From contig NZ_VRTZ01000001.1 in the NCBI RefSeq assembly GCF_008017545.1, positions 248,001 through 312,000 on the forward strand: a stretch of 64,000 nucleotides of DNA, given 5' to 3'. The notes under the pieces were generated by a model. The model was not told the DNA's origin and made no database searches. It saw only the letters and a program-made list of their open reading frames with translations. Made by a program: the position numbers and the translations under genes. This DNA is from Homoserinibacter sp. GY 40078 (GTDB lineage Bacteria > Actinomycetota > Actinomycetes > Actinomycetales > Microbacteriaceae). Positions 1 to 64,000 of this stretch are shown in pieces. The first letter of the stretch is position 1. Each line of letters starts with the position of its first letter.

Positions 1-103
1 GTCCGCGAAGCCCTTCCAGGCGGTCGCGGATGCCGGCCGCGTCGGCAGCCCGTGCCTCCGCATCGGTCGCGGCGAGCTTCCAGCTGACGATGTGGCGGAT
101 CAC
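1..103 (-). CDS. Dabb family (stress-responsive alpha/beta barrel) protein, partial
   Basis: Only the N-terminal 34 codons lie in the window; the rest runs off the left edge. The protein opens VIRHIVSWKLAATDAEARAA, and the I-R-H-I-V-x-W-K opening is typical of the Dabb ferredoxin-like dimeric family. The GTG start overlaps the stop of the upstream glutaredoxin by 4 bases (GTGA), so the two are probably translationally coupled. The function of most Dabb proteins is unknown, and nothing here narrows it. Confidence 0.75.
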   Translation of the reverse strand, partial: MIRHIVSWKLAATDAEARAADAAGIRDRLEGLRG

Positions 104-357
104 GAGGTCGCCTCCCGGGCGTCGAGGGCGCGCCGGAGCCGATCCGGATCGACGCGCCAGATGGTGTGCACGCGGTCGTCGATGAGCAGCACGGGGATCT
201 CCTCGGCGTACTGGGCGAGCAGGCGCTCGTCCTCGAGGATGTTGCGCTCCTCGACCTCGAGCCCGCGCTCGGCCGCCACCTCGGAGACGATCGCGCGCGC
301 ATCGTCGCACAGGTGGCATCCGGGCTTTCCGAGAAGAGTCAGGCGCGGATCGGGCAC
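100..357 (-). CDS. glutaredoxin family protein
   Basis: This 85-residue thioredoxin-fold protein is probably a small cytosolic thiol-disulfide oxidoreductase. It carries a C-x-x-C active site in GKPGCHLCDDA (Cys14, Cys17), and a cis-proline region follows at EEIPVLLIDD. The length fits the glutaredoxin-2-like / NrdH-like group common in actinobacteria. The start is GTG and the gene is divergent from the HAD phosphatase, only 11 bases away. A TAGTCT box on this strand (369-364) sits 6 bases before the GTG, so the transcript may be leaderless. The physiological partner is not visible. Confidence 0.88.
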   Translation of the reverse strand: MPDPRLTLLGKPGCHLCDDARAIVSEVAAERGLEVEERNILEDERLLAQYAEEIPVLLIDDRVHTIWRVDPDRLRRALDAREATS

Positions 358-368
358 GCACCTAGACT

Positions 369-1145
369 ATGGGGGTCATGCCCGAGGAACATCCCGCGAC
401 CCCGAGCGAGCGACCGGTCGTCGCGTTCTTCGACGTCGACAACACGCTCATGCGCGGCACGAGCGTGTTCCACGTCGGACGCGAGGCGTGGTCGCACGGC
501 ATCATCGGATGGCGGGACATCGCCCTCTTCGCGTGGCACCAGCGACGGTTCATCAAGGTCGGCGAGAACCACGAGCACATGGGCTCCGCGCGCGAGCGGG
601 CGCTGGGGCTCGTGGCTGGGCACACCGAGAATCAGATCCGCGCGCTGGCCGAGAACATCTGGGACCACCGCATCAAGCCCAGGCTGTGGCCCGAGACGGT
701 CGCCCTCGCGCACGAGCACATCGCGAAGGGCCATCAGGTGTGGGTCGTCTCGGCGACACCGGTAGAGGTGGGCGAGCTGATCGCGCGCAAGCTGGGGCTG
801 ACGGGCGCGCTCGGCACCCGCGTCGAAGCAGTCGACGGCGTGTATACAGGACGCCTCGTGGGGTCCGTGCTGCACGCCGAGCACAAGGCCGTCGCGGCGC
901 GCGAGCTCGCCGAGAGCATCGGCGCCGACCTCGCCGCATCGTGGGCGTACTCCGACAGCCGCAATGACATCCCCCTGCTCGAGCTGGTAGGCAACCGCGT
1001 CGCCGTGAACCCTGATGCCGGGCTCGCGCGGTACGCCGCCGAGAAGGGCTGGCCGACGATGCGGCTCGACCACGCGTCGATCAAGGCCCAGCAGAAGCGG
1101 GTGCGGCGCGAGGCCAAGCCGGTGGGGCGCGGCCGACGCGACTGA
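369..1145 (+). CDS. HAD-IB family phosphatase
   Basis: This 258-residue haloacid dehalogenase-type hydrolase is related to phosphoserine phosphatases and acts on an unknown phosphomonoester in the cytosol. All HAD motifs are visible: motif I FFDVDNTL with the nucleophile Asp (about residue 22), motif II VVSATPVEV, and motif III YSDSRNDIPLLE with the Mg-binding acidic residues. The C-terminus is basic (KRVRREAKPVGRGRRD). A second in-frame ATG three codons downstream (378) fits better with a leaderless start, because TAGACT lies at 363-368 and there is no good SD. The gene is divergent from glutaredoxin and convergent with the bS22 gene, separated by a terminator. Confidence 0.88.
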   Translation: MGVMPEEHPATPSERPVVAFFDVDNTLMRGTSVFHVGREAWSHGIIGWRDIALFAWHQRRFIKVGENHEHMGSARERALGLVAGHTENQIRALAENIWDHRIKPRLWPETVALAHEHIAKGHQVWVVSATPVEVGELIARKLGLTGALGTRVEAVDGVYTGRLVGSVLHAEHKAVAARELAESIGADLAASWAYSDSRNDIPLLELVGNRVAVNPDAGLARYAAEKGWPTMRLDHASIKAQQKRVRREAKPVGRGRRD

Positions 1146-1195
1146 TCGCCCCGAGCCCGGCTGCGCAGCCCGCAACGACGATCACCGCAACGACG

Positions 1196-1222
1196 AAGCC
1201 CCGGACCTGAGGCCCGGGGCTT
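1196..1222. terminator. bidirectional terminator hairpin
   Basis: A perfect 9-bp stem AAGCCCCGG / CCGGGGCTT with a 9-base loop lies between the convergent HAD phosphatase and bS22 genes. There is no long U tract on either side, so it is intrinsic-like rather than canonical. Its position between two converging stops supports the role. Confidence 0.65.
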
Positions 1223-1245
1223 GCGGAATGAACTGCGGTGCAGTC

Positions 1246-1344
1246 CTACTTCTTGTTGCGACGCTGGTGACGCGTCTTGCGGAGAAGCTTGCGGTGCTTC
1301 TTCTTCGCCATGCGCTTGCGGCGCTTCTTGATGACGGAACCCAT
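1246..1344 (-). CDS. bS22-type ribosomal miniprotein (AURKAIP1/COX24 domain)
   Basis: This 32-residue, extremely basic protein starts MGSVIKKRRKRMAKKKHRKL and ends RHQRRNKK. It matches the actinobacterial AURKAIP1/COX24-domain miniprotein (bS22), which binds the small ribosomal subunit near the decoding region. An SD (GAGGTG) sits 5 bases before the ATG on the minus strand. The length is exactly that expected for the family. It is transcribed alone and ends in the hairpin at 1196-1222. Very short genes of this kind are often missed. Confidence 0.9.
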   Translation of the reverse strand: MGSVIKKRRKRMAKKKHRKLLRKTRHQRRNKK

Positions 1345-1439
1345 GTTCACCTCACTCGTTCGTCGTCGGACCGACTCCGGGTCCTGGACGAACCGCGGGA
1401 AGCCTAACCGGGAGAGTCTACCAAAGGCGCCGACGGCGC

Positions 1440-1640
1440 TCAGCCGACCTGGGCGCCCCCGCCCGCGAGGCCCACGACTCCGGCGACCGCCGACTCGGGG
1501 ATGCGGTACGAACGTCCGAAGCGCACCGCCGGCAATTCGCCCGCGTGCACAAGACGGTAGACGGTCATCGTCGATACGCGCATCATGTCGGCGACCTCTT
1601 GGACGGTGAGGAAGCGGACGTCAGACAGATCCTGCGCCAT
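1440..1640 (-). CDS. BldC-like / excisionase-type helix-turn-helix protein
   Basis: This 66-residue single-domain winged-HTH protein is of the MerR/excisionase (BldC-like) type. The core FLTVQEVADMMRVSTMTVYR is the first helix-turn-helix, followed by the wing PAVRFGRSYRIPE. The family is small and binds DNA as oligomers on direct repeats. The start was set at the ATG at 1640, which has a strong purine-rich SD (GGAAGGCGGAAG); the reading frame stays open upstream but lacks such a site. Three 9-bp-spaced repeats directly upstream (1670-1693) may be its own operator. The target genes are unknown. Confidence 0.85.
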   Translation of the reverse strand: MAQDLSDVRFLTVQEVADMMRVSTMTVYRLVHAGELPAVRFGRSYRIPESAVAGVVGLAGGGAQVG

Positions 1641-1669
1641 GCTTCCGCCTTCCCGGCCCGTGTGGTGGT

Positions 1670-1693
1670 TGTGACTCGTGTGACTCCTGTGAC
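1670..1693. promoter_or_regulatory. three tandem 9-bp TGTGAC repeats upstream of BldC-like gene
   Basis: TGTGAC occurs at 1670, 1679 and 1688, exactly 9 bases apart (TGTGACTCG, TGTGACTCC, TGTGACGGG). The array lies about 30 bases upstream of the BldC-like start. BldC-family proteins are known to bind phased direct repeats head-to-tail, so autoregulation is a reasonable inference. Confidence 0.5.
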
Positions 1694-1785
1694 GGGAGTG
1701 CACTGGCACAGGCTATTGGGCGAGGGATGCCGCTGTCTAGGGCGGGTGATGGCCTTCGGCCAGGACCCGCCGCCTGGACGATGCG

Positions 1786-2157
1786 TCAGGCGGTGACAGT
1801 CCCCAAGAACAGCTGCGACTCCGTGAGCCGGGTCTGCATCGCGGTCGCGAGCGAGGTGAGCACGGACCGCGAACGGGACATCCCGATCGCACCGCCCATC
1901 ATCCCCGCGCCGGATTGCTGGGCGATCCGCGCGACGAGATTGCCCTCGTGCGAGAAGAAGGAGACCGTGTAGACCAAGCGCTGCTTCTTCCCCGCCATCG
2001 CGCCGAGCAGGACCGTGACGGTGGTGCTCCCGCGGCCGATGGTCCAACTCCCGTCCGGTGCCACGGCTTCGACGGCGAATCCGTGTTCGGCGAGGATGTC
2101 GTGAACCAGAGCCTTTCCGGCCTCGTGGTCACCCGCGATGAAGAAATCGACGATCAT
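1786..2157 (-). CDS. conserved hypothetical protein
   Basis: This 123-residue protein has no domain I can name. It begins MIVDFFIAGDHEAGKALVHD and looks like a small alpha/beta protein with a hydrophobic strand core (TTVTVLLGAMAGKKQRLVYT). A glycine/methionine-rich stretch GAGMMGGAIGMSRSR lies near residue 85. No signal peptide or clear membrane span is present. It is transcribed alone between the BldC-like gene and the ArsR regulator, all on the same strand. Codon use matches the host, so it is probably a resident lineage-specific gene. Confidence 0.7.
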   Translation of the reverse strand: MIVDFFIAGDHEAGKALVHDILAEHGFAVEAVAPDGSWTIGRGSTTVTVLLGAMAGKKQRLVYTVSFFSHEGNLVARIAQQSGAGMMGGAIGMSRSRSVLTSLATAMQTRLTESQLFLGTVTA

Positions 2158-2230
2158 CGGATGAAGCTAGCCGACCGCGGCAGCGGACGACGGCGAGCGT
2201 CAACCGCAGAGGACGCCACGCGATGCGCGT

Positions 2231-2698
2231 CTAGCGCTCGCCCTTGCGCAGCTTGGGCAGACGCTCGGTGACACGCTGCCGCGCACCCTCGATCTTCTCT
2301 TGAGCGGTTTCGAAGGCCACCCGCGCGGCGTTGGCGGTCTGCGCAGCCGTGCGCCCGATCCGATCGCCGACCTCGGCCCCGGCCCAGGCGGCGTAGACGG
2401 TCGTCGCGCCGTTCTCATCCGTCGCGACCGTGAAGTCGGTGAAGGGCTCGAGCCACACCTCGATCTCTTCGAGCGGGCTCGCGTCGAGGTGGTAGTAGCG
2501 GTGCTGGCCTTCTTCGCGCACGCCCACCAATCCGTGCTCGCGCAGCACCTTGAGATGCTTCGACACCGTCGGCTGGGCGACACCGAGCTCGCTCACCAGG
2601 TCGCCGACCGCGAGTTCGCCGCGGGTCTCGAGCAGTTGTCGCAGGATCTCGCGGCGAGTGCCATCCGCGAGGACGTCGAAGATGTCGGCCATCCCCAC
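2231..2698 (-). CDS. ArsR-family transcriptional regulator
   Basis: This 155-residue protein has an N-terminal ArsR winged helix (residues about 3-85): MADIFDVLADGTRREILRQL opens the domain, the recognition helix is in GVAQPTVSKHLKVLREHGLV, and the wing is GQHRYYHLDASPLEEIE. The C-terminal 70 residues are charged and helical and extend beyond the usual 100-residue ArsR protein. No Cys metal site is visible, so it is probably not a metal sensor. The frame opens with GTG at 2698; an ATG two codons later (2692) is the alternative. It is divergent from ktrA, 127 bases away. Confidence 0.88.
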   Translation of the reverse strand: MGMADIFDVLADGTRREILRQLLETRGELAVGDLVSELGVAQPTVSKHLKVLREHGLVGVREEGQHRYYHLDASPLEEIEVWLEPFTDFTVATDENGATTVYAAWAGAEVGDRIGRTAAQTANAARVAFETAQEKIEGARQRVTERLPKLRKGER

Positions 2699-2825
2699 AG
2701 ACTAGCCAGCCGACCACGGGAGTACCACGGGGGATGGGTACAGTGACTTTCGCACGCGGTGCGCGCGACGACCGCGAGACAGACGACCCGGCGGATCCGG
2801 GCCCGCCCCGAGGGAAGGCACATCG

Positions 2826-3497
2826 TTGGTTGAGAAGATCGCTCACGACGCCCCGGTCCTCGTGATCGGCCTCGGCCGATTCGGGGCCGCCACCGCGGGG
2901 CAGCTGCAGCGCCTCGACCGCGAGGTGCTCGCCGTCGACGAGGACATCGCCCTCGTGCAGAAGTGGTCCGAGCGGGTCACTCACGCCGTGCAGGTGGACG
3001 CACGATCGATCGACGCCCTGCGTCAGATCGGCGCGGAGGACTTCCAGATCGCGGTGGTCGCGGTGGGGTCGTCGGTCGAGTCGAGCGTGCTCATCACGGC
3101 GAACCTCGTCGACCTCAAGATCCCGCAGATCTGGGCGAAGGCCGTCAGCCAGTCGCACGGCAAGATCCTCAGCCGCATCGGCGCGAACCACGTGATCTAC
3201 CCGGAGGCGGAGGCGGGCGAGCGCGTGGCGCACCTCGTGTCCGGCCGCATGATCGACTTCATCGAGTTCGACGACGGCTTCGCGATCGTGAAGATGTACC
3301 CGCCGAAGCCCATCCGGGGCCTGAGCCTCGGGGAGTCGCACGTGCGCCAGCGCTTCGGCGTCACAGTCGTCGGCGTGAAGAGTCCCGGCAAGGACTTCAC
3401 CTACGCCACGCCCGAGACGGTCATCTCGAACCACGACCTGATCATCGCGTCCGGCTCGACGACCGACCTGGAGCGGTTCGCGGCTCTGCAGTCGTAG
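2826..3497 (+). CDS. KtrA/TrkA-type RCK potassium-channel regulatory subunit
   Basis: This 223-residue cytosolic gating ring subunit belongs to Ktr/Trk potassium uptake. The N-terminal RCK_N Rossmann fold has VLVIGLGRFGAATAGQL for nucleotide binding with the acidic D of AVDED at strand 2, and a C-terminal RCK_C domain begins near GLSLGESHVRQ (residue about 165). The start is TTG, supported by AGGGAAGG 8 bases upstream. The membrane partner (KtrB/TrkH) is not adjacent, unlike the usual arrangement: the upstream neighbour is a divergent ArsR gene and the downstream neighbour is convergent proC. The partner is presumably elsewhere in the genome. Confidence 0.9.
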   Translation: MVEKIAHDAPVLVIGLGRFGAATAGQLQRLDREVLAVDEDIALVQKWSERVTHAVQVDARSIDALRQIGAEDFQIAVVAVGSSVESSVLITANLVDLKIPQIWAKAVSQSHGKILSRIGANHVIYPEAEAGERVAHLVSGRMIDFIEFDDGFAIVKMYPPKPIRGLSLGESHVRQRFGVTVVGVKSPGKDFTYATPETVISNHDLIIASGSTTDLERFAALQS

Positions 3498-3524
3498 CCG
3501 GCGGCGGCCGATCGTCGCGACAGC

Positions 3525-4346
3525 TCAGCCGGCGGCGAGTTCCTTCGCCCGGGCGATCGCCGCCTGGGCCGCGCGCTCGAACAGCTCGGTGAGCTCCGCC
3601 TCCTCGAGGACCCCGATGAGCCGCTCTGTCGTGCCCTTCGGGCTCGTGACCCGGCGTCGCAGTTCACGGGGCTCGTCGCCCGTCGACTCGAGGAGGAGCG
3701 CCGATCCGATGAGGGTCTGCTCGGCTAGCAATCGTGCATCCGAGGGATCGAACCCGAGTCGCTCCGCCGTCTCGGTGAGGCGCTCGACGAGGAAGTAGAA
3801 GGTCGCGGGCCCCGAACCCGAGATCGCCGAGAGGGCGTCGATCTGCTCTTCCGGAACCTCGACCACCGCGCCGACCGCCGTGAACAGCTCCCGGGCGATC
3901 GCGAGCTCCGCCTCGCCCGCGGTCGACCCCGCGGCGACGCCCGTGACGGCGCGCCGCACGAGAGCGGGAGTGTTCGGCATCGTGCGCACCACGGGATTCG
4001 CCACCACGGACTCCATCGATGCCGTCGTCACGCCCGCGGCGACACTCACGACCACGGCACCGGGCTCGAGGGCGTCCGCCACCTCGCGCAGAGTGCCGAG
4101 CACCATCGCCGGCTTGACCCCGAGGAGCACCACGCCGGCCCCGTCGACCGCACGGCTGTTCGCCTCCGGATCGTCGTCGAGCGCGAGGGCACGCACGCCC
4201 TCGGCGCGCCAGTGCTCGGCGGACGACGCGCCGCGGGTCGTGACAACCACGGATGCGGGGTCGAGGCCCGAAGCCAGCAGGCCCCGGAGGATCGCACCTG
4301 CCATGGAGCCCGCCCCCAGGACGGCGAGGGGAGGAAGGGTCGGCAT
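3525..4346 (-). CDS. proC: pyrroline-5-carboxylate reductase
   Basis: This enzyme performs the last step of proline synthesis, NAD(P)H-dependent reduction of pyrroline-5-carboxylate. The N-terminal Rossmann motif is LAVLGAGSMAGAILRGLL. The P5CR signature region is VRTMPNTPALVRRAVTGVA, followed by DALSAISGSGPATFYFLVE and the C-terminal helical dimer domain with the TSPKGTTERLIGVLE motif. The length of 273 residues matches E. coli ProC (269). ATG at 4346 was chosen because AGGATGAGG precedes it; another in-frame ATG lies at 4355. It is divergent from the cation efflux gene. Confidence 0.95.
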   Translation of the reverse strand: MPTLPPLAVLGAGSMAGAILRGLLASGLDPASVVVTTRGASSAEHWRAEGVRALALDDDPEANSRAVDGAGVVLLGVKPAMVLGTLREVADALEPGAVVVSVAAGVTTASMESVVANPVVRTMPNTPALVRRAVTGVAAGSTAGEAELAIARELFTAVGAVVEVPEEQIDALSAISGSGPATFYFLVERLTETAERLGFDPSDARLLAEQTLIGSALLLESTGDEPRELRRRVTSPKGTTERLIGVLEEAELTELFERAAQAAIARAKELAAG

Positions 4347-4369
4347 GCCCCTCATCCTAGAATCGACCC

Positions 4370-5329
4370 ATGAGCGCGTCGGGCGGTACGAAGGCGATCA
4401 TCGCCGCATTCCTTGCGAATCTCGGGATCGCGGTCACCAAGTTCATCGCCTGGGCCTTCTCGGGGTCGAGTTCGATGCTCGCCGAGGGGGTGCACTCCGT
4501 CGCAGACTCGGGCAACCAACTGCTGCTCCTGCTCGGAGGGCGACAGGCCCGCAAGCAGGCGGATGCCGAGCACCCGTTCGGCTACGGACGCGAGCGCTAC
4601 GTCTACGCCTTCGTGGTGTCGATCATCCTGTTCTCGGTTGGCGGCGTGTTCTCGCTCTACGAGGGCATCGAGAAGCTCACCCACCCGCATCCGCTCGAGA
4701 ACGCCTGGCTGCCGATCCTGGTGCTGGCGATCGCGATCGTGCTCGAGTCGCTCTCCCTGCGCACGGCCGTGCGCGAGTCGAACCACACCCGCGGCACGCA
4801 GAGCTGGATCCAGTTCGTGCGCCGGGCGAAGCAGCCGGAGCTGCCCGTCGTGCTGCTCGAAGACGTCGCGGCGCTGACGGGTCTCGTGTTCGCGCTCGCG
4901 GGCGTCGGACTCACGATCGCGACCGGCGACAATCTGTGGGACGGCATCGGCACGATCGCGATCGGCGTGCTGCTGATCATCGTGGCGATCATCCTCGGCG
5001 TCGAGACGAAGAGCCTGCTCGTCGGCGAGGGCGCGACGCCGAGCGACACGCAGAAGATCCTCGCGGCGTTCAACGGTCACCCGCAGGTGGAGGCCGTCAT
5101 CCACATGAAGACCCTGTACCTCGGCCCGGACGAGCTGCTCGTCGCGGCGAAGATCGCGGTGCCGAAGGCGACTCGCGCGGTGGAGGTCGCCGCCGCGATC
5201 GACGCGATCGAAGCGGATGTGCGCGCCGCGGTGCCCGCCGCGCGGGTGATCTACCTGGAGCCTGACATCTACGTGCCGCGCGGCGAGAACCCCTCGACCG
5301 ATGCGATCGTGATCAAGAGCGCGGACTGA
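4370..5329 (+). CDS. cation diffusion facilitator (CDF) family transporter
   Basis: This 319-residue inner-membrane divalent metal/proton antiporter has several predicted membrane helices. The CDF metal-binding helix is in LAEGVHSVADSGNQLLLL, with the H-x-x-x-D pattern at HSVAD. A second conserved segment is HPFGYGRERY after TM2. A cytosolic ferredoxin-like domain occupies about the last 90 residues (from EGATPSDTQKILAAF). It is followed 21 bases later by a small membrane protein with its own SD, probably co-transcribed. Zn, Fe or Mn specificity cannot be told from the sequence. Confidence 0.9.
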   Translation: MSASGGTKAIIAAFLANLGIAVTKFIAWAFSGSSSMLAEGVHSVADSGNQLLLLLGGRQARKQADAEHPFGYGRERYVYAFVVSIILFSVGGVFSLYEGIEKLTHPHPLENAWLPILVLAIAIVLESLSLRTAVRESNHTRGTQSWIQFVRRAKQPELPVVLLEDVAALTGLVFALAGVGLTIATGDNLWDGIGTIAIGVLLIIVAIILGVETKSLLVGEGATPSDTQKILAAFNGHPQVEAVIHMKTLYLGPDELLVAAKIAVPKATRAVEVAAAIDAIEADVRAAVPAARVIYLEPDIYVPRGENPSTDAIVIKSAD

Positions 5330-5350
5330 GTCTGCGGGAGGAGCACCACC

Positions 5351-5704
5351 ATGGACATCCTGCACAGCGCGCTGCTGGCGCTGCACATCTTCGGACTCGC
5401 CGCGATCGTGGGCACGTTCCTCGTGCAGATGCGGGCGAACGAGGGCTTCCGCACCGGCCTGATCCTCGGCGGCGCGATCACGCAGCTCGTCACCGGGATC
5501 GCGCTCGTGGGTCTCGCGGAGGCGGGCGACCACGACCTCAACATGCTGAAGATCACGACGAAGCTCATCATCGCGATCCTCGTGCTCGCGGCGGCGATCG
5601 CCGCGGTGGTGGCTCAGCGTCGCGGCGGCCGGGTGAAGCCGTGGTTCCACAGCGCCGGCGGACTCGCCATCGTGAACGTGCTCGTCGCCGTCTTCTGGCA
5701 CTGA
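5351..5704 (+). CDS. small four-helix membrane protein
   Basis: This 117-residue integral membrane protein has about four hydrophobic segments: SALLALHIFGLAAIVGTFLV, GLILGGAITQLVTGIALVGL, KLIIAILVLAAAIAAVVAQ and SAGGLAIVNVLVAVFW. Conserved-looking His16 sits within the first helix. It lies 21 bases after the CDF transporter with GGAGGAG as SD, so it is likely in that operon. I do not recognise a named family. It resembles small actinobacterial proteins of unknown function. Confidence 0.75.
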   Translation: MDILHSALLALHIFGLAAIVGTFLVQMRANEGFRTGLILGGAITQLVTGIALVGLAEAGDHDLNMLKITTKLIIAILVLAAAIAAVVAQRRGGRVKPWFHSAGGLAIVNVLVAVFWH

Positions 5705-5733
5705 GCCGGAGCTGACCCCGGCGGCTTCGCGCG

Positions 5734-6087
5734 CTACGCGAGCACCGGGATCTGATCCGGATCCGCGTAGACGGGCAGTCCGAGTTCGCGTGCGATCCGT
5801 ACGTCCTCGTCGGCTCCCACCGACTCCCCCGGGAGCCGCAACACGGCGTCGCAGTGCTGGAGGAGTCGCCTCGCCGTCTCGTACATGACGTCGGCGTCGG
5901 CGGGGGCGTCGCCGAGTTCACGCATCACGGGTAGAGCGACCCACTCGCCGATCATGGGCACGTGACCGCGCTCGAAGATGGGGGCGGATGCAGCTTCGAG
6001 GCGCGCGAGATTGCGCGCGATGAGGTCGGGATCGCCGCCGGTGCCGGATCGGTACGGACCTGCGATCAGGATGAGCTGGGGTTTCAT
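5734..6087 (-). CDS. DUF4406 / nucleoside 2-deoxyribosyltransferase-like protein
   Basis: This 117-residue Rossmann-like protein starts MKPQLILIAGPYRSGTGGDP. A G-P-Y-R near the first strand, the DVMYETARRLLQHCDAVLRL segment and the E-x-x-x-A-x-x-x-G-x-P-V-Y ending (ARELGLPVYA) resemble DUF4406 and nucleoside 2-deoxyribosyltransferase-like folds. It may bind a nucleotide or nucleotide sugar. It is divergent from the DeoR-family regulator across a 56-base gap that holds a perfect palindrome, so it may be that regulator's target. The functional assignment is weak. Confidence 0.65.
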   Translation of the reverse strand: MKPQLILIAGPYRSGTGGDPDLIARNLARLEAASAPIFERGHVPMIGEWVALPVMRELGDAPADADVMYETARRLLQHCDAVLRLPGESVGADEDVRIARELGLPVYADPDQIPVLA

Positions 6088-6110
6088 GCGAGGGAGTGTA
6101 TCGTTAACCG

Positions 6111-6124
6111 TGCACGATCGTGCA
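6111..6124. promoter_or_regulatory. perfect 14-bp palindrome, probable DeoR-family operator
   Basis: TGCACGATCGTGCA is fully self-complementary. It lies in the 56-base gap between the divergent DUF4406-like and DeoR-family genes, 19 bases before the regulator ATG. This is a natural place for autoregulation and control of both genes; assignment to the DeoR protein is inferred. Confidence 0.5.
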
Positions 6125-6143
6125 ACTCTCGGAAGGAACGTGG

Positions 6144-6893
6144 ATGCTGTCTGAGCAGCGCAAGACGCACCTGCTCGAATTGCTGCGCCGCGACGGGCGG
6201 GTCGTCGCCAAGACCGTCGCCGCCGATCTCGGCATCTCGGAGGATTCGATCCGCCGCGATCTGCGCGAGCTCGCCGAGGCAGGGCTCGCCCGGCGCGTGT
6301 ACGGGGGCGCCCTGCCGATGGATGCGGCCGAGGTTCCCTTCGCGGAGCGCGGCGAGGTCGAGCCGGCGAGCAAGGCGAGAGTCGCGCGGGCCGCGCTCGT
6401 CCTCATCGAACCGGGCATGACCATCGCGCTCGACGCCGGAACGACCAGCATGGCCATCGCCCGCATCCTGCCCCGAGGCGCCCGGCTGACCATCGCGACC
6501 CCGAGCCCCCACGTTGCGATCGCCGCCGCGGAACACAGCGATGCGCGTGTGGTCCTCCTCGGCGGCGAGCTCGGGCGGCACTCGATGGTCTCCGGTGGAG
6601 CGCTCGCGCTCGAAGCCATCTCGCGGATCGGGGCCGACCGGTTGCTGCTCGGCGCGTCCGGGGTCCATCCGGATCACGGGGTCACCACGGACGACCCGGA
6701 CGACGCCGCCGTGAAGCGGGCCCTCGCCGCCGCGAGCCGCGAGACCTACCTGGTCGTGAGCAGCGAGAAGCTCGGCGCCCGCGCGCAGCATCCGGTGCTC
6801 TCGCTCGACGACCTCGCGGGGCTCGTCGTCGATCCCGCCGACCGCGACGATCTCGATCCGCGACTGCGGCACTACGCCGTGCCCGACGCCTAG
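6144..6893 (+). CDS. DeoR/GlpR-family transcriptional regulator
   Basis: This 249-residue regulator has an N-terminal DeoR helix-turn-helix (MLSEQRKTHLLELLRRDGRV, then DLGISEDSIRRDLRELAEAG) and the family signature RRVYGGAL. A C-terminal sugar-phosphate sensor of the DeoRC fold follows, with the ALDAGTTSMAIARIL ligand loop and the LLGGELGRHSMVSGG segment. The start at 6144 is supported by GGAAGGAACG. Such proteins respond to phosphorylated sugars. The divergent DUF4406-like gene is the only obvious local target. The stop overlaps the convergent tadA stop. Confidence 0.9.
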   Translation: MLSEQRKTHLLELLRRDGRVVAKTVAADLGISEDSIRRDLRELAEAGLARRVYGGALPMDAAEVPFAERGEVEPASKARVARAALVLIEPGMTIALDAGTTSMAIARILPRGARLTIATPSPHVAIAAAEHSDARVVLLGGELGRHSMVSGGALALEAISRIGADRLLLGASGVHPDHGVTTDDPDDAAVKRALAAASRETYLVVSSEKLGARAQHPVLSLDDLAGLVVDPADRDDLDPRLRHYAVPDA

Positions 6894-7360
6894 AGCTCGG
6901 TCGGCCGCGCGGACGCGAAGAAGGCCGTGAGCAGCTCCGCGCACTCCGCCTCCAGCACGCCGGCCACCACCTCGGCCCGGTAGGGCAGCCGCCGATCGCG
7001 AAGCAGGTCGTGGACGCTGCCGGAGGCACCCGCCTTCTCGTCCCACGCCCCGAACACCACGCGCGGGATGCGGGCGGCGAGGATCGCGCCGGCGCACATC
7101 ACGCACGGCTCGAGCGTCACGACGAGCGTCGCCCCGTCGAGCCGCCAGGAACCGCGAACCTCCGCCGCGCGCCGGATCGCGACAACCTCTGCATGGGCCG
7201 TCGGATCGCCGTGCGCCTCGCGCTCGTTGCGGCCGACCGCGAGCACGGTGCCGTCACGATCGAGCACCACCGCCCCGACCGGCACGTCGCCCGTCGAGAG
7301 GGCGAGCTGCGCCTCCGCGAGCGCCAGCCGCATCGCCTCCGCATCCGCTCCCGAGGGCAT
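6890..7360 (-). CDS. tadA: tRNA-specific adenosine(34) deaminase
   Basis: This 156-residue zinc deaminase converts A34 to inosine in tRNA-Arg(ACG). The zinc site is complete: HAE at residues 56-58 and PCVMCAGA with Cys86 and Cys89. The length and the C-terminal helix match bacterial TadA. Its known substrate, tRNA-Arg with anticodon ACG, is also encoded in this window (58324-58396). It is divergent from upp with an 11-base gap and converges on the DeoR regulator with a 3-base overlap. Confidence 0.93.
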   Translation of the reverse strand: MPSGADAEAMRLALAEAQLALSTGDVPVGAVVLDRDGTVLAVGRNEREAHGDPTAHAEVVAIRRAAEVRGSWRLDGATLVVTLEPCVMCAGAILAARIPRVVFGAWDEKAGASGSVHDLLRDRRLPYRAEVVAGVLEAECAELLTAFFASARPTEL

Positions 7361-7371
7361 AGATTGAGCCT

Positions 7372-8004
7372 ATGCGAGTGCACGTCGCCGACCATCCGCT
7401 CATCACCCACAAGCTCACGGTTCTGCGCGACGAGCGCACCCCGTCGCCGATCTTCCGGGCGCTCGCGGAGGAGCTCGTGACGCTGCTCGCGTACGAGGCC
7501 ACCCGCAATGTGCGCACCACCGAGGTGACCGTGCAGACGCCCGTCGCGGCCGCATCCGGACTCTCGATCGCCGAGCCCAAGCCGCTCGTGGTGCCGATCC
7601 TGCGGGCCGGGCTCGGGATGCTCGAGGGCATGGTGAAGCTCGTCCCGACCGCCGAGGTCGGCTTCCTCGGAATGGTGCGCGACGAGGAGACGCTGCAGCC
7701 GACGACCTACGCCGAGCGCCTGCCCGACGACCTCTCGAACCGGCAGTGCTTCATCCTCGACCCGATGCTCGCCACGGGCGGGTCACTCGGGGCGGCGATC
7801 GACTTCCTCTTCGCCCGCGGAGCCGTCGATGTGACGGCCGTGTGCCTGATCGCGGCGCCCGAGGGGATCGAGGCCGTGCGGAAGGCCACCGAGGGGCGCG
7901 AGGTGACGATCGTGGTCGGTGCGCTCGACGAGAAGCTCAACGAGCACGGCTACATCGTGCCCGGCCTCGGCGACGCGGGCGATCGGCTGTACGGCCTCGT
8001 CTGA
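7372..8004 (+). CDS. upp: uracil phosphoribosyltransferase
   Basis: This 210-residue pyrimidine-salvage enzyme converts uracil and PRPP to UMP. The PRPP-binding loop is present in [17 protein letters not shown], with the uracil-binding region near the C-terminus ([17 protein letters not shown]). The N-terminus [18 protein letters not shown] is typical of Upp. The length equals the family norm (about 208). The adjacent divergent tadA is a common actinobacterial arrangement. Confidence 0.95.
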
Positions 8005-8049
8005 GCGGGTCGCCCACCTTTCGTTGTGTTACGTCGCCGCGTCGTCCGA

Positions 8050-8078
8050 TTGACACGCGGCGTAACACTGCTTCAAAC
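8050..8078 (+). promoter_or_regulatory. sigma-70-type promoter of the short upstream ORF
   Basis: A consensus -35 TTGACA (8050-8055), a 17-base spacer and a weak -10 TCAAAC (8073-8078) end 8 bases before the ATG at 8087. A start site at or beside that ATG would make the message leaderless for the small ORF. The -35 lies inside an imperfect inverted repeat (GTTACGtcgCCGCGT ... ACGCGGCGTAAC, 8029-8065) that could be an operator. Confidence 0.5.
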
Positions 8079-8086
8079 TTGCACGC

Positions 8087-8188
8087 ATGACCGTTCACGT
8101 GCGCCCCACGACCTCCTTCGAGGCCTTCGGGAACGCCGACATGATGATGTCGGCGCGTGCGGTCATGTGTTGTCGAATGTGCGCGTAA
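8087..8188 (+). CDS. short Cys-rich upstream ORF, possible leader peptide
   Basis: This 33-codon ORF begins MTVHVRPTTSFEAFG and ends AVMCCRMCA, with three Cys in its last six residues, then TAA. A good promoter places transcription start at its ATG. It ends 133 bases before the winged-helix regulator. Cys codons clustered at the end recall cysteine-responsive attenuator uORFs described in mycobacteria. TCCTTC inside it (8114-8119) is complementary to the regulator's GAAGGA SD (8307-8312). It may also be a real small protein, or chance. The evidence is position and composition only. Confidence 0.4.
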   Translation: MTVHVRPTTSFEAFGNADMMMSARAVMCCRMCA

Positions 8189-8321
8189 GGCCGCCTCACA
8201 GCCCGAGTTGACCCACATGGTGAACTCCCCGACGCCCGGTTCCGATCCGGACGACGCCTCCCGCCACGACACTTCCCGGCCCGCCGCCGATGCGGCCGCC
8301 ACCTCTGAAGGATTCGACGAC

Positions 8322-9044
8322 ATGTCTCTCGCCACCCTTGACACCCTCCGCCCCCAGGCCCGCCCCTATCCCGCCCCTCGCGCGGTTCCGGCGCCCGCCG
8401 AGCCCGCTGAGCGCCCGCGCATCCGCGCCGTGCCGGAAGGCACCGAGGCGCGCGGCTTCGCCCTCTACGTGGGGGTCGACGAGCTGAAGGCCGCCGAGGC
8501 CGGCATCTCGCTGCCGCTTCTCGTGGAAGCCCTCAAGCGCACGGTCGCCGAGCTCGCGCCCGACGCCGAGACGTACGCCGCCGTGGCGCTCGCGCCGCAG
8601 GGTGCGGGCGGGCGCGACGTCGAGGTCGTGCGTCTCGCGCTGCAGGATCCCGCCGCGCTCGCCAAGCACCGCCAGGCCGCGCCGCCCGTCGAGGCGCCGG
8701 AGCCCAAGGGCGGTGTCGTGATCGACATCTCGCGCAAGCGCGTGCAGCTCGACGGCGAGACGGCGCCGCTGACCTACAAGGAGTTCGAGCTGCTGCAGTT
8801 CCTCGTGCTCCGCGAGGGCCGGACGATCGAGCGGGCCGAGATCATCGCGACGCTGTGGGCGGATGCGGGCGACGAGGAGGCGCCGAACGAGCGCACGATC
8901 GACGTGCACGTGCGGCGCCTGCGCTCGAAGCTCGGCGCCTACGAGGACATCGTGCGCACGGTGCGCGGATCCGGATACCGGTTCGATCGGCACGCCGACG
9001 TCACCATCCGCTGGGCCTCGACGCCCTCCCCCGACGTCTTCTGA
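8322..9044 (+). CDS. winged-helix (OmpR/PhoB-type) transcriptional regulator without receiver domain
   Basis: This 240-residue protein has a C-terminal OmpR-type effector domain (about residues 140-230): VVIDISRKRVQLDGETAPLT, then YKEFELLQFLVLREGRTIER, then DVHVRRLRSKLGAYE and TVRGSGYRF. The first 130 residues lack the phospho-acceptor receiver fold; instead there is a Pro-rich leader and a short alpha/beta segment. It is therefore an orphan winged-helix regulator not run by a classic histidine kinase. ATG at 8322 has GAAGGA 9 bases upstream; an in-frame ATG at 8218 would add 35 Pro/Ser/Asp-rich residues. Confidence 0.88.
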   Translation: MSLATLDTLRPQARPYPAPRAVPAPAEPAERPRIRAVPEGTEARGFALYVGVDELKAAEAGISLPLLVEALKRTVAELAPDAETYAAVALAPQGAGGRDVEVVRLALQDPAALAKHRQAAPPVEAPEPKGGVVIDISRKRVQLDGETAPLTYKEFELLQFLVLREGRTIERAEIIATLWADAGDEEAPNERTIDVHVRRLRSKLGAYEDIVRTVRGSGYRFDRHADVTIRWASTPSPDVF

Positions 9045-9092
9045 TCCACGGCTCTCCGTTTCCCGAGCTCTCGCTTCCGCGAGCTCTCGGCT

Positions 9093-9158
9093 CCGTGAGA
9101 GTACGCACTTCTGCGTACCTTCAGCCGTGAGAGCACGCAGAAGTGCGTACTCTCACGG
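9093..9158. repeat. 24-bp perfect inverted repeat in convergent intergenic region
   Basis: The arms 9093-9116 and 9135-9158 are exact reverse complements (CCGTGAGAGTACGCA... against ...TGCGTACTCTCACGG) with an 18-base loop. The loop's end plus the right arm (9124-9158) can form a second hairpin with a GAAG loop, so about three copies of CCGTGAGAGyACGCA are packed in 66 bases. It lies between converging stops, so it may serve as a terminator for both genes, or be a copy of a dispersed palindromic element. Confidence 0.75.
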
Positions 9159-9195
9159 AACCGAGACCGCCGCGGAGGCGAGCGCCGCGGCGCGG

Positions 9196-9957
9196 TCAGT
9201 CGCGCAGACGCACCGAGAGGCAGGTCACGCAGCCCTCGAGCTTCTCGAACTCCGAGATGGGGACGGTGACGACCTCGAGCCCGCGCGCGGCGAGCAGCTC
9301 GGCCGTGCGAGGCGCATCCGCCGACATCAGCACCGAGTTCTCGTCGAGCACGACGACCGCGGTACCGTGCTCCTCGGGAACCGCCAGGAACTCGGGGTAG
9401 ACCGTCGGGTCGTCGACGAGTGGCTCGTAGCCGATGACCGTGCCGTCGGGCAGCGCGGTGACGCCGGACTTCAGGTGCAGCACCCGCGACACGGGCACCG
9501 TCACGACCCGGAACCCGAGCGGCGCGACGAACTGAGAAAGCTGCCGGATGCCCTCCGCGTTCGTCCGTCCACCGCGGCCGACATAGACCGTCGATCCGAC
9601 CTTCAGCACATCGCCACCATCGAGCGTGCCGGGCAGTTCGATCCGCCGGATGTCGTAACCGAGCCGCTCGATCACAGGCTCCACGGTGGCGACCTCGCCG
9701 CGACGGCTGTCGGTGCCGGGCGAGGTGAGCACGGCAAGATGCCCGAACGACACGACGGCATCCTCGACGAAGACACCGTCGGCGTGCTCGTCGGCCGGCT
9801 CGACCTCTTCGACGTCCCACCCACGGGCCGCGAGCGCGGCTACGTAGCCGCTCCACTGCGCGAGCGCGAGATCCGGGTCGACGCTCTGGCGTTCGAGGTG
9901 AGTGAGCTCACCCTCTGCGAGGCGAGGTGATGGACGGCGGACGAGGACGCGAGGCAT
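9196..9957 (-). CDS. dimethylarginine dimethylaminohydrolase
   Basis: This 253-residue enzyme of the amidinotransferase superfamily hydrolyses N-omega-methylated arginine to citrulline and a methylamine. The catalytic residues can be placed: Asp60/Glu65 in DGVFVEDAVVS, His161 in RVLHLKSGV and nucleophile Cys246 in EGCVTCLSVRL. The substrate loop LPGTLDGGDVLKVG is typical. Length and motifs match bacterial DDAH rather than arginine deiminase (about 410 residues). It is transcribed alone; no arginine catabolism genes are nearby. Confidence 0.9.
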   Translation of the reverse strand: MPRVLVRRPSPRLAEGELTHLERQSVDPDLALAQWSGYVAALAARGWDVEEVEPADEHADGVFVEDAVVSFGHLAVLTSPGTDSRRGEVATVEPVIERLGYDIRRIELPGTLDGGDVLKVGSTVYVGRGGRTNAEGIRQLSQFVAPLGFRVVTVPVSRVLHLKSGVTALPDGTVIGYEPLVDDPTVYPEFLAVPEEHGTAVVVLDENSVLMSADAPRTAELLAARGLEVVTVPISEFEKLEGCVTCLSVRLRD

Positions 9958-10391
9958 GCCCTCGAGTCTGGCATCCGCGAGCTCATCGTGCAGTGCGCGC
10001 TCGACGGCTGCGACACGCCCGGGCTGCTGCCCGCCTCTCGGACTCGGGCGGTCGCCTCGATCCGATCGCCCAGCCGAATTCGGCTCCAGAATTCACCCGG
10101 GTGGGCCGAACCATACGCGCGAACGGGCCGTTCACCCCGCTCCGAGACTCCCCCGGGTGAACTCGCAGAAAAAATAACGAAGAGATAACTAGACAGCGTT
10201 ACCTTCCCGTTATACATTTCAAGTGCTTGATCCGTTTGCTGTGGCGGATGAAGCGGAATGTGATTGCAGGACACTCTTGGTGCAAGGGAGAGGGTCGGCC
10301 GCTCGCCTCTGCGGCCGGCCCTCAATCACGTTCGGCGTGGGCCCATCTGACGGCCCCGCCCAGGTCAGAGCCAGTCCGTAGAGTGAGAACC
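9958..10391. other. 434-base intergenic region
   Basis: No convincing gene is seen. The region holds CACCCGGG/CCCGGGTG inverted copies (about 10093 and 10151) and an unusually AT-rich stretch around 10165-10235, including TTATACAT. The AT-rich stretch is likely the promoter area for the MarR-photolyase pair and perhaps the region where DNA opens. Confidence 0.4.
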
Positions 10392-10841
10392 GTGAGCGAA
10401 CGCTCGGATGCGATCGACGCGTGGGAATCCCTGTACCGCGCGCAGGTGAACGTGCTGCGCCGACTCCGGGCCGAGTTCCCCGATGACGAGGTCTCGTTCA
10501 CCGAGTACGACGTGCTCTTCAACCTCTACCGGCAGCCGGAACGGGCCCTGCGCATCCGCGATCTCAACGCCCACCTGCTGCTCACCCAGCCGTCGGTGAG
10601 CCGCCTGCTCGACCGCCTCGCCGCCCGCGGGCTCGTCACGAAGCGCCGTGACCCCAGCGACGCCCGCGGCACGATCGTCGAACTCAGCGAGCGCGGTGCC
10701 GAGGTCTTCCGCCGCGTCGGCGCACAGCACGGGCGCTCGATCATCGAGCGGATGGCACCCCTCAGCCGTGACGAGCAACGACAGCTCATCGAGCTCACCA
10801 CGAAGCTCCGCGACGGGGCTCCAGGAGAGGCGCGTGGCTGA
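10392..10841 (+). CDS. MarR-family transcriptional regulator
   Basis: This 149-residue winged-helix regulator has the fold visible in order: FTEYDVLFNLYRQPERALRI, recognition helix LLLTQPSVSRLLDRLAARG, wing VTKRRDPSDARGTIVELSERG, and C-terminal dimer helix. GTG at 10392 was chosen, giving a normal MarR length; the open frame upstream lacks a ribosome site. It overlaps the photolyase gene by 8 bases, so the two are co-transcribed. A link to light or oxidative damage is possible but inferred only from the neighbour. Confidence 0.88.
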   Translation: MSERSDAIDAWESLYRAQVNVLRRLRAEFPDDEVSFTEYDVLFNLYRQPERALRIRDLNAHLLLTQPSVSRLLDRLAARGLVTKRRDPSDARGTIVELSERGAEVFRRVGAQHGRSIIERMAPLSRDEQRQLIELTTKLRDGAPGEARG

Positions 10842-12180
10842 GAAGCCGACGCTCGTCTGGTTCCGCGACGACCTGCGCGTCGCCGACCACCCCGCGCTCG
10901 ATGCGGCCGTCTCCCGCGGACGCCCCGTCGTCGCGCTGTACGTGCTCGACGAGACGGGCGACGGCATCCGCGCTCCGGGCGCCGCGGCGCGATGGTGGCT
11001 GCACCACTCGCTCGTCGCTCACCGCGACGCTCTCGCGGCGCTCGGGATCCCGCTCGTCCTCCGGCGCGGAGAGGCGCGGCGCGTCGTGCCGGAGGTGGTC
11101 GCCGAGACGGGAGCCGGTGCCGTCACCTGGAACCGCCGGTACTCTCCCGCACGCCGGATCGACGCGGACCTCAAGCGCACGCTCCGCGAATCCGGCCTCG
11201 AGGTGCACTCCTTCCCGGGCGACGTGCTTGCCGAGCCGCAGGACGTGCGCACCGGCTCCGGCACGCCGTACAAGGTGTTCACGCCGTTCTGGAACGGGCT
11301 GCGGGGTCACGAGGTGCGGCCCGCGATCGGGATTCCGGACGCCGTCGCCGCCCGCGCGAACACCCCCGATAGCGATGATCTCGACGACTGGGGGCTCCTG
11401 CCGACGCATCCCGACTGGGCGGGCGGGCTGCGTCGCGTCTGGACCCCGGGCGAGGAGGCGGCCCGCGCCCGTCTCGACGAGTTCGCCGCCGAGGTGCTCG
11501 ACGACTACGGCGACCGCGACCTCCCCGCCGTCGACGCGACCTCGCGGCTCAGCCCCCGACTGCGCTGGGGCGAGGTGTCGCCCGTGCAGGTGTGGCATCG
11601 CATCCGCGGCGCCCGAAGCGACCATGCCGACGGCTTCCTGCGCGAGCTCGGATGGCGCGAATTCTTCCGCCACACGCTCTTCCATCAGCCCGAGCTCGCC
11701 GCCCGCAACCTCCGCCCCGCGTTCGACGCCTTCCCGTGGGAGGCGCCCGACGAGGCCGAACTCGACGCCTGGCGCCGCGGACGCACCGGCATCCCGCTCG
11801 TCGATGCGGGGATGCGAGAACTGTGGGACACCGGCGTCATGCACAACCGGGTGCGGATGAGCGCCGCGAGCTTCCTCGTGAAGAACCTGCTGATCGACTG
11901 GCGCGTCGGCGAGCAGTGGTTCTGGGACACCCTCGTCGACGCCGACGAGGCCTCGAACCCCGGGAACTGGCAGTGGGTCGCGGGGAGCGGCCAGGACGCC
12001 GCACCCTACTTCCGCATCTTCAATCCCGAGCGGCAGGCGGCGAGGTTCGACCCCGACGGCGCGTATCTCGCGCGGTGGATCCCGGAGCTCGGCACGGACG
12101 CCTACCCGGATCCGATCGTCGACCTCGGCGAGACACGGGCGCGGGCCCTCGCGGCCTACGAGACGATCTCGCGCCGCTGA
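10834..12180 (+). CDS. phr: deoxyribodipyrimidine photo-lyase
   Basis: This 448-residue class I cryptochrome/photolyase probably repairs UV cyclobutane dimers using light. The N-terminal alpha/beta antenna domain starts PTLVWFRDDLRVADHPALD. The C-terminal FAD domain has ELGWREFFRHTLFHQP, GTPYKVFTPFWNG earlier, MHNRVRMSAASFLVKNLL, and the hallmark NWQWVAGSGQDAAPYFRIFN that cradles FAD and the flipped dimer. The GTG start at 10834 follows AGGAGAGG. It is co-transcribed with the MarR gene by overlap and converges on the psuK gene. Confidence 0.95.
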   Translation: MAEKPTLVWFRDDLRVADHPALDAAVSRGRPVVALYVLDETGDGIRAPGAAARWWLHHSLVAHRDALAALGIPLVLRRGEARRVVPEVVAETGAGAVTWNRRYSPARRIDADLKRTLRESGLEVHSFPGDVLAEPQDVRTGSGTPYKVFTPFWNGLRGHEVRPAIGIPDAVAARANTPDSDDLDDWGLLPTHPDWAGGLRRVWTPGEEAARARLDEFAAEVLDDYGDRDLPAVDATSRLSPRLRWGEVSPVQVWHRIRGARSDHADGFLRELGWREFFRHTLFHQPELAARNLRPAFDAFPWEAPDEAELDAWRRGRTGIPLVDAGMRELWDTGVMHNRVRMSAASFLVKNLLIDWRVGEQWFWDTLVDADEASNPGNWQWVAGSGQDAAPYFRIFNPERQAARFDPDGAYLARWIPELGTDAYPDPIVDLGETRARALAAYETISRR

Positions 12181-12196
12181 CCACTCGGCACAACGC

Positions 12197-13084
12197 TCAG
12201 ATGGGCGGGCGCCCGCCGATCACCATGACCGCGCGTGCCGCGACCTGCACGCCCGCTTCGGCCGCCTCGACGGCGGTCGCGCCCCGCACCCACGCGTCGA
12301 GGAACCCCGCCGTGAAGGCGTCGCCCGCACCCGTCGGGTCGACCATCCGCGCGACCGGCGCGGGCACCCGAACCGGTGCGCCGCCGTCTGCCGCGACCAT
12401 CACGCCCTCCGACCCGAGAGTCATCGCCACCACCGGATGCCTCGTCGCGAGCGCCCGCGCCGCGGCCTCCGGTTCGTGCTCGCCCGAGAGCAGCCGCGCC
12501 TCCGCGAGGTTCGGGAAGAGCAACGTGGCGCCCGCCACCGCGTCGAGGAAGGAATCCACCCCGAAGTCGGAGAGGTACCCGGTCGAGGCCGGATTGACCG
12601 ACACCTGCACGCCCGCGGCGGCGGCTGTCGCGAACAGTTCGCGCGTCGTGTCGGCCCCGAAGCCATCCAGGATCGAGTAGCCGCTCACGTGCAGCACCGC
12701 CGTGTCGTCGAGCAGAGCCGCCGGGATGGCGTCGAGTCGCAACGCGGCGTTCGCCCCACGCTCGGTGAGCATCGACCGCACCTCCCCGTCGACCACGATG
12801 ATGATCGTGCCGGTCGGGATGCCATCCTCCACCTGCAGGTGCGGCTCGACCCCGGCCTCGCGGAAGATGCGCTCGTGGATCGCGGCGTCGTGCGCGCCGA
12901 CGGCTCCGACGAAGGCGACATCGGCCCCCAGCGAGCCGAGCCACGCCGCCGAGTTCGCCGCGGAGCCACCGGGCCGCGGCCGGATGCTGGCGGGCGTGTC
13001 GGTGTCGGGGCGCACCGGGATCCGCGGCACGGCGACGATGTCGTTGATGACGTCGCCGACCAGGACGATCCGCCGGGACGTCAT
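12197..13084 (-). CDS. psuK: PfkB-family carbohydrate kinase, probable pseudouridine kinase
   Basis: This 295-residue ribokinase-fold enzyme has the N-terminal PfkB signature region RPGGSAANSAAWLGSLGA and the C-terminal catalytic/ATP signature DPTGAGDAFTAGF with the base Asp. PfkB kinases have many substrates. The overlap of its ATG with the stop of psuG (ATGA at 13081-13084) makes pseudouridine the likely one, giving pseudouridine 5'-phosphate for PsuG to cleave. It is the last gene of the minus-strand chain plsC-AGPS-psuG-psuK. Confidence 0.85.
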   Translation of the reverse strand: MTSRRIVLVGDVINDIVAVPRIPVRPDTDTPASIRPRPGGSAANSAAWLGSLGADVAFVGAVGAHDAAIHERIFREAGVEPHLQVEDGIPTGTIIIVVDGEVRSMLTERGANAALRLDAIPAALLDDTAVLHVSGYSILDGFGADTTRELFATAAAAGVQVSVNPASTGYLSDFGVDSFLDAVAGATLLFPNLAEARLLSGEHEPEAAARALATRHPVVAMTLGSEGVMVAADGGAPVRVPAPVARMVDPTGAGDAFTAGFLDAWVRGATAVEAAEAGVQVAARAVMVIGGRPPI

Positions 13085-13995
13085 CGCGACGAGATGCGCG
13101 ACCAGGCTGTCGCGACCTCGGCCGCGACTCGCACGTTGTTGCGGGCGAGGTCGAGGTTCACCTCGAGGCTGCGCCCGCCCGACGCGTCGACGATGTAGCC
13201 CAGCAGGAACGGGGTCACCGCTTTGCCGCGCACCCCCGCCGCATCCGCCGCTGCGAACGCGGACTCGAGCACGCGGTCATGCTCGGCCGGATCCCACTGC
13301 TGCTCGGCGGGGACCGGATTCGCGAGCACGATCCCGGTGCGCGAGCCGAGCGCATCGCGCGCGGCCATCACCGCGGCCACCTCATCGGCGGTGTCGACCT
13401 TCCAGTCGAGCTCGTATCCGGATTCCCGCAGCCAGAACGCGGGGAACGCGCTCGTGCCGTATCCGATGACCGGCACGGAGAGGGTCTCGAGGCGCTCGAG
13501 CGTCGCGGCGATGTCGAGCACGCTCTTGACCCCGGCGCTGACGACCGTGATCGGGGTCTCGGCGAGGATCGGCAGATCGGCCGACTCGTCGAACGTCTCG
13601 GACGCCCCGCGATGCACCCCGCCGAGCCCGCCGGTGGCGAACACGCGCACCCCGGCGAGCGACGCGAGGTGCGCCGTCGCGGCGACGGTCGTCGCGCCCG
13701 ATCGGCCGAGTGCGGCGAGGATCGGCAGGTCGCGCACGGATGCCTTGGCGAGATCCTCCTCGGCGATGCGGCGCACCCCCTCGGCATCCAGGCCGACATG
13801 CGGCACGCCGTCGAGCACCGCCACCGTCGCGGGAGTCACTCCACGCTCGCGCAGGATCTCCTCGAACTCGATCGCCGCCTCATGGTTGCGCGGGCGCGGA
13901 AGGCCGTGGCTGATGATCGTGGACTCGAGCGCCACCACGGGGCGCTGCTCCTCGAGCGCTGCGGCGACCTCGGGAGCGACGTGCAGTTCGCTCAT
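13081..13995 (-). CDS. psuG: pseudouridine-5'-phosphate glycosidase
   Basis: This 304-residue enzyme cleaves the C-C glycosidic bond of pseudouridine 5'-phosphate to uracil and ribose 5-phosphate. The conserved N-terminal motif VALESTIISHGLPRPRN, the metal/phosphate loop VFATGGLGGVHRGA, and VVSAGVKSVLDIAATLE with the catalytic Lys region are present, as is the C-terminal TPFLLGYI. ATG at 13995 overlaps the stop of the AGPS gene (ATGA). Uracil released here could be salvaged by the Upp encoded at 7372. Its coupling to lipid genes is unexpected. Confidence 0.93.
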   Translation of the reverse strand: MSELHVAPEVAAALEEQRPVVALESTIISHGLPRPRNHEAAIEFEEILRERGVTPATVAVLDGVPHVGLDAEGVRRIAEEDLAKASVRDLPILAALGRSGATTVAATAHLASLAGVRVFATGGLGGVHRGASETFDESADLPILAETPITVVSAGVKSVLDIAATLERLETLSVPVIGYGTSAFPAFWLRESGYELDWKVDTADEVAAVMAARDALGSRTGIVLANPVPAEQQWDPAEHDRVLESAFAAADAAGVRGKAVTPFLLGYIVDASGGRSLEVNLDLARNNVRVAAEVATAWSRISSR

Positions 13996-15698
13996 CCGTC
14001 GACGCGCACGCGGTCGACCGGAACCACCTTGCCGGGGTTGAAGTTCGCGCCCGGATCGACGGCCTGGAACAGTCCGCGCATCACCGCGACGCCCTCGGCC
14101 GAGATGTCCTGCTCGATCCACGGGGAGTGCTCGAGCCCCACGCCGTGGTGGTGCGAGATCGTGCCGCCGTTGTCGACGAACGCCTGCTGGATCGCCGACT
14201 TCACGACGTCGTACTCGCCGATCGGGTCGTCACCGAAGACGAACGCGAAGGTGAAGTAGAGGCACGCCCCCGAGTGATACGAGTGCGAGAGGTGGCACAT
14301 GATCCACCCCTTTGCGCCGATCTCGTCGTAGGCGCGGTTCGCGGCGGTGACGACACCGTCGTAGAGCCCCGCGAGCTTCGACCACGGCGCGGCCGTCTCC
14401 GACACGTCGCCCGCGGCACCCATGTCGAGCAGGAAGTCGCGCAGGTACGGGGTGTCGAACTTCTTCTGGTCGTAGAGCACGCCCGGCCCGGTGCCGACAC
14501 CCATGCCGCCGTGCGCCTTCACGATCGCGCCCACGAGCTTCTTCTGCCGCTTGACGTGGTCGGCGCCGCCCTCGAATCCGATGAACGAGAGGCAGATGTC
14601 CTCGAGGTTCCAGCCCTTGCGACGCATGAGCGTCGGCAGAACTCGCTCAGCGAGCAGCGCGTCGATGCCGTGGCGCTCCTTGCTCGTCGCCATCGAGAAG
14701 CCAGTCTCGCGCGAGTCGGAGACGCGCGTGATGATCGGGCTCGCATCCGACTCCGAGATCGCCTGCATGGCCGCGAGGCCCGCCGACCAGTTGGGGAAGA
14801 AGTAGGCCTGGATCTCGCGCACCTCGGCCACGCGGTGCACCTGGGCCGTGACCTCCGTGATGACGCCGAGGCGGCCCTCGGAGCCGACGATCATCTCGCG
14901 GACGCTCGGCCCGGTCGATGCCGACGGGATCGCCGGGATCACGAGCACACCGTCGCGGTCGTCGTGCGAGGGGCGCACCACGCGCAGGCCGCGGACGATC
15001 TGCGCGATGTCGCCGTACTTGTCCGACTGCATGCCGGAGGAGCGCGTCGCCGCCCAGCCGCCGATCGTCGAGTGGGTGAAGCTGTCGGGGAAGTGGCCGA
15101 TCGTCCAGCCCTCCGCGGCGAGCTGCTCCTCGAGATGCGGTCCGAGCGCGCCCGCCCCGATGCGCGCGAGACCCGACTCGACGTCGATGTCGAGCACGCG
15201 GTTCATGCGGCCCATATCGAGCGAGACCACGGTGCGGGTCTCGTCGGCGTGCGGCTCGAGGCTGCCCGCGATGTTGCTGCCCCCGCCGAACGGGATGAGC
15301 ACGGCATCCTCGGCGACGGCCGCGTCGACGACCTTCTGCACCTCCGCCTCGTCGGCAGGGTAGACGACCACGTCGACAGCACGCGCGATGAGGTTGGAGC
15401 GGATGCGCACGAGATCGCGCAGGCTCTTGCCGTAGGTGTGCACCACGCGATCCATGTCGTCGGTCGACACGTGGTCCTCGCCGACGATCCCGGCGAGCGC
15501 CGCCGTGAACTCGGCGCGCGCAGCGCTCGGTGCGAGGTTGAGCTCGTCAAAGACCGGCTGCTCGGCACGCGTCGCCGTGGAGAGGTCGAGGCCGACGGCG
15601 TTCAGCACGAACGGGGCGAACGCGGGCTTGTCCTCGTGGTGGAAGCCGACGCCCTCCACGCCCCATCCCCACCACTTCATGTGCTCGACAGCGGTCAC
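13992..15698 (-). CDS. alkyldihydroxyacetonephosphate synthase (AGPS) family FAD enzyme
   Basis: This 568-residue flavoenzyme would exchange the acyl chain of acyl-DHAP for a fatty alcohol, forming the ether bond of ether lipids. It follows AGPS closely: an opening KWWGWG, the FAD PCMH domain with IPFGGGSNIAGSLEPHADET (Gly138-Asn142), PDSFTHSTIGGWAATRSSGM, and a C-terminal domain with SGACLYFTFAF (Tyr481 at the position of the catalytic Tyr) and SHHHGVG (His516-518, the essential His cluster). These details separate it from GlcD-type lactate or glycolate oxidases. GTG at 15698 has AAGGAGAG and overlaps plsC by 4 bases. The N-terminal peroxisomal signal of animals is absent. Confidence 0.88.
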   Translation of the reverse strand: MTAVEHMKWWGWGVEGVGFHHEDKPAFAPFVLNAVGLDLSTATRAEQPVFDELNLAPSAARAEFTAALAGIVGEDHVSTDDMDRVVHTYGKSLRDLVRIRSNLIARAVDVVVYPADEAEVQKVVDAAVAEDAVLIPFGGGSNIAGSLEPHADETRTVVSLDMGRMNRVLDIDVESGLARIGAGALGPHLEEQLAAEGWTIGHFPDSFTHSTIGGWAATRSSGMQSDKYGDIAQIVRGLRVVRPSHDDRDGVLVIPAIPSASTGPSVREMIVGSEGRLGVITEVTAQVHRVAEVREIQAYFFPNWSAGLAAMQAISESDASPIITRVSDSRETGFSMATSKERHGIDALLAERVLPTLMRRKGWNLEDICLSFIGFEGGADHVKRQKKLVGAIVKAHGGMGVGTGPGVLYDQKKFDTPYLRDFLLDMGAAGDVSETAAPWSKLAGLYDGVVTAANRAYDEIGAKGWIMCHLSHSYHSGACLYFTFAFVFGDDPIGEYDVVKSAIQQAFVDNGGTISHHHGVGLEHSPWIEQDISAEGVAVMRGLFQAVDPGANFNPGKVVPVDRVRVDG

Positions 15699-16450
15699 GG
15701 TGTCTCTCCTTCGGGCGACGGGTCGGCGGCCACGGGCGCGGAGCCGCGCGACGGGCTCAGAATACGGGGTGCATAGGTGTCGTGCAGCCGCACGATCTCG
15801 GCTCGGAGACGCTCGGTGAACTCGGCCGCCGTCTCCCCCGCCGTGGCCATCATCGGCGCTCCGAAGACGACGCCGACGGGCAGGCGACCGGGCTTCGGCC
15901 AGCTGCTGCCGCGAGGGTGCGCGATGCCGGCCCCCACGAGCGCGACCGGCAGGCAGGGAACCGCGGATGCGATGGCGAGGGCGGCGGCACCGGGCTTGAA
16001 GCGCCCCATCCGTCCCGTGCGCGAACGCGTGCCCTCGGGGAAGACGAGCAGCGGTACGCCGCGGTCGAGGAGGCTCCGGGCGGAGATGCTGCGGGGGTTC
16101 GACCCGCTGCGATCGACGGGGAACGCGTTGAAGAAGAGGGCGGTGAGTCCGCGCCGCCACCACACATCGAAGAAGTAGTCGGCGGCGGCACCCGCGGCGA
16201 GATACCGCGCGAGGCGCCGCGGCAACGCACCCAGGATGAGAGGTGCGTCGAGATGGCTGGAGTGGTTCGCCACCACCACGAACGCCTTCGGCACGTCCCG
16301 AAGCTCGCGGGCTCCGACGACCGTGACCTTGACGGTCGACCATGCCACGGGCTTCAGGATTCCCCGCTGTGCGACGAACCGCGCGGCGGCCTGCGTCTTC
16401 GAGGTGAATCGGTCGCGGCGACGCTGAGGGGCTGCGCTGCTGTCCACCAT
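15695..16450 (-). CDS. PlsC-type lysophospholipid/glycerophosphate acyltransferase
   Basis: This 251-residue membrane-associated acyltransferase has the catalytic H-x4-D motif in VVVANHSSHLDAPLIL, a second block FFNAFPVDRSGSNPRS, the glycerophosphate-binding FPEGTRSRTGRMGRFK and a later LPVALVGAG. Such enzymes acylate 1-acyl- or 1-alkyl-glycerol 3-phosphate, or DHAP in the ether pathway. Its stop overlaps the GTG of the AGPS gene (GTGA), so it is the first gene of a four-gene overlapping chain. General PlsC is usually encoded elsewhere, so this copy is likely pathway-specific. Confidence 0.88.
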   Translation of the reverse strand: MVDSSAAPQRRRDRFTSKTQAAARFVAQRGILKPVAWSTVKVTVVGARELRDVPKAFVVVANHSSHLDAPLILGALPRRLARYLAAGAAADYFFDVWWRRGLTALFFNAFPVDRSGSNPRSISARSLLDRGVPLLVFPEGTRSRTGRMGRFKPGAAALAIASAVPCLPVALVGAGIAHPRGSSWPKPGRLPVGVVFGAPMMATAGETAAEFTERLRAEIVRLHDTYAPRILSPSRGSAPVAADPSPEGETP

Positions 16451-16549
16451 GGATTCAGGCTAGTCCCGACGCATGCCGTGCGGGCGACGTACCGCCGCTG
16501 TTCGGCGGGGACGACCTCCGGAGCGGCGGGGCGCGAGACGCGGCGCGCG

Positions 16550-17320
16550 TCAGTCGCGGTGGCGGGAGCTCGAGATCTTGCGGGAGACCCAGCGGATGGT
16601 GCGCGGGGGTAGGTGGCGCAGCCACCACCCGAGGAAGCGGTACCGCACGCTCGGCACCGAGATCGCGCGACCGCGGTCCACATCCCGCAGGCACGACGCC
16701 ACCAAGTCGTTCGCGTCGAGCCAGAGCCACGAGGGGATCGAGGACTTGCGGATCTCGGCACGGTCGTGGAACTCGGTGTGCACCCATCCGGGTAGCAGCG
16801 CCGTCACCGTCACGCCTGTGCCCTGCAGCGCGTTGGAGAGGCTCTCGCTGTAGACCCGCATCCACGCCTTGATCGCCGAGTAGAGCCCCATCGAGAGGTA
16901 CCCGGCGATGCTCGCGACGTTCACGATCGCGCCGGTACCACGCTCGCGCATCCCGGGCACGACCGCCGCGGAGAGCACGAGGGGCGCACGCATCATCACC
17001 GCGATGGCGTCGTCTGCCTCGGCGATATCCGGATCCGAGATGCGCGACTTCATGCCGTAGCCGGCATTGTTCACGAGCAGGTCGATGGGGCGCGCGGTGT
17101 CGGCAAGGCGCGCGGCCACGCGGTCGACGTCGGCGGGGTCGCCGAGGTCGGCGGTGATCAGCTCGACCTCGCACCCATCCGATCGCAGACCGGCTCCGAA
17201 CTCCTCCAGACGCGAGGACGTGCGCGCCACGAGCACGAGGTCGTACCCACGGGCGGCGAGAGCGCGGGCGAAGGCGGCGCCGATGCCGGCTGTTCCGCCG
17301 GTGACGAGAGCGATGGGCAT
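16550..17320 (-). CDS. short-chain dehydrogenase/reductase
   Basis: This 256-residue classical SDR has cofactor motif TGGTAGIGAAFARAL, NNAGYG, catalytic Ser in VNVASIAGYLSMG and the Y-x-x-x-K pair in LYSAIKAW. After the Rossmann core comes a C-terminal extension rich in Trp and Arg (FLGWWLRHLPPRTIRWVSRK) that looks like a membrane-associating helix. In animal ether-lipid synthesis the acyl/alkyl-DHAP reductase is also an SDR, so this is a candidate for that step. A TATCGT box 7 bases before the ATG suggests a leaderless message. It ends 99 bases before the plsC start, same strand. Confidence 0.85.
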   Translation of the reverse strand: MPIALVTGGTAGIGAAFARALAARGYDLVLVARTSSRLEEFGAGLRSDGCEVELITADLGDPADVDRVAARLADTARPIDLLVNNAGYGMKSRISDPDIAEADDAIAVMMRAPLVLSAAVVPGMRERGTGAIVNVASIAGYLSMGLYSAIKAWMRVYSESLSNALQGTGVTVTALLPGWVHTEFHDRAEIRKSSIPSWLWLDANDLVASCLRDVDRGRAISVPSVRYRFLGWWLRHLPPRTIRWVSRKISSSRHRD

Positions 17321-17393
17321 GTGGCTTACGATACGGTCATCCGGGGCGCGCCTCCCGCCTGCGCGTGCCCGATCAGGAAGGCTCACCACCCCG

Positions 17394-18200
17394 ATGACCC
17401 CGCCAGAAGCGACGGATACCGCCCCGTTCGACGTGCGGGAGTTCGCGCGGACGGCCCAGGCCAGCCACCGCGCCGAGGTCGACCAGGCGGCGATCGCCTC
17501 GTCGGGTCTCGGTGACGACGTGGTGCACCTGATCCGCGTGCTCCGCGACCTCGAACGCGCGACCCTCAACCGGATGCGCAACCTGCTCGTCACCGCCACC
17601 CACAAGGACGCCCGCGTCACGGCGTTCCTCACCACGTGGGCGTTCGAGAAGTTCTGGATCGCCGACGCGCTCGACGCCGTTCTCGAGGCGGTCGATGCCG
17701 ATCCGGCTCCGCTCAGCGGCCCGCTGCGGCGCACCGGTGCCGAACGCGCCGAGCGTCGGGGTCCGATCCTGCGGGCGATCGCGGGCAATATCGCCGGAAC
17801 GCAGCTCGTCGCGGCGCACATGACGACGGGACTCGTCGACGAGTGGATCAGCCAGGTCGCCTACCGCAGACTCGGTAGCGCCGCCTCGGTGCTCTCCGGG
17901 CTTGCGGATCGGCTCGTGGGTCTCAAGGACCGCCACGTGACCTTCCTCGCGGAGGAGGCGGAGCGCCGGCTCGCGCAGTCGGCTCGCGCCGTGAAGCTCG
18001 CGCGGAAGGCGATCGGCCAGGCCGCGTGGCCGATCGGCGCGGTCGAGATCCCCGCAGCCGACCGCAGCTTCTTCGAGAGCTTCGTGTTCGGCGACGCGGA
18101 GGGCCGCGCCGCGGCCGCCCGGATCGGCGAGCGTCTCGCCGCCCTGCCGGGTCTCGGAGCCGCATCCGGTGCCACCGTCACGGCGAGGCTCGTCCCGTGA
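17394..18200 (+). CDS. ferritin-like protein with lost diiron ligands (pseudoenzyme paralogue)
   Basis: This 268-residue helical protein is clearly homologous to the diiron protein at 20529: both have an ungapped LL-T-x-x-HK-x-x-x-V-x-AF segment followed by E-x-FW. The ligands that are intact in the paralogue are altered here. The first E-x-x-H is Lys86/Ile89 (EKFWI) and the second is Lys178/His181 (KDRH); Glu54 and Glu150 remain. It probably cannot hold two irons and may act as a partner or scaffold of the intact copy. ATG at 17394 has AGGAAGG upstream. Its stop overlaps the next gene by 4 bases (GTGA). The family resembles acyl-ACP desaturase-type proteins, but I cannot name it firmly. Confidence 0.8.
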   Translation: MTPPEATDTAPFDVREFARTAQASHRAEVDQAAIASSGLGDDVVHLIRVLRDLERATLNRMRNLLVTATHKDARVTAFLTTWAFEKFWIADALDAVLEAVDADPAPLSGPLRRTGAERAERRGPILRAIAGNIAGTQLVAAHMTTGLVDEWISQVAYRRLGSAASVLSGLADRLVGLKDRHVTFLAEEAERRLAQSARAVKLARKAIGQAAWPIGAVEIPAADRSFFESFVFGDAEGRAAAARIGERLAALPGLGAASGATVTARLVP

Positions 18201-20512
18201 CCCCGAAGCGCGCGAAGACCGACCTCGGCGACGCCCACGTCTTCCTCACGGGCGGCACCGGGTTCGTCGGGCAGGCCGTGCTCGAGCGCCTGCTGTCGAC
18301 CCACCCCGGAACCCGGGTGACGCTGCTCGTGCGCACAAAGGGCTCTGCCGCCGGGGAGGATCGCGTGCGCACCCTGCTGCGCAAGCCCGTCTTCCGCTCG
18401 TGGCGGGAAGCCGTCGGCGACGAGGGGGTGGAGGCGGCGGTGCGCGAGCGCATCCGCGTCGTCGAAGGCGGACTCGGATCGGTGCCCCCGCTTCCCGACG
18501 ACATCGACGTCGTGATCCACTCGGCCTCGACCGTGTCGTTCGACCCGCCCATCGACCAGGCGTTCGACACCAACGTGGGCGGGGCGATCGGGCTCTACGA
18601 GGCGCTGCGCGCATCCGGATCGACGCCGCACGTCGTGCACGTGTCGACCTGCTACGTGGGCGGCCTGCGCAAGGGCGTCGTGCCGGAGGCGCGGCTCGGC
18701 CACGAGATCGATTGGCGCGCCGAGTACGCGGCCGCGAAGTCGGCCCGGGAGCGCGTCGAGCTGCATTCGCGTCAGCCCGCGCAGCTGCGCGAGTTCATGG
18801 ATCGCGCGCGCGCCGTGCACGGCAAGGAGGGCCCGCAGGCCGTCGCCCGTGCAAGCGAGCAGGCGCGCATCGACTGGGTCACGCGCACGCTCGTCGACGC
18901 CGGACGCACACGCGCCGAGTCGCTCGGCTGGACCGACGTCTACACGCTCACGAAGGCGTTCGCCGAGCGAGCGGCCGAGGAGCTGTGGGCCGGAACCGGC
19001 GGATCGCTCTCGGTGGTGCGCCCCGCGATCATCGAGTCGGCGCTGCAGCACCCGTTCCCGGGATGGATCGACGGGTTCAAGGTCGCCGATCCGCTCATCC
19101 TCGCCTACGGTCGCGGCCTGCTGCCGGAGTTCCCGGGGCTCCCCGACAGCGTGCTCGACATCATCCCCGTCGACCATGTCGTCAACGCGATCCTCGCCGC
19201 CGCCGCGAACCCGCCGAAGAGCGAGCCCGAGTACTTCCACATCGCATCCGGTGCCTCGAACCCGCTCCCGTTCCATCGGATGTTCGAGAACGTCAACGAG
19301 TACTTCACGGCGAACCCCATGCCGACCCCGGGCGACGGGCACGTGCGCGTGCCGACCTGGCGGTTCCCGGGTGGACGCAAGGTGGAGCGGGCGCTGCGCC
19401 GGTCGCGGGCACGTCTGGAGCGCCGCGAGCGGTGGCTCACCCGTCTGCCCTCCACCACGAAGACACGCGCGCAGCTCGCCGAGCTCGGCACGAAGCGCAG
19501 CGACCTGGAGACGCTCGAGAACTTCTCTGAGCTGTACCGGGCCTACGTGCAGACCGAGATCATCTTCGACGACACCAATGCCCGCGCGCTCCATGCGGCG
19601 CTCCCGGCGAAGGTGCGTGCGGATCGTGGATTCGACGTGACCGCGATCGACTGGGAGGACTACCTGCAGAAGGTGCACTTCCCCGCGATCACGACCCTCA
19701 CGCGCGCATTCTCGCGCCGCCCCGAGGCCACCAGCACCGAGGGTCGCCCGGCCAAGCAACTGCCCGAGCGCACGGATGTGGTGGCCGTCTTCGACCTCGA
19801 GGGCACCGTGGTCGACACGAACCTCGTCGAGCAGTACCTGTGGGTGCGCTCCTCCGGTTTCGGCTGGGCGGCGTGGCCCGCATCCGTCGCCTCGATCCTC
19901 GCCCAGCTGCCCGGCTACCTGCGGGCCGAGCGCCGCGACCGGGGCGAGTTCATCCGCACGTTCCTGCGCCGCTACGAGGGCATGACCGCCGACCGCCTCT
20001 CGCGCATCGTCGGGGGCGGATACGCGGACACCATGCTCGGCCACACCGCGACGGCCGCCCTCGAACGGGCCGCGGCTCACCGTGCGGCAGGCCACCGGAC
20101 GGTGCTCGTGACCGGATCGATCGGCACCCTCACCGAACCCGTCGCGGCTGCCTTCGACGAGGTGGTCGCGAGCGAGATGCACGTGAAGGACGGCCAGCTG
20201 ACGGGCTACCTCTCCCGGCCTCCGCTCGTGGATGAAGCCCGCGCCAACTGGCTGCGGCAATACGCCGACCGCGGCGGATACGACCTCGGCGCCTCCTACG
20301 GCTACGGCGACAGCCACGCCGACCTCGTGTGGCTCGAACTGCTCGGACACCCGCACGCGGTGAACCCCGACAGCCGGCTGGCCCGCGAGGCCGGACGCAG
20401 ACGTTGGCGGATCGACACCTGGAAGAGCGGGTCCCGTTCAGCCAATCGTGCTTTGATGACGAGAGGCACCGCACCCGCAACCCGTGAGGAAGGAGCGGAC
20501 GGCACGCGCTGA
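18197..20512 (+). CDS. fatty acyl-CoA reductase-like SDR fused to HAD-IB phosphatase
   Basis: This 771-residue two-domain protein has an extended SDR of the male-sterility/fatty acyl-CoA reductase type at residues 1-360: TGGTGFVG (18-25), HSASTVSFD, VSTCYVGG, and Tyr249-x-x-x-Lys253 in DVYTLTKAF. A linker of about 160 residues with two Arg-rich helices follows. Residues 525-745 form a HAD-IB domain: VFDLEGTVVD (nucleophile Asp533), LVTGSIG, and YGYGDSHADLVWLELLG. The usual second Asp of motif I is Glu535. Expected roles are acyl-CoA to fatty alcohol, and removal of a phosphate from a lipid intermediate. It is coupled to both ferritin-like genes (GTGA overlap upstream, 16-base gap downstream). 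Confidence 0.87.
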   Translation: MTPKRAKTDLGDAHVFLTGGTGFVGQAVLERLLSTHPGTRVTLLVRTKGSAAGEDRVRTLLRKPVFRSWREAVGDEGVEAAVRERIRVVEGGLGSVPPLPDDIDVVIHSASTVSFDPPIDQAFDTNVGGAIGLYEALRASGSTPHVVHVSTCYVGGLRKGVVPEARLGHEIDWRAEYAAAKSARERVELHSRQPAQLREFMDRARAVHGKEGPQAVARASEQARIDWVTRTLVDAGRTRAESLGWTDVYTLTKAFAERAAEELWAGTGGSLSVVRPAIIESALQHPFPGWIDGFKVADPLILAYGRGLLPEFPGLPDSVLDIIPVDHVVNAILAAAANPPKSEPEYFHIASGASNPLPFHRMFENVNEYFTANPMPTPGDGHVRVPTWRFPGGRKVERALRRSRARLERRERWLTRLPSTTKTRAQLAELGTKRSDLETLENFSELYRAYVQTEIIFDDTNARALHAALPAKVRADRGFDVTAIDWEDYLQKVHFPAITTLTRAFSRRPEATSTEGRPAKQLPERTDVVAVFDLEGTVVDTNLVEQYLWVRSSGFGWAAWPASVASILAQLPGYLRAERRDRGEFIRTFLRRYEGMTADRLSRIVGGGYADTMLGHTATAALERAAAHRAAGHRTVLVTGSIGTLTEPVAAAFDEVVASEMHVKDGQLTGYLSRPPLVDEARANWLRQYADRGGYDLGASYGYGDSHADLVWLELLGHPHAVNPDSRLAREAGRRRWRIDTWKSGSRSANRALMTRGTAPATREEGADGTR

Positions 20513-20528
20513 CGCCGCCCGGTCACAT

Positions 20529-21326
20529 ATGGCATTCGACATCGACAAGTACACGGCGAACTCGGATGCGGTCGCGTGGGGCGACCTCGACTTCGACACC
20601 TTCGACACGGATCCACTGCCGCCCGAGAGCCTGCGCACGCTGCGGTACATGTGCGACATCGAGTACCACACGGTCTGCTACCTGCGTGATCTGCTGACGA
20701 CGCCCTCGCACAAGGAGCCCGAGGTGGGCGCCTTCATGACGATGTGGAATCGCGAGGAGTTCTGGCACGGCGAGGCTCTCGCCGCGGTGCTCGCGAAGCA
20801 CGGCATCACGGTCGACTTCGACCAGCTGAAGGCGACGCGCCTGAAGCTCGGCTGGAAGGACCGCCTCGACCCGATCAAGCAGTCGGTCATGGGCGGGCTC
20901 GTCGGCAACGACTTCGTCGCCGTGCACATGGCGTGGGGCGCGGCCAACGAATGGTCGGCGAACGCCGCCTACCTGCGCATGGCCGAGCTCGAGGGGCACC
21001 CGGTGCTCGCGGAGCTGCTGAAGCGGATCGCCCGCCAGGAGACCCGCCACGTAGCCTTCTACGCCTCGCAGGCTCGCGACCGCCTGAAGGACTCGAAGAA
21101 GGCGCAGAAGCTCGCGCGGTTCGCGCTGTCGCGCTTCTGGGGTCCAGTGGGCTCCGGGGTGCAGGATGACGCCGAGGTCACCCACGTGATGAACCATCTC
21201 TTCGGGGGCGCCGAGGGCCGCAAGCTCGTGCGCGACGTCGACTCGCACATCGCGAAGCTCCCGGGGCTCGAGGGGCTGACGATCGTCGAGGACTCGCTCG
21301 AGAAGCGCGGCGTCGCCGCCGCCTGA
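20529..21326 (+). CDS. ferritin-like diiron protein, putative desaturase/oxygenase
   Basis: This 265-residue four-helix-bundle protein has a full acyl-ACP-desaturase-like ligand set: Glu45 (DIEYHT), Glu77-x-x-His80 (EEFWH), Glu141 (NEWS) and Glu171-x-x-His174 (ETRH). It is therefore a likely oxygen-dependent oxidase, desaturase or hydroxylase on a lipid chain. It starts 16 bases after the reductase-HAD gene and is paralogous to the ligand-poor protein two genes upstream. In an ether-lipid context one candidate reaction is formation of the vinyl ether of plasmalogens, but no sequence feature proves this. No membrane span is seen. Confidence 0.83.
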   Translation: MAFDIDKYTANSDAVAWGDLDFDTFDTDPLPPESLRTLRYMCDIEYHTVCYLRDLLTTPSHKEPEVGAFMTMWNREEFWHGEALAAVLAKHGITVDFDQLKATRLKLGWKDRLDPIKQSVMGGLVGNDFVAVHMAWGAANEWSANAAYLRMAELEGHPVLAELLKRIARQETRHVAFYASQARDRLKDSKKAQKLARFALSRFWGPVGSGVQDDAEVTHVMNHLFGGAEGRKLVRDVDSHIAKLPGLEGLTIVEDSLEKRGVAAA

Positions 21327-21346
21327 CGACGACCCGCGCTCCGCGT

Positions 21347-22910
<1,564 letters not shown>

Positions 22911-22914
22911 CGAC

Positions 22915-22932
22915 TGCGCAATCGATTTTGCA
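22915..22932. promoter_or_regulatory. LacI-type operator 1
   Basis: TGCGCAATCGATTTTGCA is an imperfect palindrome centred on CG, over the start site of the promoter at 22883-22910. It matches TGnnCAATCGrTTnnGCA, shared with sites at 26921 and 38759. Confidence 0.65.
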
Positions 22933-22948
22933 TGATCGAAGGGGATCC

Positions 22949-25408
22949 ATGGCGAATCTGTTCCGTCACCCGCTCGCGACGCCCGAATGGGAGTCCGAGC
23001 CCGCCGCCGCGGTACGGCTCGCGACGCGCTCGCTCTGGACGGCGCCACTGCGGGATGAGACGACCGCCCCGGCCCGTCGCATCGTCCACCAGCGCGCGAT
23101 CTTCACGAGCACGCCTGCCACGTTCCGCGGCCTCCACCTCGGATGGGGCCCCGGCTACCACAAGTGCGCGAGCGGCCAGGAGCGCGACGCCGCCCTCGAT
23201 GTCGTGGTCTCGCGCGGAGAGCGCGACGGCTGGAGTGAGGTCGCCCGGATCCGCACGAGCGCCGGCGAGCTCGACGACGGCGGCGCGCGGCTCGACCTCG
23301 GAGGGCTCGTCGGAACCTCCCTCGTCGCCGAAGTGCGCCGCGCTGCCACCGACGGCTGGTGGCCCGGCTGGAACCTCGCATCCGCCGGGCTGGAGCTCAG
23401 CGGCGATCTGGACCGCAGCTGGACGCCCGGTCCCGACGGGTGGCTCGACGTCGGCGAAGTGGACCCGACGGGCGCTTCGCCCGGGGTGGTCGCGACGGTC
23501 GGCGCCACCGATGTCGTGTTCCGCAGCGACCACCTCGCGGTGGGCTTCCGGCTGAAGAGCCCGGCCTGGTCACACCTCTCGGTCGACCAGAACGGCGACG
23601 GACGCGTCGAGACCAACCTCCTGCAGCTGCCCCGCTCAATGGACATCGTGAGATCGGGCGTCTACCCCTCCGGGGTCTATCCCGTGCTGCGTGACCAGAA
23701 CGCCGAGTACCTCACCCAGGGTCCGCGATTCGCCGGCACCGACGGGGCCCTGCCGATGGGGTTCCTGCACCGTGGGTACCGGGGCCGCACGGAGGTTCGC
23801 GGGTCGACCGTGCGATACGACCTCGAGATCCCGGGCGCGCACCAGCGCTACGTGCTCGAGTTCACGGTGCATGCCGACCGCATCGAACTGGCCGCCGAAC
23901 GGCACGGAGCCGTCGACCGACGCGCGTGGCAGAGCTCGGCGTGGCACATCGCGCTCGACAACCGCATCACTCCCTCGTGCGCCCTCGGCGATCCGACGTT
24001 CACCGGCGAGACCGGCTTGCTCGCGGGCCCGGTCACCTGGCACCACCCGCGGTACGGCACGTTCGAGCTGAGCGGAGGGGACGGTGTGCTCTGGCGCAGC
24101 GACTCCGTGCGCCCCCTCGACACCAACACGCTCGAGCTGAAGCTCGGCGAGCAACCCACAGGGTTCGGCGACTACCTGCTGCCCGCCGGCGTGCACCGCG
24201 CCGAGGTGACGCTTCGCGTCGCGACACCGACCCTCGCCCGGCTCGCACCGGAGACGCCGGATGCGGTTCGCCGCGCGCTCGAACGCCACACCCTCACCGC
24301 ACTGCCGTTCCGGGCCGACACGGCCACCTACTCCAACAACGGCGCGTCCATGCACTGCACGACCTCGCTCGCCGATGTCTCATCGATCGCGCGCGAGCTC
24401 GACCAGCGCGAGGGGCTGCGTCCGCTCGCCTGGGTCGGGGATTCGCTGCAGCGCTGGCTCGACGGCGCCCCCAGCTACGGCTCCGGCGCCACCTCGCACG
24501 GTGCGCACCGCCTGGAGGACGAGTACGTGCACATGGCGGGGAACACCCTGCTGGCGATGGGGCGGTACCTCGCCGCGTCGGAGGACGACGCGTGGTTCGA
24601 CCGCAACCGCGAGCGCGTGCTGCGCGAACTCGACGAGATGCTTGCGCGCGACGTCGATGGCGACGGTCTGGTCGAGTCGACCATCCGTCGTGGCGTCGCG
24701 GGCGAGCACCAGTGGAGCACGGCGTGGGCCGACGTGATCTCGTTCGGATGGAAGGACGCCTGGGCGAACGCCGTGCTGTGCGTGGTGTGGACCGAGTGGG
24801 AGCCGCTGCTTCGCCGCCACGGAGAGCACGAACGCGCCGACCGGATCGCGCATGCACGCGACGCCCTCATCTCGGCCTACCTGCCGACCTTCTTCAACCC
24901 CGCCACGGGGCTCATCGGCGGGTGGCGGTCCGCCGACGGGGCCCTGCACGACCACGGCTTCTCGCTCGTGGTGGCGCAGGCCTGCGCGAGCGACGCCGTA
25001 CCCGTGGACCGCGCCCGCGAGATCATGACCGCCCTCCGCGACGCCTGGGACGCCACCGGGCTCGACGACCTGCGGAACGGGATCCCGCTGAACCTGACAC
25101 GGATCCCGGAGGACGACATCGGAGGCGTCGTGTTCGGGTTGCCGATGGGCAGCTACCAGCAGGGCGGCTACTCCCACCACGGAGCACGGGTGCTCGTCGA
25201 GGCGTTCGACCGCTGCGGCATGCACCATGACGCCGAGCGCGTGCTGGTCGAACTCTGCGCGACGATCGCCGACGACAGCTCGTTCGGCGGGGTCGGCAGC
25301 GGACGCGACTGGCGGATGGCCGACGGCACACCCAGCGGCTACGAGGGCCAGTTGGTCGAGGGGTTCAGTGTGCTGGCCGCCGCGCTCGCACGGTACGGGC
25401 GCCCATGA
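22949..25408 (+). CDS. six-hairpin glycosidase-like protein
   Basis: This 819-residue protein lacks a signal peptide, so it is probably cytosolic. The N-terminal half is beta-rich (YHKCASGQERDAALDV, DQNGDGRVETNLLQLP). The C-terminal half is a likely (alpha/alpha)6 barrel with DVDGDGLVESTIRRG, HQWSTAWADVISFGWKDAW and GVGSGRDWRMADGTPSGYEG. Acidic residues in these blocks are candidate catalytic groups. I cannot assign a numbered glycoside hydrolase family. It leads an operon with an enolase-superfamily enzyme, is preceded by a LacI-type operator, and has GAAGGGG as SD at ATG 22949. Intracellular cleavage of an imported glycoside or uronide is the best guess. Confidence 0.72.
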   Translation: MANLFRHPLATPEWESEPAAAVRLATRSLWTAPLRDETTAPARRIVHQRAIFTSTPATFRGLHLGWGPGYHKCASGQERDAALDVVVSRGERDGWSEVARIRTSAGELDDGGARLDLGGLVGTSLVAEVRRAATDGWWPGWNLASAGLELSGDLDRSWTPGPDGWLDVGEVDPTGASPGVVATVGATDVVFRSDHLAVGFRLKSPAWSHLSVDQNGDGRVETNLLQLPRSMDIVRSGVYPSGVYPVLRDQNAEYLTQGPRFAGTDGALPMGFLHRGYRGRTEVRGSTVRYDLEIPGAHQRYVLEFTVHADRIELAAERHGAVDRRAWQSSAWHIALDNRITPSCALGDPTFTGETGLLAGPVTWHHPRYGTFELSGGDGVLWRSDSVRPLDTNTLELKLGEQPTGFGDYLLPAGVHRAEVTLRVATPTLARLAPETPDAVRRALERHTLTALPFRADTATYSNNGASMHCTTSLADVSSIARELDQREGLRPLAWVGDSLQRWLDGAPSYGSGATSHGAHRLEDEYVHMAGNTLLAMGRYLAASEDDAWFDRNRERVLRELDEMLARDVDGDGLVESTIRRGVAGEHQWSTAWADVISFGWKDAWANAVLCVVWTEWEPLLRRHGEHERADRIAHARDALISAYLPTFFNPATGLIGGWRSADGALHDHGFSLVVAQACASDAVPVDRAREIMTALRDAWDATGLDDLRNGIPLNLTRIPEDDIGGVVFGLPMGSYQQGGYSHHGARVLVEAFDRCGMHHDAERVLVELCATIADDSSFGGVGSGRDWRMADGTPSGYEGQLVEGFSVLAAALARYGRP

Positions 25409-25466
25409 CGAGCCCCGCATCCGCCCACCTGTCTACGCTCGGGGACGAGCGGAAGGAGCCCGCACC

Positions 25467-26882
25467 ATGCTGAAGGTCGCCGACGCGTCTGCGAGCGTGA
25501 TGGGCGTCGAGACGCGCATCCCGTTCCGCTATGGGATCGCCGAGATGACCCGTGCTCCCCACGTGCTCGTGCGTGTGCGGATCGAGACCGAGACAGGATC
25601 GGCCGACGGCTGGGCGAGCGAGCATCTGCCGCCGAAGTGGTTCGTGAAGGACGCCGCGCTGCCGTTCGCCGACGAGGTGGCGATCCTGTCGCGCTCGATT
25701 CTCGCCGCCGTGGACTCGGTGCGCGGTCGGGAGGCGGCGCACGCCTTCGCTCTCGTCCGCGAGCTCGACCGCGATCAGGAGGTCTGGGCCGAGGCGGCAC
25801 AGGTGTCGGGGCTCGTCGCCGGGCTCGGAGTCGCGCTCGTGGAGCGCGCCGTGATCGACGCCGTCTGCCGCAGTGGTGGGATCGCGTTCGCCGATGCGCT
25901 CGACCGCGGTGTACTCGGATTCTCCGCGGCCGAGATCCACCCCGAGCTCGCGGGCGCGCCCCCGTTCCGGGCGCATCGGGTGCGGCGGATCGCGGTGCGC
26001 CACACGGTGGGCCTCGCCGACCCGCTCACCGATGCCGAGGTCGTGGACGACCCGGGCGACGGTCTGCCGGTGAGCGTGGAGTCGGCGATCCGCACCTGGG
26101 GCGTCACCCGCTTCAAGCTCAAGACGGTGGGCGACGTGGAGGCCGACCTCGCCCGCGTCGCGGGGCTGCTCGAGCTGTGCGACCGGCTGGGCGTCGACCC
26201 TCGGTTCACGATCGACGGCAACGAGTCGATGCGCACCGCCGAGCACCTGAGCAGCTGGATGCGCGGGCTCTTCTCGAGCCCCGTCGCGGATGCGCTCCGG
26301 GCGCGCCTCGACGCCGTGGAGCAGCCGATGTACCGTGACGTCGCGCTCGGCGAGGAGGCCGAGGCGGCCCTCACGGAGGTCGGCTCGCTGGCGCCGGTGA
26401 TCATCGACGAGTCCGACGACCGGATGGACACGGTGCGCCGAGCGATGGACCTCGGGTACGCGGGCGGCACCTATAAGGGATGCAAGGGCGTGTTCCGGGG
26501 GCTCGCGAACGCGGCGCTCGTGGCGCATCGCGACCGCCCGGGGCGACCGGCGGTGCTCACGGCCGAGGATCTGAGCACCATCCCGCCGCTCACCGTCGCG
26601 CAGGATCTGGCGGTTGCATCGGCAATGGGGCTCTCGCACATCGAGCGGAACGGCCACCTGTACTTCGCCCGCTTCGCCCCGATCGACCCGACCCTCGCCG
26701 ATCGCACCGTGCGCGCCCATCCGGACGCGTTCAGCACCGAGACGGGGGCGCCGCGGCTGCTGATCGCGGGCGGCGCACTCGCGATCGGCTCGATCGTCGA
26801 TGCCCCGTTCGGGCTGACCCCGCTCCCTGAGCCCGCGTCGCTCACACCCCTCACCCCGAGCACCGCCGCCGCGCTCGCCTGA
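25467..26882 (+). CDS. enolase-superfamily (mandelate racemase/muconate lactonizing type) protein
   Basis: This 471-residue member abstracts a proton alpha to a carboxylate, typically dehydrating a sugar acid or racemising a substrate. Visible residues are the K-x-K base Lys217/Lys219 (RFKLKTVG), Mg ligands Asp250 (FTIDGNES), Glu285 (AVEQPMYR) and Asp314/Glu315 (VIIDESDD), and Lys337 in TYKGCKG. The N-terminal capping domain is larger than usual. SD GGAAGGAG precedes the ATG. It sits 58 bases after the glycosidase-like gene and before the aldolase-like gene, consistent with a sugar-acid pathway. The substrate is unknown. Confidence 0.8.
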   Translation: MLKVADASASVMGVETRIPFRYGIAEMTRAPHVLVRVRIETETGSADGWASEHLPPKWFVKDAALPFADEVAILSRSILAAVDSVRGREAAHAFALVRELDRDQEVWAEAAQVSGLVAGLGVALVERAVIDAVCRSGGIAFADALDRGVLGFSAAEIHPELAGAPPFRAHRVRRIAVRHTVGLADPLTDAEVVDDPGDGLPVSVESAIRTWGVTRFKLKTVGDVEADLARVAGLLELCDRLGVDPRFTIDGNESMRTAEHLSSWMRGLFSSPVADALRARLDAVEQPMYRDVALGEEAEAALTEVGSLAPVIIDESDDRMDTVRRAMDLGYAGGTYKGCKGVFRGLANAALVAHRDRPGRPAVLTAEDLSTIPPLTVAQDLAVASAMGLSHIERNGHLYFARFAPIDPTLADRTVRAHPDAFSTETGAPRLLIAGGALAIGSIVDAPFGLTPLPEPASLTPLTPSTAAALA

Positions 26883-26920
26883 GGCCGACGCACCACGCAT
26901 CGGTCCCACGTTTCCATTGA

Positions 26921-26938
26921 TGCACAATCGGTTGCGCA
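26921..26938. promoter_or_regulatory. LacI-type operator 2
   Basis: TGCACAATCGGTTGCGCA, 40 bases before the aldolase-like gene start, matches the shared consensus TGnnCAATCGrTTnnGCA. A weak promoter (TTGCGC 26932-26937, 17 bases, TTCGAT 26955-26960) would overlap it, giving a second controlled transcription unit. Confidence 0.6.
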
Positions 26939-26977
26939 TTCGATCGTGATCTGGTTCGATAGCCAGGACGAAAGGGC

Positions 26978-28036
26978 ATGTCGATGACGACTACCACCCC
27001 GGAGACTCCGCTCGACGTGCTCCGTAGCGGCACCGTGATCCCGGCACACGTGCTCTCGTTGACCGAGGATCTCCGCATCGACGAGCGGCGCCAACGCGCG
27101 CTCACCCGCTACTACCTCGACGCCGGGGTCGGCGGCATCGCCGTCGGTGTGCACACCACTCAGTTCGGCATCCGCGCGGCCGGCATGTACGCCGACGTGC
27201 TGCGCCTCGCCGCAGAGACGACCCGAGCGTGGACCGCGCGCCCCGTCGCGCTCGTCGCGGGCGTGACGGGAGACACGGCCCAGGCGATCGACGAAGCCGA
27301 GACCGCCGCGGGGCTCGGATACACCTCCGCCCTCGTGAACGTCGCCGCCTGGCGGGGCCGGCCCGAGTCCGACATCGTCGCGCACGTGAGCGCCGTCGGC
27401 GAGGTCATGCCCGTCATGGGCTTCGCGCTCCTGCCCGAGGTCGGCGGCTTTCACCTCTCCCGTGCCTTCTGGCGCGAACTCGCGTCGCTCCCGAGCGTCG
27501 TCGGAATCAAGCTCGCACCCTTCGACCGCTACCGCACCCTCGACATCGTGGGGGGCGTGGTCGACGCGCGGGCCGAGGAGCGGATCACCCTCTACACCGG
27601 CAACGACGACCACATCGTGCTCGACCTGCTGCAACCCTTCCGCATCCCCCGGGACGGCGAGCAGGTGACGGTGCGCATCCGCGGCGGGCTGCTCGGGCAC
27701 TGGAGCGTCTGGACGAAGCGCGCCGTCGAGCAGTTCGCCCGCATCCGGGCAGTGCCCGACGATGCCGCGGTGCCCGCCGACCTCCTCGCGCTCGACTCCG
27801 CCGTGACCGACGCGAACGGGGCCGTCTACGACGCCCGCAACGCCTTCGCAGGGTGCATCCCGGGATGCCACGAAGTGCTTCGGCGCCAGGGGCTGTTCGC
27901 CGGCACCTGGTGCCTCGACCCCGACGAGACGCTGTCGCCCGGCCAGCTCGACGAGATCGACCGTGTGATCCGCGAGCACCCCGACCTCACCGACGACGAG
28001 TTCGTGGCCGCCGGCCTCGAGCGCTGGCTCGCCTGA
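26978..28036 (+). CDS. dihydrodipicolinate synthase-like (DapA family) aldolase
   Basis: This 352-residue TIM-barrel protein of the DapA/N-acetylneuraminate lyase family has the Schiff-base Lys at 178 in VVGIKLAPFDRY. The N-terminal GVGGIAVGVHTTQ replaces the usual GTTGE loop, and the position of the catalytic YYN reads AWR (ALVNVAAWRGRPE), so the usual Tyr is missing. It is about 50 residues longer than DapA. It may perform a retro-aldol or dehydratase step on a 2-keto acid. ATG at 26984 is an alternative with better SD spacing. It is the first gene downstream of operator 2. Confidence 0.8.
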   Translation: MSMTTTTPETPLDVLRSGTVIPAHVLSLTEDLRIDERRQRALTRYYLDAGVGGIAVGVHTTQFGIRAAGMYADVLRLAAETTRAWTARPVALVAGVTGDTAQAIDEAETAAGLGYTSALVNVAAWRGRPESDIVAHVSAVGEVMPVMGFALLPEVGGFHLSRAFWRELASLPSVVGIKLAPFDRYRTLDIVGGVVDARAEERITLYTGNDDHIVLDLLQPFRIPRDGEQVTVRIRGGLLGHWSVWTKRAVEQFARIRAVPDDAAVPADLLALDSAVTDANGAVYDARNAFAGCIPGCHEVLRRQGLFAGTWCLDPDETLSPGQLDEIDRVIREHPDLTDDEFVAAGLERWLA

Positions 28037-28064
28037 CCACCTTCGCCGCACCAGACAGGACACC

Positions 28065-29117
28065 ATGACATCCACTGACCTGCTCACCTTCGACACCCTC
28101 CCGGAGCGCTTCGCGACGCTCGACGAGCTCGACGAGTTCATGTCGCGCCCGACTCCCGAGACGGTGCGCGAACTCGCGACGCTCGACGGCGACATCATCG
28201 TGCTCGGCGTCGCCGGCAAGATGGGCGTGGGCCTCGCCCGGATGCTGAAGCGCGCCGCCCCGGACAAGCGCGTCGTCGGAGTCGCGCGCTTCACCGAGGA
28301 GGGGGTGCGCGAACGCCTCGAGGAGGCGGGGGTCGAGGCGATCACCGCCGACCTGCTCGACCGCGAGCAGGTGGAGGCGTTGCCGAAGCTGCCGAACGTG
28401 ATCTACATGGCGGGCCTCAAGTTCGACTTCCGCGGTCGCGAGGACTTCCTGTGGGCGATGAACACACTCGTGCCGTCGTACGTGGGCGAGGCGTTCCGCG
28501 CCTCGCGGATCGTGGCGCTCTCGACCATCCACGTCTACCCGTGGACGGATCCGCGCCGCGGCGGCGCCACCGAGGACACACCGCCGCTCGCTCGCAGCGG
28601 CGAGTACGCCAACTCGGTCGTCGGACGCGAGCGGACCTTCCAGTACCTCTCGCGCGTGCACGGCACGCCCGGCCGCATCGTGCGCTTCGTCTACGCGATC
28701 GACATGCGCTACGGGGTGCTCCAGGAGATCGCCGGATGGGTACGGACCCGCACCCCGATCCCCCTCGCGACGGGCAACGTCAACATCCAGTGGCAGGGGG
28801 ATGCGATCAACCACTTCGCCCGCTTGCTCACTCGTGTCGAGACCCCGGCCAGCGCGATCAACATCGGGGGCCCCGAGAACGTGTCGGTCCGCCGCATTGC
28901 CGAGTCGTTCGGCGAACGCTGGGGCATCGAGCCGGTCTTCGAGGGCGAGGAGAGCGACCTCGCCCTGCTCGTGAACTGCGACCGCGCGGCCGCCGAACTC
29001 GGCAACCCCGTCGTGCCGGTGGAGCGGATGGTCGACTGGGTCGCCGACTGGGTGGAGAACGAGATGCCCCTCTACGGCAAGCCCAGCAAGTTCCAGATCC
29101 GCGATGGGGTGTTCTGA
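28065..29117 (+). CDS. NAD(P)-dependent epimerase/dehydratase family protein
   Basis: This 350-residue extended SDR-like protein carries a nucleotide-binding loop VLGVAGKMGVGLARML preceded by a 40-residue leader. A sugar-nucleotide-epimerase-like core follows: ALSTIHVYPW, then the Y-x-x-x-x region GEYANSVVGRERTFQYLS (the classic YxxxK reads Y-x-x-S-x, so Lys is not in place), then NIGGPENVSVRRIAE. The active site therefore looks atypical. It lies 28 bases after the aldolase-like gene and its stop shares one base with the next start. Oxidation or epimerisation of a sugar acid is inferred from context. Confidence 0.75.
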   Translation: MTSTDLLTFDTLPERFATLDELDEFMSRPTPETVRELATLDGDIIVLGVAGKMGVGLARMLKRAAPDKRVVGVARFTEEGVRERLEEAGVEAITADLLDREQVEALPKLPNVIYMAGLKFDFRGREDFLWAMNTLVPSYVGEAFRASRIVALSTIHVYPWTDPRRGGATEDTPPLARSGEYANSVVGRERTFQYLSRVHGTPGRIVRFVYAIDMRYGVLQEIAGWVRTRTPIPLATGNVNIQWQGDAINHFARLLTRVETPASAINIGGPENVSVRRIAESFGERWGIEPVFEGEESDLALLVNCDRAAAELGNPVVPVERMVDWVADWVENEMPLYGKPSKFQIRDGVF

Positions 29118-30295
29118 TGGCGGGCATGCTCGACGGCATCCGCGTCGTCAGCTTCACCCACTTCCTGCAGGGACCGTCGGCGAGCCAGCTGCTGGCCGAC
29201 CTCGGTGCGGACGTCGTCAAGGTCGAGCCGAGGGGCGGTGCGTTCGAGAGGACCTGGACGGGCCCCGACCGGTTCGTCGAGGGAGTCTCGCCGTTCTTCG
29301 CGCTCGGCAACCGCAATGTGCGCAGCATCGTCGTCGACCTCAAGAGCCCGGACGGCGTGGAGGTGGTGCGCGCGCTGCTCGCCGAGGCCGACGTGCTCAT
29401 CGAGAGCTTCCGCCCGGGGACGATGGACAAGCTCGGGCTCGGGTACGACGTGCTTGCCGAGCGGAACCCGCGGCTCGTCTACGCATCCCTCTCGGGCTAC
29501 GGCTCCGACGGCCCCTACCGTGACCGCCCGGGGCAGGACGTGCTCATCCAGGCGCTCTCCGGCCTCGCGATGGCGACCGGGCGTGCCGGCGACCCGCCGA
29601 CGCCGGTCGGCGCCTGCGTCGTCGACCAGCACGCAGCCGTGCTCGGCGCCTTCGGGATCCTCGCGGCCCTGCACGGGCGCGAGCGCACGGGCCGCGGCGG
29701 CCTCGTCGAGTCGAACCTGCTGAACGCCGCACTCGACCTGCAGATCGAGCCTCTCGCCTACGCCCTCAACGGGTTCGGCTCGAGTCGTTCGTCGAGCGGC
29801 GTCTCGTCACCCTTCTACACGGCGCCGTACGGGGTCTTCGCCACCGCCGACGGCTTCCTCTGCATCTCGCTGACGGCGCTCGACGCGCTCGAGCGGGTCT
29901 TCGACGATCCGTGGTTCGCGACCGTCGACCCCGCGGATCGCTACACCGAGCGCGACTCCGTGAACGACAGGGTCGCCGAGCACATGGGCGACCGCACGAG
30001 CGCGGAGTGGGGCGAGCACTTCACCGCCCACCGGATGTGGTTCGCCCCCGTGCAGGACTACGACGACGTCATGGTCGACCCGCAGGTGCTCCACAACGAC
30101 TCCTTCGACGCCTACGAGCACGAGCGCGCGGGCACCATCCGGACGCTCAAGCACCCGGTGATGTACGACGGCGTGCGACCCGGCATCCGCACTGCCCCGC
30201 CCGAACTCGGACAGCACACGACCGATGTGCTCGCCGAGCTCGGCTACGACGACGCCACCCGAGAGAGGCTCTACACCACCGGAGCGGTCGGCTAG
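29117..30295 (+). CDS. class III CoA-transferase (CaiB/BaiF family)
   Basis: This 392-residue protein of the formyl-CoA transferase family moves CoA between carboxylic acids. The N-terminus LDGIRVVSFTHFLQGPSASQ, the CoA loop DVVKVEPRGGAFERTW, NVRSIVVDLKSPDG and the nucleophile Asp141 in RPGQDVLIQALSGL are present. It shares one base with the preceding stop and is directly followed by an enoyl-CoA hydratase. A CoA-transferase inside a sugar-uptake locus is unusual and suggests that a sugar-derived acid is activated to its CoA ester. Confidence 0.88.
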   Translation: MAGMLDGIRVVSFTHFLQGPSASQLLADLGADVVKVEPRGGAFERTWTGPDRFVEGVSPFFALGNRNVRSIVVDLKSPDGVEVVRALLAEADVLIESFRPGTMDKLGLGYDVLAERNPRLVYASLSGYGSDGPYRDRPGQDVLIQALSGLAMATGRAGDPPTPVGACVVDQHAAVLGAFGILAALHGRERTGRGGLVESNLLNAALDLQIEPLAYALNGFGSSRSSSGVSSPFYTAPYGVFATADGFLCISLTALDALERVFDDPWFATVDPADRYTERDSVNDRVAEHMGDRTSAEWGEHFTAHRMWFAPVQDYDDVMVDPQVLHNDSFDAYEHERAGTIRTLKHPVMYDGVRPGIRTAPPELGQHTTDVLAELGYDDATRERLYTTGAVG

Positions 30296-31081
30296 ATGGC
30301 CGACGACGAGCTGCTCGTCCACCGCGCGGGCGGACGCCTCTCGCTCGTGCTCAACCGCCCGCGGGCGCGCAACGCGGTCTCGCCGACGATGCTCGACGCG
30401 CTCGTGTACGAGATCGACCGCGCCCGGACCGACGGAACGCGGGTCGTCACCATCGCGGGCACGGGAGACGCATTCTGCGCCGGGGCGGACATCACCTCCT
30501 ACGCGGAACCGCGCGGACGACGCGACGAGCTCGAGGAGTTCACGCGGCGAGCCCGCGACCTCTGCCGCGCGATCGAGACCCTCGATGCGGTCACCGTCGC
30601 AGCGGTCGACGGGCCGTGCCTCGGCGGCGGGTTCGAGCTCGCCCTCTCGTGCGACCTCGTGATCGCCTCGGATCGCGCGCGATTCGGCTTACCCGAGACG
30701 CGCCTCGGTCTCATCCCCGGATGGGGCGGCACGCAGCGCCTGACCGCTGCGATCGGCGGGCCGCGAGCTCGACGCCTCGTGCTGACGGCCGAGCTGATCG
30801 GCGCCGTCGAAGCCGTGGACTGGGGCATCGCCGCTACTGCGGTGCCGCCTGCGCAACTCGGCAGCGAGCTCGACCGGATCGCCGACGACCTCCTCGCTCG
30901 CGCCCCACTCGCCCTCGCCGCGGCGACCCGCGCGATCCGCGGCGATGCGCGGCGACGCTGGCCGACCGAGGCGGCCGAACACGAGACCCGCGAGCTGCTC
31001 GACCTCTTCGAGACCCGCGACGGCGCGGAGGGCGTCGCCGCGTTCATCGCCAAGCGCCCGCCGCGCTTCACCGGAAGCTGA
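30296..31081 (+). CDS. enoyl-CoA hydratase/isomerase family protein
   Basis: This 261-residue crotonase-fold enzyme has oxyanion-hole motifs in FCAGADI and GPCLGGGFELAL. Both catalytic glutamates of hydratases are retained: Glu in GGGFELAL and in FGLPETRLGLIPGWGG, so true hydratase activity is plausible. Its ATG abuts the CoA-transferase stop without a gap, so the two very likely work together on a CoA-linked intermediate, with hydration or dehydration following activation. Confidence 0.9.
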   Translation: MADDELLVHRAGGRLSLVLNRPRARNAVSPTMLDALVYEIDRARTDGTRVVTIAGTGDAFCAGADITSYAEPRGRRDELEEFTRRARDLCRAIETLDAVTVAAVDGPCLGGGFELALSCDLVIASDRARFGLPETRLGLIPGWGGTQRLTAAIGGPRARRLVLTAELIGAVEAVDWGIAATAVPPAQLGSELDRIADDLLARAPLALAAATRAIRGDARRRWPTEAAEHETRELLDLFETRDGAEGVAAFIAKRPPRFTGS

Positions 31082-31088
31082 GGAACCC

Positions 31089-32471
31089 ATGCCGCTGCCC
31101 GCCCACACCTCGCCGCACCTCGATACCTGGCGCGTGGAGGCATCCGTGCCGCCTGACCACGGCGTTCCCGTGCTGGCAGAGGTCGATGTGCTGGTGGTCG
31201 GTCTCGGCGCGGCCGGAGTCGCGGCCGCCACCGTCGCCGCGGAGGAGGGTCTGAGCGTTCTCGCCGTCGAGCGCTACGGCTTCGCCGGGGGTGCCGCCGT
31301 GGCGGGCATGTCCGGCACGATCTGCGGGCTCTACCTCGCCACCGACGACGCGGGCGACGGGCCCACCCAGGTGGTCGCAGGGTTCACCGAGCGATTCCGG
31401 AGCGCCCTCGATGCCCGCGGCGGACTCACGACTCCGCAGCGCTACGGCAAGACCTGGACGGTCGCCCACGATCCGCTCATGTGGCGCGAGACCGCCGACG
31501 CGCTCCTGACTTCCGCGGGGGTCCGGGTGATGTACCACGCCGTTGTGAGCACCACGGTGATGGACGGATCACGAGTACGCGGGGTGATCCTCGAGTCGAA
31601 CGCTGGCCGGGTGGCCGTGCATGCACGCCGAACGATCGACGCATCCGGCGATGCTGCGGTGGTCGCACGGGCGGGAGGCGACTACTTCTTCGGCGATGGG
31701 GGCCGCATCCAGAACCCCACGATGTTCTTCCGCCTCGGCGGGGTCGACACGGACGCGTTCTGGGACTCCTACGGCGACGACACGATCTGCCCGCCGTGGG
31801 TCACCGACGCGATCCACGAGGCGCGGGGCAGCGGCGCGGACCTGCCCCGCGAGAAGGTGTGGATCTTCCGCACCACCCGCCCCGCCGAGCTGCTCGTCAA
31901 TGCCACGCGACTCGCCGCCGCCGACGGCCGCGTGCTCAACGTGATCGACCCGGAGGACTTCACGATCGCCGAGATCGACGGGCGCCGTCAGGTACGTTCC
32001 TACGCCCGCTTTCTGGCCGAGACGCTCCCCGGATGCGCGGACGCCTACGTCGTCGACACGGGCGTGGAGGCGGGCATCCGCCAAACCCGCAGTATCGTGG
32101 CCGAGGTGCCCCTCACGAACGACGACGTGGTCGCCTGCCGCAAGCGGGACGATGCGATCGTGCGCTCGCCGTGGCCGATCGAGCTGCACGACGGCGAGCG
32201 CCCCAAACTGCACTGGCTGCTCGACGACTGGTACGAGGTGCCCTACGGCAGCCTCGTGCCCGACACCCTCGACGACGTGATCGTCGCAGGCCGATGCCTC
32301 GGTGCGGAGCACGAGGCGCTCGCCTCCGCGCGCGTGACCGCACAGTGCTTCGAATATGGCCACGCGGCCGCCCGCGCCGCTATCCTGTCGCTCACCTCGG
32401 ATCGTGACCTGCGCGACATCGATGTCGCCGAACTCCGTCGTTCGATGCGTCTCGCCGGGAGCTCGCTGTAG
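31089..32471 (+). CDS. FAD-dependent oxidoreductase
   Basis: This 460-residue flavoprotein of the FAD_oxidored type has a dinucleotide-binding fold at about residues 33-60: VDVLVVGLGAAGVAAATVAA with the ribose-binding Glu in VLAVERYGFAGG. Further on are RRTIDASGDAAVVARAGGD and, near the C-terminus, DDVIVAGRCLGAEHEALASA and ARVTAQCFEYGHAAARAA, typical of this group. It begins 7 bases after the hydratase stop. It is a likely dehydrogenase acting on a polyol or hydroxyacid; the substrate is not evident. Confidence 0.85.
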   Translation: MPLPAHTSPHLDTWRVEASVPPDHGVPVLAEVDVLVVGLGAAGVAAATVAAEEGLSVLAVERYGFAGGAAVAGMSGTICGLYLATDDAGDGPTQVVAGFTERFRSALDARGGLTTPQRYGKTWTVAHDPLMWRETADALLTSAGVRVMYHAVVSTTVMDGSRVRGVILESNAGRVAVHARRTIDASGDAAVVARAGGDYFFGDGGRIQNPTMFFRLGGVDTDAFWDSYGDDTICPPWVTDAIHEARGSGADLPREKVWIFRTTRPAELLVNATRLAAADGRVLNVIDPEDFTIAEIDGRRQVRSYARFLAETLPGCADAYVVDTGVEAGIRQTRSIVAEVPLTNDDVVACRKRDDAIVRSPWPIELHDGERPKLHWLLDDWYEVPYGSLVPDTLDDVIVAGRCLGAEHEALASARVTAQCFEYGHAAARAAILSLTSDRDLRDIDVAELRRSMRLAGSSL

Positions 32472-32482
32472 TCGGAGGTCGT

Positions 32483-33502
32483 GTGGTCGAGATGGTGAGG
32501 TTGAAGGATGTCGCGGCACGAGCCGGAGTCTCGGTGTCGGTCGCGTCGCGTGCCCTCACCGACGACGCCCACGCGCGCATCAGCGCCGACACCCGGGCGC
32601 GTATCGTCGCCGCCGCGACCGAGCTCGGCTACCAGCCCGATCACCGCGCGCGGGCGCTGCGCCTGTCGCGATCGGGTGCGATCGCGCTCGTCGTGCCCGA
32701 AGTCAACAACGCGATCTTCGGCGGGCTCCACTCCGGCATCCAGGAGGCCTGCCAGCAGCGGCACACCGCCGTGCTGCTCGGCCAGCTGAACGCCTCCGAC
32801 CGCTCCGCCCAGGCGCTCTCACGACTGATCGGCAACGGACGCGTCGACGGGGTCATCCTTCAGCGTGCGGAGGACTACGACGACGCCTCCCTCCAGGCGG
32901 CGCTCGACATCCCCGTCCCCACCGTGCTGTTCAACTCGCGCCTCTCGGGGCGGCCGGGGTCCGTCGTGCTCGACGATCCCGCGGCCGTGAGGATCGCCGT
33001 CGAGCACCTGCGGGAGCTCGGCCACACCGGCATCGGCTTCATCGCGGGTGCCGCCCACCACGACGCCGCCGCGCGACGTCTCGAGGCGTTCACCGAGCTC
33101 ATGGCGGGCGAGCCGTCGCATCCCGAGTGGACCCAGTCGGGAGGCTGGGAGGCGCCCGCGGGTCACCTCGCCATGTCGCGCATCCTGGGGCTCGACGAGC
33201 GGCCGACCGCGATCGTCGTCGCGAGCCTCAACGCCGCGGTCGGTGCACTCCACGCCTGCGCGGCCGCCGGGGTCCGTGTTCCCGACGACCTCTCGATCGT
33301 GTCGATCCACGACGCCTGGATCGCCTCATACACGGCGCCCGAGCTCACCACGGTGCGCATGCCGATGGTCGAGGCGGGCGAACGTGCCGCGACGATGCTC
33401 CTCGACCACCTCGACGGCGCCGAGCTCGAGGACGTCGTTCTGCACGAACCGAAACCGGAGCTCTTGGCCCGCGGTTCGAGCGCAGCGCCCACCCACCGCT
33501 AG
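32483..33502 (+). CDS. LacI-family transcriptional regulator
   Basis: This 339-residue repressor has an N-terminal LacI helix-turn-helix, VRLKDVAARAGVSVSVASRA, with hinge helix DHRARALRL, and a periplasmic-binding-like sensor domain (IALVVPEVNNAIFGGLHSGI, LDDPAAVRIAVEHLRELGH). It is the last gene of the plus-strand operon and converges on the ABC-transporter operon. The three operators in this locus are its best candidate targets. GTG at 32483 is close to GGAGG; ATG at 32492 is the alternative start. Confidence 0.92.
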   Translation: MVEMVRLKDVAARAGVSVSVASRALTDDAHARISADTRARIVAAATELGYQPDHRARALRLSRSGAIALVVPEVNNAIFGGLHSGIQEACQQRHTAVLLGQLNASDRSAQALSRLIGNGRVDGVILQRAEDYDDASLQAALDIPVPTVLFNSRLSGRPGSVVLDDPAAVRIAVEHLRELGHTGIGFIAGAAHHDAAARRLEAFTELMAGEPSHPEWTQSGGWEAPAGHLAMSRILGLDERPTAIVVASLNAAVGALHACAAAGVRVPDDLSIVSIHDAWIASYTAPELTTVRMPMVEAGERAATMLLDHLDGAELEDVVLHEPKPELLARGSSAAPTHR

Positions 33503-33509
33503 CCATCCG

Positions 33510-34397
33510 CTACAGCAGGGCGCGCACCGCCGCCGGGTCGAGGTGGCCGTCGGCCACGACCAGTCGGTGCTCGAATTCCAGCCCGCCGGTCGCCGGAACG
33601 GTCAGCCCGTGCTCGTAGGCCACCGCCCAGCCGATCGCGGAGAAGGGGTCGAAGCGATGCAGCCAGCGGTGATCGCCCGCGGCCGGCTCGTCGCCGAACG
33701 CGAGACCGAGCGTGACCGCCTCGCCGTCACCCGTGACCCCGTGAACGATCATCGTGCGCGATCCGCCGCCCGACTCCGTGAGGTCCACACCGTCGCCGTC
33801 GAGCGCCTCAGCGGCGAACCCCTCGCCGAGCCGGAGGAACAGGCCACCGTATCCACCGTCCGGGCGTCCGCGCTGCGCAGGCGTCGCGAGCGCCACCTCG
33901 GCACCCGTGGCGCTGCGGAGCGTCGTGGCGAAATCGATCACCAGCACATCCGTCCGGTCGACGACGACGGTGCGGAACCGCCAGCGGCGATGCTCGTCGA
34001 GCAGCGCCTGCCCGTCGTGCCCGCGCCATCGCAGCGACTCCGCGATCCGCGCCTCGGGGCCGTCCGACGATTCGTCCACCCAGCCGATGTGCCGGATCTC
34101 GCCCTGATCATCGACGACCCGGTAGCCCTCCTCGGGGCTGAAGTAGGTGCCGCCGCCCCACAGGTTGTCGGCATCCACTCGTGGCATTGCGAACTGAAGC
34201 CCGTGATGCCAGGTGTGATCCTCGGGGGCGAAACCGGTGACGACCACGCCGCCCGGAGTGCGAAGCGGATGGATGTGCGGCTTCGGGGTATCGACCGGGC
34301 CGATCCCGGTACCGATCGCGAGCCGGGCGAGAGGCCGCCCGTCGATCCGCAGCTCACGTTCCTCACCGCCGGCGTCGACGATGCGCAGCTCAGCCAC
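33510..34397 (-). CDS. PmoA family protein
   Basis: This 295-residue beta-rich protein of the group annotated 'methane oxygenase PmoA' is common in sugar-catabolic loci and not a methane enzyme. Typical segments are KPHIHPLRTPGGVVVTGFAP, EDHTWHHGLQFA and RFDPFSAIGWAVAYEHG. The biochemical role of the family is unsettled. It is the last gene of the SBP-permease-permease-Gfo/Idh-PmoA operon and overlaps the oxidoreductase by 8 bases. The PmoA plus Gfo/Idh pairing suggests joint action on an oxidised glycoside. Confidence 0.82.
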   Translation of the reverse strand: MAELRIVDAGGEERELRIDGRPLARLAIGTGIGPVDTPKPHIHPLRTPGGVVVTGFAPEDHTWHHGLQFAMPRVDADNLWGGGTYFSPEEGYRVVDDQGEIRHIGWVDESSDGPEARIAESLRWRGHDGQALLDEHRRWRFRTVVVDRTDVLVIDFATTLRSATGAEVALATPAQRGRPDGGYGGLFLRLGEGFAAEALDGDGVDLTESGGGSRTMIVHGVTGDGEAVTLGLAFGDEPAAGDHRWLHRFDPFSAIGWAVAYEHGLTVPATGGLEFEHRLVVADGHLDPAAVRALL

Positions 34398-35502
34398 GTC
34401 GCGCCTCCGCCCGTGTCGGACCCGCGGCGTCGAGCGCCTCGTAGAACGGGTCGCCCGGTCCGATCTCGCCCCGGGCGATGACCCGGCCCTCGGCCGACGA
34501 CTTGTAGAGCGCGGTGAGGAACTCGAGTGTCGCCCGCGACTCCTCCGTGGTCAGCTGCGGCCGCACGTCAGCCCGCCACGCGGCGACCAGCTCGGCCAAT
34601 TGCGCTCGGTGCGCGTTCACGAGCATCTCAGGCTCGTCCTCGGCCCAGTCGTCCACGACGACCGCCGCGTCACCCTCGCCGATCGTGCGGACCGTCCACT
34701 CGGCCAGCAGCGGCAGATACAGCGTCTCGAGCCTCACGGACGCCTTCTCGGCGACGACCTCGAGACGCGTCACGGGATCGTGACTCAGCACGGTCGACAC
34801 GACGCTCGCGATCGCTCCGCTTGCGAACCGCACGCTCGCGACACTCGCGTCCTCCACCTCGATAGGGCGCGAGATCGTCTCCGCGACCCCGCCGACGCTC
34901 GCCCAGTCGCCACCCATGAGCCACAGCAGCAGGTCGACCGCGTGGTACGCCTGCGTTGTCGTGGACCCGCCGAACTCGGTCGCGAACTTGCCGCGCCAGG
35001 GGGCATCCCAGTACTCGGGTCCGCGGAACCAGTTGGTGTGCGAGATGCCGAGCAGGGGACGGCCCCATCGCCCGTCGCGAAGCCCCCGCTCGACCTGGCG
35101 CGAGCCACCGGAGTATCGGAACTGCGACACCGTCACGCACCAGCGCCCGGTCTCGGCCTCCGCTGCGGCGATGCGATCGGCGGATGCGAGCGATCCGGTG
35201 AGCGGCTTCTCGCAATACACCCACGCACCCGCCCGCATCGCCTCGATCGCGAGCGGCTCGTGCAGGTGCGGCGGGGTCGCGACGACGGCGATGTCGGGTG
35301 AGACCTCGGCGAGCATCGTCGTCGCGTCGGCGTACAGCGCCTCGCATCCGAACCGCTCCCCTGCCGCCGTGCGACGGCCCTCATCCGGGTCGACGATCGC
35401 GACGAGCTCCACCTCGTCGTGCAGCGCCTCGATGGCGGGGAGGTGAGCAGCGGCGCCGATGCCGCCCGCGCCGATGACGGCGATGCGTGCTCGTTTCGAC
35501 AT
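34390..35502 (-). CDS. Gfo/Idh/MocA family oxidoreductase
   Basis: This 370-residue NAD(P)-dependent sugar dehydrogenase has Rossmann motif RIAVIGAGGIGAAAHLPAIE, the conserved EKP in GAWVYCEKPLTGS, and a catalytic-domain region with TQAYHAVDLLLWLMGG containing the usual D-x-x-x-W/L helix. It is co-transcribed with the ABC importer and PmoA gene. Oxidation of a pyranose at C1 or C3 is the usual chemistry; which one cannot be told. Confidence 0.9.
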   Translation of the reverse strand: MSKRARIAVIGAGGIGAAAHLPAIEALHDEVELVAIVDPDEGRRTAAGERFGCEALYADATTMLAEVSPDIAVVATPPHLHEPLAIEAMRAGAWVYCEKPLTGSLASADRIAAAEAETGRWCVTVSQFRYSGGSRQVERGLRDGRWGRPLLGISHTNWFRGPEYWDAPWRGKFATEFGGSTTTQAYHAVDLLLWLMGGDWASVGGVAETISRPIEVEDASVASVRFASGAIASVVSTVLSHDPVTRLEVVAEKASVRLETLYLPLLAEWTVRTIGEGDAAVVVDDWAEDEPEMLVNAHRAQLAELVAAWRADVRPQLTTEESRATLEFLTALYKSSAEGRVIARGEIGPGDPFYEALDAAGPTRAEARRG

Positions 35503-35511
35503 GGAGGGGGA

Positions 35512-36396
35512 TCAGCCTTTCAATCCGGTCGTGGCGATGCCAGTGGTGAGGTACTTCTGCCCGACGAGGAAGAAGCCGAACAGCGGGCCCAGCGAGATGA
35601 CGGCCATCGCGAACATCGCGCCCCAGGCGCTGTCGCCGCTCGCGTCGAGGAACGAGTTGAGCCCGAGCGGGACCGTGTAGCTGCGCGGATCCTGCAGGTA
35701 GATCATCGGGCTCAGGAAGTCGTTCCAGGTCCAGATGAACGTGAAGATCGCCGTCGTGGCGAGCGCCGGCTTCAAGAGCGGCAGGATCACGAACCAGAAC
35801 GTCTTCCACGGCCCGGCGCCGTCGATCTTCGCCGCCTGATCGAGCTCCGTGGGAATGCCCCGCAGGAACTGGACCATCAGGAACACGAAGAAGGCGTCGA
35901 CCGCGAGGAACTTCGGCACCACGAGCGGCAGGAAGGTGTTCACCCAGTCGAGCCCCGCGAAGAGCATGTACTGGGGGATCAGCAGCACGTGGTGCGGCAG
36001 CATGAGCGTGGCCATCATGCAGGCGAAGAACAGCTTGCGCCCGCGGAAGCGAAGGCGGGCGAACGCGTACCCGGCGAGCACGCACGCGACGAGATTGCCG
36101 ATCACCGAGAGCCCGGCGACGATCGTCGAGTTGAGGATGAAGGTGCCGAAGCCGACTCCCGCACCCTCCCATCCGCGGGCGTAGTTGTCGAGGATCACGG
36201 GGTTCGGGATGGGCGACACCTCGGAGAAGATGTGCGCGCTGTCCTTGAACGAGGCGCCCAGCATCCAGATCACCGGGTAGAGCATCACGAACCCGAACGC
36301 GATGAGCAGGGCGTGCGAGAAGCCGTCGCGCACGCGGCTCTTCTTTCGACCGACGCTCATCGCGACGGTCTTCTGGTCGAATGTCTCAGTCGTCAT
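35512..36396 (-). CDS. carbohydrate ABC transporter permease (MalG type)
   Basis: This 294-residue inner-membrane protein has about six transmembrane helices, beginning HALLIAFGFVMLYPVIWMLG. The EAA-like loop for ATPase docking is ELDQAAKIDGAGPWKTFWFV followed by ILPLLKPAL. It starts within the last 11 bases of the companion permease. No ATPase gene is in the operon, so a shared MsiK-like ATPase is likely used, as is common in actinobacteria. Confidence 0.93.
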   Translation of the reverse strand: MTTETFDQKTVAMSVGRKKSRVRDGFSHALLIAFGFVMLYPVIWMLGASFKDSAHIFSEVSPIPNPVILDNYARGWEGAGVGFGTFILNSTIVAGLSVIGNLVACVLAGYAFARLRFRGRKLFFACMMATLMLPHHVLLIPQYMLFAGLDWVNTFLPLVVPKFLAVDAFFVFLMVQFLRGIPTELDQAAKIDGAGPWKTFWFVILPLLKPALATTAIFTFIWTWNDFLSPMIYLQDPRSYTVPLGLNSFLDASGDSAWGAMFAMAVISLGPLFGFFLVGQKYLTTGIATTGLKG

Positions 36397-37378
36397 AGTG
36401 CACCCAGTACTTCGAGAACCAGAAGTTGAACGCCGTGACCAGCGCGATGCCGAGGAACAGGATCCAGGCCATCGCGCTCGCGTAGCCCATCTGGAATCCC
36501 GTGAAGCCGCGCTGGTAGAGGTACAGCGTGTAGAAGAGAGTCGAGTTGACCGGCCCGCCCGTGCCGCCGGAGACGACGAAGGCGGGGGTGAACGCCTGGA
36601 AGGCGCCGATCATCTGCAGGATGAGGTTGAACAGCACCACGGGGCTCAGCATCGGCAACGTGATGTGCCGGAACGCGCCGACGCGGGAGATGCCGTCGAC
36701 CGCCGCCGCCTCGTAGAGGTACTCGGGGATCTGCCGGAGCGCCGCGAGGAAGATCACCATCGGCGAGCCGAACGTCCACACGTTCAGGATGATGAGCGTG
36801 CCGAGCGCGGTCTCGGGGTTGCCGATCCAGCTCATGCCCTGGATGCCGAAGAAGTCGAGCACCTGATTGATGAGGCCGTTCGAGCCGAACATCTGGCGCC
36901 ACAGCACCGCGATCGCGACGCTCGCCCCGATGAGCGAGGGCAGGTAGTAGATGGAGCGGTAGAGCGAGAGGCCCCGGAGCCCGCGGTTGAGCACGAGCGC
37001 CACGAGCAGCGCGAACGCCAGCTGCAGCGGCACCGAGACCAGGACGTAGATGAGCGTGACGCGCACCGAGTCGAGGTACTTCGGGTCGTTCGTGAAGAGC
37101 TTCACGTAGTTGTCGACCCCGACCCACTCGGGCGGCGCCAGCATGCTGAAGTCGGTGAACGACAGGTACAGCGAGACCAGCATCGGCCCGAGCGTGATGA
37201 CGAAGAAGCCGATCAGCCACGGCGCCAGGAAGGTGTAGGGCGCGATCTTCTCGGCGAGGATCGCCCGGCGCAGCGACGCGGGCTTCCGCGGGCGGGGGTC
37301 GGGCCCCCGCCCGCGGCGCTCGTCCGCGCGCTCCGGCGACGACGTCTCCGCGTCGATCGAATCGGTGAGCGCAGTCAT
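36386..37378 (-). CDS. carbohydrate ABC transporter permease (MalF type)
   Basis: This 330-residue membrane protein has an Arg/Pro-rich cytosolic leader of about 45 residues and then six or so helices starting TFLAPWLIGFFVITLGPMLV. The EAA loop reads YEAAAVDGISRVGAFRHITL. It forms the translocation pair with the overlapping downstream permease and receives sugar from the lipoprotein encoded 25 bases upstream. Confidence 0.93.
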   Translation of the reverse strand: MTALTDSIDAETSSPERADERRGRGPDPRPRKPASLRRAILAEKIAPYTFLAPWLIGFFVITLGPMLVSLYLSFTDFSMLAPPEWVGVDNYVKLFTNDPKYLDSVRVTLIYVLVSVPLQLAFALLVALVLNRGLRGLSLYRSIYYLPSLIGASVAIAVLWRQMFGSNGLINQVLDFFGIQGMSWIGNPETALGTLIILNVWTFGSPMVIFLAALRQIPEYLYEAAAVDGISRVGAFRHITLPMLSPVVLFNLILQMIGAFQAFTPAFVVSGGTGGPVNSTLFYTLYLYQRGFTGFQMGYASAMAWILFLGIALVTAFNFWFSKYWVHYDD

Positions 37379-37403
37379 GAGCGTGTGATCATCCCGTCCG
37401 GTC

Positions 37404-38696
37404 TCAGCCGAGCTCGGAGGCGGCCTGCGACATGAACTGCTCGACCGCGTCGGCCACCGACAGCTGGCCGAACTGCACCTGCTGCGCCACCTCCTGGAAG
37501 AGCGCGTTCACCGTTCCCGAGCCGGCGGGCGCCGGGACCGGGGCGGGCGAGCCGTGCTCGCGCACCGACTCGAAGATCGCGATCGCGCGCTGGACGTTCT
37601 CGTTCGCGCCCTCAGACGCCGCATCGATGACGTTCGCGTTGGCCGGGAATCCGCGGTTGAGGCCGAGGATGCTGTTCGCCTCCTCGTTGTTCACGAGGAA
37701 GTCGACGAGCTTGGCTGCCGCCTCCGGGTGCTCGGACTGGGCCGAGACCGTGAGGTTCATCGCGGTGCGCAGGTACTGTCCGGGCTGCCCCGCCTCGCCG
37801 GGCATCCGCTCGAGCGAGAGCACGTTGGGAGTGCGCTCCTGCACTCCGTCGTACTGGTTGGTGAAGAGGAACGTCGAGGCTGCGACACCGGCGATGACCG
37901 CGTCGTACGGCGTGGCCTGGTACTCCGAGGTCACGTCCGGCGCGGTCGCGCCGCCGCTCTCGCGCAGCTCGGCCCAGTAATCCCAGAAGCTCTCGAGAGT
38001 GCTCGCGCTGAAGCCGATGCCGTCCGCGTCGAGGAACTCCTCGCCGTGCTGCTTCGCCCAGACCTCGAAGACCTGGTAGCCGCCGGAGAGATCGGTGACC
38101 CCGGCGAGCGAGCCGTCGGACGCCTCGCTCACGTCGGCGGCGAAGTCGGCCAGGTCATCCCAGGTGTATCCCTCGGTGAGCGGCTCGACGCCGAGATCTT
38201 CGAGCGCGGTGTTGTCGAAGATGAAGCCGTGCGTCGAGAGCCCGAACGGCAGGGCGCTCAGCGCACCGTCGATCGTGCTGACCTCGAGCAGGTCCTCGGG
38301 CCATCCGTCGAGCGAGAGGTTGCCGGCGTCGACCTGCTCGCCGAGGTCGACGAGCTGGCCGCGCGAGGCGAACTCGACGAGCACCTCGTTGTAGAGCTGG
38401 ATGACGTCCGGCGAGTTGCCGCCGGTGTACTGGGTGGTGATCTTGTCGAGGTAGCCGTCGAAGCCGCTGAAGTCGCGGACGACGGTGATCCCGGGGTTCA
38501 GTTCCTCGAAGCGGTCGAGTGCCGCGTTGGTGACCTCGTGGCGGCTGTCGTCGCCCCACCAGGTCATGCGGAGCTCGATCGGTTCGTCGCTGTCTCCGGT
38601 GTCACCGGATGCGCATCCCGCGAGGGAGAGCGCCGCGGCGGAGCCGGCCAGGATCGCGGCGACCTTCAGGCCATTCCGATTGCGTTGTGTGAACAC
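37404..38696 (-). CDS. extracellular sugar-binding lipoprotein of ABC transporter
   Basis: This 430-residue solute-binding protein has a lipoprotein signal: basic start MFTQRNRNGLKVAAILA, hydrophobic core, and lipobox LAGC with Cys28. The mature part is SBP_bac_1 type (LRMTWWGDDSRHEVTNAALD, ITTQYTGGNSPDVIQLYNEV, MNLTVSAQSEHPEAAAKLVD). It heads the importer operon. A near-consensus promoter and LacI-type operator 3 lie directly upstream, so uptake is co-regulated with the catabolic genes on the other strand. Confidence 0.95.
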   Translation of the reverse strand: MFTQRNRNGLKVAAILAGSAAALSLAGCASGDTGDSDEPIELRMTWWGDDSRHEVTNAALDRFEELNPGITVVRDFSGFDGYLDKITTQYTGGNSPDVIQLYNEVLVEFASRGQLVDLGEQVDAGNLSLDGWPEDLLEVSTIDGALSALPFGLSTHGFIFDNTALEDLGVEPLTEGYTWDDLADFAADVSEASDGSLAGVTDLSGGYQVFEVWAKQHGEEFLDADGIGFSASTLESFWDYWAELRESGGATAPDVTSEYQATPYDAVIAGVAASTFLFTNQYDGVQERTPNVLSLERMPGEAGQPGQYLRTAMNLTVSAQSEHPEAAAKLVDFLVNNEEANSILGLNRGFPANANVIDAASEGANENVQRAIAIFESVREHGSPAPVPAPAGSGTVNALFQEVAQQVQFGQLSVADAVEQFMSQAASELG

Positions 38697-38758
38697 GTAC
38701 TTCCCATCTCCTCATTGAGACGCCCTGTGCGGGCCTGTGATGTGCAGGGTTCGAAATG

Positions 38759-38776
38759 TGAACAATCGATTTCGCA
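38759..38776. promoter_or_regulatory. LacI-type operator 3
   Basis: TGAACAATCGATTTCGCA (plus strand) lies just downstream of the promoter of the sugar-binding lipoprotein gene and matches TGnnCAATCGrTTnnGCA. This layout would block transcription start or early elongation. Confidence 0.65.
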
Positions 38777-38791
38777 ACTGCTCGTGCGATG

Positions 38792-38820
38792 ACTATACGT
38801 TGAGCGCGAGGAGGCGTCAA
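38792..38820 (-). promoter_or_regulatory. strong sigma-70-type promoter of the ABC importer operon
   Basis: On the minus strand, TTGACG (38820-38815), a spacer of exactly 17 bases and TATAGT (38797-38792). The -35 box overlaps the stop codon region of the PLP-enzyme gene. Operator 3 begins 15 bases after the -10 box. Confidence 0.7.
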
Positions 38821-40022
38821 ACATCCGCCATCGAGCGCCCCCATCGCACGAGCTCGGGAACGGCACTCTCCGCGAAGCGCTCCAGATCGGCGGCCACGGT
38901 GTACGCGTGCGCCGACAGTCGCAGCCGCGCCTCGCCGCCCCACGAGGCGATCTGCGTCTCGAAGCCGAGCTCATCGGCGATGCGCTGACGAAGCCGCGCG
39001 GCGTTCTCGGGACGCCGCGCGAGCCCCCGAGGGAGTGCGACGAGCGCCATCGCCGGAGAGGGCATCCCGACCCGCACCGCGTGATCCTCCCCGGTCAGAG
39101 CGCCGAACGCCTCGGCCACGAGCTCGCGGCCGTAGTCGACGAGGGCGGCCTGGTGGGCACGGATGCGATCCCACCCGATCCGCTCCTCGATCCACTCGAT
39201 GCCCGCAGCGGAGGCGAGATAGGCGGTCGCGTCCGCGGTGCCCTGTTCCTCGAACGACGCCGGATACGGCTCGTCACCCGCCCATGACTCGATCGGCGGG
39301 CGCACCCGACCCGCGGCCTCGTCTCCGAGCACGGCGACCGCGGCTCCCCGCACCCCGCATGCCCACTTGTGGAGGTTGCCGATCCAGGCATCCGCCTGAG
39401 TGGCCGCCGGCTCGACGAGCATCCCCGGCGCGTGGGCCGCGTCCACCAGGACGGCGGCGCCGTGCGCGTGCGCGCCGGCCACGACCTCCTCCACCGGCAT
39501 CGCGCGAGCCGTCGCCGACGTCACCTGATCGAGCACCACGAGACGTGTGCGCGGCCCCACCGCCTCGAGGATCGCGGCGGATGTGATCGACGCGTCTGCC
39601 GCGAGCGGCACGTGTACCGTCGTGACCTGCGCACCGGCGCGTCGGGCCTGCAGCACGACATGCTTCGCGAGCGCGCCGTAGGCGTGATCGGTCACGACCA
39701 CCTCGCCGACGACGAGCTCCCTGAGCACCGCGGTCGTTCCGGCGCTCGCCGTCGGCACGAACGCCAGCCGTTCGGCCGGGGCCCCCACGAAGGAGGCGAC
39801 CGTGCGGCGTGCGGCCTCGCGCCGCGGCCCGACTCCGAGATGCCACCGCAGCGGATTCGCCTCGACTTCGTCGAGAAGTCGCGCCCGCGACGCGACCGTC
39901 TCCCGAGGGGCGGCCCCGAAGGATCCGTGATTCAGGTGCACGACCGTGGGATCGAGCGGCCAGAGCGATGCGACGGGCTCCCCTCGACGCGTGACCAAAG
40001 GGGCGGTGGCGACGGCGCTCAC
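38817..40022 (-). CDS. aminotransferase class V-fold PLP-dependent enzyme
   Basis: This 401-residue fold-type I PLP enzyme is similar to isopenicillin-N epimerase/cysteine-desulfurase-like proteins. It opens VVHLNHGSFGAAPRETV. The PLP-pyridine Asp194 is in VLVDAAHAPGM and the Schiff-base Lys219 is in WIGNLHKWACG. No Cys-containing desulfurase loop is seen, so desulfurase activity is unlikely; epimerase or lyase activity is more probable. It is transcribed alone and divergent from the TSUP gene. Confidence 0.87.
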   Translation of the reverse strand: MSAVATAPLVTRRGEPVASLWPLDPTVVHLNHGSFGAAPRETVASRARLLDEVEANPLRWHLGVGPRREAARRTVASFVGAPAERLAFVPTASAGTTAVLRELVVGEVVVTDHAYGALAKHVVLQARRAGAQVTTVHVPLAADASITSAAILEAVGPRTRLVVLDQVTSATARAMPVEEVVAGAHAHGAAVLVDAAHAPGMLVEPAATQADAWIGNLHKWACGVRGAAVAVLGDEAAGRVRPPIESWAGDEPYPASFEEQGTADATAYLASAAGIEWIEERIGWDRIRAHQAALVDYGRELVAEAFGALTGEDHAVRVGMPSPAMALVALPRGLARRPENAARLRQRIADELGFETQIASWGGEARLRLSAHAYTVAADLERFAESAVPELVRWGRSMADV

Positions 40023-40087
40023 GCGAACAGCCTAGGGTCACCCCGACTCGCCGCGGGAGAGCCGCGTGAGGCGAGTAGGGTCGTGAA

Positions 40088-40855
40088 GTGCCTCGCGCCC
40101 TCGCCCTCGTCGTCGTGGGCCTCGTGGGCGGGTTGCTCTCCGGTTCGTTCGGTGTCGGGGGCGGGGTCGTCATGGTCCCGCTGCTCATCTGGCTCGTCGG
40201 ACTCGATCAGCGTCACGCGGCCGCCACCTCGCTCGTCGCGATCGTTCCGACCGCGATCGCGGGATCCATCGGCTACCTCGTTCATGGCCAGATCGCACTG
40301 ATCCCCGCCCTGCTCGTGGCCGTCGGGGGCGTCGGCGGATCGCTCATCGGCACACGCCTGCTCCGGACCCTGCCGATCGGCTGGCTGCGCTGGATGTTCG
40401 CCGTGTTCCTCGTGCTCGTCGCGCTGTACCTGCTCGTCGGACCCGAACCTCACCGCACGAACGGCTTCGAACTGACCGTCGGGTCCGGTGTCGGGCTGGT
40501 GCTGCTCGGGATCGCGATGGGGATCGCCTCCGGGCTGTTCGGCATCGGCGGCGGCGTCATCGTGGTTCCCGCGCTCATCGCGGTCTTCGGGATGAGCGAC
40601 CTCGCCGCGAAGGGCACGTCGCTGGTGGCCGTGATCCCCGCCGCTCTCTCGGGGTCGATCAGGAACACGCGGGCACGGCTCGTGCGCCCCCTCGACGGCA
40701 TCATCGTCGGGGTCTCGGCGACTCTCGCGAGCCTCGCCGGTGTCGCCATCGCCTTCTGGCTGCCGCCGCGACCGGCGACCATCCTGTTCGGGGTGCTCGT
40801 CCTCGCCTCTGCCGTTCAGCTCATGGTGCGCGCCATCCGCCGCCGCGGGGAGTAA
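40088..40855 (+). CDS. TSUP (TauE/SafE) family sulfite/anion exporter-like membrane protein
   Basis: This 255-residue protein has about eight hydrophobic helices in two repeats. Each repeat starts with the family glycine motif: GLLSGSFGVGGGVVMVPLLI at the N-terminus and SGLFGIGGGVIVVPALIAVF in the middle. The start is GTG. These proteins export sulfite, sulfoacetate or other organic anions; the substrate is unknown. A small cytosolic ORF follows 17 bases later. Confidence 0.9.
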   Translation: MPRALALVVVGLVGGLLSGSFGVGGGVVMVPLLIWLVGLDQRHAAATSLVAIVPTAIAGSIGYLVHGQIALIPALLVAVGGVGGSLIGTRLLRTLPIGWLRWMFAVFLVLVALYLLVGPEPHRTNGFELTVGSGVGLVLLGIAMGIASGLFGIGGGVIVVPALIAVFGMSDLAAKGTSLVAVIPAALSGSIRNTRARLVRPLDGIIVGVSATLASLAGVAIAFWLPPRPATILFGVLVLASAVQLMVRAIRRRGE

Positions 40856-40872
40856 CGGGTACCCTCGGCAGC

Positions 40873-41100
40873 ATGGGCGGATGGTTCGGGGCGAAGGCCC
40901 GCGGCGAGGTACCGCCCGAGGACTCAGGGGTGCTCTGGGGCCTCCATGTGCCCGGCGACAAGGTGCAGCGCATGGCGAAGTCACTGGCGATCGGATTCGT
41001 CATGCTCGACCCGGAAGAGACCTCCCGAGTCGTCCGCTCGACCGACGACGGCGCCAACTGGTACGTCGTGCCCCCGGAGCGCTGGGGCGACGGGGCCTGA
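40873..41100 (+). CDS. small hypothetical protein
   Basis: This 75-residue protein, MGGWFGAKARGEVPPEDSGV at its start, contains VQRMAKSLAIGFVMLDPEET and ends WYVVPPERWGDGA. Its codon use fits the host and it follows the TSUP gene closely, so it is likely translated. No domain or localisation signal is evident. Confidence 0.6.
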   Translation: MGGWFGAKARGEVPPEDSGVLWGLHVPGDKVQRMAKSLAIGFVMLDPEETSRVVRSTDDGANWYVVPPERWGDGA

Positions 41101-41136
41101 CCGAGCGCCCCACAGTTCGGCCGTGGGACCGGCCGC

Positions 41137-42243
41137 TCAGCCTCGGCGGTAGCCCGCGATGACCGGGCAGACGAACGGATCGCGCGCGGCGAGACCGACC
41201 GTGTGCATATGGCGCACGACCGCGATGTGGGCTCGCACGAGCGAGGTCTCGGTGTAGGGCACATCGTGCACGCGGCTGTGCTCGCGCACGAGGGTGCGGG
41301 CCGATGCGAGGAACGGCCGCGCCATGTTGGGGAAGAGGTGGTGCTCCACCTGGTAGTTGAGGCCGCCGAGCAGCGCGCTCGCCCAGAATCCGCCGCCGAT
41401 GTTGCGCGACGTGCGCACCTGCTTGGCGAAGAAGTCGAGGCGCTCGTCGCGGCCGATGATCGGCATCCCGGTGTGGTTCACCGCGAACGAGGTGCCCATG
41501 TACACGCCGAACACCGCGAGCTGCACGCCCACGAAGGCGAACGCCATGCCGAGCGGCAGCAGCCAGAAGACGGCCCCGTAGAGCACGCCGAAGCGCAGCG
41601 CGAGCAGTCCGAGTTCGGTCCACCGGCCGTCGACCTTGCGGCGCTCGAGCAGCGACCGCACCGAGTGCATGTGCAGGTTCAGGCCTTCGAGCAGGAGCAG
41701 CGGGTAGAACAGCCAGCCCTGGCGGCGCGTGATGGACGCCAGCAGACCGCGCTGCTCGGCCGCCGACTCCGGGGTGAACGCGACGACGTCGACCTCGATG
41801 TCGGGGTCGCGACCCACCTGGTTCGGGTTCGCGTGGTGGCGGGTGTGCTTCGTCATCCACCACTGGTAGCTCATACCGACGCCGAGCACGCCGACCAGTC
41901 GGCCGAGGCGGTCGTTGGCAGGACCCGAGGCGAGAACCTGACGGTGCGAGGCCTCGTGCGAGATGAAGGCGGCCTGCGTGAAGATGATGCCGAGGGCGGC
42001 CGCGATGAGCAGCTGGAACCAGCTCTCGCCGAGCAGCACGAAGCCCGCGATCGCACCCCCGAGTGCGAGCAGCAGGCCGCCCCCGAGCAGTGCGTAGAAC
42101 CACCGCGCGCGGCGCAGCAGGCCCGCCTCGCGGACGGTGCGCGACAGCGCGGTGAAGGTGCTGGTGGAATCGCCGGCACCGGCGGCGCGGGGCCGTGTGG
42201 TGCGGATGCGCCCGGATACGGGCAACGCGGGGATGGACGACAT
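41137..42243 (-). CDS. membrane fatty-acid desaturase (acyl-CoA/acyl-lipid type)
   Basis: This 368-residue membrane diiron desaturase has all three histidine boxes: HEASH (96-100), HTRHH (133-137) and QVEHH (298-302). The Q-x-x-H-H third box is typical of front-end/acyl-lipid desaturases such as the DesA3 group. Four or more membrane helices surround the boxes. ATG at 42243 was chosen (MSSIPALPV); upstream in-frame codons look non-coding. It introduces a double bond into membrane acyl chains, with an unlinked electron donor. Confidence 0.9.
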   Translation of the reverse strand: MSSIPALPVSGRIRTTRPRAAGAGDSTSTFTALSRTVREAGLLRRARWFYALLGGGLLLALGGAIAGFVLLGESWFQLLIAAALGIIFTQAAFISHEASHRQVLASGPANDRLGRLVGVLGVGMSYQWWMTKHTRHHANPNQVGRDPDIEVDVVAFTPESAAEQRGLLASITRRQGWLFYPLLLLEGLNLHMHSVRSLLERRKVDGRWTELGLLALRFGVLYGAVFWLLPLGMAFAFVGVQLAVFGVYMGTSFAVNHTGMPIIGRDERLDFFAKQVRTSRNIGGGFWASALLGGLNYQVEHHLFPNMARPFLASARTLVREHSRVHDVPYTETSLVRAHIAVVRHMHTVGLAARDPFVCPVIAGYRRG

Positions 42244-42542
42244 GATCAGTCCGATCGATCGGCGGCGGGAAAGCCGGGCGTGAAGCCAAAGGCAACTGCC
42301 GATCGCTTCCGGCAAGAGTAGTCGTCGCGCCCCCGGTGAACCTGTGAGTCGACCTCTGATCAGTCGCCCGTGCTAACCTCGTCACCGGCGTACGCATTGC
42401 TCGCGTCGCCCGCGTCGTAGAACGCTTCTTCTCCCCCGTCCCCGACGGTGGTTGAGACTCTCTCCGGCGAACGGACGTGCCACTCGGCACGATTCGCCCA
42501 CGTACATACGGCTGTGCACGCACGGCCGCAGAAAGCAGCATC
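42244..42542. other. 299-base divergent leader region (desaturase / DEAD helicase)
   Basis: No gene is seen. The length suggests a long 5' untranslated leader for the helicase, as is known for cold-induced DEAD-box helicases. I see no riboswitch I can name and no strong promoter match. Confidence 0.35.
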
Positions 42543-44024
42543 ATGACCACCGATTTCGGCACGCTCGGCGTGCCCTTCCCCCTCCTCGACGTGCTCGGGC
42601 GCCAGGGGATCACTTCTCCCTTCCCGATTCAGGCCGAAACCCTGCCCGATACCCTCGCGGGGCGCGACGTCCTCGGACGCGGGCGCACCGGATCCGGCAA
42701 GACCCTCGCGTTCGGGCTCCCGCTCGTGGCGCGCCTCGGCAGCCGCACCTCCTCCTCCCCGCGTCGGAGCGCGCGTCCTCTGGGACTCGTGCTCGCACCG
42801 ACGCGCGAGCTCGCGTCGCAGATCGACGCGACCCTGAAGCCACTCGCGGCCGCCTACGGGCTCACGACCACGACCGTGTTCGGCGGGGTCTCCATGCAGA
42901 AGCAGGTTCAGGCGCTGCGCGCGGGCGTCGACATCGTCGTCGCCTGCCCCGGCCGCCTCAAAGACCTGATGGGCCAGGGCCACATCCGCCTCGACGATGT
43001 GGAGATCACCGTGCTCGACGAGGCCGACCACATGGCCGACCTCGGGTTCCTTCCGGGTGTCACGCGCATCCTCGCGGCGACCCCCGACCGCGGTCAGCGG
43101 ATGCTGTTCAGCGCCACGCTCGACAGCGGGGTCGACCGCCTCGCGAAGCGCTTCCTCCACCAGCCGGTGCACCACGGCGCCGAGGCGCCCGACATCCCCG
43201 TCGAGGCGATGGAGCACCACGTGTTCGAGGTCGCCGATGCGACCGCGAAGCGTGCCGTCGTCGAGGCGCTCGCCTCGGGAAGCGGCCGACGCATCCTCTT
43301 CACGCGCACCAAGCACGTCGCCAAGCGCTGGGCCCGCACCCTGACGGAGGCGGGGATCCCCGCCGCCGACCTGCACGGCAACCTCAGCCAGGGTCAGCGC
43401 GAGCGCAACCTCGCCCGCTTCGCGAGCGGCGAGATCCGGGTGCTCGTCGCGACCGACATCGCGGCGCGCGGCGTGCACGTCGACGAGGTCGAGCTCGTGG
43501 TGCACGTCGACCCGCCGGCCGAGCACAAGGCGTACCTGCACCGCTCGGGTCGCACCGCGCGCGGCGGCAGCACCGGCGCCGTCGTGACGCTCAGCCTGCC
43601 CGAGCAGCGCTCGGACGTCGCGGCCCTGCTGCGGAAGGCCAACATCTCGGCGGTTCCCACGCCCACCGCGGTCGGCGCCCCCGCGCTCACGGCGCTCGTC
43701 GGCGAGGTCGCACCCCGCGTCGCACCGGCACCTCGCGCCACGAGCGCCGGGCGTTCGGGAGGCGGTCAGCCGCGCCAGGGCGGCCAGCGTGCGCGCTCCG
43801 GTCAGGGCGCAAGCGCCGGGCAGCGTTCCGGGGGGCAGCGTTCGTCCGGCCAGCGTTCTTCCGGTCAGCGCTCCGGCGGGCAGTACTCGTCTGCAACCCG
43901 CTCGGGCGCCCCGCGCTCCGATTCGCAGACTCGGACGACACAGGAGCGTTCCACCGCCGGCGCGGGCGCAAGCTCCAGCCAGCGTTCGCGCCGCCGCTCC
44001 GGGCCCCGCCGCGCCCAGGGCTGA
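42543..44024 (+). CDS. DEAD/DEAH-box ATP-dependent RNA helicase
   Basis: This 493-residue helicase carries all core motifs: Q-like region FPIQAETLPDTLAGRDVL, Walker A GRTGSGKT, PTREL, DEAD in VLDEADHMADLGF, SAT in LFSATLDSG, VATDIAARGVHVDEV and HRSGRTARGG. The last 90-100 residues form a low-complexity Gly/Ser/Arg/Gln tail with repeated GQRS units (GGQRSSGQRSSGQRSGGQ), expected to bind RNA or drive condensation. It acts in RNA unwinding, ribosome assembly or mRNA decay. ATG at 42543 gives the usual N-terminus. Confidence 0.92.
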   Translation: MTTDFGTLGVPFPLLDVLGRQGITSPFPIQAETLPDTLAGRDVLGRGRTGSGKTLAFGLPLVARLGSRTSSSPRRSARPLGLVLAPTRELASQIDATLKPLAAAYGLTTTTVFGGVSMQKQVQALRAGVDIVVACPGRLKDLMGQGHIRLDDVEITVLDEADHMADLGFLPGVTRILAATPDRGQRMLFSATLDSGVDRLAKRFLHQPVHHGAEAPDIPVEAMEHHVFEVADATAKRAVVEALASGSGRRILFTRTKHVAKRWARTLTEAGIPAADLHGNLSQGQRERNLARFASGEIRVLVATDIAARGVHVDEVELVVHVDPPAEHKAYLHRSGRTARGGSTGAVVTLSLPEQRSDVAALLRKANISAVPTPTAVGAPALTALVGEVAPRVAPAPRATSAGRSGGGQPRQGGQRARSGQGASAGQRSGGQRSSGQRSSGQRSGGQYSSATRSGAPRSDSQTRTTQERSTAGAGASSSQRSRRRSGPRRAQG

Positions 44025-44027
44025 GAC

Positions 44028-45284
44028 TCAGCCCCGCGGCAGGCGTCGTTCTGCGGCGCGCTTCGCGGCCCGCCGCAGCTGACGGAGGTCCTCCGGGTCG
44101 TCGAGCGCACGCTCGGCGCGGGAGAGTGCCGAGGCCGAGGCCGCGCGCAACGTGCGCGACCGCGCCGGATCGGCGACCGCCACGAGCGCCCCGAGAGTCC
44201 GCTGCAGCCGCAGTCCGACCTCCACGAGGCGGGCCCCGTCGCGCGAGATCGGCCGGAAGGCATCCTCGATGAGGTCGGAGAACTCGGGCGCGGGAGCACG
44301 AACCCGTTCGGTCCGCGGCTCCTCTGGCCCGCCGGCCGTGAGCATCGCGGTGAGCACACGGTCGAGTGCCGCGAGGATCTGAATCGCGGTGCCCGGATCG
44401 TTCACGGCGGGAGACAGCGCGCGGCTGCCGATCTCGGACAGCGCGATCAGCCCGAGCCTCGGGTCTTGCTCGTAGGTGCGAGTCGCCTCGATGCGGAAGG
44501 TCCCGCGGACCGCGTCGAGCACGGAGTCGTCGGCATCCCCCTCGACGTGCGCGAGTACCGTGTCGCGGTCGGCTCCCGAACCCGGGAGCACCTGCACGTG
44601 GACCACGAGATCCTTCGTCTCGCACAGGTGGATGAGGTCCGAGATCTCGACGTGCGTGACGTAGCCGGTCGCCGTGGAGACCACCGGTCGCGCGGAACTC
44701 GGCACGGGCACCGGCGGCGACGCCCCGAGGTGCGGATGTGCGGCGTGGTCGCGGATCGCCGTCGTCGCCGCCTCCTCCACGCGCTCGATGACATCGGCCA
44801 TCCGTCCGAACGAGCCGAGGTGCGAGATCCAGCGCAGCAGCGTGACCACGACCGCGGCGATGACCGCGAGCGTGCCGAGGTAGAGCACCGTGCGACCGCG
44901 CTCGCCGTAGTAGTCGGTGGAGAGCGCGACGATCGCGACGATCGCGAACACGAACGAGCCGAGGAAGCTCGAAAGGGCGTTCTGCGAGGTGCGGTCCTCG
45001 ACGAGCAGCTGGGTCGCACGCGGGGTCGCAATGGTCGCCGCGGAGGAGTACGCCGCGACCATCGCGGTCAGCGAGAACGTCGTGACCGCGAGCATGGAGC
45101 TGGCGAGGATCTGCAGGATCGAGGCGACCGAGTCCTGCCCGATGTCGAACGCGAGGGCGTCGGGCAGCCACGGGCCGAGGAACCCGGCGACCAGTGCGAG
45201 CGCGACCGCCGCCACGGTGAAGACGGATGCGCGGAACCAGATCCTGCGCACCAGCCTGGCCAGGAACACCCGCCATCCGCTCAT
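44028..45284 (-). CDS. DUF2254 family membrane protein
   Basis: This 418-residue protein has four N-terminal membrane helices (VFTVAAVALALVAGFLGPWL, ILQILASSMLAVTTFSLTAM, ALSSFLGSFVFAIVAIVALS, LGTLAVIAAVVVTLLRWISH) and a soluble C-terminal half with VSTATGYVTHVEISDLIHLC and ALSPAVNDPGTAIQILAALD, the segments that mark DUF2254. The role is unknown; a channel-like or sensor function has been guessed for the family. ATG at 45284 has GAAGGGGG. It ends 3 bases after the convergent helicase stop. Confidence 0.87.
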   Translation of the reverse strand: MSGWRVFLARLVRRIWFRASVFTVAAVALALVAGFLGPWLPDALAFDIGQDSVASILQILASSMLAVTTFSLTAMVAAYSSAATIATPRATQLLVEDRTSQNALSSFLGSFVFAIVAIVALSTDYYGERGRTVLYLGTLAVIAAVVVTLLRWISHLGSFGRMADVIERVEEAATTAIRDHAAHPHLGASPPVPVPSSARPVVSTATGYVTHVEISDLIHLCETKDLVVHVQVLPGSGADRDTVLAHVEGDADDSVLDAVRGTFRIEATRTYEQDPRLGLIALSEIGSRALSPAVNDPGTAIQILAALDRVLTAMLTAGGPEEPRTERVRAPAPEFSDLIEDAFRPISRDGARLVEVGLRLQRTLGALVAVADPARSRTLRAASASALSRAERALDDPEDLRQLRRAAKRAAERRLPRG

Positions 45285-45312
45285 GCTCGCCCCCTTCGTC
45301 GTGCGTTCGAGG

Positions 45313-46413
45313 CTACAGAGTGGCGGCGGTGGGGTCCCAGTCCTCGGACATGAGCGGCGCCTGCTCGATCGTGCTCTGCACCTCGACCGCCGTGCGGGAC
45401 GCGGCGGCCTCGCCGAGCGAGAGCATGACGTCCTGCACATGGAAGGCGAGGGCGCCGGACGCCCGCTCGGGCCGATCCGCGCGGATCGCCCGCGCCAGCT
45501 CGAGCACGCCGGTGCCACGCCCCGGATTCGCCGCCACCGGCAGTGTGACGGGCTCGCCGCCCCACGGGAACACCTCGGTGTCGCCGTCGAAGCCGTTCGG
45601 GTCGGGGAGGAGCATCGCACCCGCGTCGCCGAGCACCTCGAGCACCGGTGCGTACGGCAGGGCGCTGTCGAAGCTGAACTCGACCGTCGCGGTCGCCCCT
45701 CCGGCGAACTCGAGCAGGCCCGAGATCTGGGTGTCGACCTCGACCGTCAGCACGGTGCCCTGGCGCGGCCCCGACCCGATGACGCGCTCAGCACGAGCGC
45801 GCGTCGCCGTGGCCTGCACGCGGGTCACCGCCCCGAGCGCCTGCACGAGGGCCGTGAGGAAGTACGGACCCATGTCGAGCAGCGGGCCGCCGCCCGGCTG
45901 GTAGTAGAAGTCCGGGTTCGGATGCCACGTCTCGTGACCGGGGCTGCGGAACACCGCGCGCGCCGAGACGGGCCTTCCGATCCGGCCCGCATCGATCGCG
46001 CGGAGTGCGGTCTGGATGCCGCGGCCGAGCACGGTGTCCGGTGCGCTCGCGATCCGCAGTTCGAGCTCCGCGGCCCGGTCGAGCAGCCTCCTGCCACCTT
46101 CGCGATCGAGCGCGAACGGCTTCTCGGCCCAGACATGCTTGCCCGCGTCGAGGATCTGCAGCCCGACCGGCACATGCGCGGCGGGCACCGTGAGGTTCAC
46201 GACGATCTCGATCGCGTCGTCGGCGAGCAGCTGCTCCACCGTGCCGAATCCGGCGACGCCCCACTTCTCGGCCTGCGCCCGCGCGCGATCGAGCGCGAGG
46301 TCGGCGACGAAGCGCACGTCGAGGTCGGGGAAGGTCGTCATCCAGGTCAGGTACTGCTCGCTGATGACGCCCGCGCCGATGATGCCGACGCCGACGCGAC
46401 CCGAGCCACTCAC
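45313..46413 (-). CDS. Gfo/Idh/MocA family oxidoreductase
   Basis: This 366-residue NAD(P)-dependent sugar or cyclitol oxidoreductase opens VGVGIIGAGVISEQYLTWM, with AEKPF in GKHVWAEKPFALD and GGGPLLDMGPYFLTAL containing the conserved D-x-x-x-Y/H helix. GTG at 46413 overlaps the ThuA-gene stop by 4 bases. It is the third gene of the compact MocA-ThuA-MocA operon, probably handling 3-keto-glycosides or inositol-like compounds. Confidence 0.9.
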   Translation of the reverse strand: MSGSGRVGVGIIGAGVISEQYLTWMTTFPDLDVRFVADLALDRARAQAEKWGVAGFGTVEQLLADDAIEIVVNLTVPAAHVPVGLQILDAGKHVWAEKPFALDREGGRRLLDRAAELELRIASAPDTVLGRGIQTALRAIDAGRIGRPVSARAVFRSPGHETWHPNPDFYYQPGGGPLLDMGPYFLTALVQALGAVTRVQATATRARAERVIGSGPRQGTVLTVEVDTQISGLLEFAGGATATVEFSFDSALPYAPVLEVLGDAGAMLLPDPNGFDGDTEVFPWGGEPVTLPVAANPGRGTGVLELARAIRADRPERASGALAFHVQDVMLSLGEAAASRTAVEVQSTIEQAPLMSEDWDPTAATL

Positions 46414-47126
46414 GCGGCATCCCTCCCGTCGCGCGCGGCCCACAGCAGCCCCCGGCGGATGATCGAGTTCACGTTCGGATCCTCGAGGATCTCGACCCGG
46501 TGCCCCGGCGTCGAGACGAAGACGCGGCCCGCGCCCCACATCCGGGTCCAGATCGCGGGCGAAGTGATCGGCCGGTGCCACGGATGGTACGGCTGCACGG
46601 GGTGGGTGGTCGTCGCGAGCACGTCGTTGAGGTCGTCGTGCAGCACCCAGTACTGCTCGGTCACGAGATCGAAGTCGTCGATACCCGCCATGATCTCGTG
46701 GCTGCGACCGAGCTCGGTGAGCTCGACCGTGTACGGCAGGTAGTTGTCGGCCTGCTCGCCGTGCAGCTGGTCGGGCGCCTTCGAGGGATGCACTGCGAAC
46801 TGGCCCCCGATCAGCTGCAAGTACGCCTCGCTGTTGCGGTACGAGTCGGCGATGCCGCCGTGCCATCCGGCCATGCCGGTGCCGCCCTGCTCGATGGCGC
46901 GGCGGAGTCCCGCGAGCGCCTCCGGCGAGATGGTCGACATCGTCACGAGCTGGAGCACGAGGTCCGTCTCGTCCATGACCGCCTCATCGGCGTAGATCTC
47001 GTTGGACTCCTCGACCCGCACCGCGAAGCCGTTCTCCTCGAGGAAGGGGATGAACAGCTCGGTCGCCTCGACGGGCTGGTGGCCGTCCCATCCCCCGCGG
47101 ACGACGAGCGCCTTCCGCTCGCTCAT
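46410..47126 (-). CDS. ThuA domain protein (trehalose-utilisation type)
   Basis: This 238-residue glutamine-amidotransferase-like-fold protein without a visible Cys nucleophile opens RKALVVRGGWDGHQPVEATE. The core GGTGMAGWHGGIADSYRNSE and RVFVSTPGHRVEIL are typical ThuA segments. ThuA proteins take part in catabolism of 3-keto-disaccharides. It overlaps both neighbours by 4 bases (ATGA upstream, GTGA downstream), so all three are co-translated. Confidence 0.9.
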   Translation of the reverse strand: MSERKALVVRGGWDGHQPVEATELFIPFLEENGFAVRVEESNEIYADEAVMDETDLVLQLVTMSTISPEALAGLRRAIEQGGTGMAGWHGGIADSYRNSEAYLQLIGGQFAVHPSKAPDQLHGEQADNYLPYTVELTELGRSHEIMAGIDDFDLVTEQYWVLHDDLNDVLATTTHPVQPYHPWHRPITSPAIWTRMWGAGRVFVSTPGHRVEILEDPNVNSIIRRGLLWAARDGRDAA

Positions 47127-48310
47127 CGGGCGGCCTCCACCTGGGTGAGACGGCTCTCGTCGCCGGCGCTCGCCTCGACCGCGGCGAGCACGCGCTGCAC
47201 CTGCGCGGCGTCGTCGAACGTCGGATGCGTTCCGCCTCCCGCGGCGATCCCCCGCACGAGGTCCACCACCTCGTGCACGAAGGTGTGCTCGTAGCCGAGG
47301 CCGTGCCCCGCCGGCCACCATGCATCGAGATAGGGATGCTCGGGCTCGGTCACCTGGATGCGGCGGAACCCCTGCAGACCCGCCTCGTCGGCGGCGTCGT
47401 AGAACTCCAGCTCGTTCATGCGCTCGAAGTCGAACGCGATCGACCCGGTGGATCCGTTGATCTCGACGCGGTTCGCGTTCAGGCGGCCGAGCGCCATGCG
47501 GGTCGCCTCGAAGACGCCGAGGGCGCCGTTGTCGAAGGTGGCGGTCCAGGCCGCGGCGTCGTCGACGGTGACCGGACCGCGCGGCTGATCCTCCACGCCT
47601 CGCCCGCCGAGTCCTGAGCTCTCGCCGAGCACGGGACGCGTGGGGACGAAGGTGCGCAGCTGCGCCGAGACCGCCGTGATGACCGACGCGCTCACCCACT
47701 GCGAGGTGTCGATGATGTGGGCGCCGATGTCGCCGAGCGCGCCCGATCCCGCCTTCTCCTTGTCGAGCCGCCAGGTGAGCGGGGCGTCCGGATCGCTGAT
47801 CCAGTCCTGCAGGTACTGAGCTCGCACGTGGCGGATCTCGCCCAGCCGACCCTCGGCGACGATCCGCTGCATGAGCGCGATCGCGGGGGTGCGTCGGTAG
47901 CTGAATCCGCACATCGCGAGCACGCCGAGTTCCGCCGCGTCACGTGCCGCCGCGGCCATCAGCTCCGCTTCGGCGACCGTGTTGGCGAGCGGCTTCTCGC
48001 AGAGCACGTGCTTGCCCGCGGCGAGCGCGGCGAGGGCGATCTCGGCGTGGCTGTCGCCAGGGGTGCAGATGTCGATCACGTCGATGTCGTCGCGCTCGAC
48101 GACATCACGCCAATCCGTCACCGCCTCCCGCCATCCCTGCTGTCGGGCTGTGGCTTCGGTGCGCTCCGGGTCGCGGCCGACGATGACCGCCATCTCGGGC
48201 TCACGCGGCAGCTCGAACATGCGCGGGGCCACCCGCCAGGCCTGTGAGTGCGCGCGGCCCATGAATGCGGTGCCGATGAGGGCGACGCGAAGCGGTGCGG
48301 GTGTCGACAT
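47123..48310 (-). CDS. Gfo/Idh/MocA family oxidoreductase
   Basis: This 395-residue sugar dehydrogenase-type protein has Rossmann start RVALIGTAFMGRAHSQAWRV, DICTPGDSHAEIALAALAAG, EKP in GKHVLCEKPLANT, and GSGALGDIGAHIIDTSQWV as catalytic helix. ATG at 48310 has GAGGAGAAG. It is the first gene of the MocA-ThuA-MocA operon. No transporter or regulator is adjacent, so it may depend on the importer at 35.5-38.7 kb; the LacI operator consensus is not found upstream of it. Confidence 0.92.
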   Translation of the reverse strand: MSTPAPLRVALIGTAFMGRAHSQAWRVAPRMFELPREPEMAVIVGRDPERTEATARQQGWREAVTDWRDVVERDDIDVIDICTPGDSHAEIALAALAAGKHVLCEKPLANTVAEAELMAAAARDAAELGVLAMCGFSYRRTPAIALMQRIVAEGRLGEIRHVRAQYLQDWISDPDAPLTWRLDKEKAGSGALGDIGAHIIDTSQWVSASVITAVSAQLRTFVPTRPVLGESSGLGGRGVEDQPRGPVTVDDAAAWTATFDNGALGVFEATRMALGRLNANRVEINGSTGSIAFDFERMNELEFYDAADEAGLQGFRRIQVTEPEHPYLDAWWPAGHGLGYEHTFVHEVVDLVRGIAAGGGTHPTFDDAAQVQRVLAAVEASAGDESRLTQVEAAR

Positions 48311-48377
48311 GGGTCTTCTCCTCGTCGAGAGAGCGGTTGACCGCACCAGCCTAGTTCGTTCGAGACGACAACAAATG

Positions 48378-50054
48378 CTAGCGGCGGCGCATCGTGAGCG
48401 CGACGTGGATCAGCGGCACGACGGAGGCCGCCATGAGGGTCCAGCCCCACACCTCATCCGAGCGCACCAGCAGCACTCCGCTGAAGAGCATCGCCGCGAA
48501 GACGACCGCCGAGACGAGGCGGCCGAGCAGGCGCTCAAGCGACGACAGGCGCCGCTCCACCCCCGGCGCTCGGACGGCGAGCTGCCCGCGGTCGATACGG
48601 GTGACGAGCTCGTCGAACCGCTGCGGCAGGCGCGCCATAGTGGTGGCGTAGCCGACGGCACGGCGGCCGAGCTCGCGCACGTCGCGGGTCGAGTTGCTCA
48701 GCACGGATCGCGCGAACGGGTCGACCGCATCCCACATGTTGAACTCGCGGTTGAGCGCGCTCGTCACGCCCGAGATAAGCGAGATGGTGCGGATCAGCAA
48801 CAGGAAGTTCTCGGGCAGCTGGAACGGCAGCGAGCGGATGGTGTCGCCGAACTGGCGCGCGAAGGCCTCCAGCTCGCGCGGGTCGAGGTCGCGCAGCTCG
48901 GCGACACCCATTCCGCCGAAGCGGTCGAACGAGGCCGTCATGGCGCGCTCGAGCTCTTCGGTGTCGGCTCCCGGCAGCAGCACGCCGAGCCGCTCCAGCG
49001 CGGCGATGAGGGCACGCCCGTCGCGGGCGACGACGGCGAGGATGAAGTCGCGCAAGCCCGCGCGCAGCGAGTCCGAGATCTCGCCCATCATCCCGAAGTC
49101 GACGTAGGTGAGGCGCCACGGGTCGCCCGCCGCCTTCCCGGGCGTGACGAAGATATTGCCCGGGTGCGGGTCGGCGTGGAAGAACCCCGTCACGAAGATC
49201 TGCTGGAACGTCGCGCGGGCGAGTTCCTGGGCGACGGCGGCCGGGTCGATGCCCGCAGCCTCCAGCGCGGGGACGTCCGTGATCTTGATCGCGGTGACGT
49301 CCGAGAGCGTGAGCACCCGCAACGAGGTGCGCTCCCACACCACGACCGGGATGCGGATGCGGGAATCGCCCGCGAAGTCCGCGGCGAAGCGCTCGGCGTT
49401 GCCCGCCTCGTGGAGGTAGTCGATCTCGGCGAGGCTCGTGGCGGCGAACTCCTCGACGAGCGCGGGCGCATCCACCCGAGAGGAGACGAGCCGCACACGG
49501 GTGAGCCAGCGCCCCACTCGGCGCAGCGCCGCGAGGTCGACGGCGACGATCTCCTCGATGCCGGGCCTCTGCACCTTGACCACCACATCCGCGAACCCGA
49601 CCTCACCGGCGATCGCCGGCGACAGGCGAGCCCGGTGCGCTTGACCGAGCGAGGCGGCGGCGATGGGCTCCGGATCGAACACCGCGAACGCGAGATCGAG
49701 CGGGATGCCGAGCTCGGCCTCCGCTTGCGCACGGATGCGGTCGAACGGCTCCGCGGCGACCTCGTCTTGCAGCCCTTCGAGTTCGCTCGTGATCTCGGGC
49801 GGGAGCACGTCGAGGCGGGACGACATGAACTGGCCCATCTTGATCATGAGCCCGCCGAGGTCGACGGCGAGGTCGTGAAAGCGTCGCGCCAGCCGCTGGA
49901 GTCGGGCGGTCTGGCCGCGCGCCGCGAACCGGCGGAGGCCGATGCGCGGCAGCACGAACTCGAACCACCACGCCTGCACGAACGCGCGCGCGGCGAACCG
50001 CATGATGCGGCGGTAGCGGGCGCGCAGCGGCGCGGATACGCCGGGCTGCGGCAT
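48378..50054 (-). CDS. ABC1/UbiB (AarF) family atypical kinase
   Basis: This 558-residue protein-kinase-like ATPase has the family motifs GGLMIKMGQFMSSRLDVLP (the KxGQ loop), EPIAAASLGQAHRARL (Ala-rich loop), VVVKVQRPGI with the ATP-binding Lys, and GFFHADPHPGNIFV for catalysis. Two hydrophobic helices close the C-terminus (LVSAVVFAAMLFSGVLLV, TLMAASVVPLIHVAL). The family affects isoprenoid-quinone or lipid metabolism. It is preceded 4 bases upstream by a PadR regulator, so PadR probably controls it. Confidence 0.92.
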   Translation of the reverse strand: MPQPGVSAPLRARYRRIMRFAARAFVQAWWFEFVLPRIGLRRFAARGQTARLQRLARRFHDLAVDLGGLMIKMGQFMSSRLDVLPPEITSELEGLQDEVAAEPFDRIRAQAEAELGIPLDLAFAVFDPEPIAAASLGQAHRARLSPAIAGEVGFADVVVKVQRPGIEEIVAVDLAALRRVGRWLTRVRLVSSRVDAPALVEEFAATSLAEIDYLHEAGNAERFAADFAGDSRIRIPVVVWERTSLRVLTLSDVTAIKITDVPALEAAGIDPAAVAQELARATFQQIFVTGFFHADPHPGNIFVTPGKAAGDPWRLTYVDFGMMGEISDSLRAGLRDFILAVVARDGRALIAALERLGVLLPGADTEELERAMTASFDRFGGMGVAELRDLDPRELEAFARQFGDTIRSLPFQLPENFLLLIRTISLISGVTSALNREFNMWDAVDPFARSVLSNSTRDVRELGRRAVGYATTMARLPQRFDELVTRIDRGQLAVRAPGVERRLSSLERLLGRLVSAVVFAAMLFSGVLLVRSDEVWGWTLMAASVVPLIHVALTMRRR

Positions 50055-50058
50055 GCGG

Positions 50059-50577
50059 TCAGTCCTCGGCGAGGATGGCGTAGAGCTTGCGGCGCGCCTC
50101 GTCGACGATCGCGACGGCGCGCTCGTTCTGCTCGGCGGTGCCGTGCTGCGCCACCTGCGACGCGGCCTGGGCGAGCTTCATCCCCGCCTTCGGCAGAGCC
50201 AGTCCGCGCTCGGCACGCGCCCGCCCAGACTCGGCCTCGTCAGGCGCGTCGACGGCCTCCGCCGCCTCACGCCCGGCGTCCGTGAGCGAGTACACCTTGC
50301 GCTCGCCGGCTTGCGTCGCCTCGACGAGCCCCTCGTCGACCAGCAGTTGCAGCGTCGGGTACACGGTGCCGGCGCCGGGCGACAACACCCCCGAGGTGCG
50401 GGCCTCGATGGCCCGGATCACCTCGTAACCGCTCAGCGGCCCCGCAAGCAGCTCCACGAGGATCGCGGAGCGGATATCGCCCGGCCCGCCGCGACGCCCG
50501 ACCGCCGACGCGACGGTCTCGCGGAGGCCGTCCAGGGTCTCCCAGATGTCGAACCCGTTCGAAGCTGACGCACGCAT
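50059..50577 (-). CDS. PadR-family transcriptional regulator
   Basis: This 172-residue protein has an N-terminal winged helix of PadR type (DIRSAILVELLAGPLSGYEV, VLSPGAGTVYPTLQLLVDEG, RKVYSLTDAGREAAE) and a C-terminal helical dimer region. The ATG lies within a CATG shared with the divergent DUF1801 gene, so the two start codons overlap. It is the first gene of the padR-ABC1 kinase operon. Confidence 0.9.
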   Translation of the reverse strand: MRASASNGFDIWETLDGLRETVASAVGRRGGPGDIRSAILVELLAGPLSGYEVIRAIEARTSGVLSPGAGTVYPTLQLLVDEGLVEATQAGERKVYSLTDAGREAAEAVDAPDEAESGRARAERGLALPKAGMKLAQAASQVAQHGTAEQNERAVAIVDEARRKLYAILAED

Positions 50578-50977
50578 GTCGGAATCCTCTCGACGATGCA
50601 GTCACCATACGCCGCGCGCCTGGGTGTCGGTCGAGATCGCCGAACTGCTCTCCGCCGAGATCGACCGCGGGCTTCCGGAGGCGGCCAACAGGGTGTGGCA
50701 CGGGCATCCGGTCTGGTTTCTCGACGGGAACCCGATCGTCGGCTACCACCGCCTGAAGGATGCGATGCGCCTCATGTTCTGGAGTGGGCAGTCGTTCGAT
50801 GAGCCCGGGCTCCGGGCGGAGGGCTCGTTCCAGGCGGCCGAGGCGCGCTACACCGACGTGTCGGAGGTCGACGTGGAGGCGCTGCGCCGCTGGATCGCGA
50901 AGTCCCGCGAAATCCAGTGGGACTACGAGCACATCCGCCAGGCGCGCGGCGTGCTGCAGAAGCGCACCGCGTTCTGA
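50576..50977 (+). CDS. DUF1801 (YdhG-like) domain protein
   Basis: This 133-residue protein resembles the frataxin-like-fold DUF1801 family: HGHPVWFLDGNPIVGYHRLK, FWSGQSFDEPGLRAEGSF, and the C-terminal helix EVDVEALRRWIAKSRE. The start is uncertain: ATG at 50576 overlaps the divergent padR ATG in a palindromic CATG, and GTG at 50624 is a shorter option. The function is unknown. A strong terminator follows at 51083. Confidence 0.72.
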   Translation: MSESSRRCSHHTPRAWVSVEIAELLSAEIDRGLPEAANRVWHGHPVWFLDGNPIVGYHRLKDAMRLMFWSGQSFDEPGLRAEGSFQAAEARYTDVSEVDVEALRRWIAKSREIQWDYEHIRQARGVLQKRTAF

Positions 50978-51082
50978 GGGCCCGCTCCCACCCGAGGGAT
51001 CGCGAAGCGACCGACCCGGGCGTCGGAGGCCGTGGTGGAGTAACATGAAATTCGGCTGGTCTTCATGACCCGGGCCCACATC

Positions 51083-51106
51083 ATGGCGGGGGAAGTCCCC
51101 CGCCAT
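51083..51106 (+). terminator. Rho-independent terminator
   Basis: A 10-bp perfect stem ATGGCGGGGG / CCCCCGCCAT with loop AAGT is followed by CTTGTTTTT, a clear intrinsic terminator reading on the plus strand. It ends the DUF1801 transcript and insulates the DUF3800 gene that starts 24 bases later. Confidence 0.85.
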
Positions 51107-51129
51107 CTTGTTTTTCGGCAGAGGAACGC

Positions 51130-51801
51130 GTGTCGACTCTCAGCATCTTCGTGGATGAGTCCGGGGACTTCGGTGATTCCGCTGACGGCTACTACGTTCT
51201 TGCATTCGTCGTCCACGAACAGCACCACCCGCTCGACCCCCACCTCCAAACCCTCGACCGGCAACTACGCGAGATCGGACTTGAGGGGCACGCAGTCCAC
51301 AGCGGCGCGGCAATCCGAGGTGAAGCCGAGTACCGCTACATGGCGTGGGAGCAACGCAAGGGCGCCTTCACGCGAATGCACGCCTTCGTTCGACGCGCGC
51401 CGATCCTCTACTACTCACTTACTCTCAAACGGCGTGACCATCCGCAGCGGTTCTCGCTCGAGGGCGCGATCGCCCGGGGCATAGGTACTTTCCTGCAGGA
51501 CCGAACCGAGTACTTTCGCGCGTTCGACGAAGTCGTCGTGTACTACGACAACGGCCAGGCCGAGATAACGCGGATCCTGAATACGGTGATGAACGCCTAC
51601 TTCCTACAGGTTGAGTTCAGGCGGATGCAGCCGGCCGACTACCGACTATTTCAAGCCGCCGACCTTGCGTGCACGCTCGAGTTGCTCCGAGCCAAAGACG
51701 AAGACGGGGTGCTCACAAGGTCCGATCTCTTCTTTTTCGAATCGGCCAGAAAGCTGCGCAAGGACTACGTCAAGCCCTTCGACTCGAAGCGCCTCGCATA
51801 A
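51130..51801 (+). CDS. DUF3800 domain protein
   Basis: This 223-residue protein has the DUF3800 opening STLSIFVDESGDFG (Asp9, Glu10), a later acidic strand EVVVYYDNGQAEI and QAADLACTLELL near the C-terminus. The arrangement of Asp residues suggests an RNase H-like nuclease fold. DUF3800 genes are often found on prophages and in defence regions. Codon use is somewhat less GC-biased than the surroundings (about 65% in a sampled line), suggesting acquisition. The GTG start at 51130 follows AGAGGAA and lies just past a terminator, so it must have its own promoter or rely on read-through. Confidence 0.85.
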   Translation: MSTLSIFVDESGDFGDSADGYYVLAFVVHEQHHPLDPHLQTLDRQLREIGLEGHAVHSGAAIRGEAEYRYMAWEQRKGAFTRMHAFVRRAPILYYSLTLKRRDHPQRFSLEGAIARGIGTFLQDRTEYFRAFDEVVVYYDNGQAEITRILNTVMNAYFLQVEFRRMQPADYRLFQAADLACTLELLRAKDEDGVLTRSDLFFFESARKLRKDYVKPFDSKRLA

Positions 51802-51903
51802 GCAGTTCGTACCCGCTACCCCGCGACGAGCTCATCCAGCAGGCGACGGCAGCCCAACCCGGCACTCAGTTGCGCAACAGGGGAGACGCGGCCCGCAGTC
51901 TGC

Positions 51904-52935
51904 TCAGACGCTGCCGGACGCGACCGCGGGGGCGCTCCACCCGAGCTCGTCGCCGATCGCGCGAACCGCCTCCAGCTGGCGGGCGTTGAACTCCACACCG
52001 AGCTGGTTGGGGACGGTCAGCAGCACCATGTCGGCCGCCTGGAGCGCGACATCGGCGCGCAGCTGGTCGACGAGTTGCTCGGGCGGTCCGGCGAACTGCG
52101 GTCCGAATCGCGACGTGATGCCCTCGATCTGGCCGACGCCCTCGCGTCCGCGGTTGTGACCGAACACGGCCGCCGAGAGGTCGTCGACGATCGGGGTGAT
52201 GCTCCGCGACACCGACACCTGCGGCGCCCACGACCATCCGGCATCCCGCCATGCGGCCCGGAAGCCCTCGATCTGCTCGAGCTGCAGCTCGTCGAACGGC
52301 AGGCCCTTCTCGTCCATGATCAGGGTGGAGCTCATCAGCTGCAGACCCTGGCTCGCGGCCCACACGGCGGTGTCGAGGTTGCCGGCTCCCCACCACACCC
52401 GCTCGCGGAGGGTTGCGGACTGCGGGGTGATGGGAAGCTTCCCGGATCGGCCGAACATCGGGTTCGGGTCGGCGATGGGTTCACCCTCGATCGCGCGCAG
52501 GAACAGGTCGGTGTGCTCGCGGGCCATCTCGGCGTCGGTCTGGTCCTCTCGGGGAACATGCCCGAAGTAGCGGTAGCCGCGGTCGGCGTGCTCGGGTGAA
52601 CCGCGGCTCACCCCCAACTGCAGTCGTTCTCCGGAGAGCAGGTCGAGCTCGGCCGCCTCCTCCGCGAGGTAGAGCGGGTTCTCGTAGCGCATGTCGATGA
52701 CGCCGGTCCCGAACTCGAGACGCGTCGTCTTCGCGGCGATCGTCGACAGCAGCGGGAACGGCGACATCTGCTGGTCGGCGTAGTGGTGGATTCGGAAGTA
52801 CGCCCCGTCGATCCCGATCTCTTCAGCGGCGACCGCGAGCTCGACCGACTGGACGAGCGAATCCTTCGCGGAACGCACCTGCGAGCCCGCTCCGGAGCTC
52901 CAATACCCGAACGACAGGAAGCCCAGCTTCTTCAC
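51904..52935 (-). CDS. LLM class flavin-dependent oxidoreductase
   Basis: This 343-residue TIM-barrel luciferase-like monooxygenase opens KKLGFLSFGYWSSGAGSQVR and contains GAYFRIHHYADQQMSPFPLL, EFGTGVIDMRYENPLYLAEE and LLSGERLQLGVSRGSPEHAD, standard for the F420/FMN luciferase-like group. The substrate is unknown. It is divergent from a MarR gene; two CTTGA-N4-TCAAG palindromes between them indicate MarR control. GC and codon use match the host. Confidence 0.92.
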   Translation of the reverse strand: MKKLGFLSFGYWSSGAGSQVRSAKDSLVQSVELAVAAEEIGIDGAYFRIHHYADQQMSPFPLLSTIAAKTTRLEFGTGVIDMRYENPLYLAEEAAELDLLSGERLQLGVSRGSPEHADRGYRYFGHVPREDQTDAEMAREHTDLFLRAIEGEPIADPNPMFGRSGKLPITPQSATLRERVWWGAGNLDTAVWAASQGLQLMSSTLIMDEKGLPFDELQLEQIEGFRAAWRDAGWSWAPQVSVSRSITPIVDDLSAAVFGHNRGREGVGQIEGITSRFGPQFAGPPEQLVDQLRADVALQAADMVLLTVPNQLGVEFNARQLEAVRAIGDELGWSAPAVASGSV

Positions 52936-52974
52936 GATGACACCTTCTTCTCCGCTCGATCCCCGAGCGATCTA

Positions 52975-53022
52975 CTTGATCATTCAAGTTGACCATACGC
53001 CTCATCTACTTGAACCGTCAAG
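52975..53022. promoter_or_regulatory. two MarR boxes between LLM oxidoreductase and MarR genes
   Basis: CTTGATCATTCAAG (52975-52988) and CTTGAACCGTCAAG (53009-53022) share the palindrome CTTGA-N4-TCAAG, 34 bases centre to centre. They fill the 110-base divergent gap and are the expected binding sites for the adjacent MarR protein. Confidence 0.75.
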
Positions 53023-53045
53023 TTGGAGATGGGACGATCTATCCC

Positions 53046-53507
53046 ATGACCACTCACGCCCGGCTGGACCCCGACGAGAACGACGCATGGATGAACCTGC
53101 TCGCGCTCGTGGAGTACCTCCCCGGCCTCCTGGACCAGCAGCTCAAGCGCGACGCCAACCTGGGCCGATTCGAGTACGCCGTGCTGCTCATGCTCACGCG
53201 CGCCCCCGACCGCACCCGCACGATGCTCGAGCTCAGCGCCGTCACGTTCGGATCCCTCTCGCGGCTCTCGCACACCGTCACCCGACTGGAGAATCGTGGC
53301 CTCGTGACCCGCACCCGCAACGGCAGCAACCGCTACGTCGCCCTCACGTCCGAGGGCCGCGCCGCATTCGCGGCCGCAGTCCCCGGGCACCTTGCCGAGA
53401 TCCGCCGGCTCGTGCTCGACCACCTCCCCGACGGAGGCTCAGCACGCCTCGCGGAGCTGCTCACGCCGGTTGTCGACCACCTGCGGGAGATCGCGCCTCG
53501 CACGTGA
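53046..53507 (+). CDS. MarR-family transcriptional regulator
   Basis: This 153-residue regulator has the MarR winged-helix order: RFEYAVLLMLTRAPDRTRTM, recognition helix FGSLSRLSHTVTRLENRG, wing VTRTRNGSNRYVALTSEGRA, and C-terminal dimer helix. It probably represses itself and the divergent LLM oxidoreductase through the two boxes upstream. It is the last host-like gene before the low-GC segment. Confidence 0.92.
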   Translation: MTTHARLDPDENDAWMNLLALVEYLPGLLDQQLKRDANLGRFEYAVLLMLTRAPDRTRTMLELSAVTFGSLSRLSHTVTRLENRGLVTRTRNGSNRYVALTSEGRAAFAAAVPGHLAEIRRLVLDHLPDGGSARLAELLTPVVDHLREIAPRT

Positions 53508-53921
53508 GCAAATGCGAGTCGCGTTGATTTCGCCCTACCGAGCAACTAATCCGAAGGGCATCATCCGATCGAGCGCAAGCTCTCTGATGTCCTGGGACAG
53601 CCATCGCGCCAAGGCCAAGTTGATAGTAGACCGCCCTGCTGTAGCTACCCATCGAGCGTGTCACCGCACCGGACGGCGACGTTTGGTATGCGCTGTGGAC
53701 TGGGTAGTCCGGCGGAAGAGCGGGCATCCGCTCATCCGTCGGCCAACTTGGAATCGGCGTAGCAACGCAATGCACGTATGGGCTAGCGACGCGGCCGCGG
53801 CGGCGTACCAGCAACTCTGGCCAGCAATGATGGGCGCGAACTTCTGTTGGCCTGAGCGCATCCAGTTAACCGCGTACCGTGCCCGTTTCAGCGCTCGCGC
53901 GCGTGTGACTGCGGAATATGT
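53508..53921. other. 414-base region without recognisable gene
   Basis: Open frames exist on both strands, but none has a convincing ribosome site or recognisable domain. G+C falls from the host level towards the island value here, so this is probably the island's left junction with decayed sequence. I see no direct repeat of the tRNA-Arg end in it. Confidence 0.4.
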
Positions 53922-54503
53922 CTAGCCGACCTGGCGAACCCAGTCGCGCAAGTACAGGGTGATGCGACCGACCTCGTGCGCTTCAAGCAGATTGTTGTGA
54001 GCGACGATGTTTCGGCTCTTCTCCAACTCGTCAAACCGGCTTACAACCCAGTTGATGTCTGGAAACAGGTCCTCGAAGTGCTCCCAGTTGTTCTGAATCA
54101 GCGAGGCCAAGTCTCCGAAGTCTGTGTAATAGATCTCGGTGGCACCTCTTCGCATATGCCACCTGTCGCGTCCTTCACTCTTTTGGCGCCCTTCGACTTT
54201 ACCCTTCAACTTGATGCTCGCTGCTTGATCCCACCACTCGGGTCCCAGCTTTTCGGCGAGGCGTTCGCTCACCACCTCGCGAGCCGAGTTCTCGAAAACG
54301 TGGAAGGCAAGATACGCAGGAAGAGCCTTCATGGCTGACGCGCGAAGGTCAGCAGAAAAGTCCTCCAACGGCATGACACGCTGAAGGGCGTGCGGATCGG
54401 TCGAAGCCCTAACGGCAATCCCGTCCGATTCAAGGTCGTTGAGCGCTGCCTCGACCGTTAGCCCCTTGAAGAGCCACTCGCGAAGGGACGAGACGTCGCT
54501 CAC
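53922..54503 (-). CDS. Swt1-type HEPN domain protein
   Basis: This 193-residue helical protein has the HEPN nuclease motif R-x4-H near the C-terminus: Arg164-Asn165 ... His169 in KSRNIVAHNNLLEAHEVG. The middle region PAYLAFHVFENSAREVVSER and LGPEWWDQAAS resembles the Swt1-like HEPN family. HEPN proteins are often RNases in toxin-antitoxin or phage-defence systems. ATG at 54503 overlaps the stop of the DUF5343 gene by 4 bases. G+C is about 55% in a sampled line, unlike the host. Confidence 0.75.
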   Translation of the reverse strand: MSDVSSLREWLFKGLTVEAALNDLESDGIAVRASTDPHALQRVMPLEDFSADLRASAMKALPAYLAFHVFENSAREVVSERLAEKLGPEWWDQAASIKLKGKVEGRQKSEGRDRWHMRRGATEIYYTDFGDLASLIQNNWEHFEDLFPDINWVVSRFDELEKSRNIVAHNNLLEAHEVGRITLYLRDWVRQVG

Positions 54504-55120
54504 ATCAACTCCGCTTTGAGCGCCTGGAAGATCGCGCGATACACCGCAACGTCTGAGCTCGGCGGGAGGTGAATATGGATGTCGTGATGAAGTCGCAGGA
54601 GGCCGGAACCCGCCACGTCGTCCGCGCGGAATTCAGCGCCAGGGCCATCCCCTCGTCGCTGGTCCCCCAGTGGGTCAATCGAATTCTCAGCGGAGGCCGC
54701 CGCGTCGGCGGCCGCGGTCCAGTCTGCTTTGTCGCTTAACGCCTTAAACGTTGAGGCTGTCTTCTTTGCTACCGCGTCACCCGCTCCAGTGACGCTCTTG
54801 ACGATTGCTCCGACCTGAGATACTGACTTCTCGTTGACCTTCTGGTCAGCCATGAACAGGTCGGCCCAACCCTCGCGGAGTCCCACAGCAAGCACTTGGC
54901 CTCCGTGCTCTCCCTTGAAGTCGTTATAGCGCTGCGTCGGAGTGGAGTCTGCCGAGATAAACCCGAGGGTTCGCAGTACTTTGATCATGGCGCGATCGTT
55001 TGAGGAGCTGAAGCCGAGCGTGCTCTTCAAGAAGTCGTGCGTGAACTTCGGAGGGGTACCGGCCCCCTTGATCTTCTCGAGAATGCTGCCCACGTTTACG
55101 ACAGAGGGCATGTAGGGCAT
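54500..55120 (-). CDS. DUF5343 domain protein
   Basis: This 206-residue protein's N-terminal 130 residues match DUF5343: GSILEKIKGAGTPPKFTHDF, LGFSSSNDRAMIKVLRTLGF and ADSTPTQRYNDFKGEHGGQV, probably a winged-helix-like module. The C-terminal part is divergent and ends LHHDIHIHLPPSSDVAVYRA. The start was set at ATG 55120 by family alignment; ATG 55111 is possible and the frame is open to 55243. It is the first gene of a two-gene operon with the HEPN gene. Its role is probably regulation, sensing or neutralisation of the HEPN partner, which is inferred. Confidence 0.72.
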   Translation of the reverse strand: MPYMPSVVNVGSILEKIKGAGTPPKFTHDFLKSTLGFSSSNDRAMIKVLRTLGFISADSTPTQRYNDFKGEHGGQVLAVGLREGWADLFMADQKVNEKSVSQVGAIVKSVTGAGDAVAKKTASTFKALSDKADWTAAADAAASAENSIDPLGDQRRGDGPGAEFRADDVAGSGLLRLHHDIHIHLPPSSDVAVYRAIFQALKAELM

Positions 55121-55214
55121 TTCTGCGGGCAACTCTGCTCCTGATCGTCCCTCGGACACGGTGCAGTCATCATGGCAGCGAGCGACCACCCGGTCTAGTG
55201 GGCGGCTAGTCATC

Positions 55215-55550
55215 TCACAGTGCGCTCCCGGATGCCGGTTCACCGCGTAGTTGGCCCCTATGCCGTGGAACCGGCGGCCGTTCGCCGTCGGCAGACCCCA
55301 TCGAGATTGGCTGCGATCCAGCCGTATGACCCTGCGCGCGAAACCAGGCGTCGTATCCGGGCAACGACAGCAGGAGACATTTGAGTGTCAACAAGATCCC
55401 GCCGTTGTTGACGGCGGTGATAGCGGCGACCGCAAGACTGGGCGCCCTCGTCGTGTTGGTGAATGTTGCGCGACGCATGCGGATGACTTTTTTGGACGGA
55501 CGAATGCCCTTGACCGATCGGTTGGACGCCTTCTTCAAGCGCACTGCCAT
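55215..55550 (-). CDS. uncharacterised small ORF, doubtful
   Basis: This 111-codon frame starts MAVRLKKASNRSVKGIRPSK, with a hydrophobic middle (LAVAAITAVNNGGILLTLKC) and a Pro/Arg-rich end. Third codon positions are moderately GC-rich. It lies on the same strand just upstream of the DUF5343 gene. No homology is recognised and there is no strong ribosome site. It could be a small basic island gene or chance. Confidence 0.3.
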   Translation of the reverse strand: MAVRLKKASNRSVKGIRPSKKVIRMRRATFTNTTRAPSLAVAAITAVNNGGILLTLKCLLLSLPGYDAWFRAQGHTAGSQPISMGSADGERPPVPRHRGQLRGEPASGSAL

Positions 55551-55857
55551 CTCGGGCGCTGCGTAGATCCACATCGCCAGGCTCGGTCGACACTCAACTC
55601 CAGTTCGGAGACCCCGGGCTCGCCAGCCAAGGAGATCGCGGCTGCGATCGACGAGTCTGCGGATCAAGGGAGTCTGAATATTGCCCCTCCGTTCTCGGAA
55701 GTACTCGCAGACGTCAACATGCGCGCATAGCGATCTCCGACTTCCTCCAGCGCCAAGCCCCGGCCGGGCGCCGACTAGGCGAGACCTCCCAACATCCATG
55801 CAGGTGGCCAGCCTGCTCAAGCTTGAAGTGTCGCCGCGTCGTCTCGGCAGGTCCGCT
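55551..55857. other. intergenic remainder in the island
   Basis: About 300 bases between the doubtful small ORF and the AIPR stop. I see no gene, terminator or repeat that I can support. Confidence 0.35.
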
Positions 55858-57531
55858 CTACGACGGGTCCCATCCGTTGAACGATTCGGCCTTACCACGC
55901 GCGACGTCTTTCTCGTAGCTCGCGAGGACCCGCCCGGCAAGGTCAGTCGATTGGTTGGGGCTCTTCAAGATCGACTTGTAATCGAACTCCCCTTCAGACG
56001 CTTCGTAACTGAGATCGACAACGACGGTTTTCAGGATCTCCCCACACTTCGTCAGGAAGTCGGCCATTTGCGCCTCCGTGAGGAGCGAGGGGGCAGCAAC
56101 GTACTGTTTGGTCGCCTCGTTCGCGCGGAGGATTCGCGCCAAGACGTAGAGGACGAAGTATCGCGTCAGCGTATAGGAGCCCATGGGCTTGTTTTTGAGG
56201 CCCGGGAGGGCAGCATCGACAGTCTGGACCAGTCGATGGACGAAAACGACCCGACTGGCCGTAACTTCCGGACGGCCGAAGATGTCCGCATACTTCTCGT
56301 CGAAGACTTTGTAGACCTGGTGGGCGAGCCAAGGTTCCTTCAGATCAAAGGCAAGAAGCGCCCTTCCGACCTCATCGTTGGTGATCACCGTGGTGCCTGG
56401 AGGCGCTACCTCGCCTCGCTTGATCTCGAAGAAGTGGCTTCCCGGTGCCGAGTCCATTTCCTTCTGAAGTCGAAGCATGATCGCGTGGTTGGAGCGGAGG
56501 TCACGCGGTCTGATCGCGTTCTGGTTGTTGCTGTTGTGCGTGATGGTCTTCGCGAGCTCTTCGTCCTGCACCATGATGACTCGAACTATCACTCGAAGGT
56601 CATCCGTCAGTTTGGCCTTGGTTGCGTAGAAGCTCGTGAGGCTTTGAGCGCCGTTGACAACCGAGTAGTTTTTGATGGTCAGTTCGCCGACAACGGAGTC
56701 GTCAACCTCGGCGCAAAGGATGATGATTCCGTTGTGGAAGAGCACAAAGTCGCCGTGCGAGGACTTCTCCGCGATCGACTGCCTGATCGACTTGTTCACG
56801 GCTGTGTTCCCAAGCGTGTATCGCACGTTGGCGCGGAACAGCGTGCCGTCCGAGATGCCGTCCATGTGGACCAGCTGAAGGGCGCGGGCAGGGAACACAT
56901 ACATTGAGGTCGCACTTTTACCGGCGCCGGATTGCATTGCCATCGGTGCGACGTACGAGGTGTCGAAGGTGAACGACTGCTTCTGACCCTCGGTCGCGTC
57001 GATGTCGATCACTTTGGAAGCGATCTCGGCTCGATCAAAGATGCGCAGGGCGGGGGTGATGTTGGCGTACTCGATTGAGTCTGCGTTGTTGGATTCATTC
57101 GTCACGTAGATGCCAACCAACGCGTAACCGTTGCTGACCATCTCAGCCACACCGGTGCGAACAACGAGTCGCTTGAGGTCGACATCGGCGTTGCCTGCGA
57201 GCAGGGAAGCTACCTTGTCGACCTGATCGAACTGCTGAACGGACGCTATGAAGTTTTTGGGTCCGACATCCCCCACTTTGCCGTTGGGGGCCTGCTTGAT
57301 CTTCGACTGGAAGAAGTGAATTTCCTCGTTATTGTGGTCAATGAAGATCCCGTCGATGCCCTTATCGTTCCCGTGATCGCAAATGGCGTCGCGGGCCTCG
57401 GTGTCTTCGAGCCGGTAGACATTCCGGAGGAACCAGTTGAGAAATGCTGCGGACTCTCCGAGTCCTGTTCGCTCCTCGATTGGTTTCAGGAGCACTTTGA
57501 GGGCGGCGTACTCAAGATCGCTTGCTTCCAT
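55858..57531 (-). CDS. AIPR family (abortive infection phage resistance) protein
   Basis: This 557-residue protein has the AIPR core: GDFVLFHNGIIILCAEVDDS, YSVVNGAQSLTSFY, and NSNNQNAIRPRDLRSNHAIM. The N-terminus has a restriction-endonuclease-like pattern GIDGIFIDHNNEEIHFFQSK with Asp60 and Gln75-x-Lys77, as in Mrr-type nucleases. AIPR proteins are associated with abortive infection. G+C is about 53% in sampled lines, well below the host. ATG at 57531 was preferred; GTG at 57540 is possible. No methylase or other partner gene is adjacent, so it may act alone or with the HEPN pair. Confidence 0.87.
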   Translation of the reverse strand: MEASDLEYAALKVLLKPIEERTGLGESAAFLNWFLRNVYRLEDTEARDAICDHGNDKGIDGIFIDHNNEEIHFFQSKIKQAPNGKVGDVGPKNFIASVQQFDQVDKVASLLAGNADVDLKRLVVRTGVAEMVSNGYALVGIYVTNESNNADSIEYANITPALRIFDRAEIASKVIDIDATEGQKQSFTFDTSYVAPMAMQSGAGKSATSMYVFPARALQLVHMDGISDGTLFRANVRYTLGNTAVNKSIRQSIAEKSSHGDFVLFHNGIIILCAEVDDSVVGELTIKNYSVVNGAQSLTSFYATKAKLTDDLRVIVRVIMVQDEELAKTITHNSNNQNAIRPRDLRSNHAIMLRLQKEMDSAPGSHFFEIKRGEVAPPGTTVITNDEVGRALLAFDLKEPWLAHQVYKVFDEKYADIFGRPEVTASRVVFVHRLVQTVDAALPGLKNKPMGSYTLTRYFVLYVLARILRANEATKQYVAAPSLLTEAQMADFLTKCGEILKTVVVDLSYEASEGEFDYKSILKSPNQSTDLAGRVLASYEKDVARGKAESFNGWDPS

Positions 57532-58238
57532 GAAGAGCACGTTACCGGCGTCTCACATTTCCCGGTATCCGGAAACTCGACCCGCTCAAAGTCGGCACTT
57601 CCGCCAGGCCGCTTTGGCTTATTCGAGACTTGCGCCGTTGGGAGAAGTTGGGGGCAGCCGCTCGGCCGCGGTACTGAAACTCGGCCCCCACCTGGCCAGA
57701 TCTATTCATCCGGTAGATGAGAAAGACCCGAGGCTTTCGTCAAGGCGATGGTGCGCATCGTTCGCGTCCAACTCTCGAGCGGGTCTCGAATCGGCGGTCC
57801 AGAGCCTCGTTGGTCCGTACCTGACGGCCCCGCGCAGACGCATCCTCACCTCGCACGATTAGCCCCGGCGCGGGTGCCGACAACCCGGGACGCCAGAAGT
57901 CCGGGATTGAACATGAGCGCCTCGGGACCTAAGAGGCCTGACCAACCAGTCGCCCGATCAGGGCCCACATAGTGCGCCCGGAGGCGTCTGGGCGCGGGAC
58001 CCAGGTCGCGAGTGATGCGCCGCTCATGAGTCGGGACATGGATCACACTCGGCCGGGTGTCGAAGCATGATGTGATCGTATTGAAGGTCGTCTCGGGGTA
58101 GCCGTCCACGGCGGAAGCGGCGAAGTAGCTGTGACTCCCCACGCGTCAGGTTCATCGGCTCGTCGCCGCTACCGTGACGGCGGGCTCGACCGGTGGAACC
58201 GGCGCCATAGAGCTGCGGCATCGCAACACAGCAAAAGA
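57532..58238. other. gene-free flank between AIPR gene and tRNA-Arg
   Basis: No convincing coding region is seen. It carries the AIPR upstream region at its left end and a 13-bp copy of the tRNA-Arg 3' end at 57972-57984. The composition is intermediate between island and host. It is best read as an island end with decayed sequence. Confidence 0.4.
57972..57984. repeat. 13-bp duplicate of the tRNA-Arg 3' end (possible att remnant)
   Basis: GTGCGCCCGGAGG here is identical to 58323-58335, which covers the last 12 bases of the tRNA-Arg gene plus one flanking base, in the same orientation. Integrating elements leave such copies when they insert at tRNA 3' ends. The repeat is short and no integrase is present, so this is suggestive only. 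Confidence 0.35.
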
Positions 58239-58265
58239 AAGCCGCCGACCGATGGCCTGCGGCTT
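58239..58265 (-). terminator. terminator downstream of tRNA-Arg
   Basis: On the minus strand, stem AAGCCGC ... GCGGCTT (7 bp, 13-base loop) is followed by TCTTTTG. It lies 58 bases past the tRNA 3' end and is oriented to end its transcript. Confidence 0.6.
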
Positions 58266-58323
58266 CTCGAAGAAGAGACATCTCGCGGCCCAGCCGAGAC
58301 TTATGTCCCGATTCATCGCAGTG

Positions 58324-58396
58324 TGCGCCCGGAGGGATTCGAACCCCCAACCTTCTGATCCGTAGTCAGATGCTCTATCCGTTGAGCTACGGGCGC
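58324..58396 (-). tRNA. tRNA-Arg (anticodon ACG)
   Basis: A 73-base cloverleaf: acceptor GCGCCCG pairs with CGGGCGC, discriminator A; D-arm AGCTCAACGGATAGAGC; anticodon stem TCTGA/TCAGA around loop CTACGGA with anticodon ACG; T-arm loop GGTTCGAATCC-type. No CCA is encoded. A34 is the substrate of TadA (gene at 6890). The 3' end faces the defence-like island, a usual integration site. Confidence 0.95.
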
Positions 58397-58484
58397 GCGG
58401 TCGACAAGAAGTCAACCTGACGACTATATCAGGGCGACAGACGACCTCCGGACACCCGAAATCCGGAGGTCGTCCTCCCTGAGC

Positions 58485-58679
58485 TCAGTCGCCGTCCAGC
58501 GCCGCGAACGGATCGAACGGCACCTCGTACTCGCCGAACTCCGACCACCGCATGCCGAAGTCGCCGAAGATATCGGCACTTCGCGCCCCCTCGAAACCGG
58601 ACCCCTCATCCGTGTGCATCGCCACCTCCACACCATTGATCCTGGCGACGACCACAATGTCTCGCGAGGGGATTGACAC
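58485..58679 (-). CDS. small hypothetical protein
   Basis: This 64-residue acidic protein has a strand-like start (SIPSRDIVVVARINGVEVAM) and an aromatic, acidic C-terminus (MRWSEFGEYEVPFDPFAALD). Codon use fits the host. The start is GTG with a weak SD, and it is divergent from the membrane-protein gene at 58722. No family is recognised. Confidence 0.5.
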   Translation of the reverse strand: MSIPSRDIVVVARINGVEVAMHTDEGSGFEGARSADIFGDFGMRWSEFGEYEVPFDPFAALDGD

Positions 58680-58721
58680 GGACCCCGAAGATGAGGCAGC
58701 GTCCGCTTCGGAGGTGGCGGC

Positions 58722-59228
58722 ATGACGGATGAGAACTCCCTCGACACCCGCGAGATCCGGGCGGCGCGACTCAAGGAGCGCATCTACGTGACGTTCGTGG
58801 CGCTCGCGGTGGTGCTCTCGCTCCGCGCCCACGGCTCCGAAGTGCAGGAAGCTTTCGTGACCCTCGCGGTGACGGTGCTCGGCACCGTGCTCGCGGTCTT
58901 CGTCGCCGACCTCACCTCGCACATCGTCGTGCACGAGCGCGGCCCGACGGCACACGAGGTGCGGGTCGTCCTCGTGTCGAGCTTCGGCGCGATCACGAGC
59001 GTCTTCCTCACGTTCGTGTTCCTCGGCGTCTCGGCGATCGGACTCTGGCCGGTCGAGACCGCGCTGACCGCCGCGATGATCGCGCTCATCGCATCCCTCG
59101 TGCTCAGCGGATGGGTGGCCGTGCGGCACCTGCCCCTCACCTGGTGGCAGCGTCTCGTGGCTCTCGGAGGCGAAGCCCTGCTCGGCCTCGCCGTGATCGG
59201 GCTGCAGCTCACCGCCCACGGCGGCTGA
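58722..59228 (+). CDS. small integral membrane protein
   Basis: This 168-residue protein has a charged N-terminus (DTREIRAARLKERIY) and four to five hydrophobic helices, among them VTFVALAVVLSLRAHG, FVTLAVTVLGTVLAVFVADL, SSFGAITSVFLTFVFLGVSA and AMIALIASLVLSGWVAV. An excellent SD (GGAGGTGG) precedes the ATG. The family is not recognised; it resembles uncharacterised actinobacterial membrane proteins. It converges on the epimerase gene. Confidence 0.78.
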   Translation: MTDENSLDTREIRAARLKERIYVTFVALAVVLSLRAHGSEVQEAFVTLAVTVLGTVLAVFVADLTSHIVVHERGPTAHEVRVVLVSSFGAITSVFLTFVFLGVSAIGLWPVETALTAAMIALIASLVLSGWVAVRHLPLTWWQRLVALGGEALLGLAVIGLQLTAHGG

Positions 59229-59264
59229 GCGGCGCGCCAGCCCGGAGGCGCAGCTCCCGCCCGC

Positions 59265-60104
59265 TCAGTCGCGCCAGCTGTGCTTCGGGTCGTAGCCGAG
59301 CACGGCCCGGGCACGGTCGATCGACAGCAGCGTCTCGTGCTCGCCGAGCGAGCGCCGCACCGCGACCTCGGGGAAGAACTCCTGCATGAGCGACGCGCTC
59401 GAACGCTCCATCACGGTGTCGGCCGCCGCGATGATGAACCGGTCGAACCCGGGCGCCGCACCCCGCAGCGCGAGGTCGATCGCCTGGGCGCCGTCGCGGG
59501 CGTCGATGTAGCCCCACAGGTTCCACTTGCGCGACGCCGGGTCGCTCTGGAACGCCTCGAACCCGGCGTAGTCATCCGGCACCATCACGTTCGAGAACCG
59601 CAGCGCGGTGATCGAGAGCTGCGGATCCCACCGCACGAGCTTGCGCCCCAGCTCCTCTTCGAGGTGCTTCGTGAGCGAATACATGCTCTCGGGGCGCGTG
59701 TCGTATTCCTCGTCGACCGGCGCGTACGGCGGCGGCACATCGAACGGCAGCCCGAGCACCGTCTCGCTCGACGCGGTGACGATCCGCCGGATGCCGGCGC
59801 GGCGGGCCGCCTGCATCACGTGGAAGGTGCCGAGCATGTTGTTGTGGAAGGTGGCGACGTCGGTCTCGAGACCCGGCGCCGGCACCGCCCCGAGATGCAC
59901 GACCCCGTCGAGACCGCGGTGCCGCTCGTCGATCCCGGCGAGCGCATCCGCCACCGAGCCGTAGTCGGTGAGGTCGATGCGGGTGAAGCCCTCGCGTCGG
60001 GCCCCCACGATGTCGAGGGCGATGACGTCGTGGCCGGCCGCGGTCAGCTCCTCCTCGACGACGCTGCCCAGCTTGCCGTTTGCTCCGGTCAGTGCGATGC
60101 GCAT
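59265..60104 (-). CDS. NAD-dependent epimerase/dehydratase family protein
   Basis: This 279-residue extended SDR starts MRIALTGANGKLGSVVEEEL (cofactor loop G-x-x-G-x-x-G), with VVHLGAVPAPG, TASSETVLGLP and the Y-x-x-x-K pair in SMYSLTKHLEEELG. It is the last gene of the manno-oligosaccharide operon, 10 bases after the kinase. It is close to uronate/hexose dehydrogenase-like SDRs; oxidation or epimerisation of the released sugar is inferred from context. Confidence 0.85.
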   Translation of the reverse strand: MRIALTGANGKLGSVVEEELTAAGHDVIALDIVGARREGFTRIDLTDYGSVADALAGIDERHRGLDGVVHLGAVPAPGLETDVATFHNNMLGTFHVMQAARRAGIRRIVTASSETVLGLPFDVPPPYAPVDEEYDTRPESMYSLTKHLEEELGRKLVRWDPQLSITALRFSNVMVPDDYAGFEAFQSDPASRKWNLWGYIDARDGAQAIDLALRGAAPGFDRFIIAAADTVMERSSASLMQEFFPEVAVRRSLGEHETLLSIDRARAVLGYDPKHSWRD

Positions 60105-60114
60105 CCGACCAGTG

Positions 60115-61050
60115 TCACACCTCGGGGGCGATCGACACCGACGCGAGCGCCGCGAGAGGGTGTTCGGCGGGGAGCCCGGCGAGCGCGACCGCGCCATCGA
60201 GGCCGGTGCCGTGCGGAGCCTCCATCCGGAGCCCGGGGTGCACCGCACGCACGGTCTCCTCGAAGGCCTCCCGTACATGTTGCCCACGGAATACGCCCCC
60301 GATCGCGCTCACGAGCGGCTCGGCCACCGGCTGCCCGCCCATCGCCCGACGCAACGCCGTGATGGCCGCGAGGCCGAGCTCCTGGGCGGCTGCCCGGCAG
60401 ATGCCCGCGGCGACCTCGTCGTGCTCGGCGTGCGCGGCCACCGCCTCCGCGAACCAGGCGACGATGCTCACCTTCGCGGGGTCGCTCTGCAGCTGCACGT
60501 AGGCGTCTTCGAGGTCGGGCCAGCGGTCGCGCACCACGGAGGTGAGCGAGGTCTCGGGCCCGCGCCCGTCATGTGCGCGCATCACCGCGTCGAGCGCCTC
60601 GCGACCGATCCAGTAGCCGCTCCCCGCGTCGCCCATGATGTAGCCCCAGCCGTCGACGCGCGCGCTTCCGGCAGGGCCCACCGCGAGGGTCACCACGCCC
60701 GTGCCGGCCGCGACCACGACGCCGTGGGCGTCGCCGAGGGTGCCGAGGTAGGAGGTGATGGAGTCGTGCGCGAGCAGCACACGTTGCGGCGCCTCCGCCG
60801 CGAGCAGGTGCCGCAGCGCGGTCGCATCGAACTCGGCGCTCGTGAGGCCGGAGGTGCCGACGGCGAGAGTGCCGATCGCGCGCCCCGCGGCAACGTCGCG
60901 TGCGGCGGCGGCGAGCTGCGGCAGCAGCAGCTCATCGGTGCGCACGCCGGGGAACAGGCGCTCCTCCGTGCCGCCCGGCGAGACGAGACGTGCCTTGATG
61001 CCGGTCTGGCCCGCATCCAGCGCGAGGACGACGGATGCGGCGGTGGTCAT
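60115..61050 (-). CDS. BadF/BadG/BcrA/BcrD-type ATPase, N-acetylhexosamine-kinase-like
   Basis: This 311-residue ASKHA-fold kinase has phosphate-1 motif SVVLALDAGQTGIKARLV, central VVVAAGTGVVTLAVGP and WGYIMGDAGSGYWIGREAL, and adenosine region LVSAIGGVFRG. Sequence and length are as in N-acetylglucosamine kinase-like proteins. In this operon it would phosphorylate the monosaccharide released by mannanase and mannosidase, but sugar specificity is not readable. ATG at 61050 shares one base with the preceding stop. Confidence 0.83.
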   Translation of the reverse strand: MTTAASVVLALDAGQTGIKARLVSPGGTEERLFPGVRTDELLLPQLAAAARDVAAGRAIGTLAVGTSGLTSAEFDATALRHLLAAEAPQRVLLAHDSITSYLGTLGDAHGVVVAAGTGVVTLAVGPAGSARVDGWGYIMGDAGSGYWIGREALDAVMRAHDGRGPETSLTSVVRDRWPDLEDAYVQLQSDPAKVSIVAWFAEAVAAHAEHDEVAAGICRAAAQELGLAAITALRRAMGGQPVAEPLVSAIGGVFRGQHVREAFEETVRAVHPGLRMEAPHGTGLDGAVALAGLPAEHPLAALASVSIAPEV

Positions 61051-62021
61051 CAATGGCTCTCCCTGCTCCATTCGCGATACTGCTCGGCCATGAACGTGCC
61101 GGCCGGTTTCCCGTAGGGACAATAGTCGTCGTTCTGAGCGGCAGCCTGCTCAGGGTACAGGTGGGCCGGCCAGTCCCAGAGCATGAGCCCGCGCACCCAC
61201 GGCCGGGCACGCACGGCGCGGAACATCTCCTCGAAGTACCGCAGCTGCTCGGTCACCGAGGGGCCGCCGGGGAGCGACCAGTCGTTGGGCCGCGCGGGCG
61301 AGCCGTCACGCGAGGGGCACCCCGCCTCCATGAAGAAGAAGGGCTTGCCCGACGTCGCGACGACCCGCTCGATGCGATCGAGCTCGCGCTCCCACGAATC
61401 GATCGGGTAGTAGCCGCTCGAGCTGATGACGTCCACCGCGTCCCACCAGCGGACGCGATCCTCCTGGTACTTGTCGCAGTTGTAGGTGACGAGCCCCGTG
61501 TAGATCTCGCGAACATCCGCGATCAGGGCACGCCAGTGGTCCTCCTGCGCGTCGGCACGCACCATCTCGCATCCGACGCAGAGCATCGCGCAGCCCTCCT
61601 GCTCGGCGATCTGCGCCGCATGCAGGATGAACCGGCGGTACGAGGCGAACCACTCGCCCCAGCTCGGCTCGCCCGGAACGTCCTCGTCGAAGAATCCGAT
61701 GTGCGCACGCCACGTGCCGTCGGCCACGTTCACCACGGGCTTCAGGCAGACGGTAAGCCCGAGGTCGTGCGCGCGTCGGATGGCGCCCACGATCTCGTCG
61801 TCACCGACTGTCGGGGCGAGGTCGGAGCGGATCTCGGTCGAGATGATGTGCTCCTGCAAGGCGGCGTAGGCGAGGGCCGTCCACGTGACGCCGTGGTCTG
61901 CCATCAGGCGCATCGACTCCTCGGCCTCCGGCGTGGCCCACGTTCCTCGCGTGCCGACCCAGCCCCACGTCATCCCGCAGACGGGGTCACCCCGGAAGCG
62001 CTGCGCGTCGAACGCGGTCAC
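61050..62021 (-). CDS. GH113-like beta-mannanase (glycoside hydrolase TIM barrel)
   Basis: This 323-residue protein has no signal peptide and so acts in the cytosol. Candidate catalytic glutamates are Glu152 in LCVGCEMVRAD (acid/base) and Glu232 in PFFFMEAGCPSRDG (nucleophile); their 80-residue spacing equals that known for GH113 mannanase. The opening GDPVCGMTWGWVGTRGTWAT and a Trp-rich barrel end (VRGLMLWDWPAHLYPEQ) agree. It overlaps the beta-mannosidase stop by 4 bases, so the two enzymes probably degrade imported manno-oligosaccharides together. Confidence 0.83.
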   Translation of the reverse strand: MTAFDAQRFRGDPVCGMTWGWVGTRGTWATPEAEESMRLMADHGVTWTALAYAALQEHIISTEIRSDLAPTVGDDEIVGAIRRAHDLGLTVCLKPVVNVADGTWRAHIGFFDEDVPGEPSWGEWFASYRRFILHAAQIAEQEGCAMLCVGCEMVRADAQEDHWRALIADVREIYTGLVTYNCDKYQEDRVRWWDAVDVISSSGYYPIDSWERELDRIERVVATSGKPFFFMEAGCPSRDGSPARPNDWSLPGGPSVTEQLRYFEEMFRAVRARPWVRGLMLWDWPAHLYPEQAAAQNDDYCPYGKPAGTFMAEQYREWSRESH

Positions 62022-64000
62022 GGGGCGACGCCCGCGACGAGCTGGTTCGCGGTGCGCAGCACGCGCGGGTCGGCGAACGCCTCCGCGTCGGCACCCGCGG
62101 CACCCCGCACGTGGAACGTCGCGCTCTCGCCGGGCAGCAGGGTCACGAGCCCGGCATCGACCTCGGCGTCCGGGCTCACCCGGTCGACGAGCAACGTGAG
62201 GTCGCGCAGCAGCGTCTCGGCGACGACGGTCACCGCGAGGGAGTCGCCGTCGGCGGCGACGCTCACCCGCGCAACGGGCTCGGGGAGCGCGGTGGCTCGG
62301 GCGGGCAGCAGGAAGCGCACCCCGCGCACACCCCCCAGCGTCGCGGTCAGCAGCTCGGCCGTCGGGTCCTCGGGATCCGCCACCGCGGGCGGCACCGACA
62401 CGGAGAGGCTCGCACGCGGCGGGACCTCCACCGCCTCGTGTACCTCCGCGAGAACCGCGCCGTCGAAGCCGCGGCGGGCGAGGATCAGCTCACCCGTCCA
62501 CGCCTCGGCGGTGTCGTTGCCGATCACCGCGACGAGACCGGATTCGCGCGGCTGGATCGAGAGCACTCGCGGTGCGAAGGCCGCCGCGAGCGCGTGCCGC
62601 AACGGCTTCGCCCGACCGTCACCGTCGATCGCCGCCCACGAGGTCACCGGCCAGCAGTCGTTCAACTGCCAGACGATCGCACCGGAGGTGCGGGGCGCAT
62701 GCGAGCGGAAGTGGTCGAGCGCAAAGCCGACCGCGTTCGCCTGGTTGAGCTGCATCGCCCAGTGCCAGTCCTCGGTGGTACGCGGCACGCGGTAGTGCGG
62801 CAGGAGACCGTCGACGAGCTTCTGGTTGCCGTCGATCGCCTTCTGGTGCACGAGCATCCCCGGGGATTCCGGCGTGAGCGGATCGTCGGAGAGCGAGCGC
62901 GTGAGCGTGGACCACGCCGGCGGCCCCTGCCATCCGAACTCGGCGACGAACCGCGGCGCGTGCTCGAGGTAGTTCGTCCACGGTTCGCGGTTCCACTGCT
63001 CCCAGAGGTGAGTCGTGCCGCTCGTCTCGTCGTTGGGGTGCAGACCCTCATCGGGGCTGAACGGGCTTCCCGGCGAATACGGCACGTGCGAGGCGAGCTC
63101 CGCGATGATCTCGGGGAACGCCTCGTAGTAGTAGTAGGCGCCCCAGGTGGCCCCGTCGAGGCGGGTCTTCCAGCCCCAGTCCTCGTAGCCCCAGAGGTTC
63201 TCGTTGTTGCCGGTGAGGAGCACGAGGGAGGCGTGATGCGCGAGGCGCACCACGTTGTCGCGCGCCTCCGCCACGATCTCGGATCGGATCGGCTCCTCCT
63301 CCGGGTAGGCGGCGCACGCCATCAGGAAGTCCTGCCAGGTGAGCAGCCCGAGCTCGTCCGCGAGGTCGTAGAACGTGTCGTCCTCGAAGATGCCGCCGCC
63401 CCACACCCGCACGAGGTTGACGCCCGCGTCGCGCGCCTGCGTCAGCCGTCGCGCGTACCGCACGCGGTCGACCCGGGGGAACAGCGCGTCGTCGGGGATC
63501 CAGTTGACGCCCTTCACCCACACCGGCTGGTCGTTCACGATGAGCTGGAACGGCGAGCCGTCAGCATCCGGCTCGGTGTCCCACCGGACCGTGCGGAACC
63601 CGACCCGGCGCTGCGTCTCGTCGAGCACCGTGTCGCCGTCGCGAAGTCTCACCAGGACGTCCGACAGAGGCTGCTCTCCGTAGCCCACGGGCCACCAACG
63701 CTCGACCTCGTCGAGCTCGACCCGCACGGTCGCGCGGTCGGCACCCGCCGGGATGATCACCTCGTGCGTCGTGCCGCCGACCTCGAGCTCGAGCGACAGC
63801 TCGTGCGGAGCGGCGACATCGAGCACCGCGGCGACCTCGACGGATCCGCCGGCACCCTCCGCGATCGCGGCAACGCGGGTCTCGGCAAGACGCGCCGTCG
63901 ACCACGCCTCGAGCCGCACCGACCGCCACACTCCGCTGGTCGCGGTGGCGATCCCCCAGTCCCAGCCGAAGGAGCACGCCGACTTGCGGATCGCCTCGAA
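62018..64000 (-). CDS. GH2 beta-mannosidase, N-terminus beyond window
   Basis: 661 codons are inside the window; the N-terminal part lies past the right edge. Visible GH2 features are FEAIRKSACSFGWDWGIATA (sugar-binding domain end), LVRVWGGGIFEDDTFYDLAD, LTWQDFLMACAAYPEEE, the acid/base Glu in LLTGNNENLWGYEDWGWK, and the nucleophile Glu in PRFVAEFGWQGPPAWSTL. The W-D-W-G and NNEN patterns indicate beta-mannosidase rather than galactosidase. It removes terminal mannose from beta-1,4-manno-oligosaccharides and is coupled by a 4-base overlap to the GH113-like gene. Confidence 0.92.
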   Translation of the reverse strand, partial: FEAIRKSACSFGWDWGIATATSGVWRSVRLEAWSTARLAETRVAAIAEGAGGSVEVAAVLDVAAPHELSLELEVGGTTHEVIIPAGADRATVRVELDEVERWWPVGYGEQPLSDVLVRLRDGDTVLDETQRRVGFRTVRWDTEPDADGSPFQLIVNDQPVWVKGVNWIPDDALFPRVDRVRYARRLTQARDAGVNLVRVWGGGIFEDDTFYDLADELGLLTWQDFLMACAAYPEEEPIRSEIVAEARDNVVRLAHHASLVLLTGNNENLWGYEDWGWKTRLDGATWGAYYYYEAFPEIIAELASHVPYSPGSPFSPDEGLHPNDETSGTTHLWEQWNREPWTNYLEHAPRFVAEFGWQGPPAWSTLTRSLSDDPLTPESPGMLVHQKAIDGNQKLVDGLLPHYRVPRTTEDWHWAMQLNQANAVGFALDHFRSHAPRTSGAIVWQLNDCWPVTSWAAIDGDGRAKPLRHALAAAFAPRVLSIQPRESGLVAVIGNDTAEAWTGELILARRGFDGAVLAEVHEAVEVPPRASLSVSVPPAVADPEDPTAELLTATLGGVRGVRFLLPARATALPEPVARVSVAADGDSLAVTVVAETLLRDLTLLVDRVSPDAEVDAGLVTLLPGESATFHVRGAAGADAEAFADPRVLRTANQLVAGVAP

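Follow-up and report, generated by a model that had tools for sequence, protein, structure and literature searches.

A candidate aerobic ether-lipid and plasmalogen gene cluster in Microbacteriaceae

Six genes that together span 7335 bp and form two divergent groups were examined in the window, a stretch of 64,000 nucleotides of Homoserinibacter sp. GY 40078 DNA (cluster at 13992-21326). Four of them, encoding a fatty acyl-CoA reductase (FAR), an acyltransferase, an AGPS-family enzyme and a short-chain dehydrogenase (SDR), constitute with high probability an ether-lipid core, and the cluster as a whole probably directs aerobic synthesis of 1-O-alkyl glycerolipids by the DHAP route, with a plasmalogen product. 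Gene identity at the family level, key residues, synteny and co-inheritance are established. A first-pass annotation of this DNA had proposed an aerobic ether-lipid, possibly plasmalogen, cluster of about 7.3 kb. The cluster is where it was placed, and its core is well supported because of homology, key residues, synteny and survival as a unit away from FerA in Jiangella and genome G388; the support for the plasmalogen step is correlative.

Cluster layout and core enzymes

The minus strand carries AGPS, the PlsC acyltransferase and the SDR, and the plus strand FerB, a FAR-HAD fusion and FerA, where FerA and FerB are labels coined here for the two ferritin-like proteins.

13992-15680, minus strand: FAD enzyme of the AGPS family and candidate alkyl-DHAP synthase (562 aa when read from the ATG at 15680)
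15695-16450, minus strand: PlsC-type acyltransferase that may act on DHAP or at the sn-2 position (Pfam Acyltransferase, motifs)
16550-17320, minus strand: short-chain dehydrogenase, candidate acyl/alkyl-DHAP reductase (adh_short, motifs)
17321-17393, no strand: divergent intergenic region of 73 bp separating the two operon-like groups (from gene coordinates)
17394-18200, plus strand: FerB, FerA homologue, candidate inactive partner subunit (both EXXH motifs gone)
18197-20512, plus strand: FAR-HAD, a fusion of fatty acyl-CoA reductase with a HAD-IB phosphatase-like domain (NAD_binding_4, HAD)
20529-21326, plus strand: FerA, a soluble diiron protein of ferritin-like type that may act as a delta-1' alkyl-ether desaturase (six ligands)

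The FAR-HAD start overlaps the FerB stop (GTGA). No sigma-70-like site was found in the 73-bp intergenic region by consensus scan, and a promoter and terminator scan found none.

The AGPS protein contains the Pfam domains FAD_binding_4 and FAD-oxidase_C and the motifs GACLYF, SHHHGVG and TIGGWAATRSSGM. In a phmmer search of solved structures its scores were 360 bits for 2uuu, the AGPS of Dictyostelium, and 281 bits for 4bby, a peroxisomal AGPS, while the best match outside AGPS reached 73 bits; its full-length similarity to solved AGPS thus exceeds that to other flavoproteins. Identity as a glycolate or lactate dehydrogenase was rejected because of this score gap (360 vs 73 bits), and the glcD model TIGR00387 gave 112 bits against a cut-off of 568. 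The equivalents of H300, D303, R419, Y578 and H615-617 of 4bby, which we take to be catalytic residues, are all retained in 72/72 relatives, namely those of the loci compared whose match was close to full length; at the position of T309, 65 of them have T and 7 have S. The motifs recognised in the first pass are present, but the residues numbered there as Tyr481 and His516-518 become Tyr475 and His510-512 when counted from the ATG at 15680; an offset of +6 fits an alternative upstream start, a GTG at 15698 that overlaps the PlsC stop. Judged from its sequence, this enzyme is predicted to replace the acyl chain of acyl-DHAP by a fatty alcohol.

The PlsC protein matches Pfam Acyltransferase (72.8 bits) and contains the motifs NHSSHLD and FPEGTRSR. 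The SDR matches adh_short (139.9 bits), with the motifs TGGTAGIG and YSAIK, and its best NCBIfam model, mycolate reductase, falls far under the cut-off (143 of 380 bits). A membrane-like tail had been ascribed to the SDR; residues 225-256 are instead basic and aromatic with a mean Kyte-Doolittle value of -0.93, and therefore unlike a membrane helix. The predicted fusion of FAR to a HAD phosphatase was confirmed, since NAD_binding_4 (153 bits, about 18245-19192) and HAD (109 bits, about 19784-20335) occur in one protein, which aligns over residues 10-498 with the fatty acyl-CoA reductase 7eoz (E=6.4e-48).

The ferritin-like pair and a proposed pathway

Soluble acyl-ACP desaturases (PF03405; DesA2) bind their diiron centre through six ligands and have two EXXH motifs. 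FerA is likewise ferritin-like, holds both EXXH motifs, and has all six ligand positions (E45, E77, H80, E141, E171 and H174) invariant in 81/81 sequences. FerB is homologous to FerA (E=1.7e-33), has no Pfam match, and has lost three of the six ligands in 75/75 sequences, with positions 77 and 171 never Glu (mostly Lys) and both EXXH motifs gone. Of the two ferritin-like proteins noted in the first pass, then, only FerA has the full diiron set. FerA differs from the acyl-ACP desaturases in being accompanied by this partner with a partly missing metal site, and in its score: PF03405 is touched by 46/48 FerA family members at E<=0.01, but the FerA of the window lies under the curated cut-off (19.8 vs 22.7 bits). 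A FerA profile gave four weak matches to the PDB, the top one a designed helix bundle, and the sole natural enzyme at E<=0.01 was the acyl-ACP desaturase 1za0, matched weakly (E=0.0027). A PHROGs search with FerA and FerB returned no match.

We infer the following scheme, together with the substrates assigned to PlsC and the SDR, the part played by the HAD domain and the reaction of FerA/FerB. The reductase domain of FAR-HAD would convert branched fatty acyl-CoA to fatty alcohol, PlsC would acylate DHAP, AGPS would exchange the acyl chain for the alcohol to give 1-O-alkyl-DHAP, and the SDR would reduce the ketone to yield 1-O-alkyl-glycerol-3-phosphate, with the sn-2 chain and head group presumably supplied by housekeeping enzymes. 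FerA, together with FerB and its incomplete metal site, might then use O2 at the diiron site to introduce the 1',2' double bond, so that part of the alkyl lipids would most likely become vinyl-ether plasmalogens. The assignment of FerA/FerB as the vinyl-ether enzyme, a soluble delta-1' desaturase, is tentative, with a probability somewhat short of even. Slightly more tentative still is the specific form in which FerA and FerB are two subunits of one soluble O2-using diiron enzyme, FerB having kept the fold and partly lost the metal site.

Distribution of the cluster and alternative readings

All six genes occur in the same order and orientation in 64/80 named loci (the best 80 of 254 relatives), an arrangement far beyond chance, and in two more of these 80 they are all present but rearranged. 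The family-level candidates proposed earlier for FAR, DHAP acyltransferase, AGPS and alkyl-DHAP reductase hold up in that same order across the 64 loci. Within the best 80 of 254 the cluster was found in Microbacteriaceae, Streptomyces and Phytoactinopolyspora; a Streptomyces plasmid bears all six genes. In raw counts that ignore kinship, 150 family genomes comprised 38 with FerA and AGPS, six with FerA alone, two with AGPS alone (both incomplete genomes) and 104 with neither, and a class sample of 325 genomes contained 15 with cluster-type AGPS and no FerA and 13 with FerA and no cluster-type AGPS; the former are 15 of the 36 with cluster-type AGPS, at a FerA threshold of E<=1e-50.

The earlier proposal of an oxygen-dependent desaturase has in FerA with FerB a plausible candidate, but the pair persists without cluster-type AGPS and without FAR in 5/5 Agromyces and 2/2 Leifsonia genomes tested. 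These seven genomes favour an alternative in which the cluster makes saturated alkyl (plasmanyl) lipids only, FerA/FerB act on another substrate, such as a carrier-bound acyl or alcohol chain, and the dimethylacetals of Subtercola arise from a gene elsewhere. The weak match to 1za0 points the same way, as do genomes G181 and G369, which have AGPS-PlsC-SDR and no FerA match genome-wide. Against it, FerA is found together with the other five genes in 66/80 named loci (best 80 of 254) and shows the highest conservation among the six proteins (mean identity 0.74 over 66 loci), and in the FerA tree the AGPS-less Agromyces and Leifsonia rows are nested among cluster-bearing ones, as if derived from a cluster-bearing state. 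Synthesis of plasmanyl lipids alone is considered rather unlikely. Around FerA/FerB in Agromyces, Leifsonia and Jiangella no clear lipid context was found, the neighbours being LigD, ABC1 kinase, PLDc_N/SHOCT, Na/H exchanger, luciferase-like, fumarase-like and spermine-synthase-like genes.

Two further readings concern other members of the cluster, and both are very improbable. FAR and FerA/FerB could form an aldehyde-processing pair, loosely like the cyanobacterial acyl-ACP reductase and aldehyde-deformylating oxygenase, with the AGPS module a separate neighbour. FerA does come after FAR in most loci, and among six genomes tested with distant FerA relatives, four (G317, G173, G261 and G291) have a FAR homologue and no cluster-type AGPS. 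Yet FerA/FerB persist in Agromyces and Leifsonia genomes that lack FAR; in Jiangella and G388 the core of FAR, acyltransferase, AGPS and SDR is a unit in which FAR adjoins AGPS while FerA lies elsewhere in the genome; and FerA matched no aldehyde-deformylating oxygenase model in the Pfam scan, whose library presumably includes one. Marginally less probable again is a reading in which the AGPS homologue forms no ether bond and acts instead as one of the oxidases or dehydrogenases found in its flavoprotein superfamily. A second AGPS-like type (about 38% identity) is widespread in Actinobacteria; it too retains Tyr and His at the key positions, and in four loci inspected it has no neighbour corresponding to the other five genes. 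That type, however, has Gln in 4/4 sequences where the cluster AGPS keeps Asp303 (4bby numbering), the score gap of the cluster enzyme (360/73) is wider than that of a second-type member (296 bits to true AGPS vs 124 for the best non-AGPS match, n=1), and FAR, acyltransferase and SDR accompany the cluster AGPS.

Known plasmalogen systems, dimethylacetals and significance

The animal peroxisomal pathway proceeds through FAR1, GNPAT, AGPS, DHRS7B/PexRAP and then PEDS1/TMEM189 (PMC9131029, PMC13200781). The cluster has family-level counterparts of the first four steps, and its AGPS retains the key residues of the animal enzyme, but the bacterial genes are all in one cluster, FAR is fused to HAD, and a soluble diiron pair stands in place of PEDS1. 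In Myxococcus xanthus, which is also aerobic, the ether-lipid operons MXAN_1676-1674 and elbA-elbE act with CarF (PMC9131029). As described there, an AGPS operon likewise includes FAR-like and acyltransferase domains and the elb operon a HAD protein (ElbB), but the FAR-like domain is fused to the acyltransferase rather than to HAD, and the vinyl ether is formed by membrane-bound CarF, whereas FerA has no hydrophobic segment. The known vinyl-ether desaturase, CarF/PEDS1, is a membrane protein (PMC9131029), and the solubility of FerA is a counterpoint to its reading as a desaturase. A search with PF10520 (CarF/PEDS1) gave 0/325 class genomes, including that of the window, with a profile that matched nowhere and had no positive control. 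The anaerobic PlsA/PlsR plasmalogen synthase of Clostridium reduces diacyl lipids directly, without DHAP or AGPS (PMC9702350). Its product is of the same kind as that proposed for the cluster. PF09989, which we take to be the PlsA domain and used as a marker of the anaerobic route, was positive in 4/14 control genomes and absent from the genome of the window and from all cluster carriers among the 150 family genomes; its one match in those 150 was in a non-carrier (G062).

The first-pass annotation had named Subtercola and Frigoribacterium as genera with reported dimethylacetals. For Subtercola this is correct, with i-16:0, a-15:0 and a-17:0 dimethylacetals tabulated for four species (PMC5945732), while a literature search found no such report for Frigoribacterium, of which two MAGs carry the cluster. 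Agreia, with low dimethylacetals reported (PMC5945732), has the cluster in 2/2 loci. The expected correlation with AGPS is in part borne out: cluster-type AGPS occurs in 12/12 genomes of the genus inferred to be Subtercola, with the entire cluster in 4/4 loci examined, and in 2/149 of that inferred to be Microbacterium, but Subtercola endophyticus, which has the entire cluster, has a published profile with neither a 2OH-C14:0 peak nor dimethylacetals. The literature search found no lipid data for Protaetiibacter, the genus of the nearest named matches (best 80 of 254), nothing new on dimethylacetals in further genera and, in the titles and abstract openings of the papers listed, no assignment of genes for actinobacterial dimethylacetals. 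On balance, carriers of the cluster are reasonably likely to produce vinyl ethers.

The MIDI system names dimethylacetals only when the anaerobe library is used, and in Kineococcus it labelled as 'C14:0 2OH' an a-15:0 dimethylacetal that was identified by GC-MS (PMC7472656). Frondihabitans is reported without dimethylacetals, yet 14:0 2-OH is listed among its major acids (PMC5945732). The misnaming suggests a data problem in published profiles, and plasmalogens may therefore be hidden in other actinobacterial fatty-acid profiles.

With this cluster, the genetic basis of actinobacterial dimethylacetals can be tested in environmental bacteria by deleting its genes one at a time. If real, the FerA/FerB route to the vinyl-ether bond may be one not yet described; it would add a third independent plasmalogen route to those of CarF/PEDS1 and PlsA/PlsR and would account for the dimethylacetals reported in aerobic Microbacteriaceae.

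Gene content and enzyme families of the cluster

Six genes occupy window positions 13992-21326, three on the minus strand and three divergent from them on the plus strand. They are listed with their neighbours; FerA and FerB are labels for the two ferritin-like proteins.

Genes of the cluster and its flanks (window coordinates)
10807-12180, plus strand: photolyase-like gene, below curated cut-offs
12197-13998, minus strand: sugar-kinase-family gene adjoining a gene that resembles in sequence a pseudouridine-phosphate glycosidase (NCBIfam: no match)
13992-15680, minus strand: alkyl-DHAP synthase (AGPS) homologue, Pfam FAD_binding_4 and FAD-oxidase_C
15695-16450, minus strand: PlsC-type acyltransferase, Pfam Acyltransferase
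16550-17320, minus strand: short-chain dehydrogenase-type protein (SDR), Pfam adh_short
17394-18200, plus strand: FerB, ferritin-like, no Pfam match
18197-20512, plus strand: fatty acyl-CoA reductase (FAR) fused to a HAD domain, Pfam NAD_binding_4 and HAD
20529-21326, plus strand: FerA, ferritin-like, Pfam matches below curated cut-offs only
21347-22690, minus strand: NADP-specific glutamate dehydrogenase, above its cut-off

Two further families are repeatedly found on the AGPS side of the cluster, a TetR regulator at 24 loci (L047, 2112-2657) and a diacylglycerol-kinase-like gene at 12 loci (L047, 1047-2033). For both, the identification comes from the Pfam match of a single member.

The first-pass annotation had placed the flavoprotein in the AGPS family, and the comparison with solved structures upheld this: the window protein scored 360 bits against Dictyostelium AGPS and 281 bits against the guinea-pig peroxisomal enzyme 4bby, versus 73 bits for the best other flavoprotein. 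Residues aligned with the catalytic positions H300, D303, R419, Y578 and H615-617 of 4bby are identical in 72 of 72 relatives that match over nearly their full length, and T309 is Thr in 65 of these and Ser in 7. The class also has a widespread second AGPS-like type (about 38% identity); it keeps the Tyr and His residues but carries Gln at D303 in all four fetched loci, in which none of the other five cluster genes was found. One member of this second type scored 296 bits with AGPS, and its best non-AGPS match reached 124 bits, so the window type is the nearer to true AGPS. At two loci of genus g130 (L161 and L162) a window-type AGPS (61% identity) was found with the other cluster genes not nearby, and both genomes encode a FAR homologue elsewhere.

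The reductase domain is similar to a fatty acyl-CoA reductase of known structure (E=6.4e-48), the match covering residues 10-498. Motif patterns were scored over 66 relatives as tblastn pieces, which may be shortened; in these, FAR YxxTK was present in 64 and GGxGF in 27, PlsC NHxSHLD in 64 and [FL]PEG[TR]R in 37, and SDR YxxxK in all 66. The usual HAD motif is DxD. In the HAD domain (window 19784-20335) FDxEGT takes its place in 62 of the 66 relatives, with no match in four; phosphatase activity may be altered or lost. Candidate substrates for PlsC and the SDR are drawn from the pathway. The membrane-like tail previously attributed to the SDR did not hold, as the tail is basic and unlike a membrane helix.

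The ferritin-like proteins

FerA and FerB are homologous to each other. FerA residues E45, E77, H80, E141, E171 and H174 are kept in 81 of 81 sequences. Of 75 FerB sequences, all have Lys or Arg at position 77, and none has His at position 80 or Glu at position 171 (the latter is Lys in 70 and otherwise Arg, Gln, Thr or Asn); E45 is retained in all 75, E141 in 55 and H174 in 58. Given the ligand losses at positions 77, 80 and 171, FerB looks like a partner protein whose metal site was lost. Among the six proteins FerA shows the highest conservation, with a mean pairwise identity across 66 loci of 0.74, followed by AGPS (0.71), FAR (0.64), SDR (0.62), PlsC (0.61) and FerB (0.48). Weak matches at E<=0.01 linked FerA to the soluble desaturase family PF03405 (46 of 48 members) and to rubrerythrin (45 of 48), and the FerA profile matched DesA2 with E=0.0027, ranked after a designed helix bundle.

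Distribution and co-occurrence of the six genes

A named search with FerA returned 254 relatives, and among the best 80 of these, 64 loci have all six genes in the window order and orientation, two have them rearranged and 14 are partial. The 66 six-gene loci include Protaetiibacter, Homoserinibacter, Schumannella, Pseudolysinimonas, Salinibacterium, Rhodoglobus, Lacisediminihabitans, Plantibacter, Labedella, Herbiconiux, Amnibacterium, Arenivirga, Galbitalea, Glaciihabitans, Frigoribacterium, Agreia, Subtercola and Agrococcus, together with one Agromyces (A. seonyuensis), one Leifsonia MAG, two Microbacterium, four Streptomyces and two Phytoactinopolyspora. All six genes lie on a 2.35-Mb linear Streptomyces plasmid record (NZ_CP109481.1; L150, 3662-11641), a location that suggests horizontal spread. 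In Subtercola a second PlsC-type acyltransferase was seen between FAR and FerA (L183, 13860-14345; L184, 13043-13675; L185, 13819-14277; L186, 5938-6396), accompanied at L106 (6549-8851) by a lactate-racemase-like (Lar_N) gene.

Three of the 14 partial loci lie at contig ends (L037, L076, L091). FerB and FerA only are present in five Agromyces (L078, L093, L097, L103, L111) and two Leifsonia (L101, L107), and FerA only in three Jiangella and one MAG (L105). The genomes of all three Jiangella, L105 and L091 carry a window-type AGPS elsewhere, and in Jiangella and genome G388 the four core genes (FAR, PlsC, AGPS and SDR) lie together, distant from FerA. The Agromyces and Leifsonia genomes with the FerB-FerA pair yielded no window-type AGPS and no FAR at E<=1e-20, except for one AGPS-like match of 27% identity in Leifsonia flava. 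Eleven rows of the FerA tree have no AGPS nearby; three changes are required to explain them, and they are nested within cluster-bearing rows, so that either FerA and FerB were retained for another task after loss of the core genes or their substrate is wider than alkyl ethers.

In a sample of 150 family genomes (FerA >380 bits, AGPS >460 bits; kinship ignored), FerA and AGPS occurred together in 38, FerA alone in six, AGPS alone in two and neither in 104. Among the FerA-only genomes is G107, the source of L037, where a contig end truncates the cluster; completeness of the two AGPS-only genomes is 77% and 85%. In 325 genomes of the class (FerA E<=1e-50, AGPS >580 bits; kinship ignored) the corresponding counts were 21, 13, 15 and 276, with genus g130 supplying 13 of the 15 AGPS-only genomes. 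A search for FAR in six genomes that carry distant FerA relatives found it in four (G317, G173, G261, G291), in which no window-type AGPS was found; in G196 the query matched by its HAD part only, and in G354 there was no FAR match. In G181 and G369, AGPS, PlsC and SDR are adjacent and FerA is absent from the genome.

Dimethylacetals and plasmalogen routes

Window-type AGPS was present in 12 of 12 genomes of genus g8 (by inference Subtercola, as G491 coincides in coordinates with L106), with the whole cluster and a second acyltransferase-like match at four of four loci examined, and in 2 of 149 genomes of g85 (by inference Microbacterium, G327 being L048) at E<=1e-150. Microbacterium is not known to have dimethylacetals, a sign of vinyl ethers. 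Dimethylacetals are reported in four Subtercola species, at low levels in Agreia and not in Frondihabitans (PMC5945732), and the MIDI peak 'C14:0 2OH' of Kineococcus was identified by GC-MS as a-15:0 dimethylacetal (PMC7472656). Values for MIDI 2OH-C14:0 (PMC9287328) versus a-15:0 dimethylacetal (PMC5945732) are close for S. boreus (10.4 and 11.0%) and S. frigoramans (9.9 and 10.3%) and disagree for S. vilae (15.6 and 3.2%) and S. lobariae (3.9 and 9.7%). The agreement for S. frigoramans is possibly due to chance, since its a-15:0 is given as only 1.6% in the same source (PMC9287328). S. endophyticus lacks the 2OH-C14:0 peak despite its intact cluster, an absence that is not decisive because summed feature 8 (18:1) makes up 76.7% of its fatty acid (PMC9287328). 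In published profiles of other actinobacteria, the MIDI peak 'C14:0 2-OH' may likewise represent a-15:0 dimethylacetal (PMC5945732, PMC7472656, PMC9287328).

PF09989, a domain of PlsA of the anaerobic plasmalogen route, matched 4 of 14 controls and 1 of 150 family genomes, the non-carrier G062, where the match (G062:C22:30899-31555, L176) lies inside an 1848-aa open frame; judged by this match, one Microbacteriaceae genome may possess the anaerobic route. PF10520, the membrane desaturase CarF/PEDS1, matched 0 of 325 genomes and likewise none of the controls, so that its absence is unproven; a review describes CarF as limited to a few other bacteria (PMC9131029). No paper tying this gene set to actinobacterial plasmalogens was found among the matches listed from open-licence PubMed Central, judged by titles and abstract openings, and the S. 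vilae genome paper (PMC6518244) gave no match for plasmalogen, ether lipid, dimethyl or desaturase. Taken together, the cluster is highly likely to be an ether-lipid gene cluster and probably also forms plasmalogens, and we hypothesize that it includes a candidate vinyl-ether enzyme of a new type.
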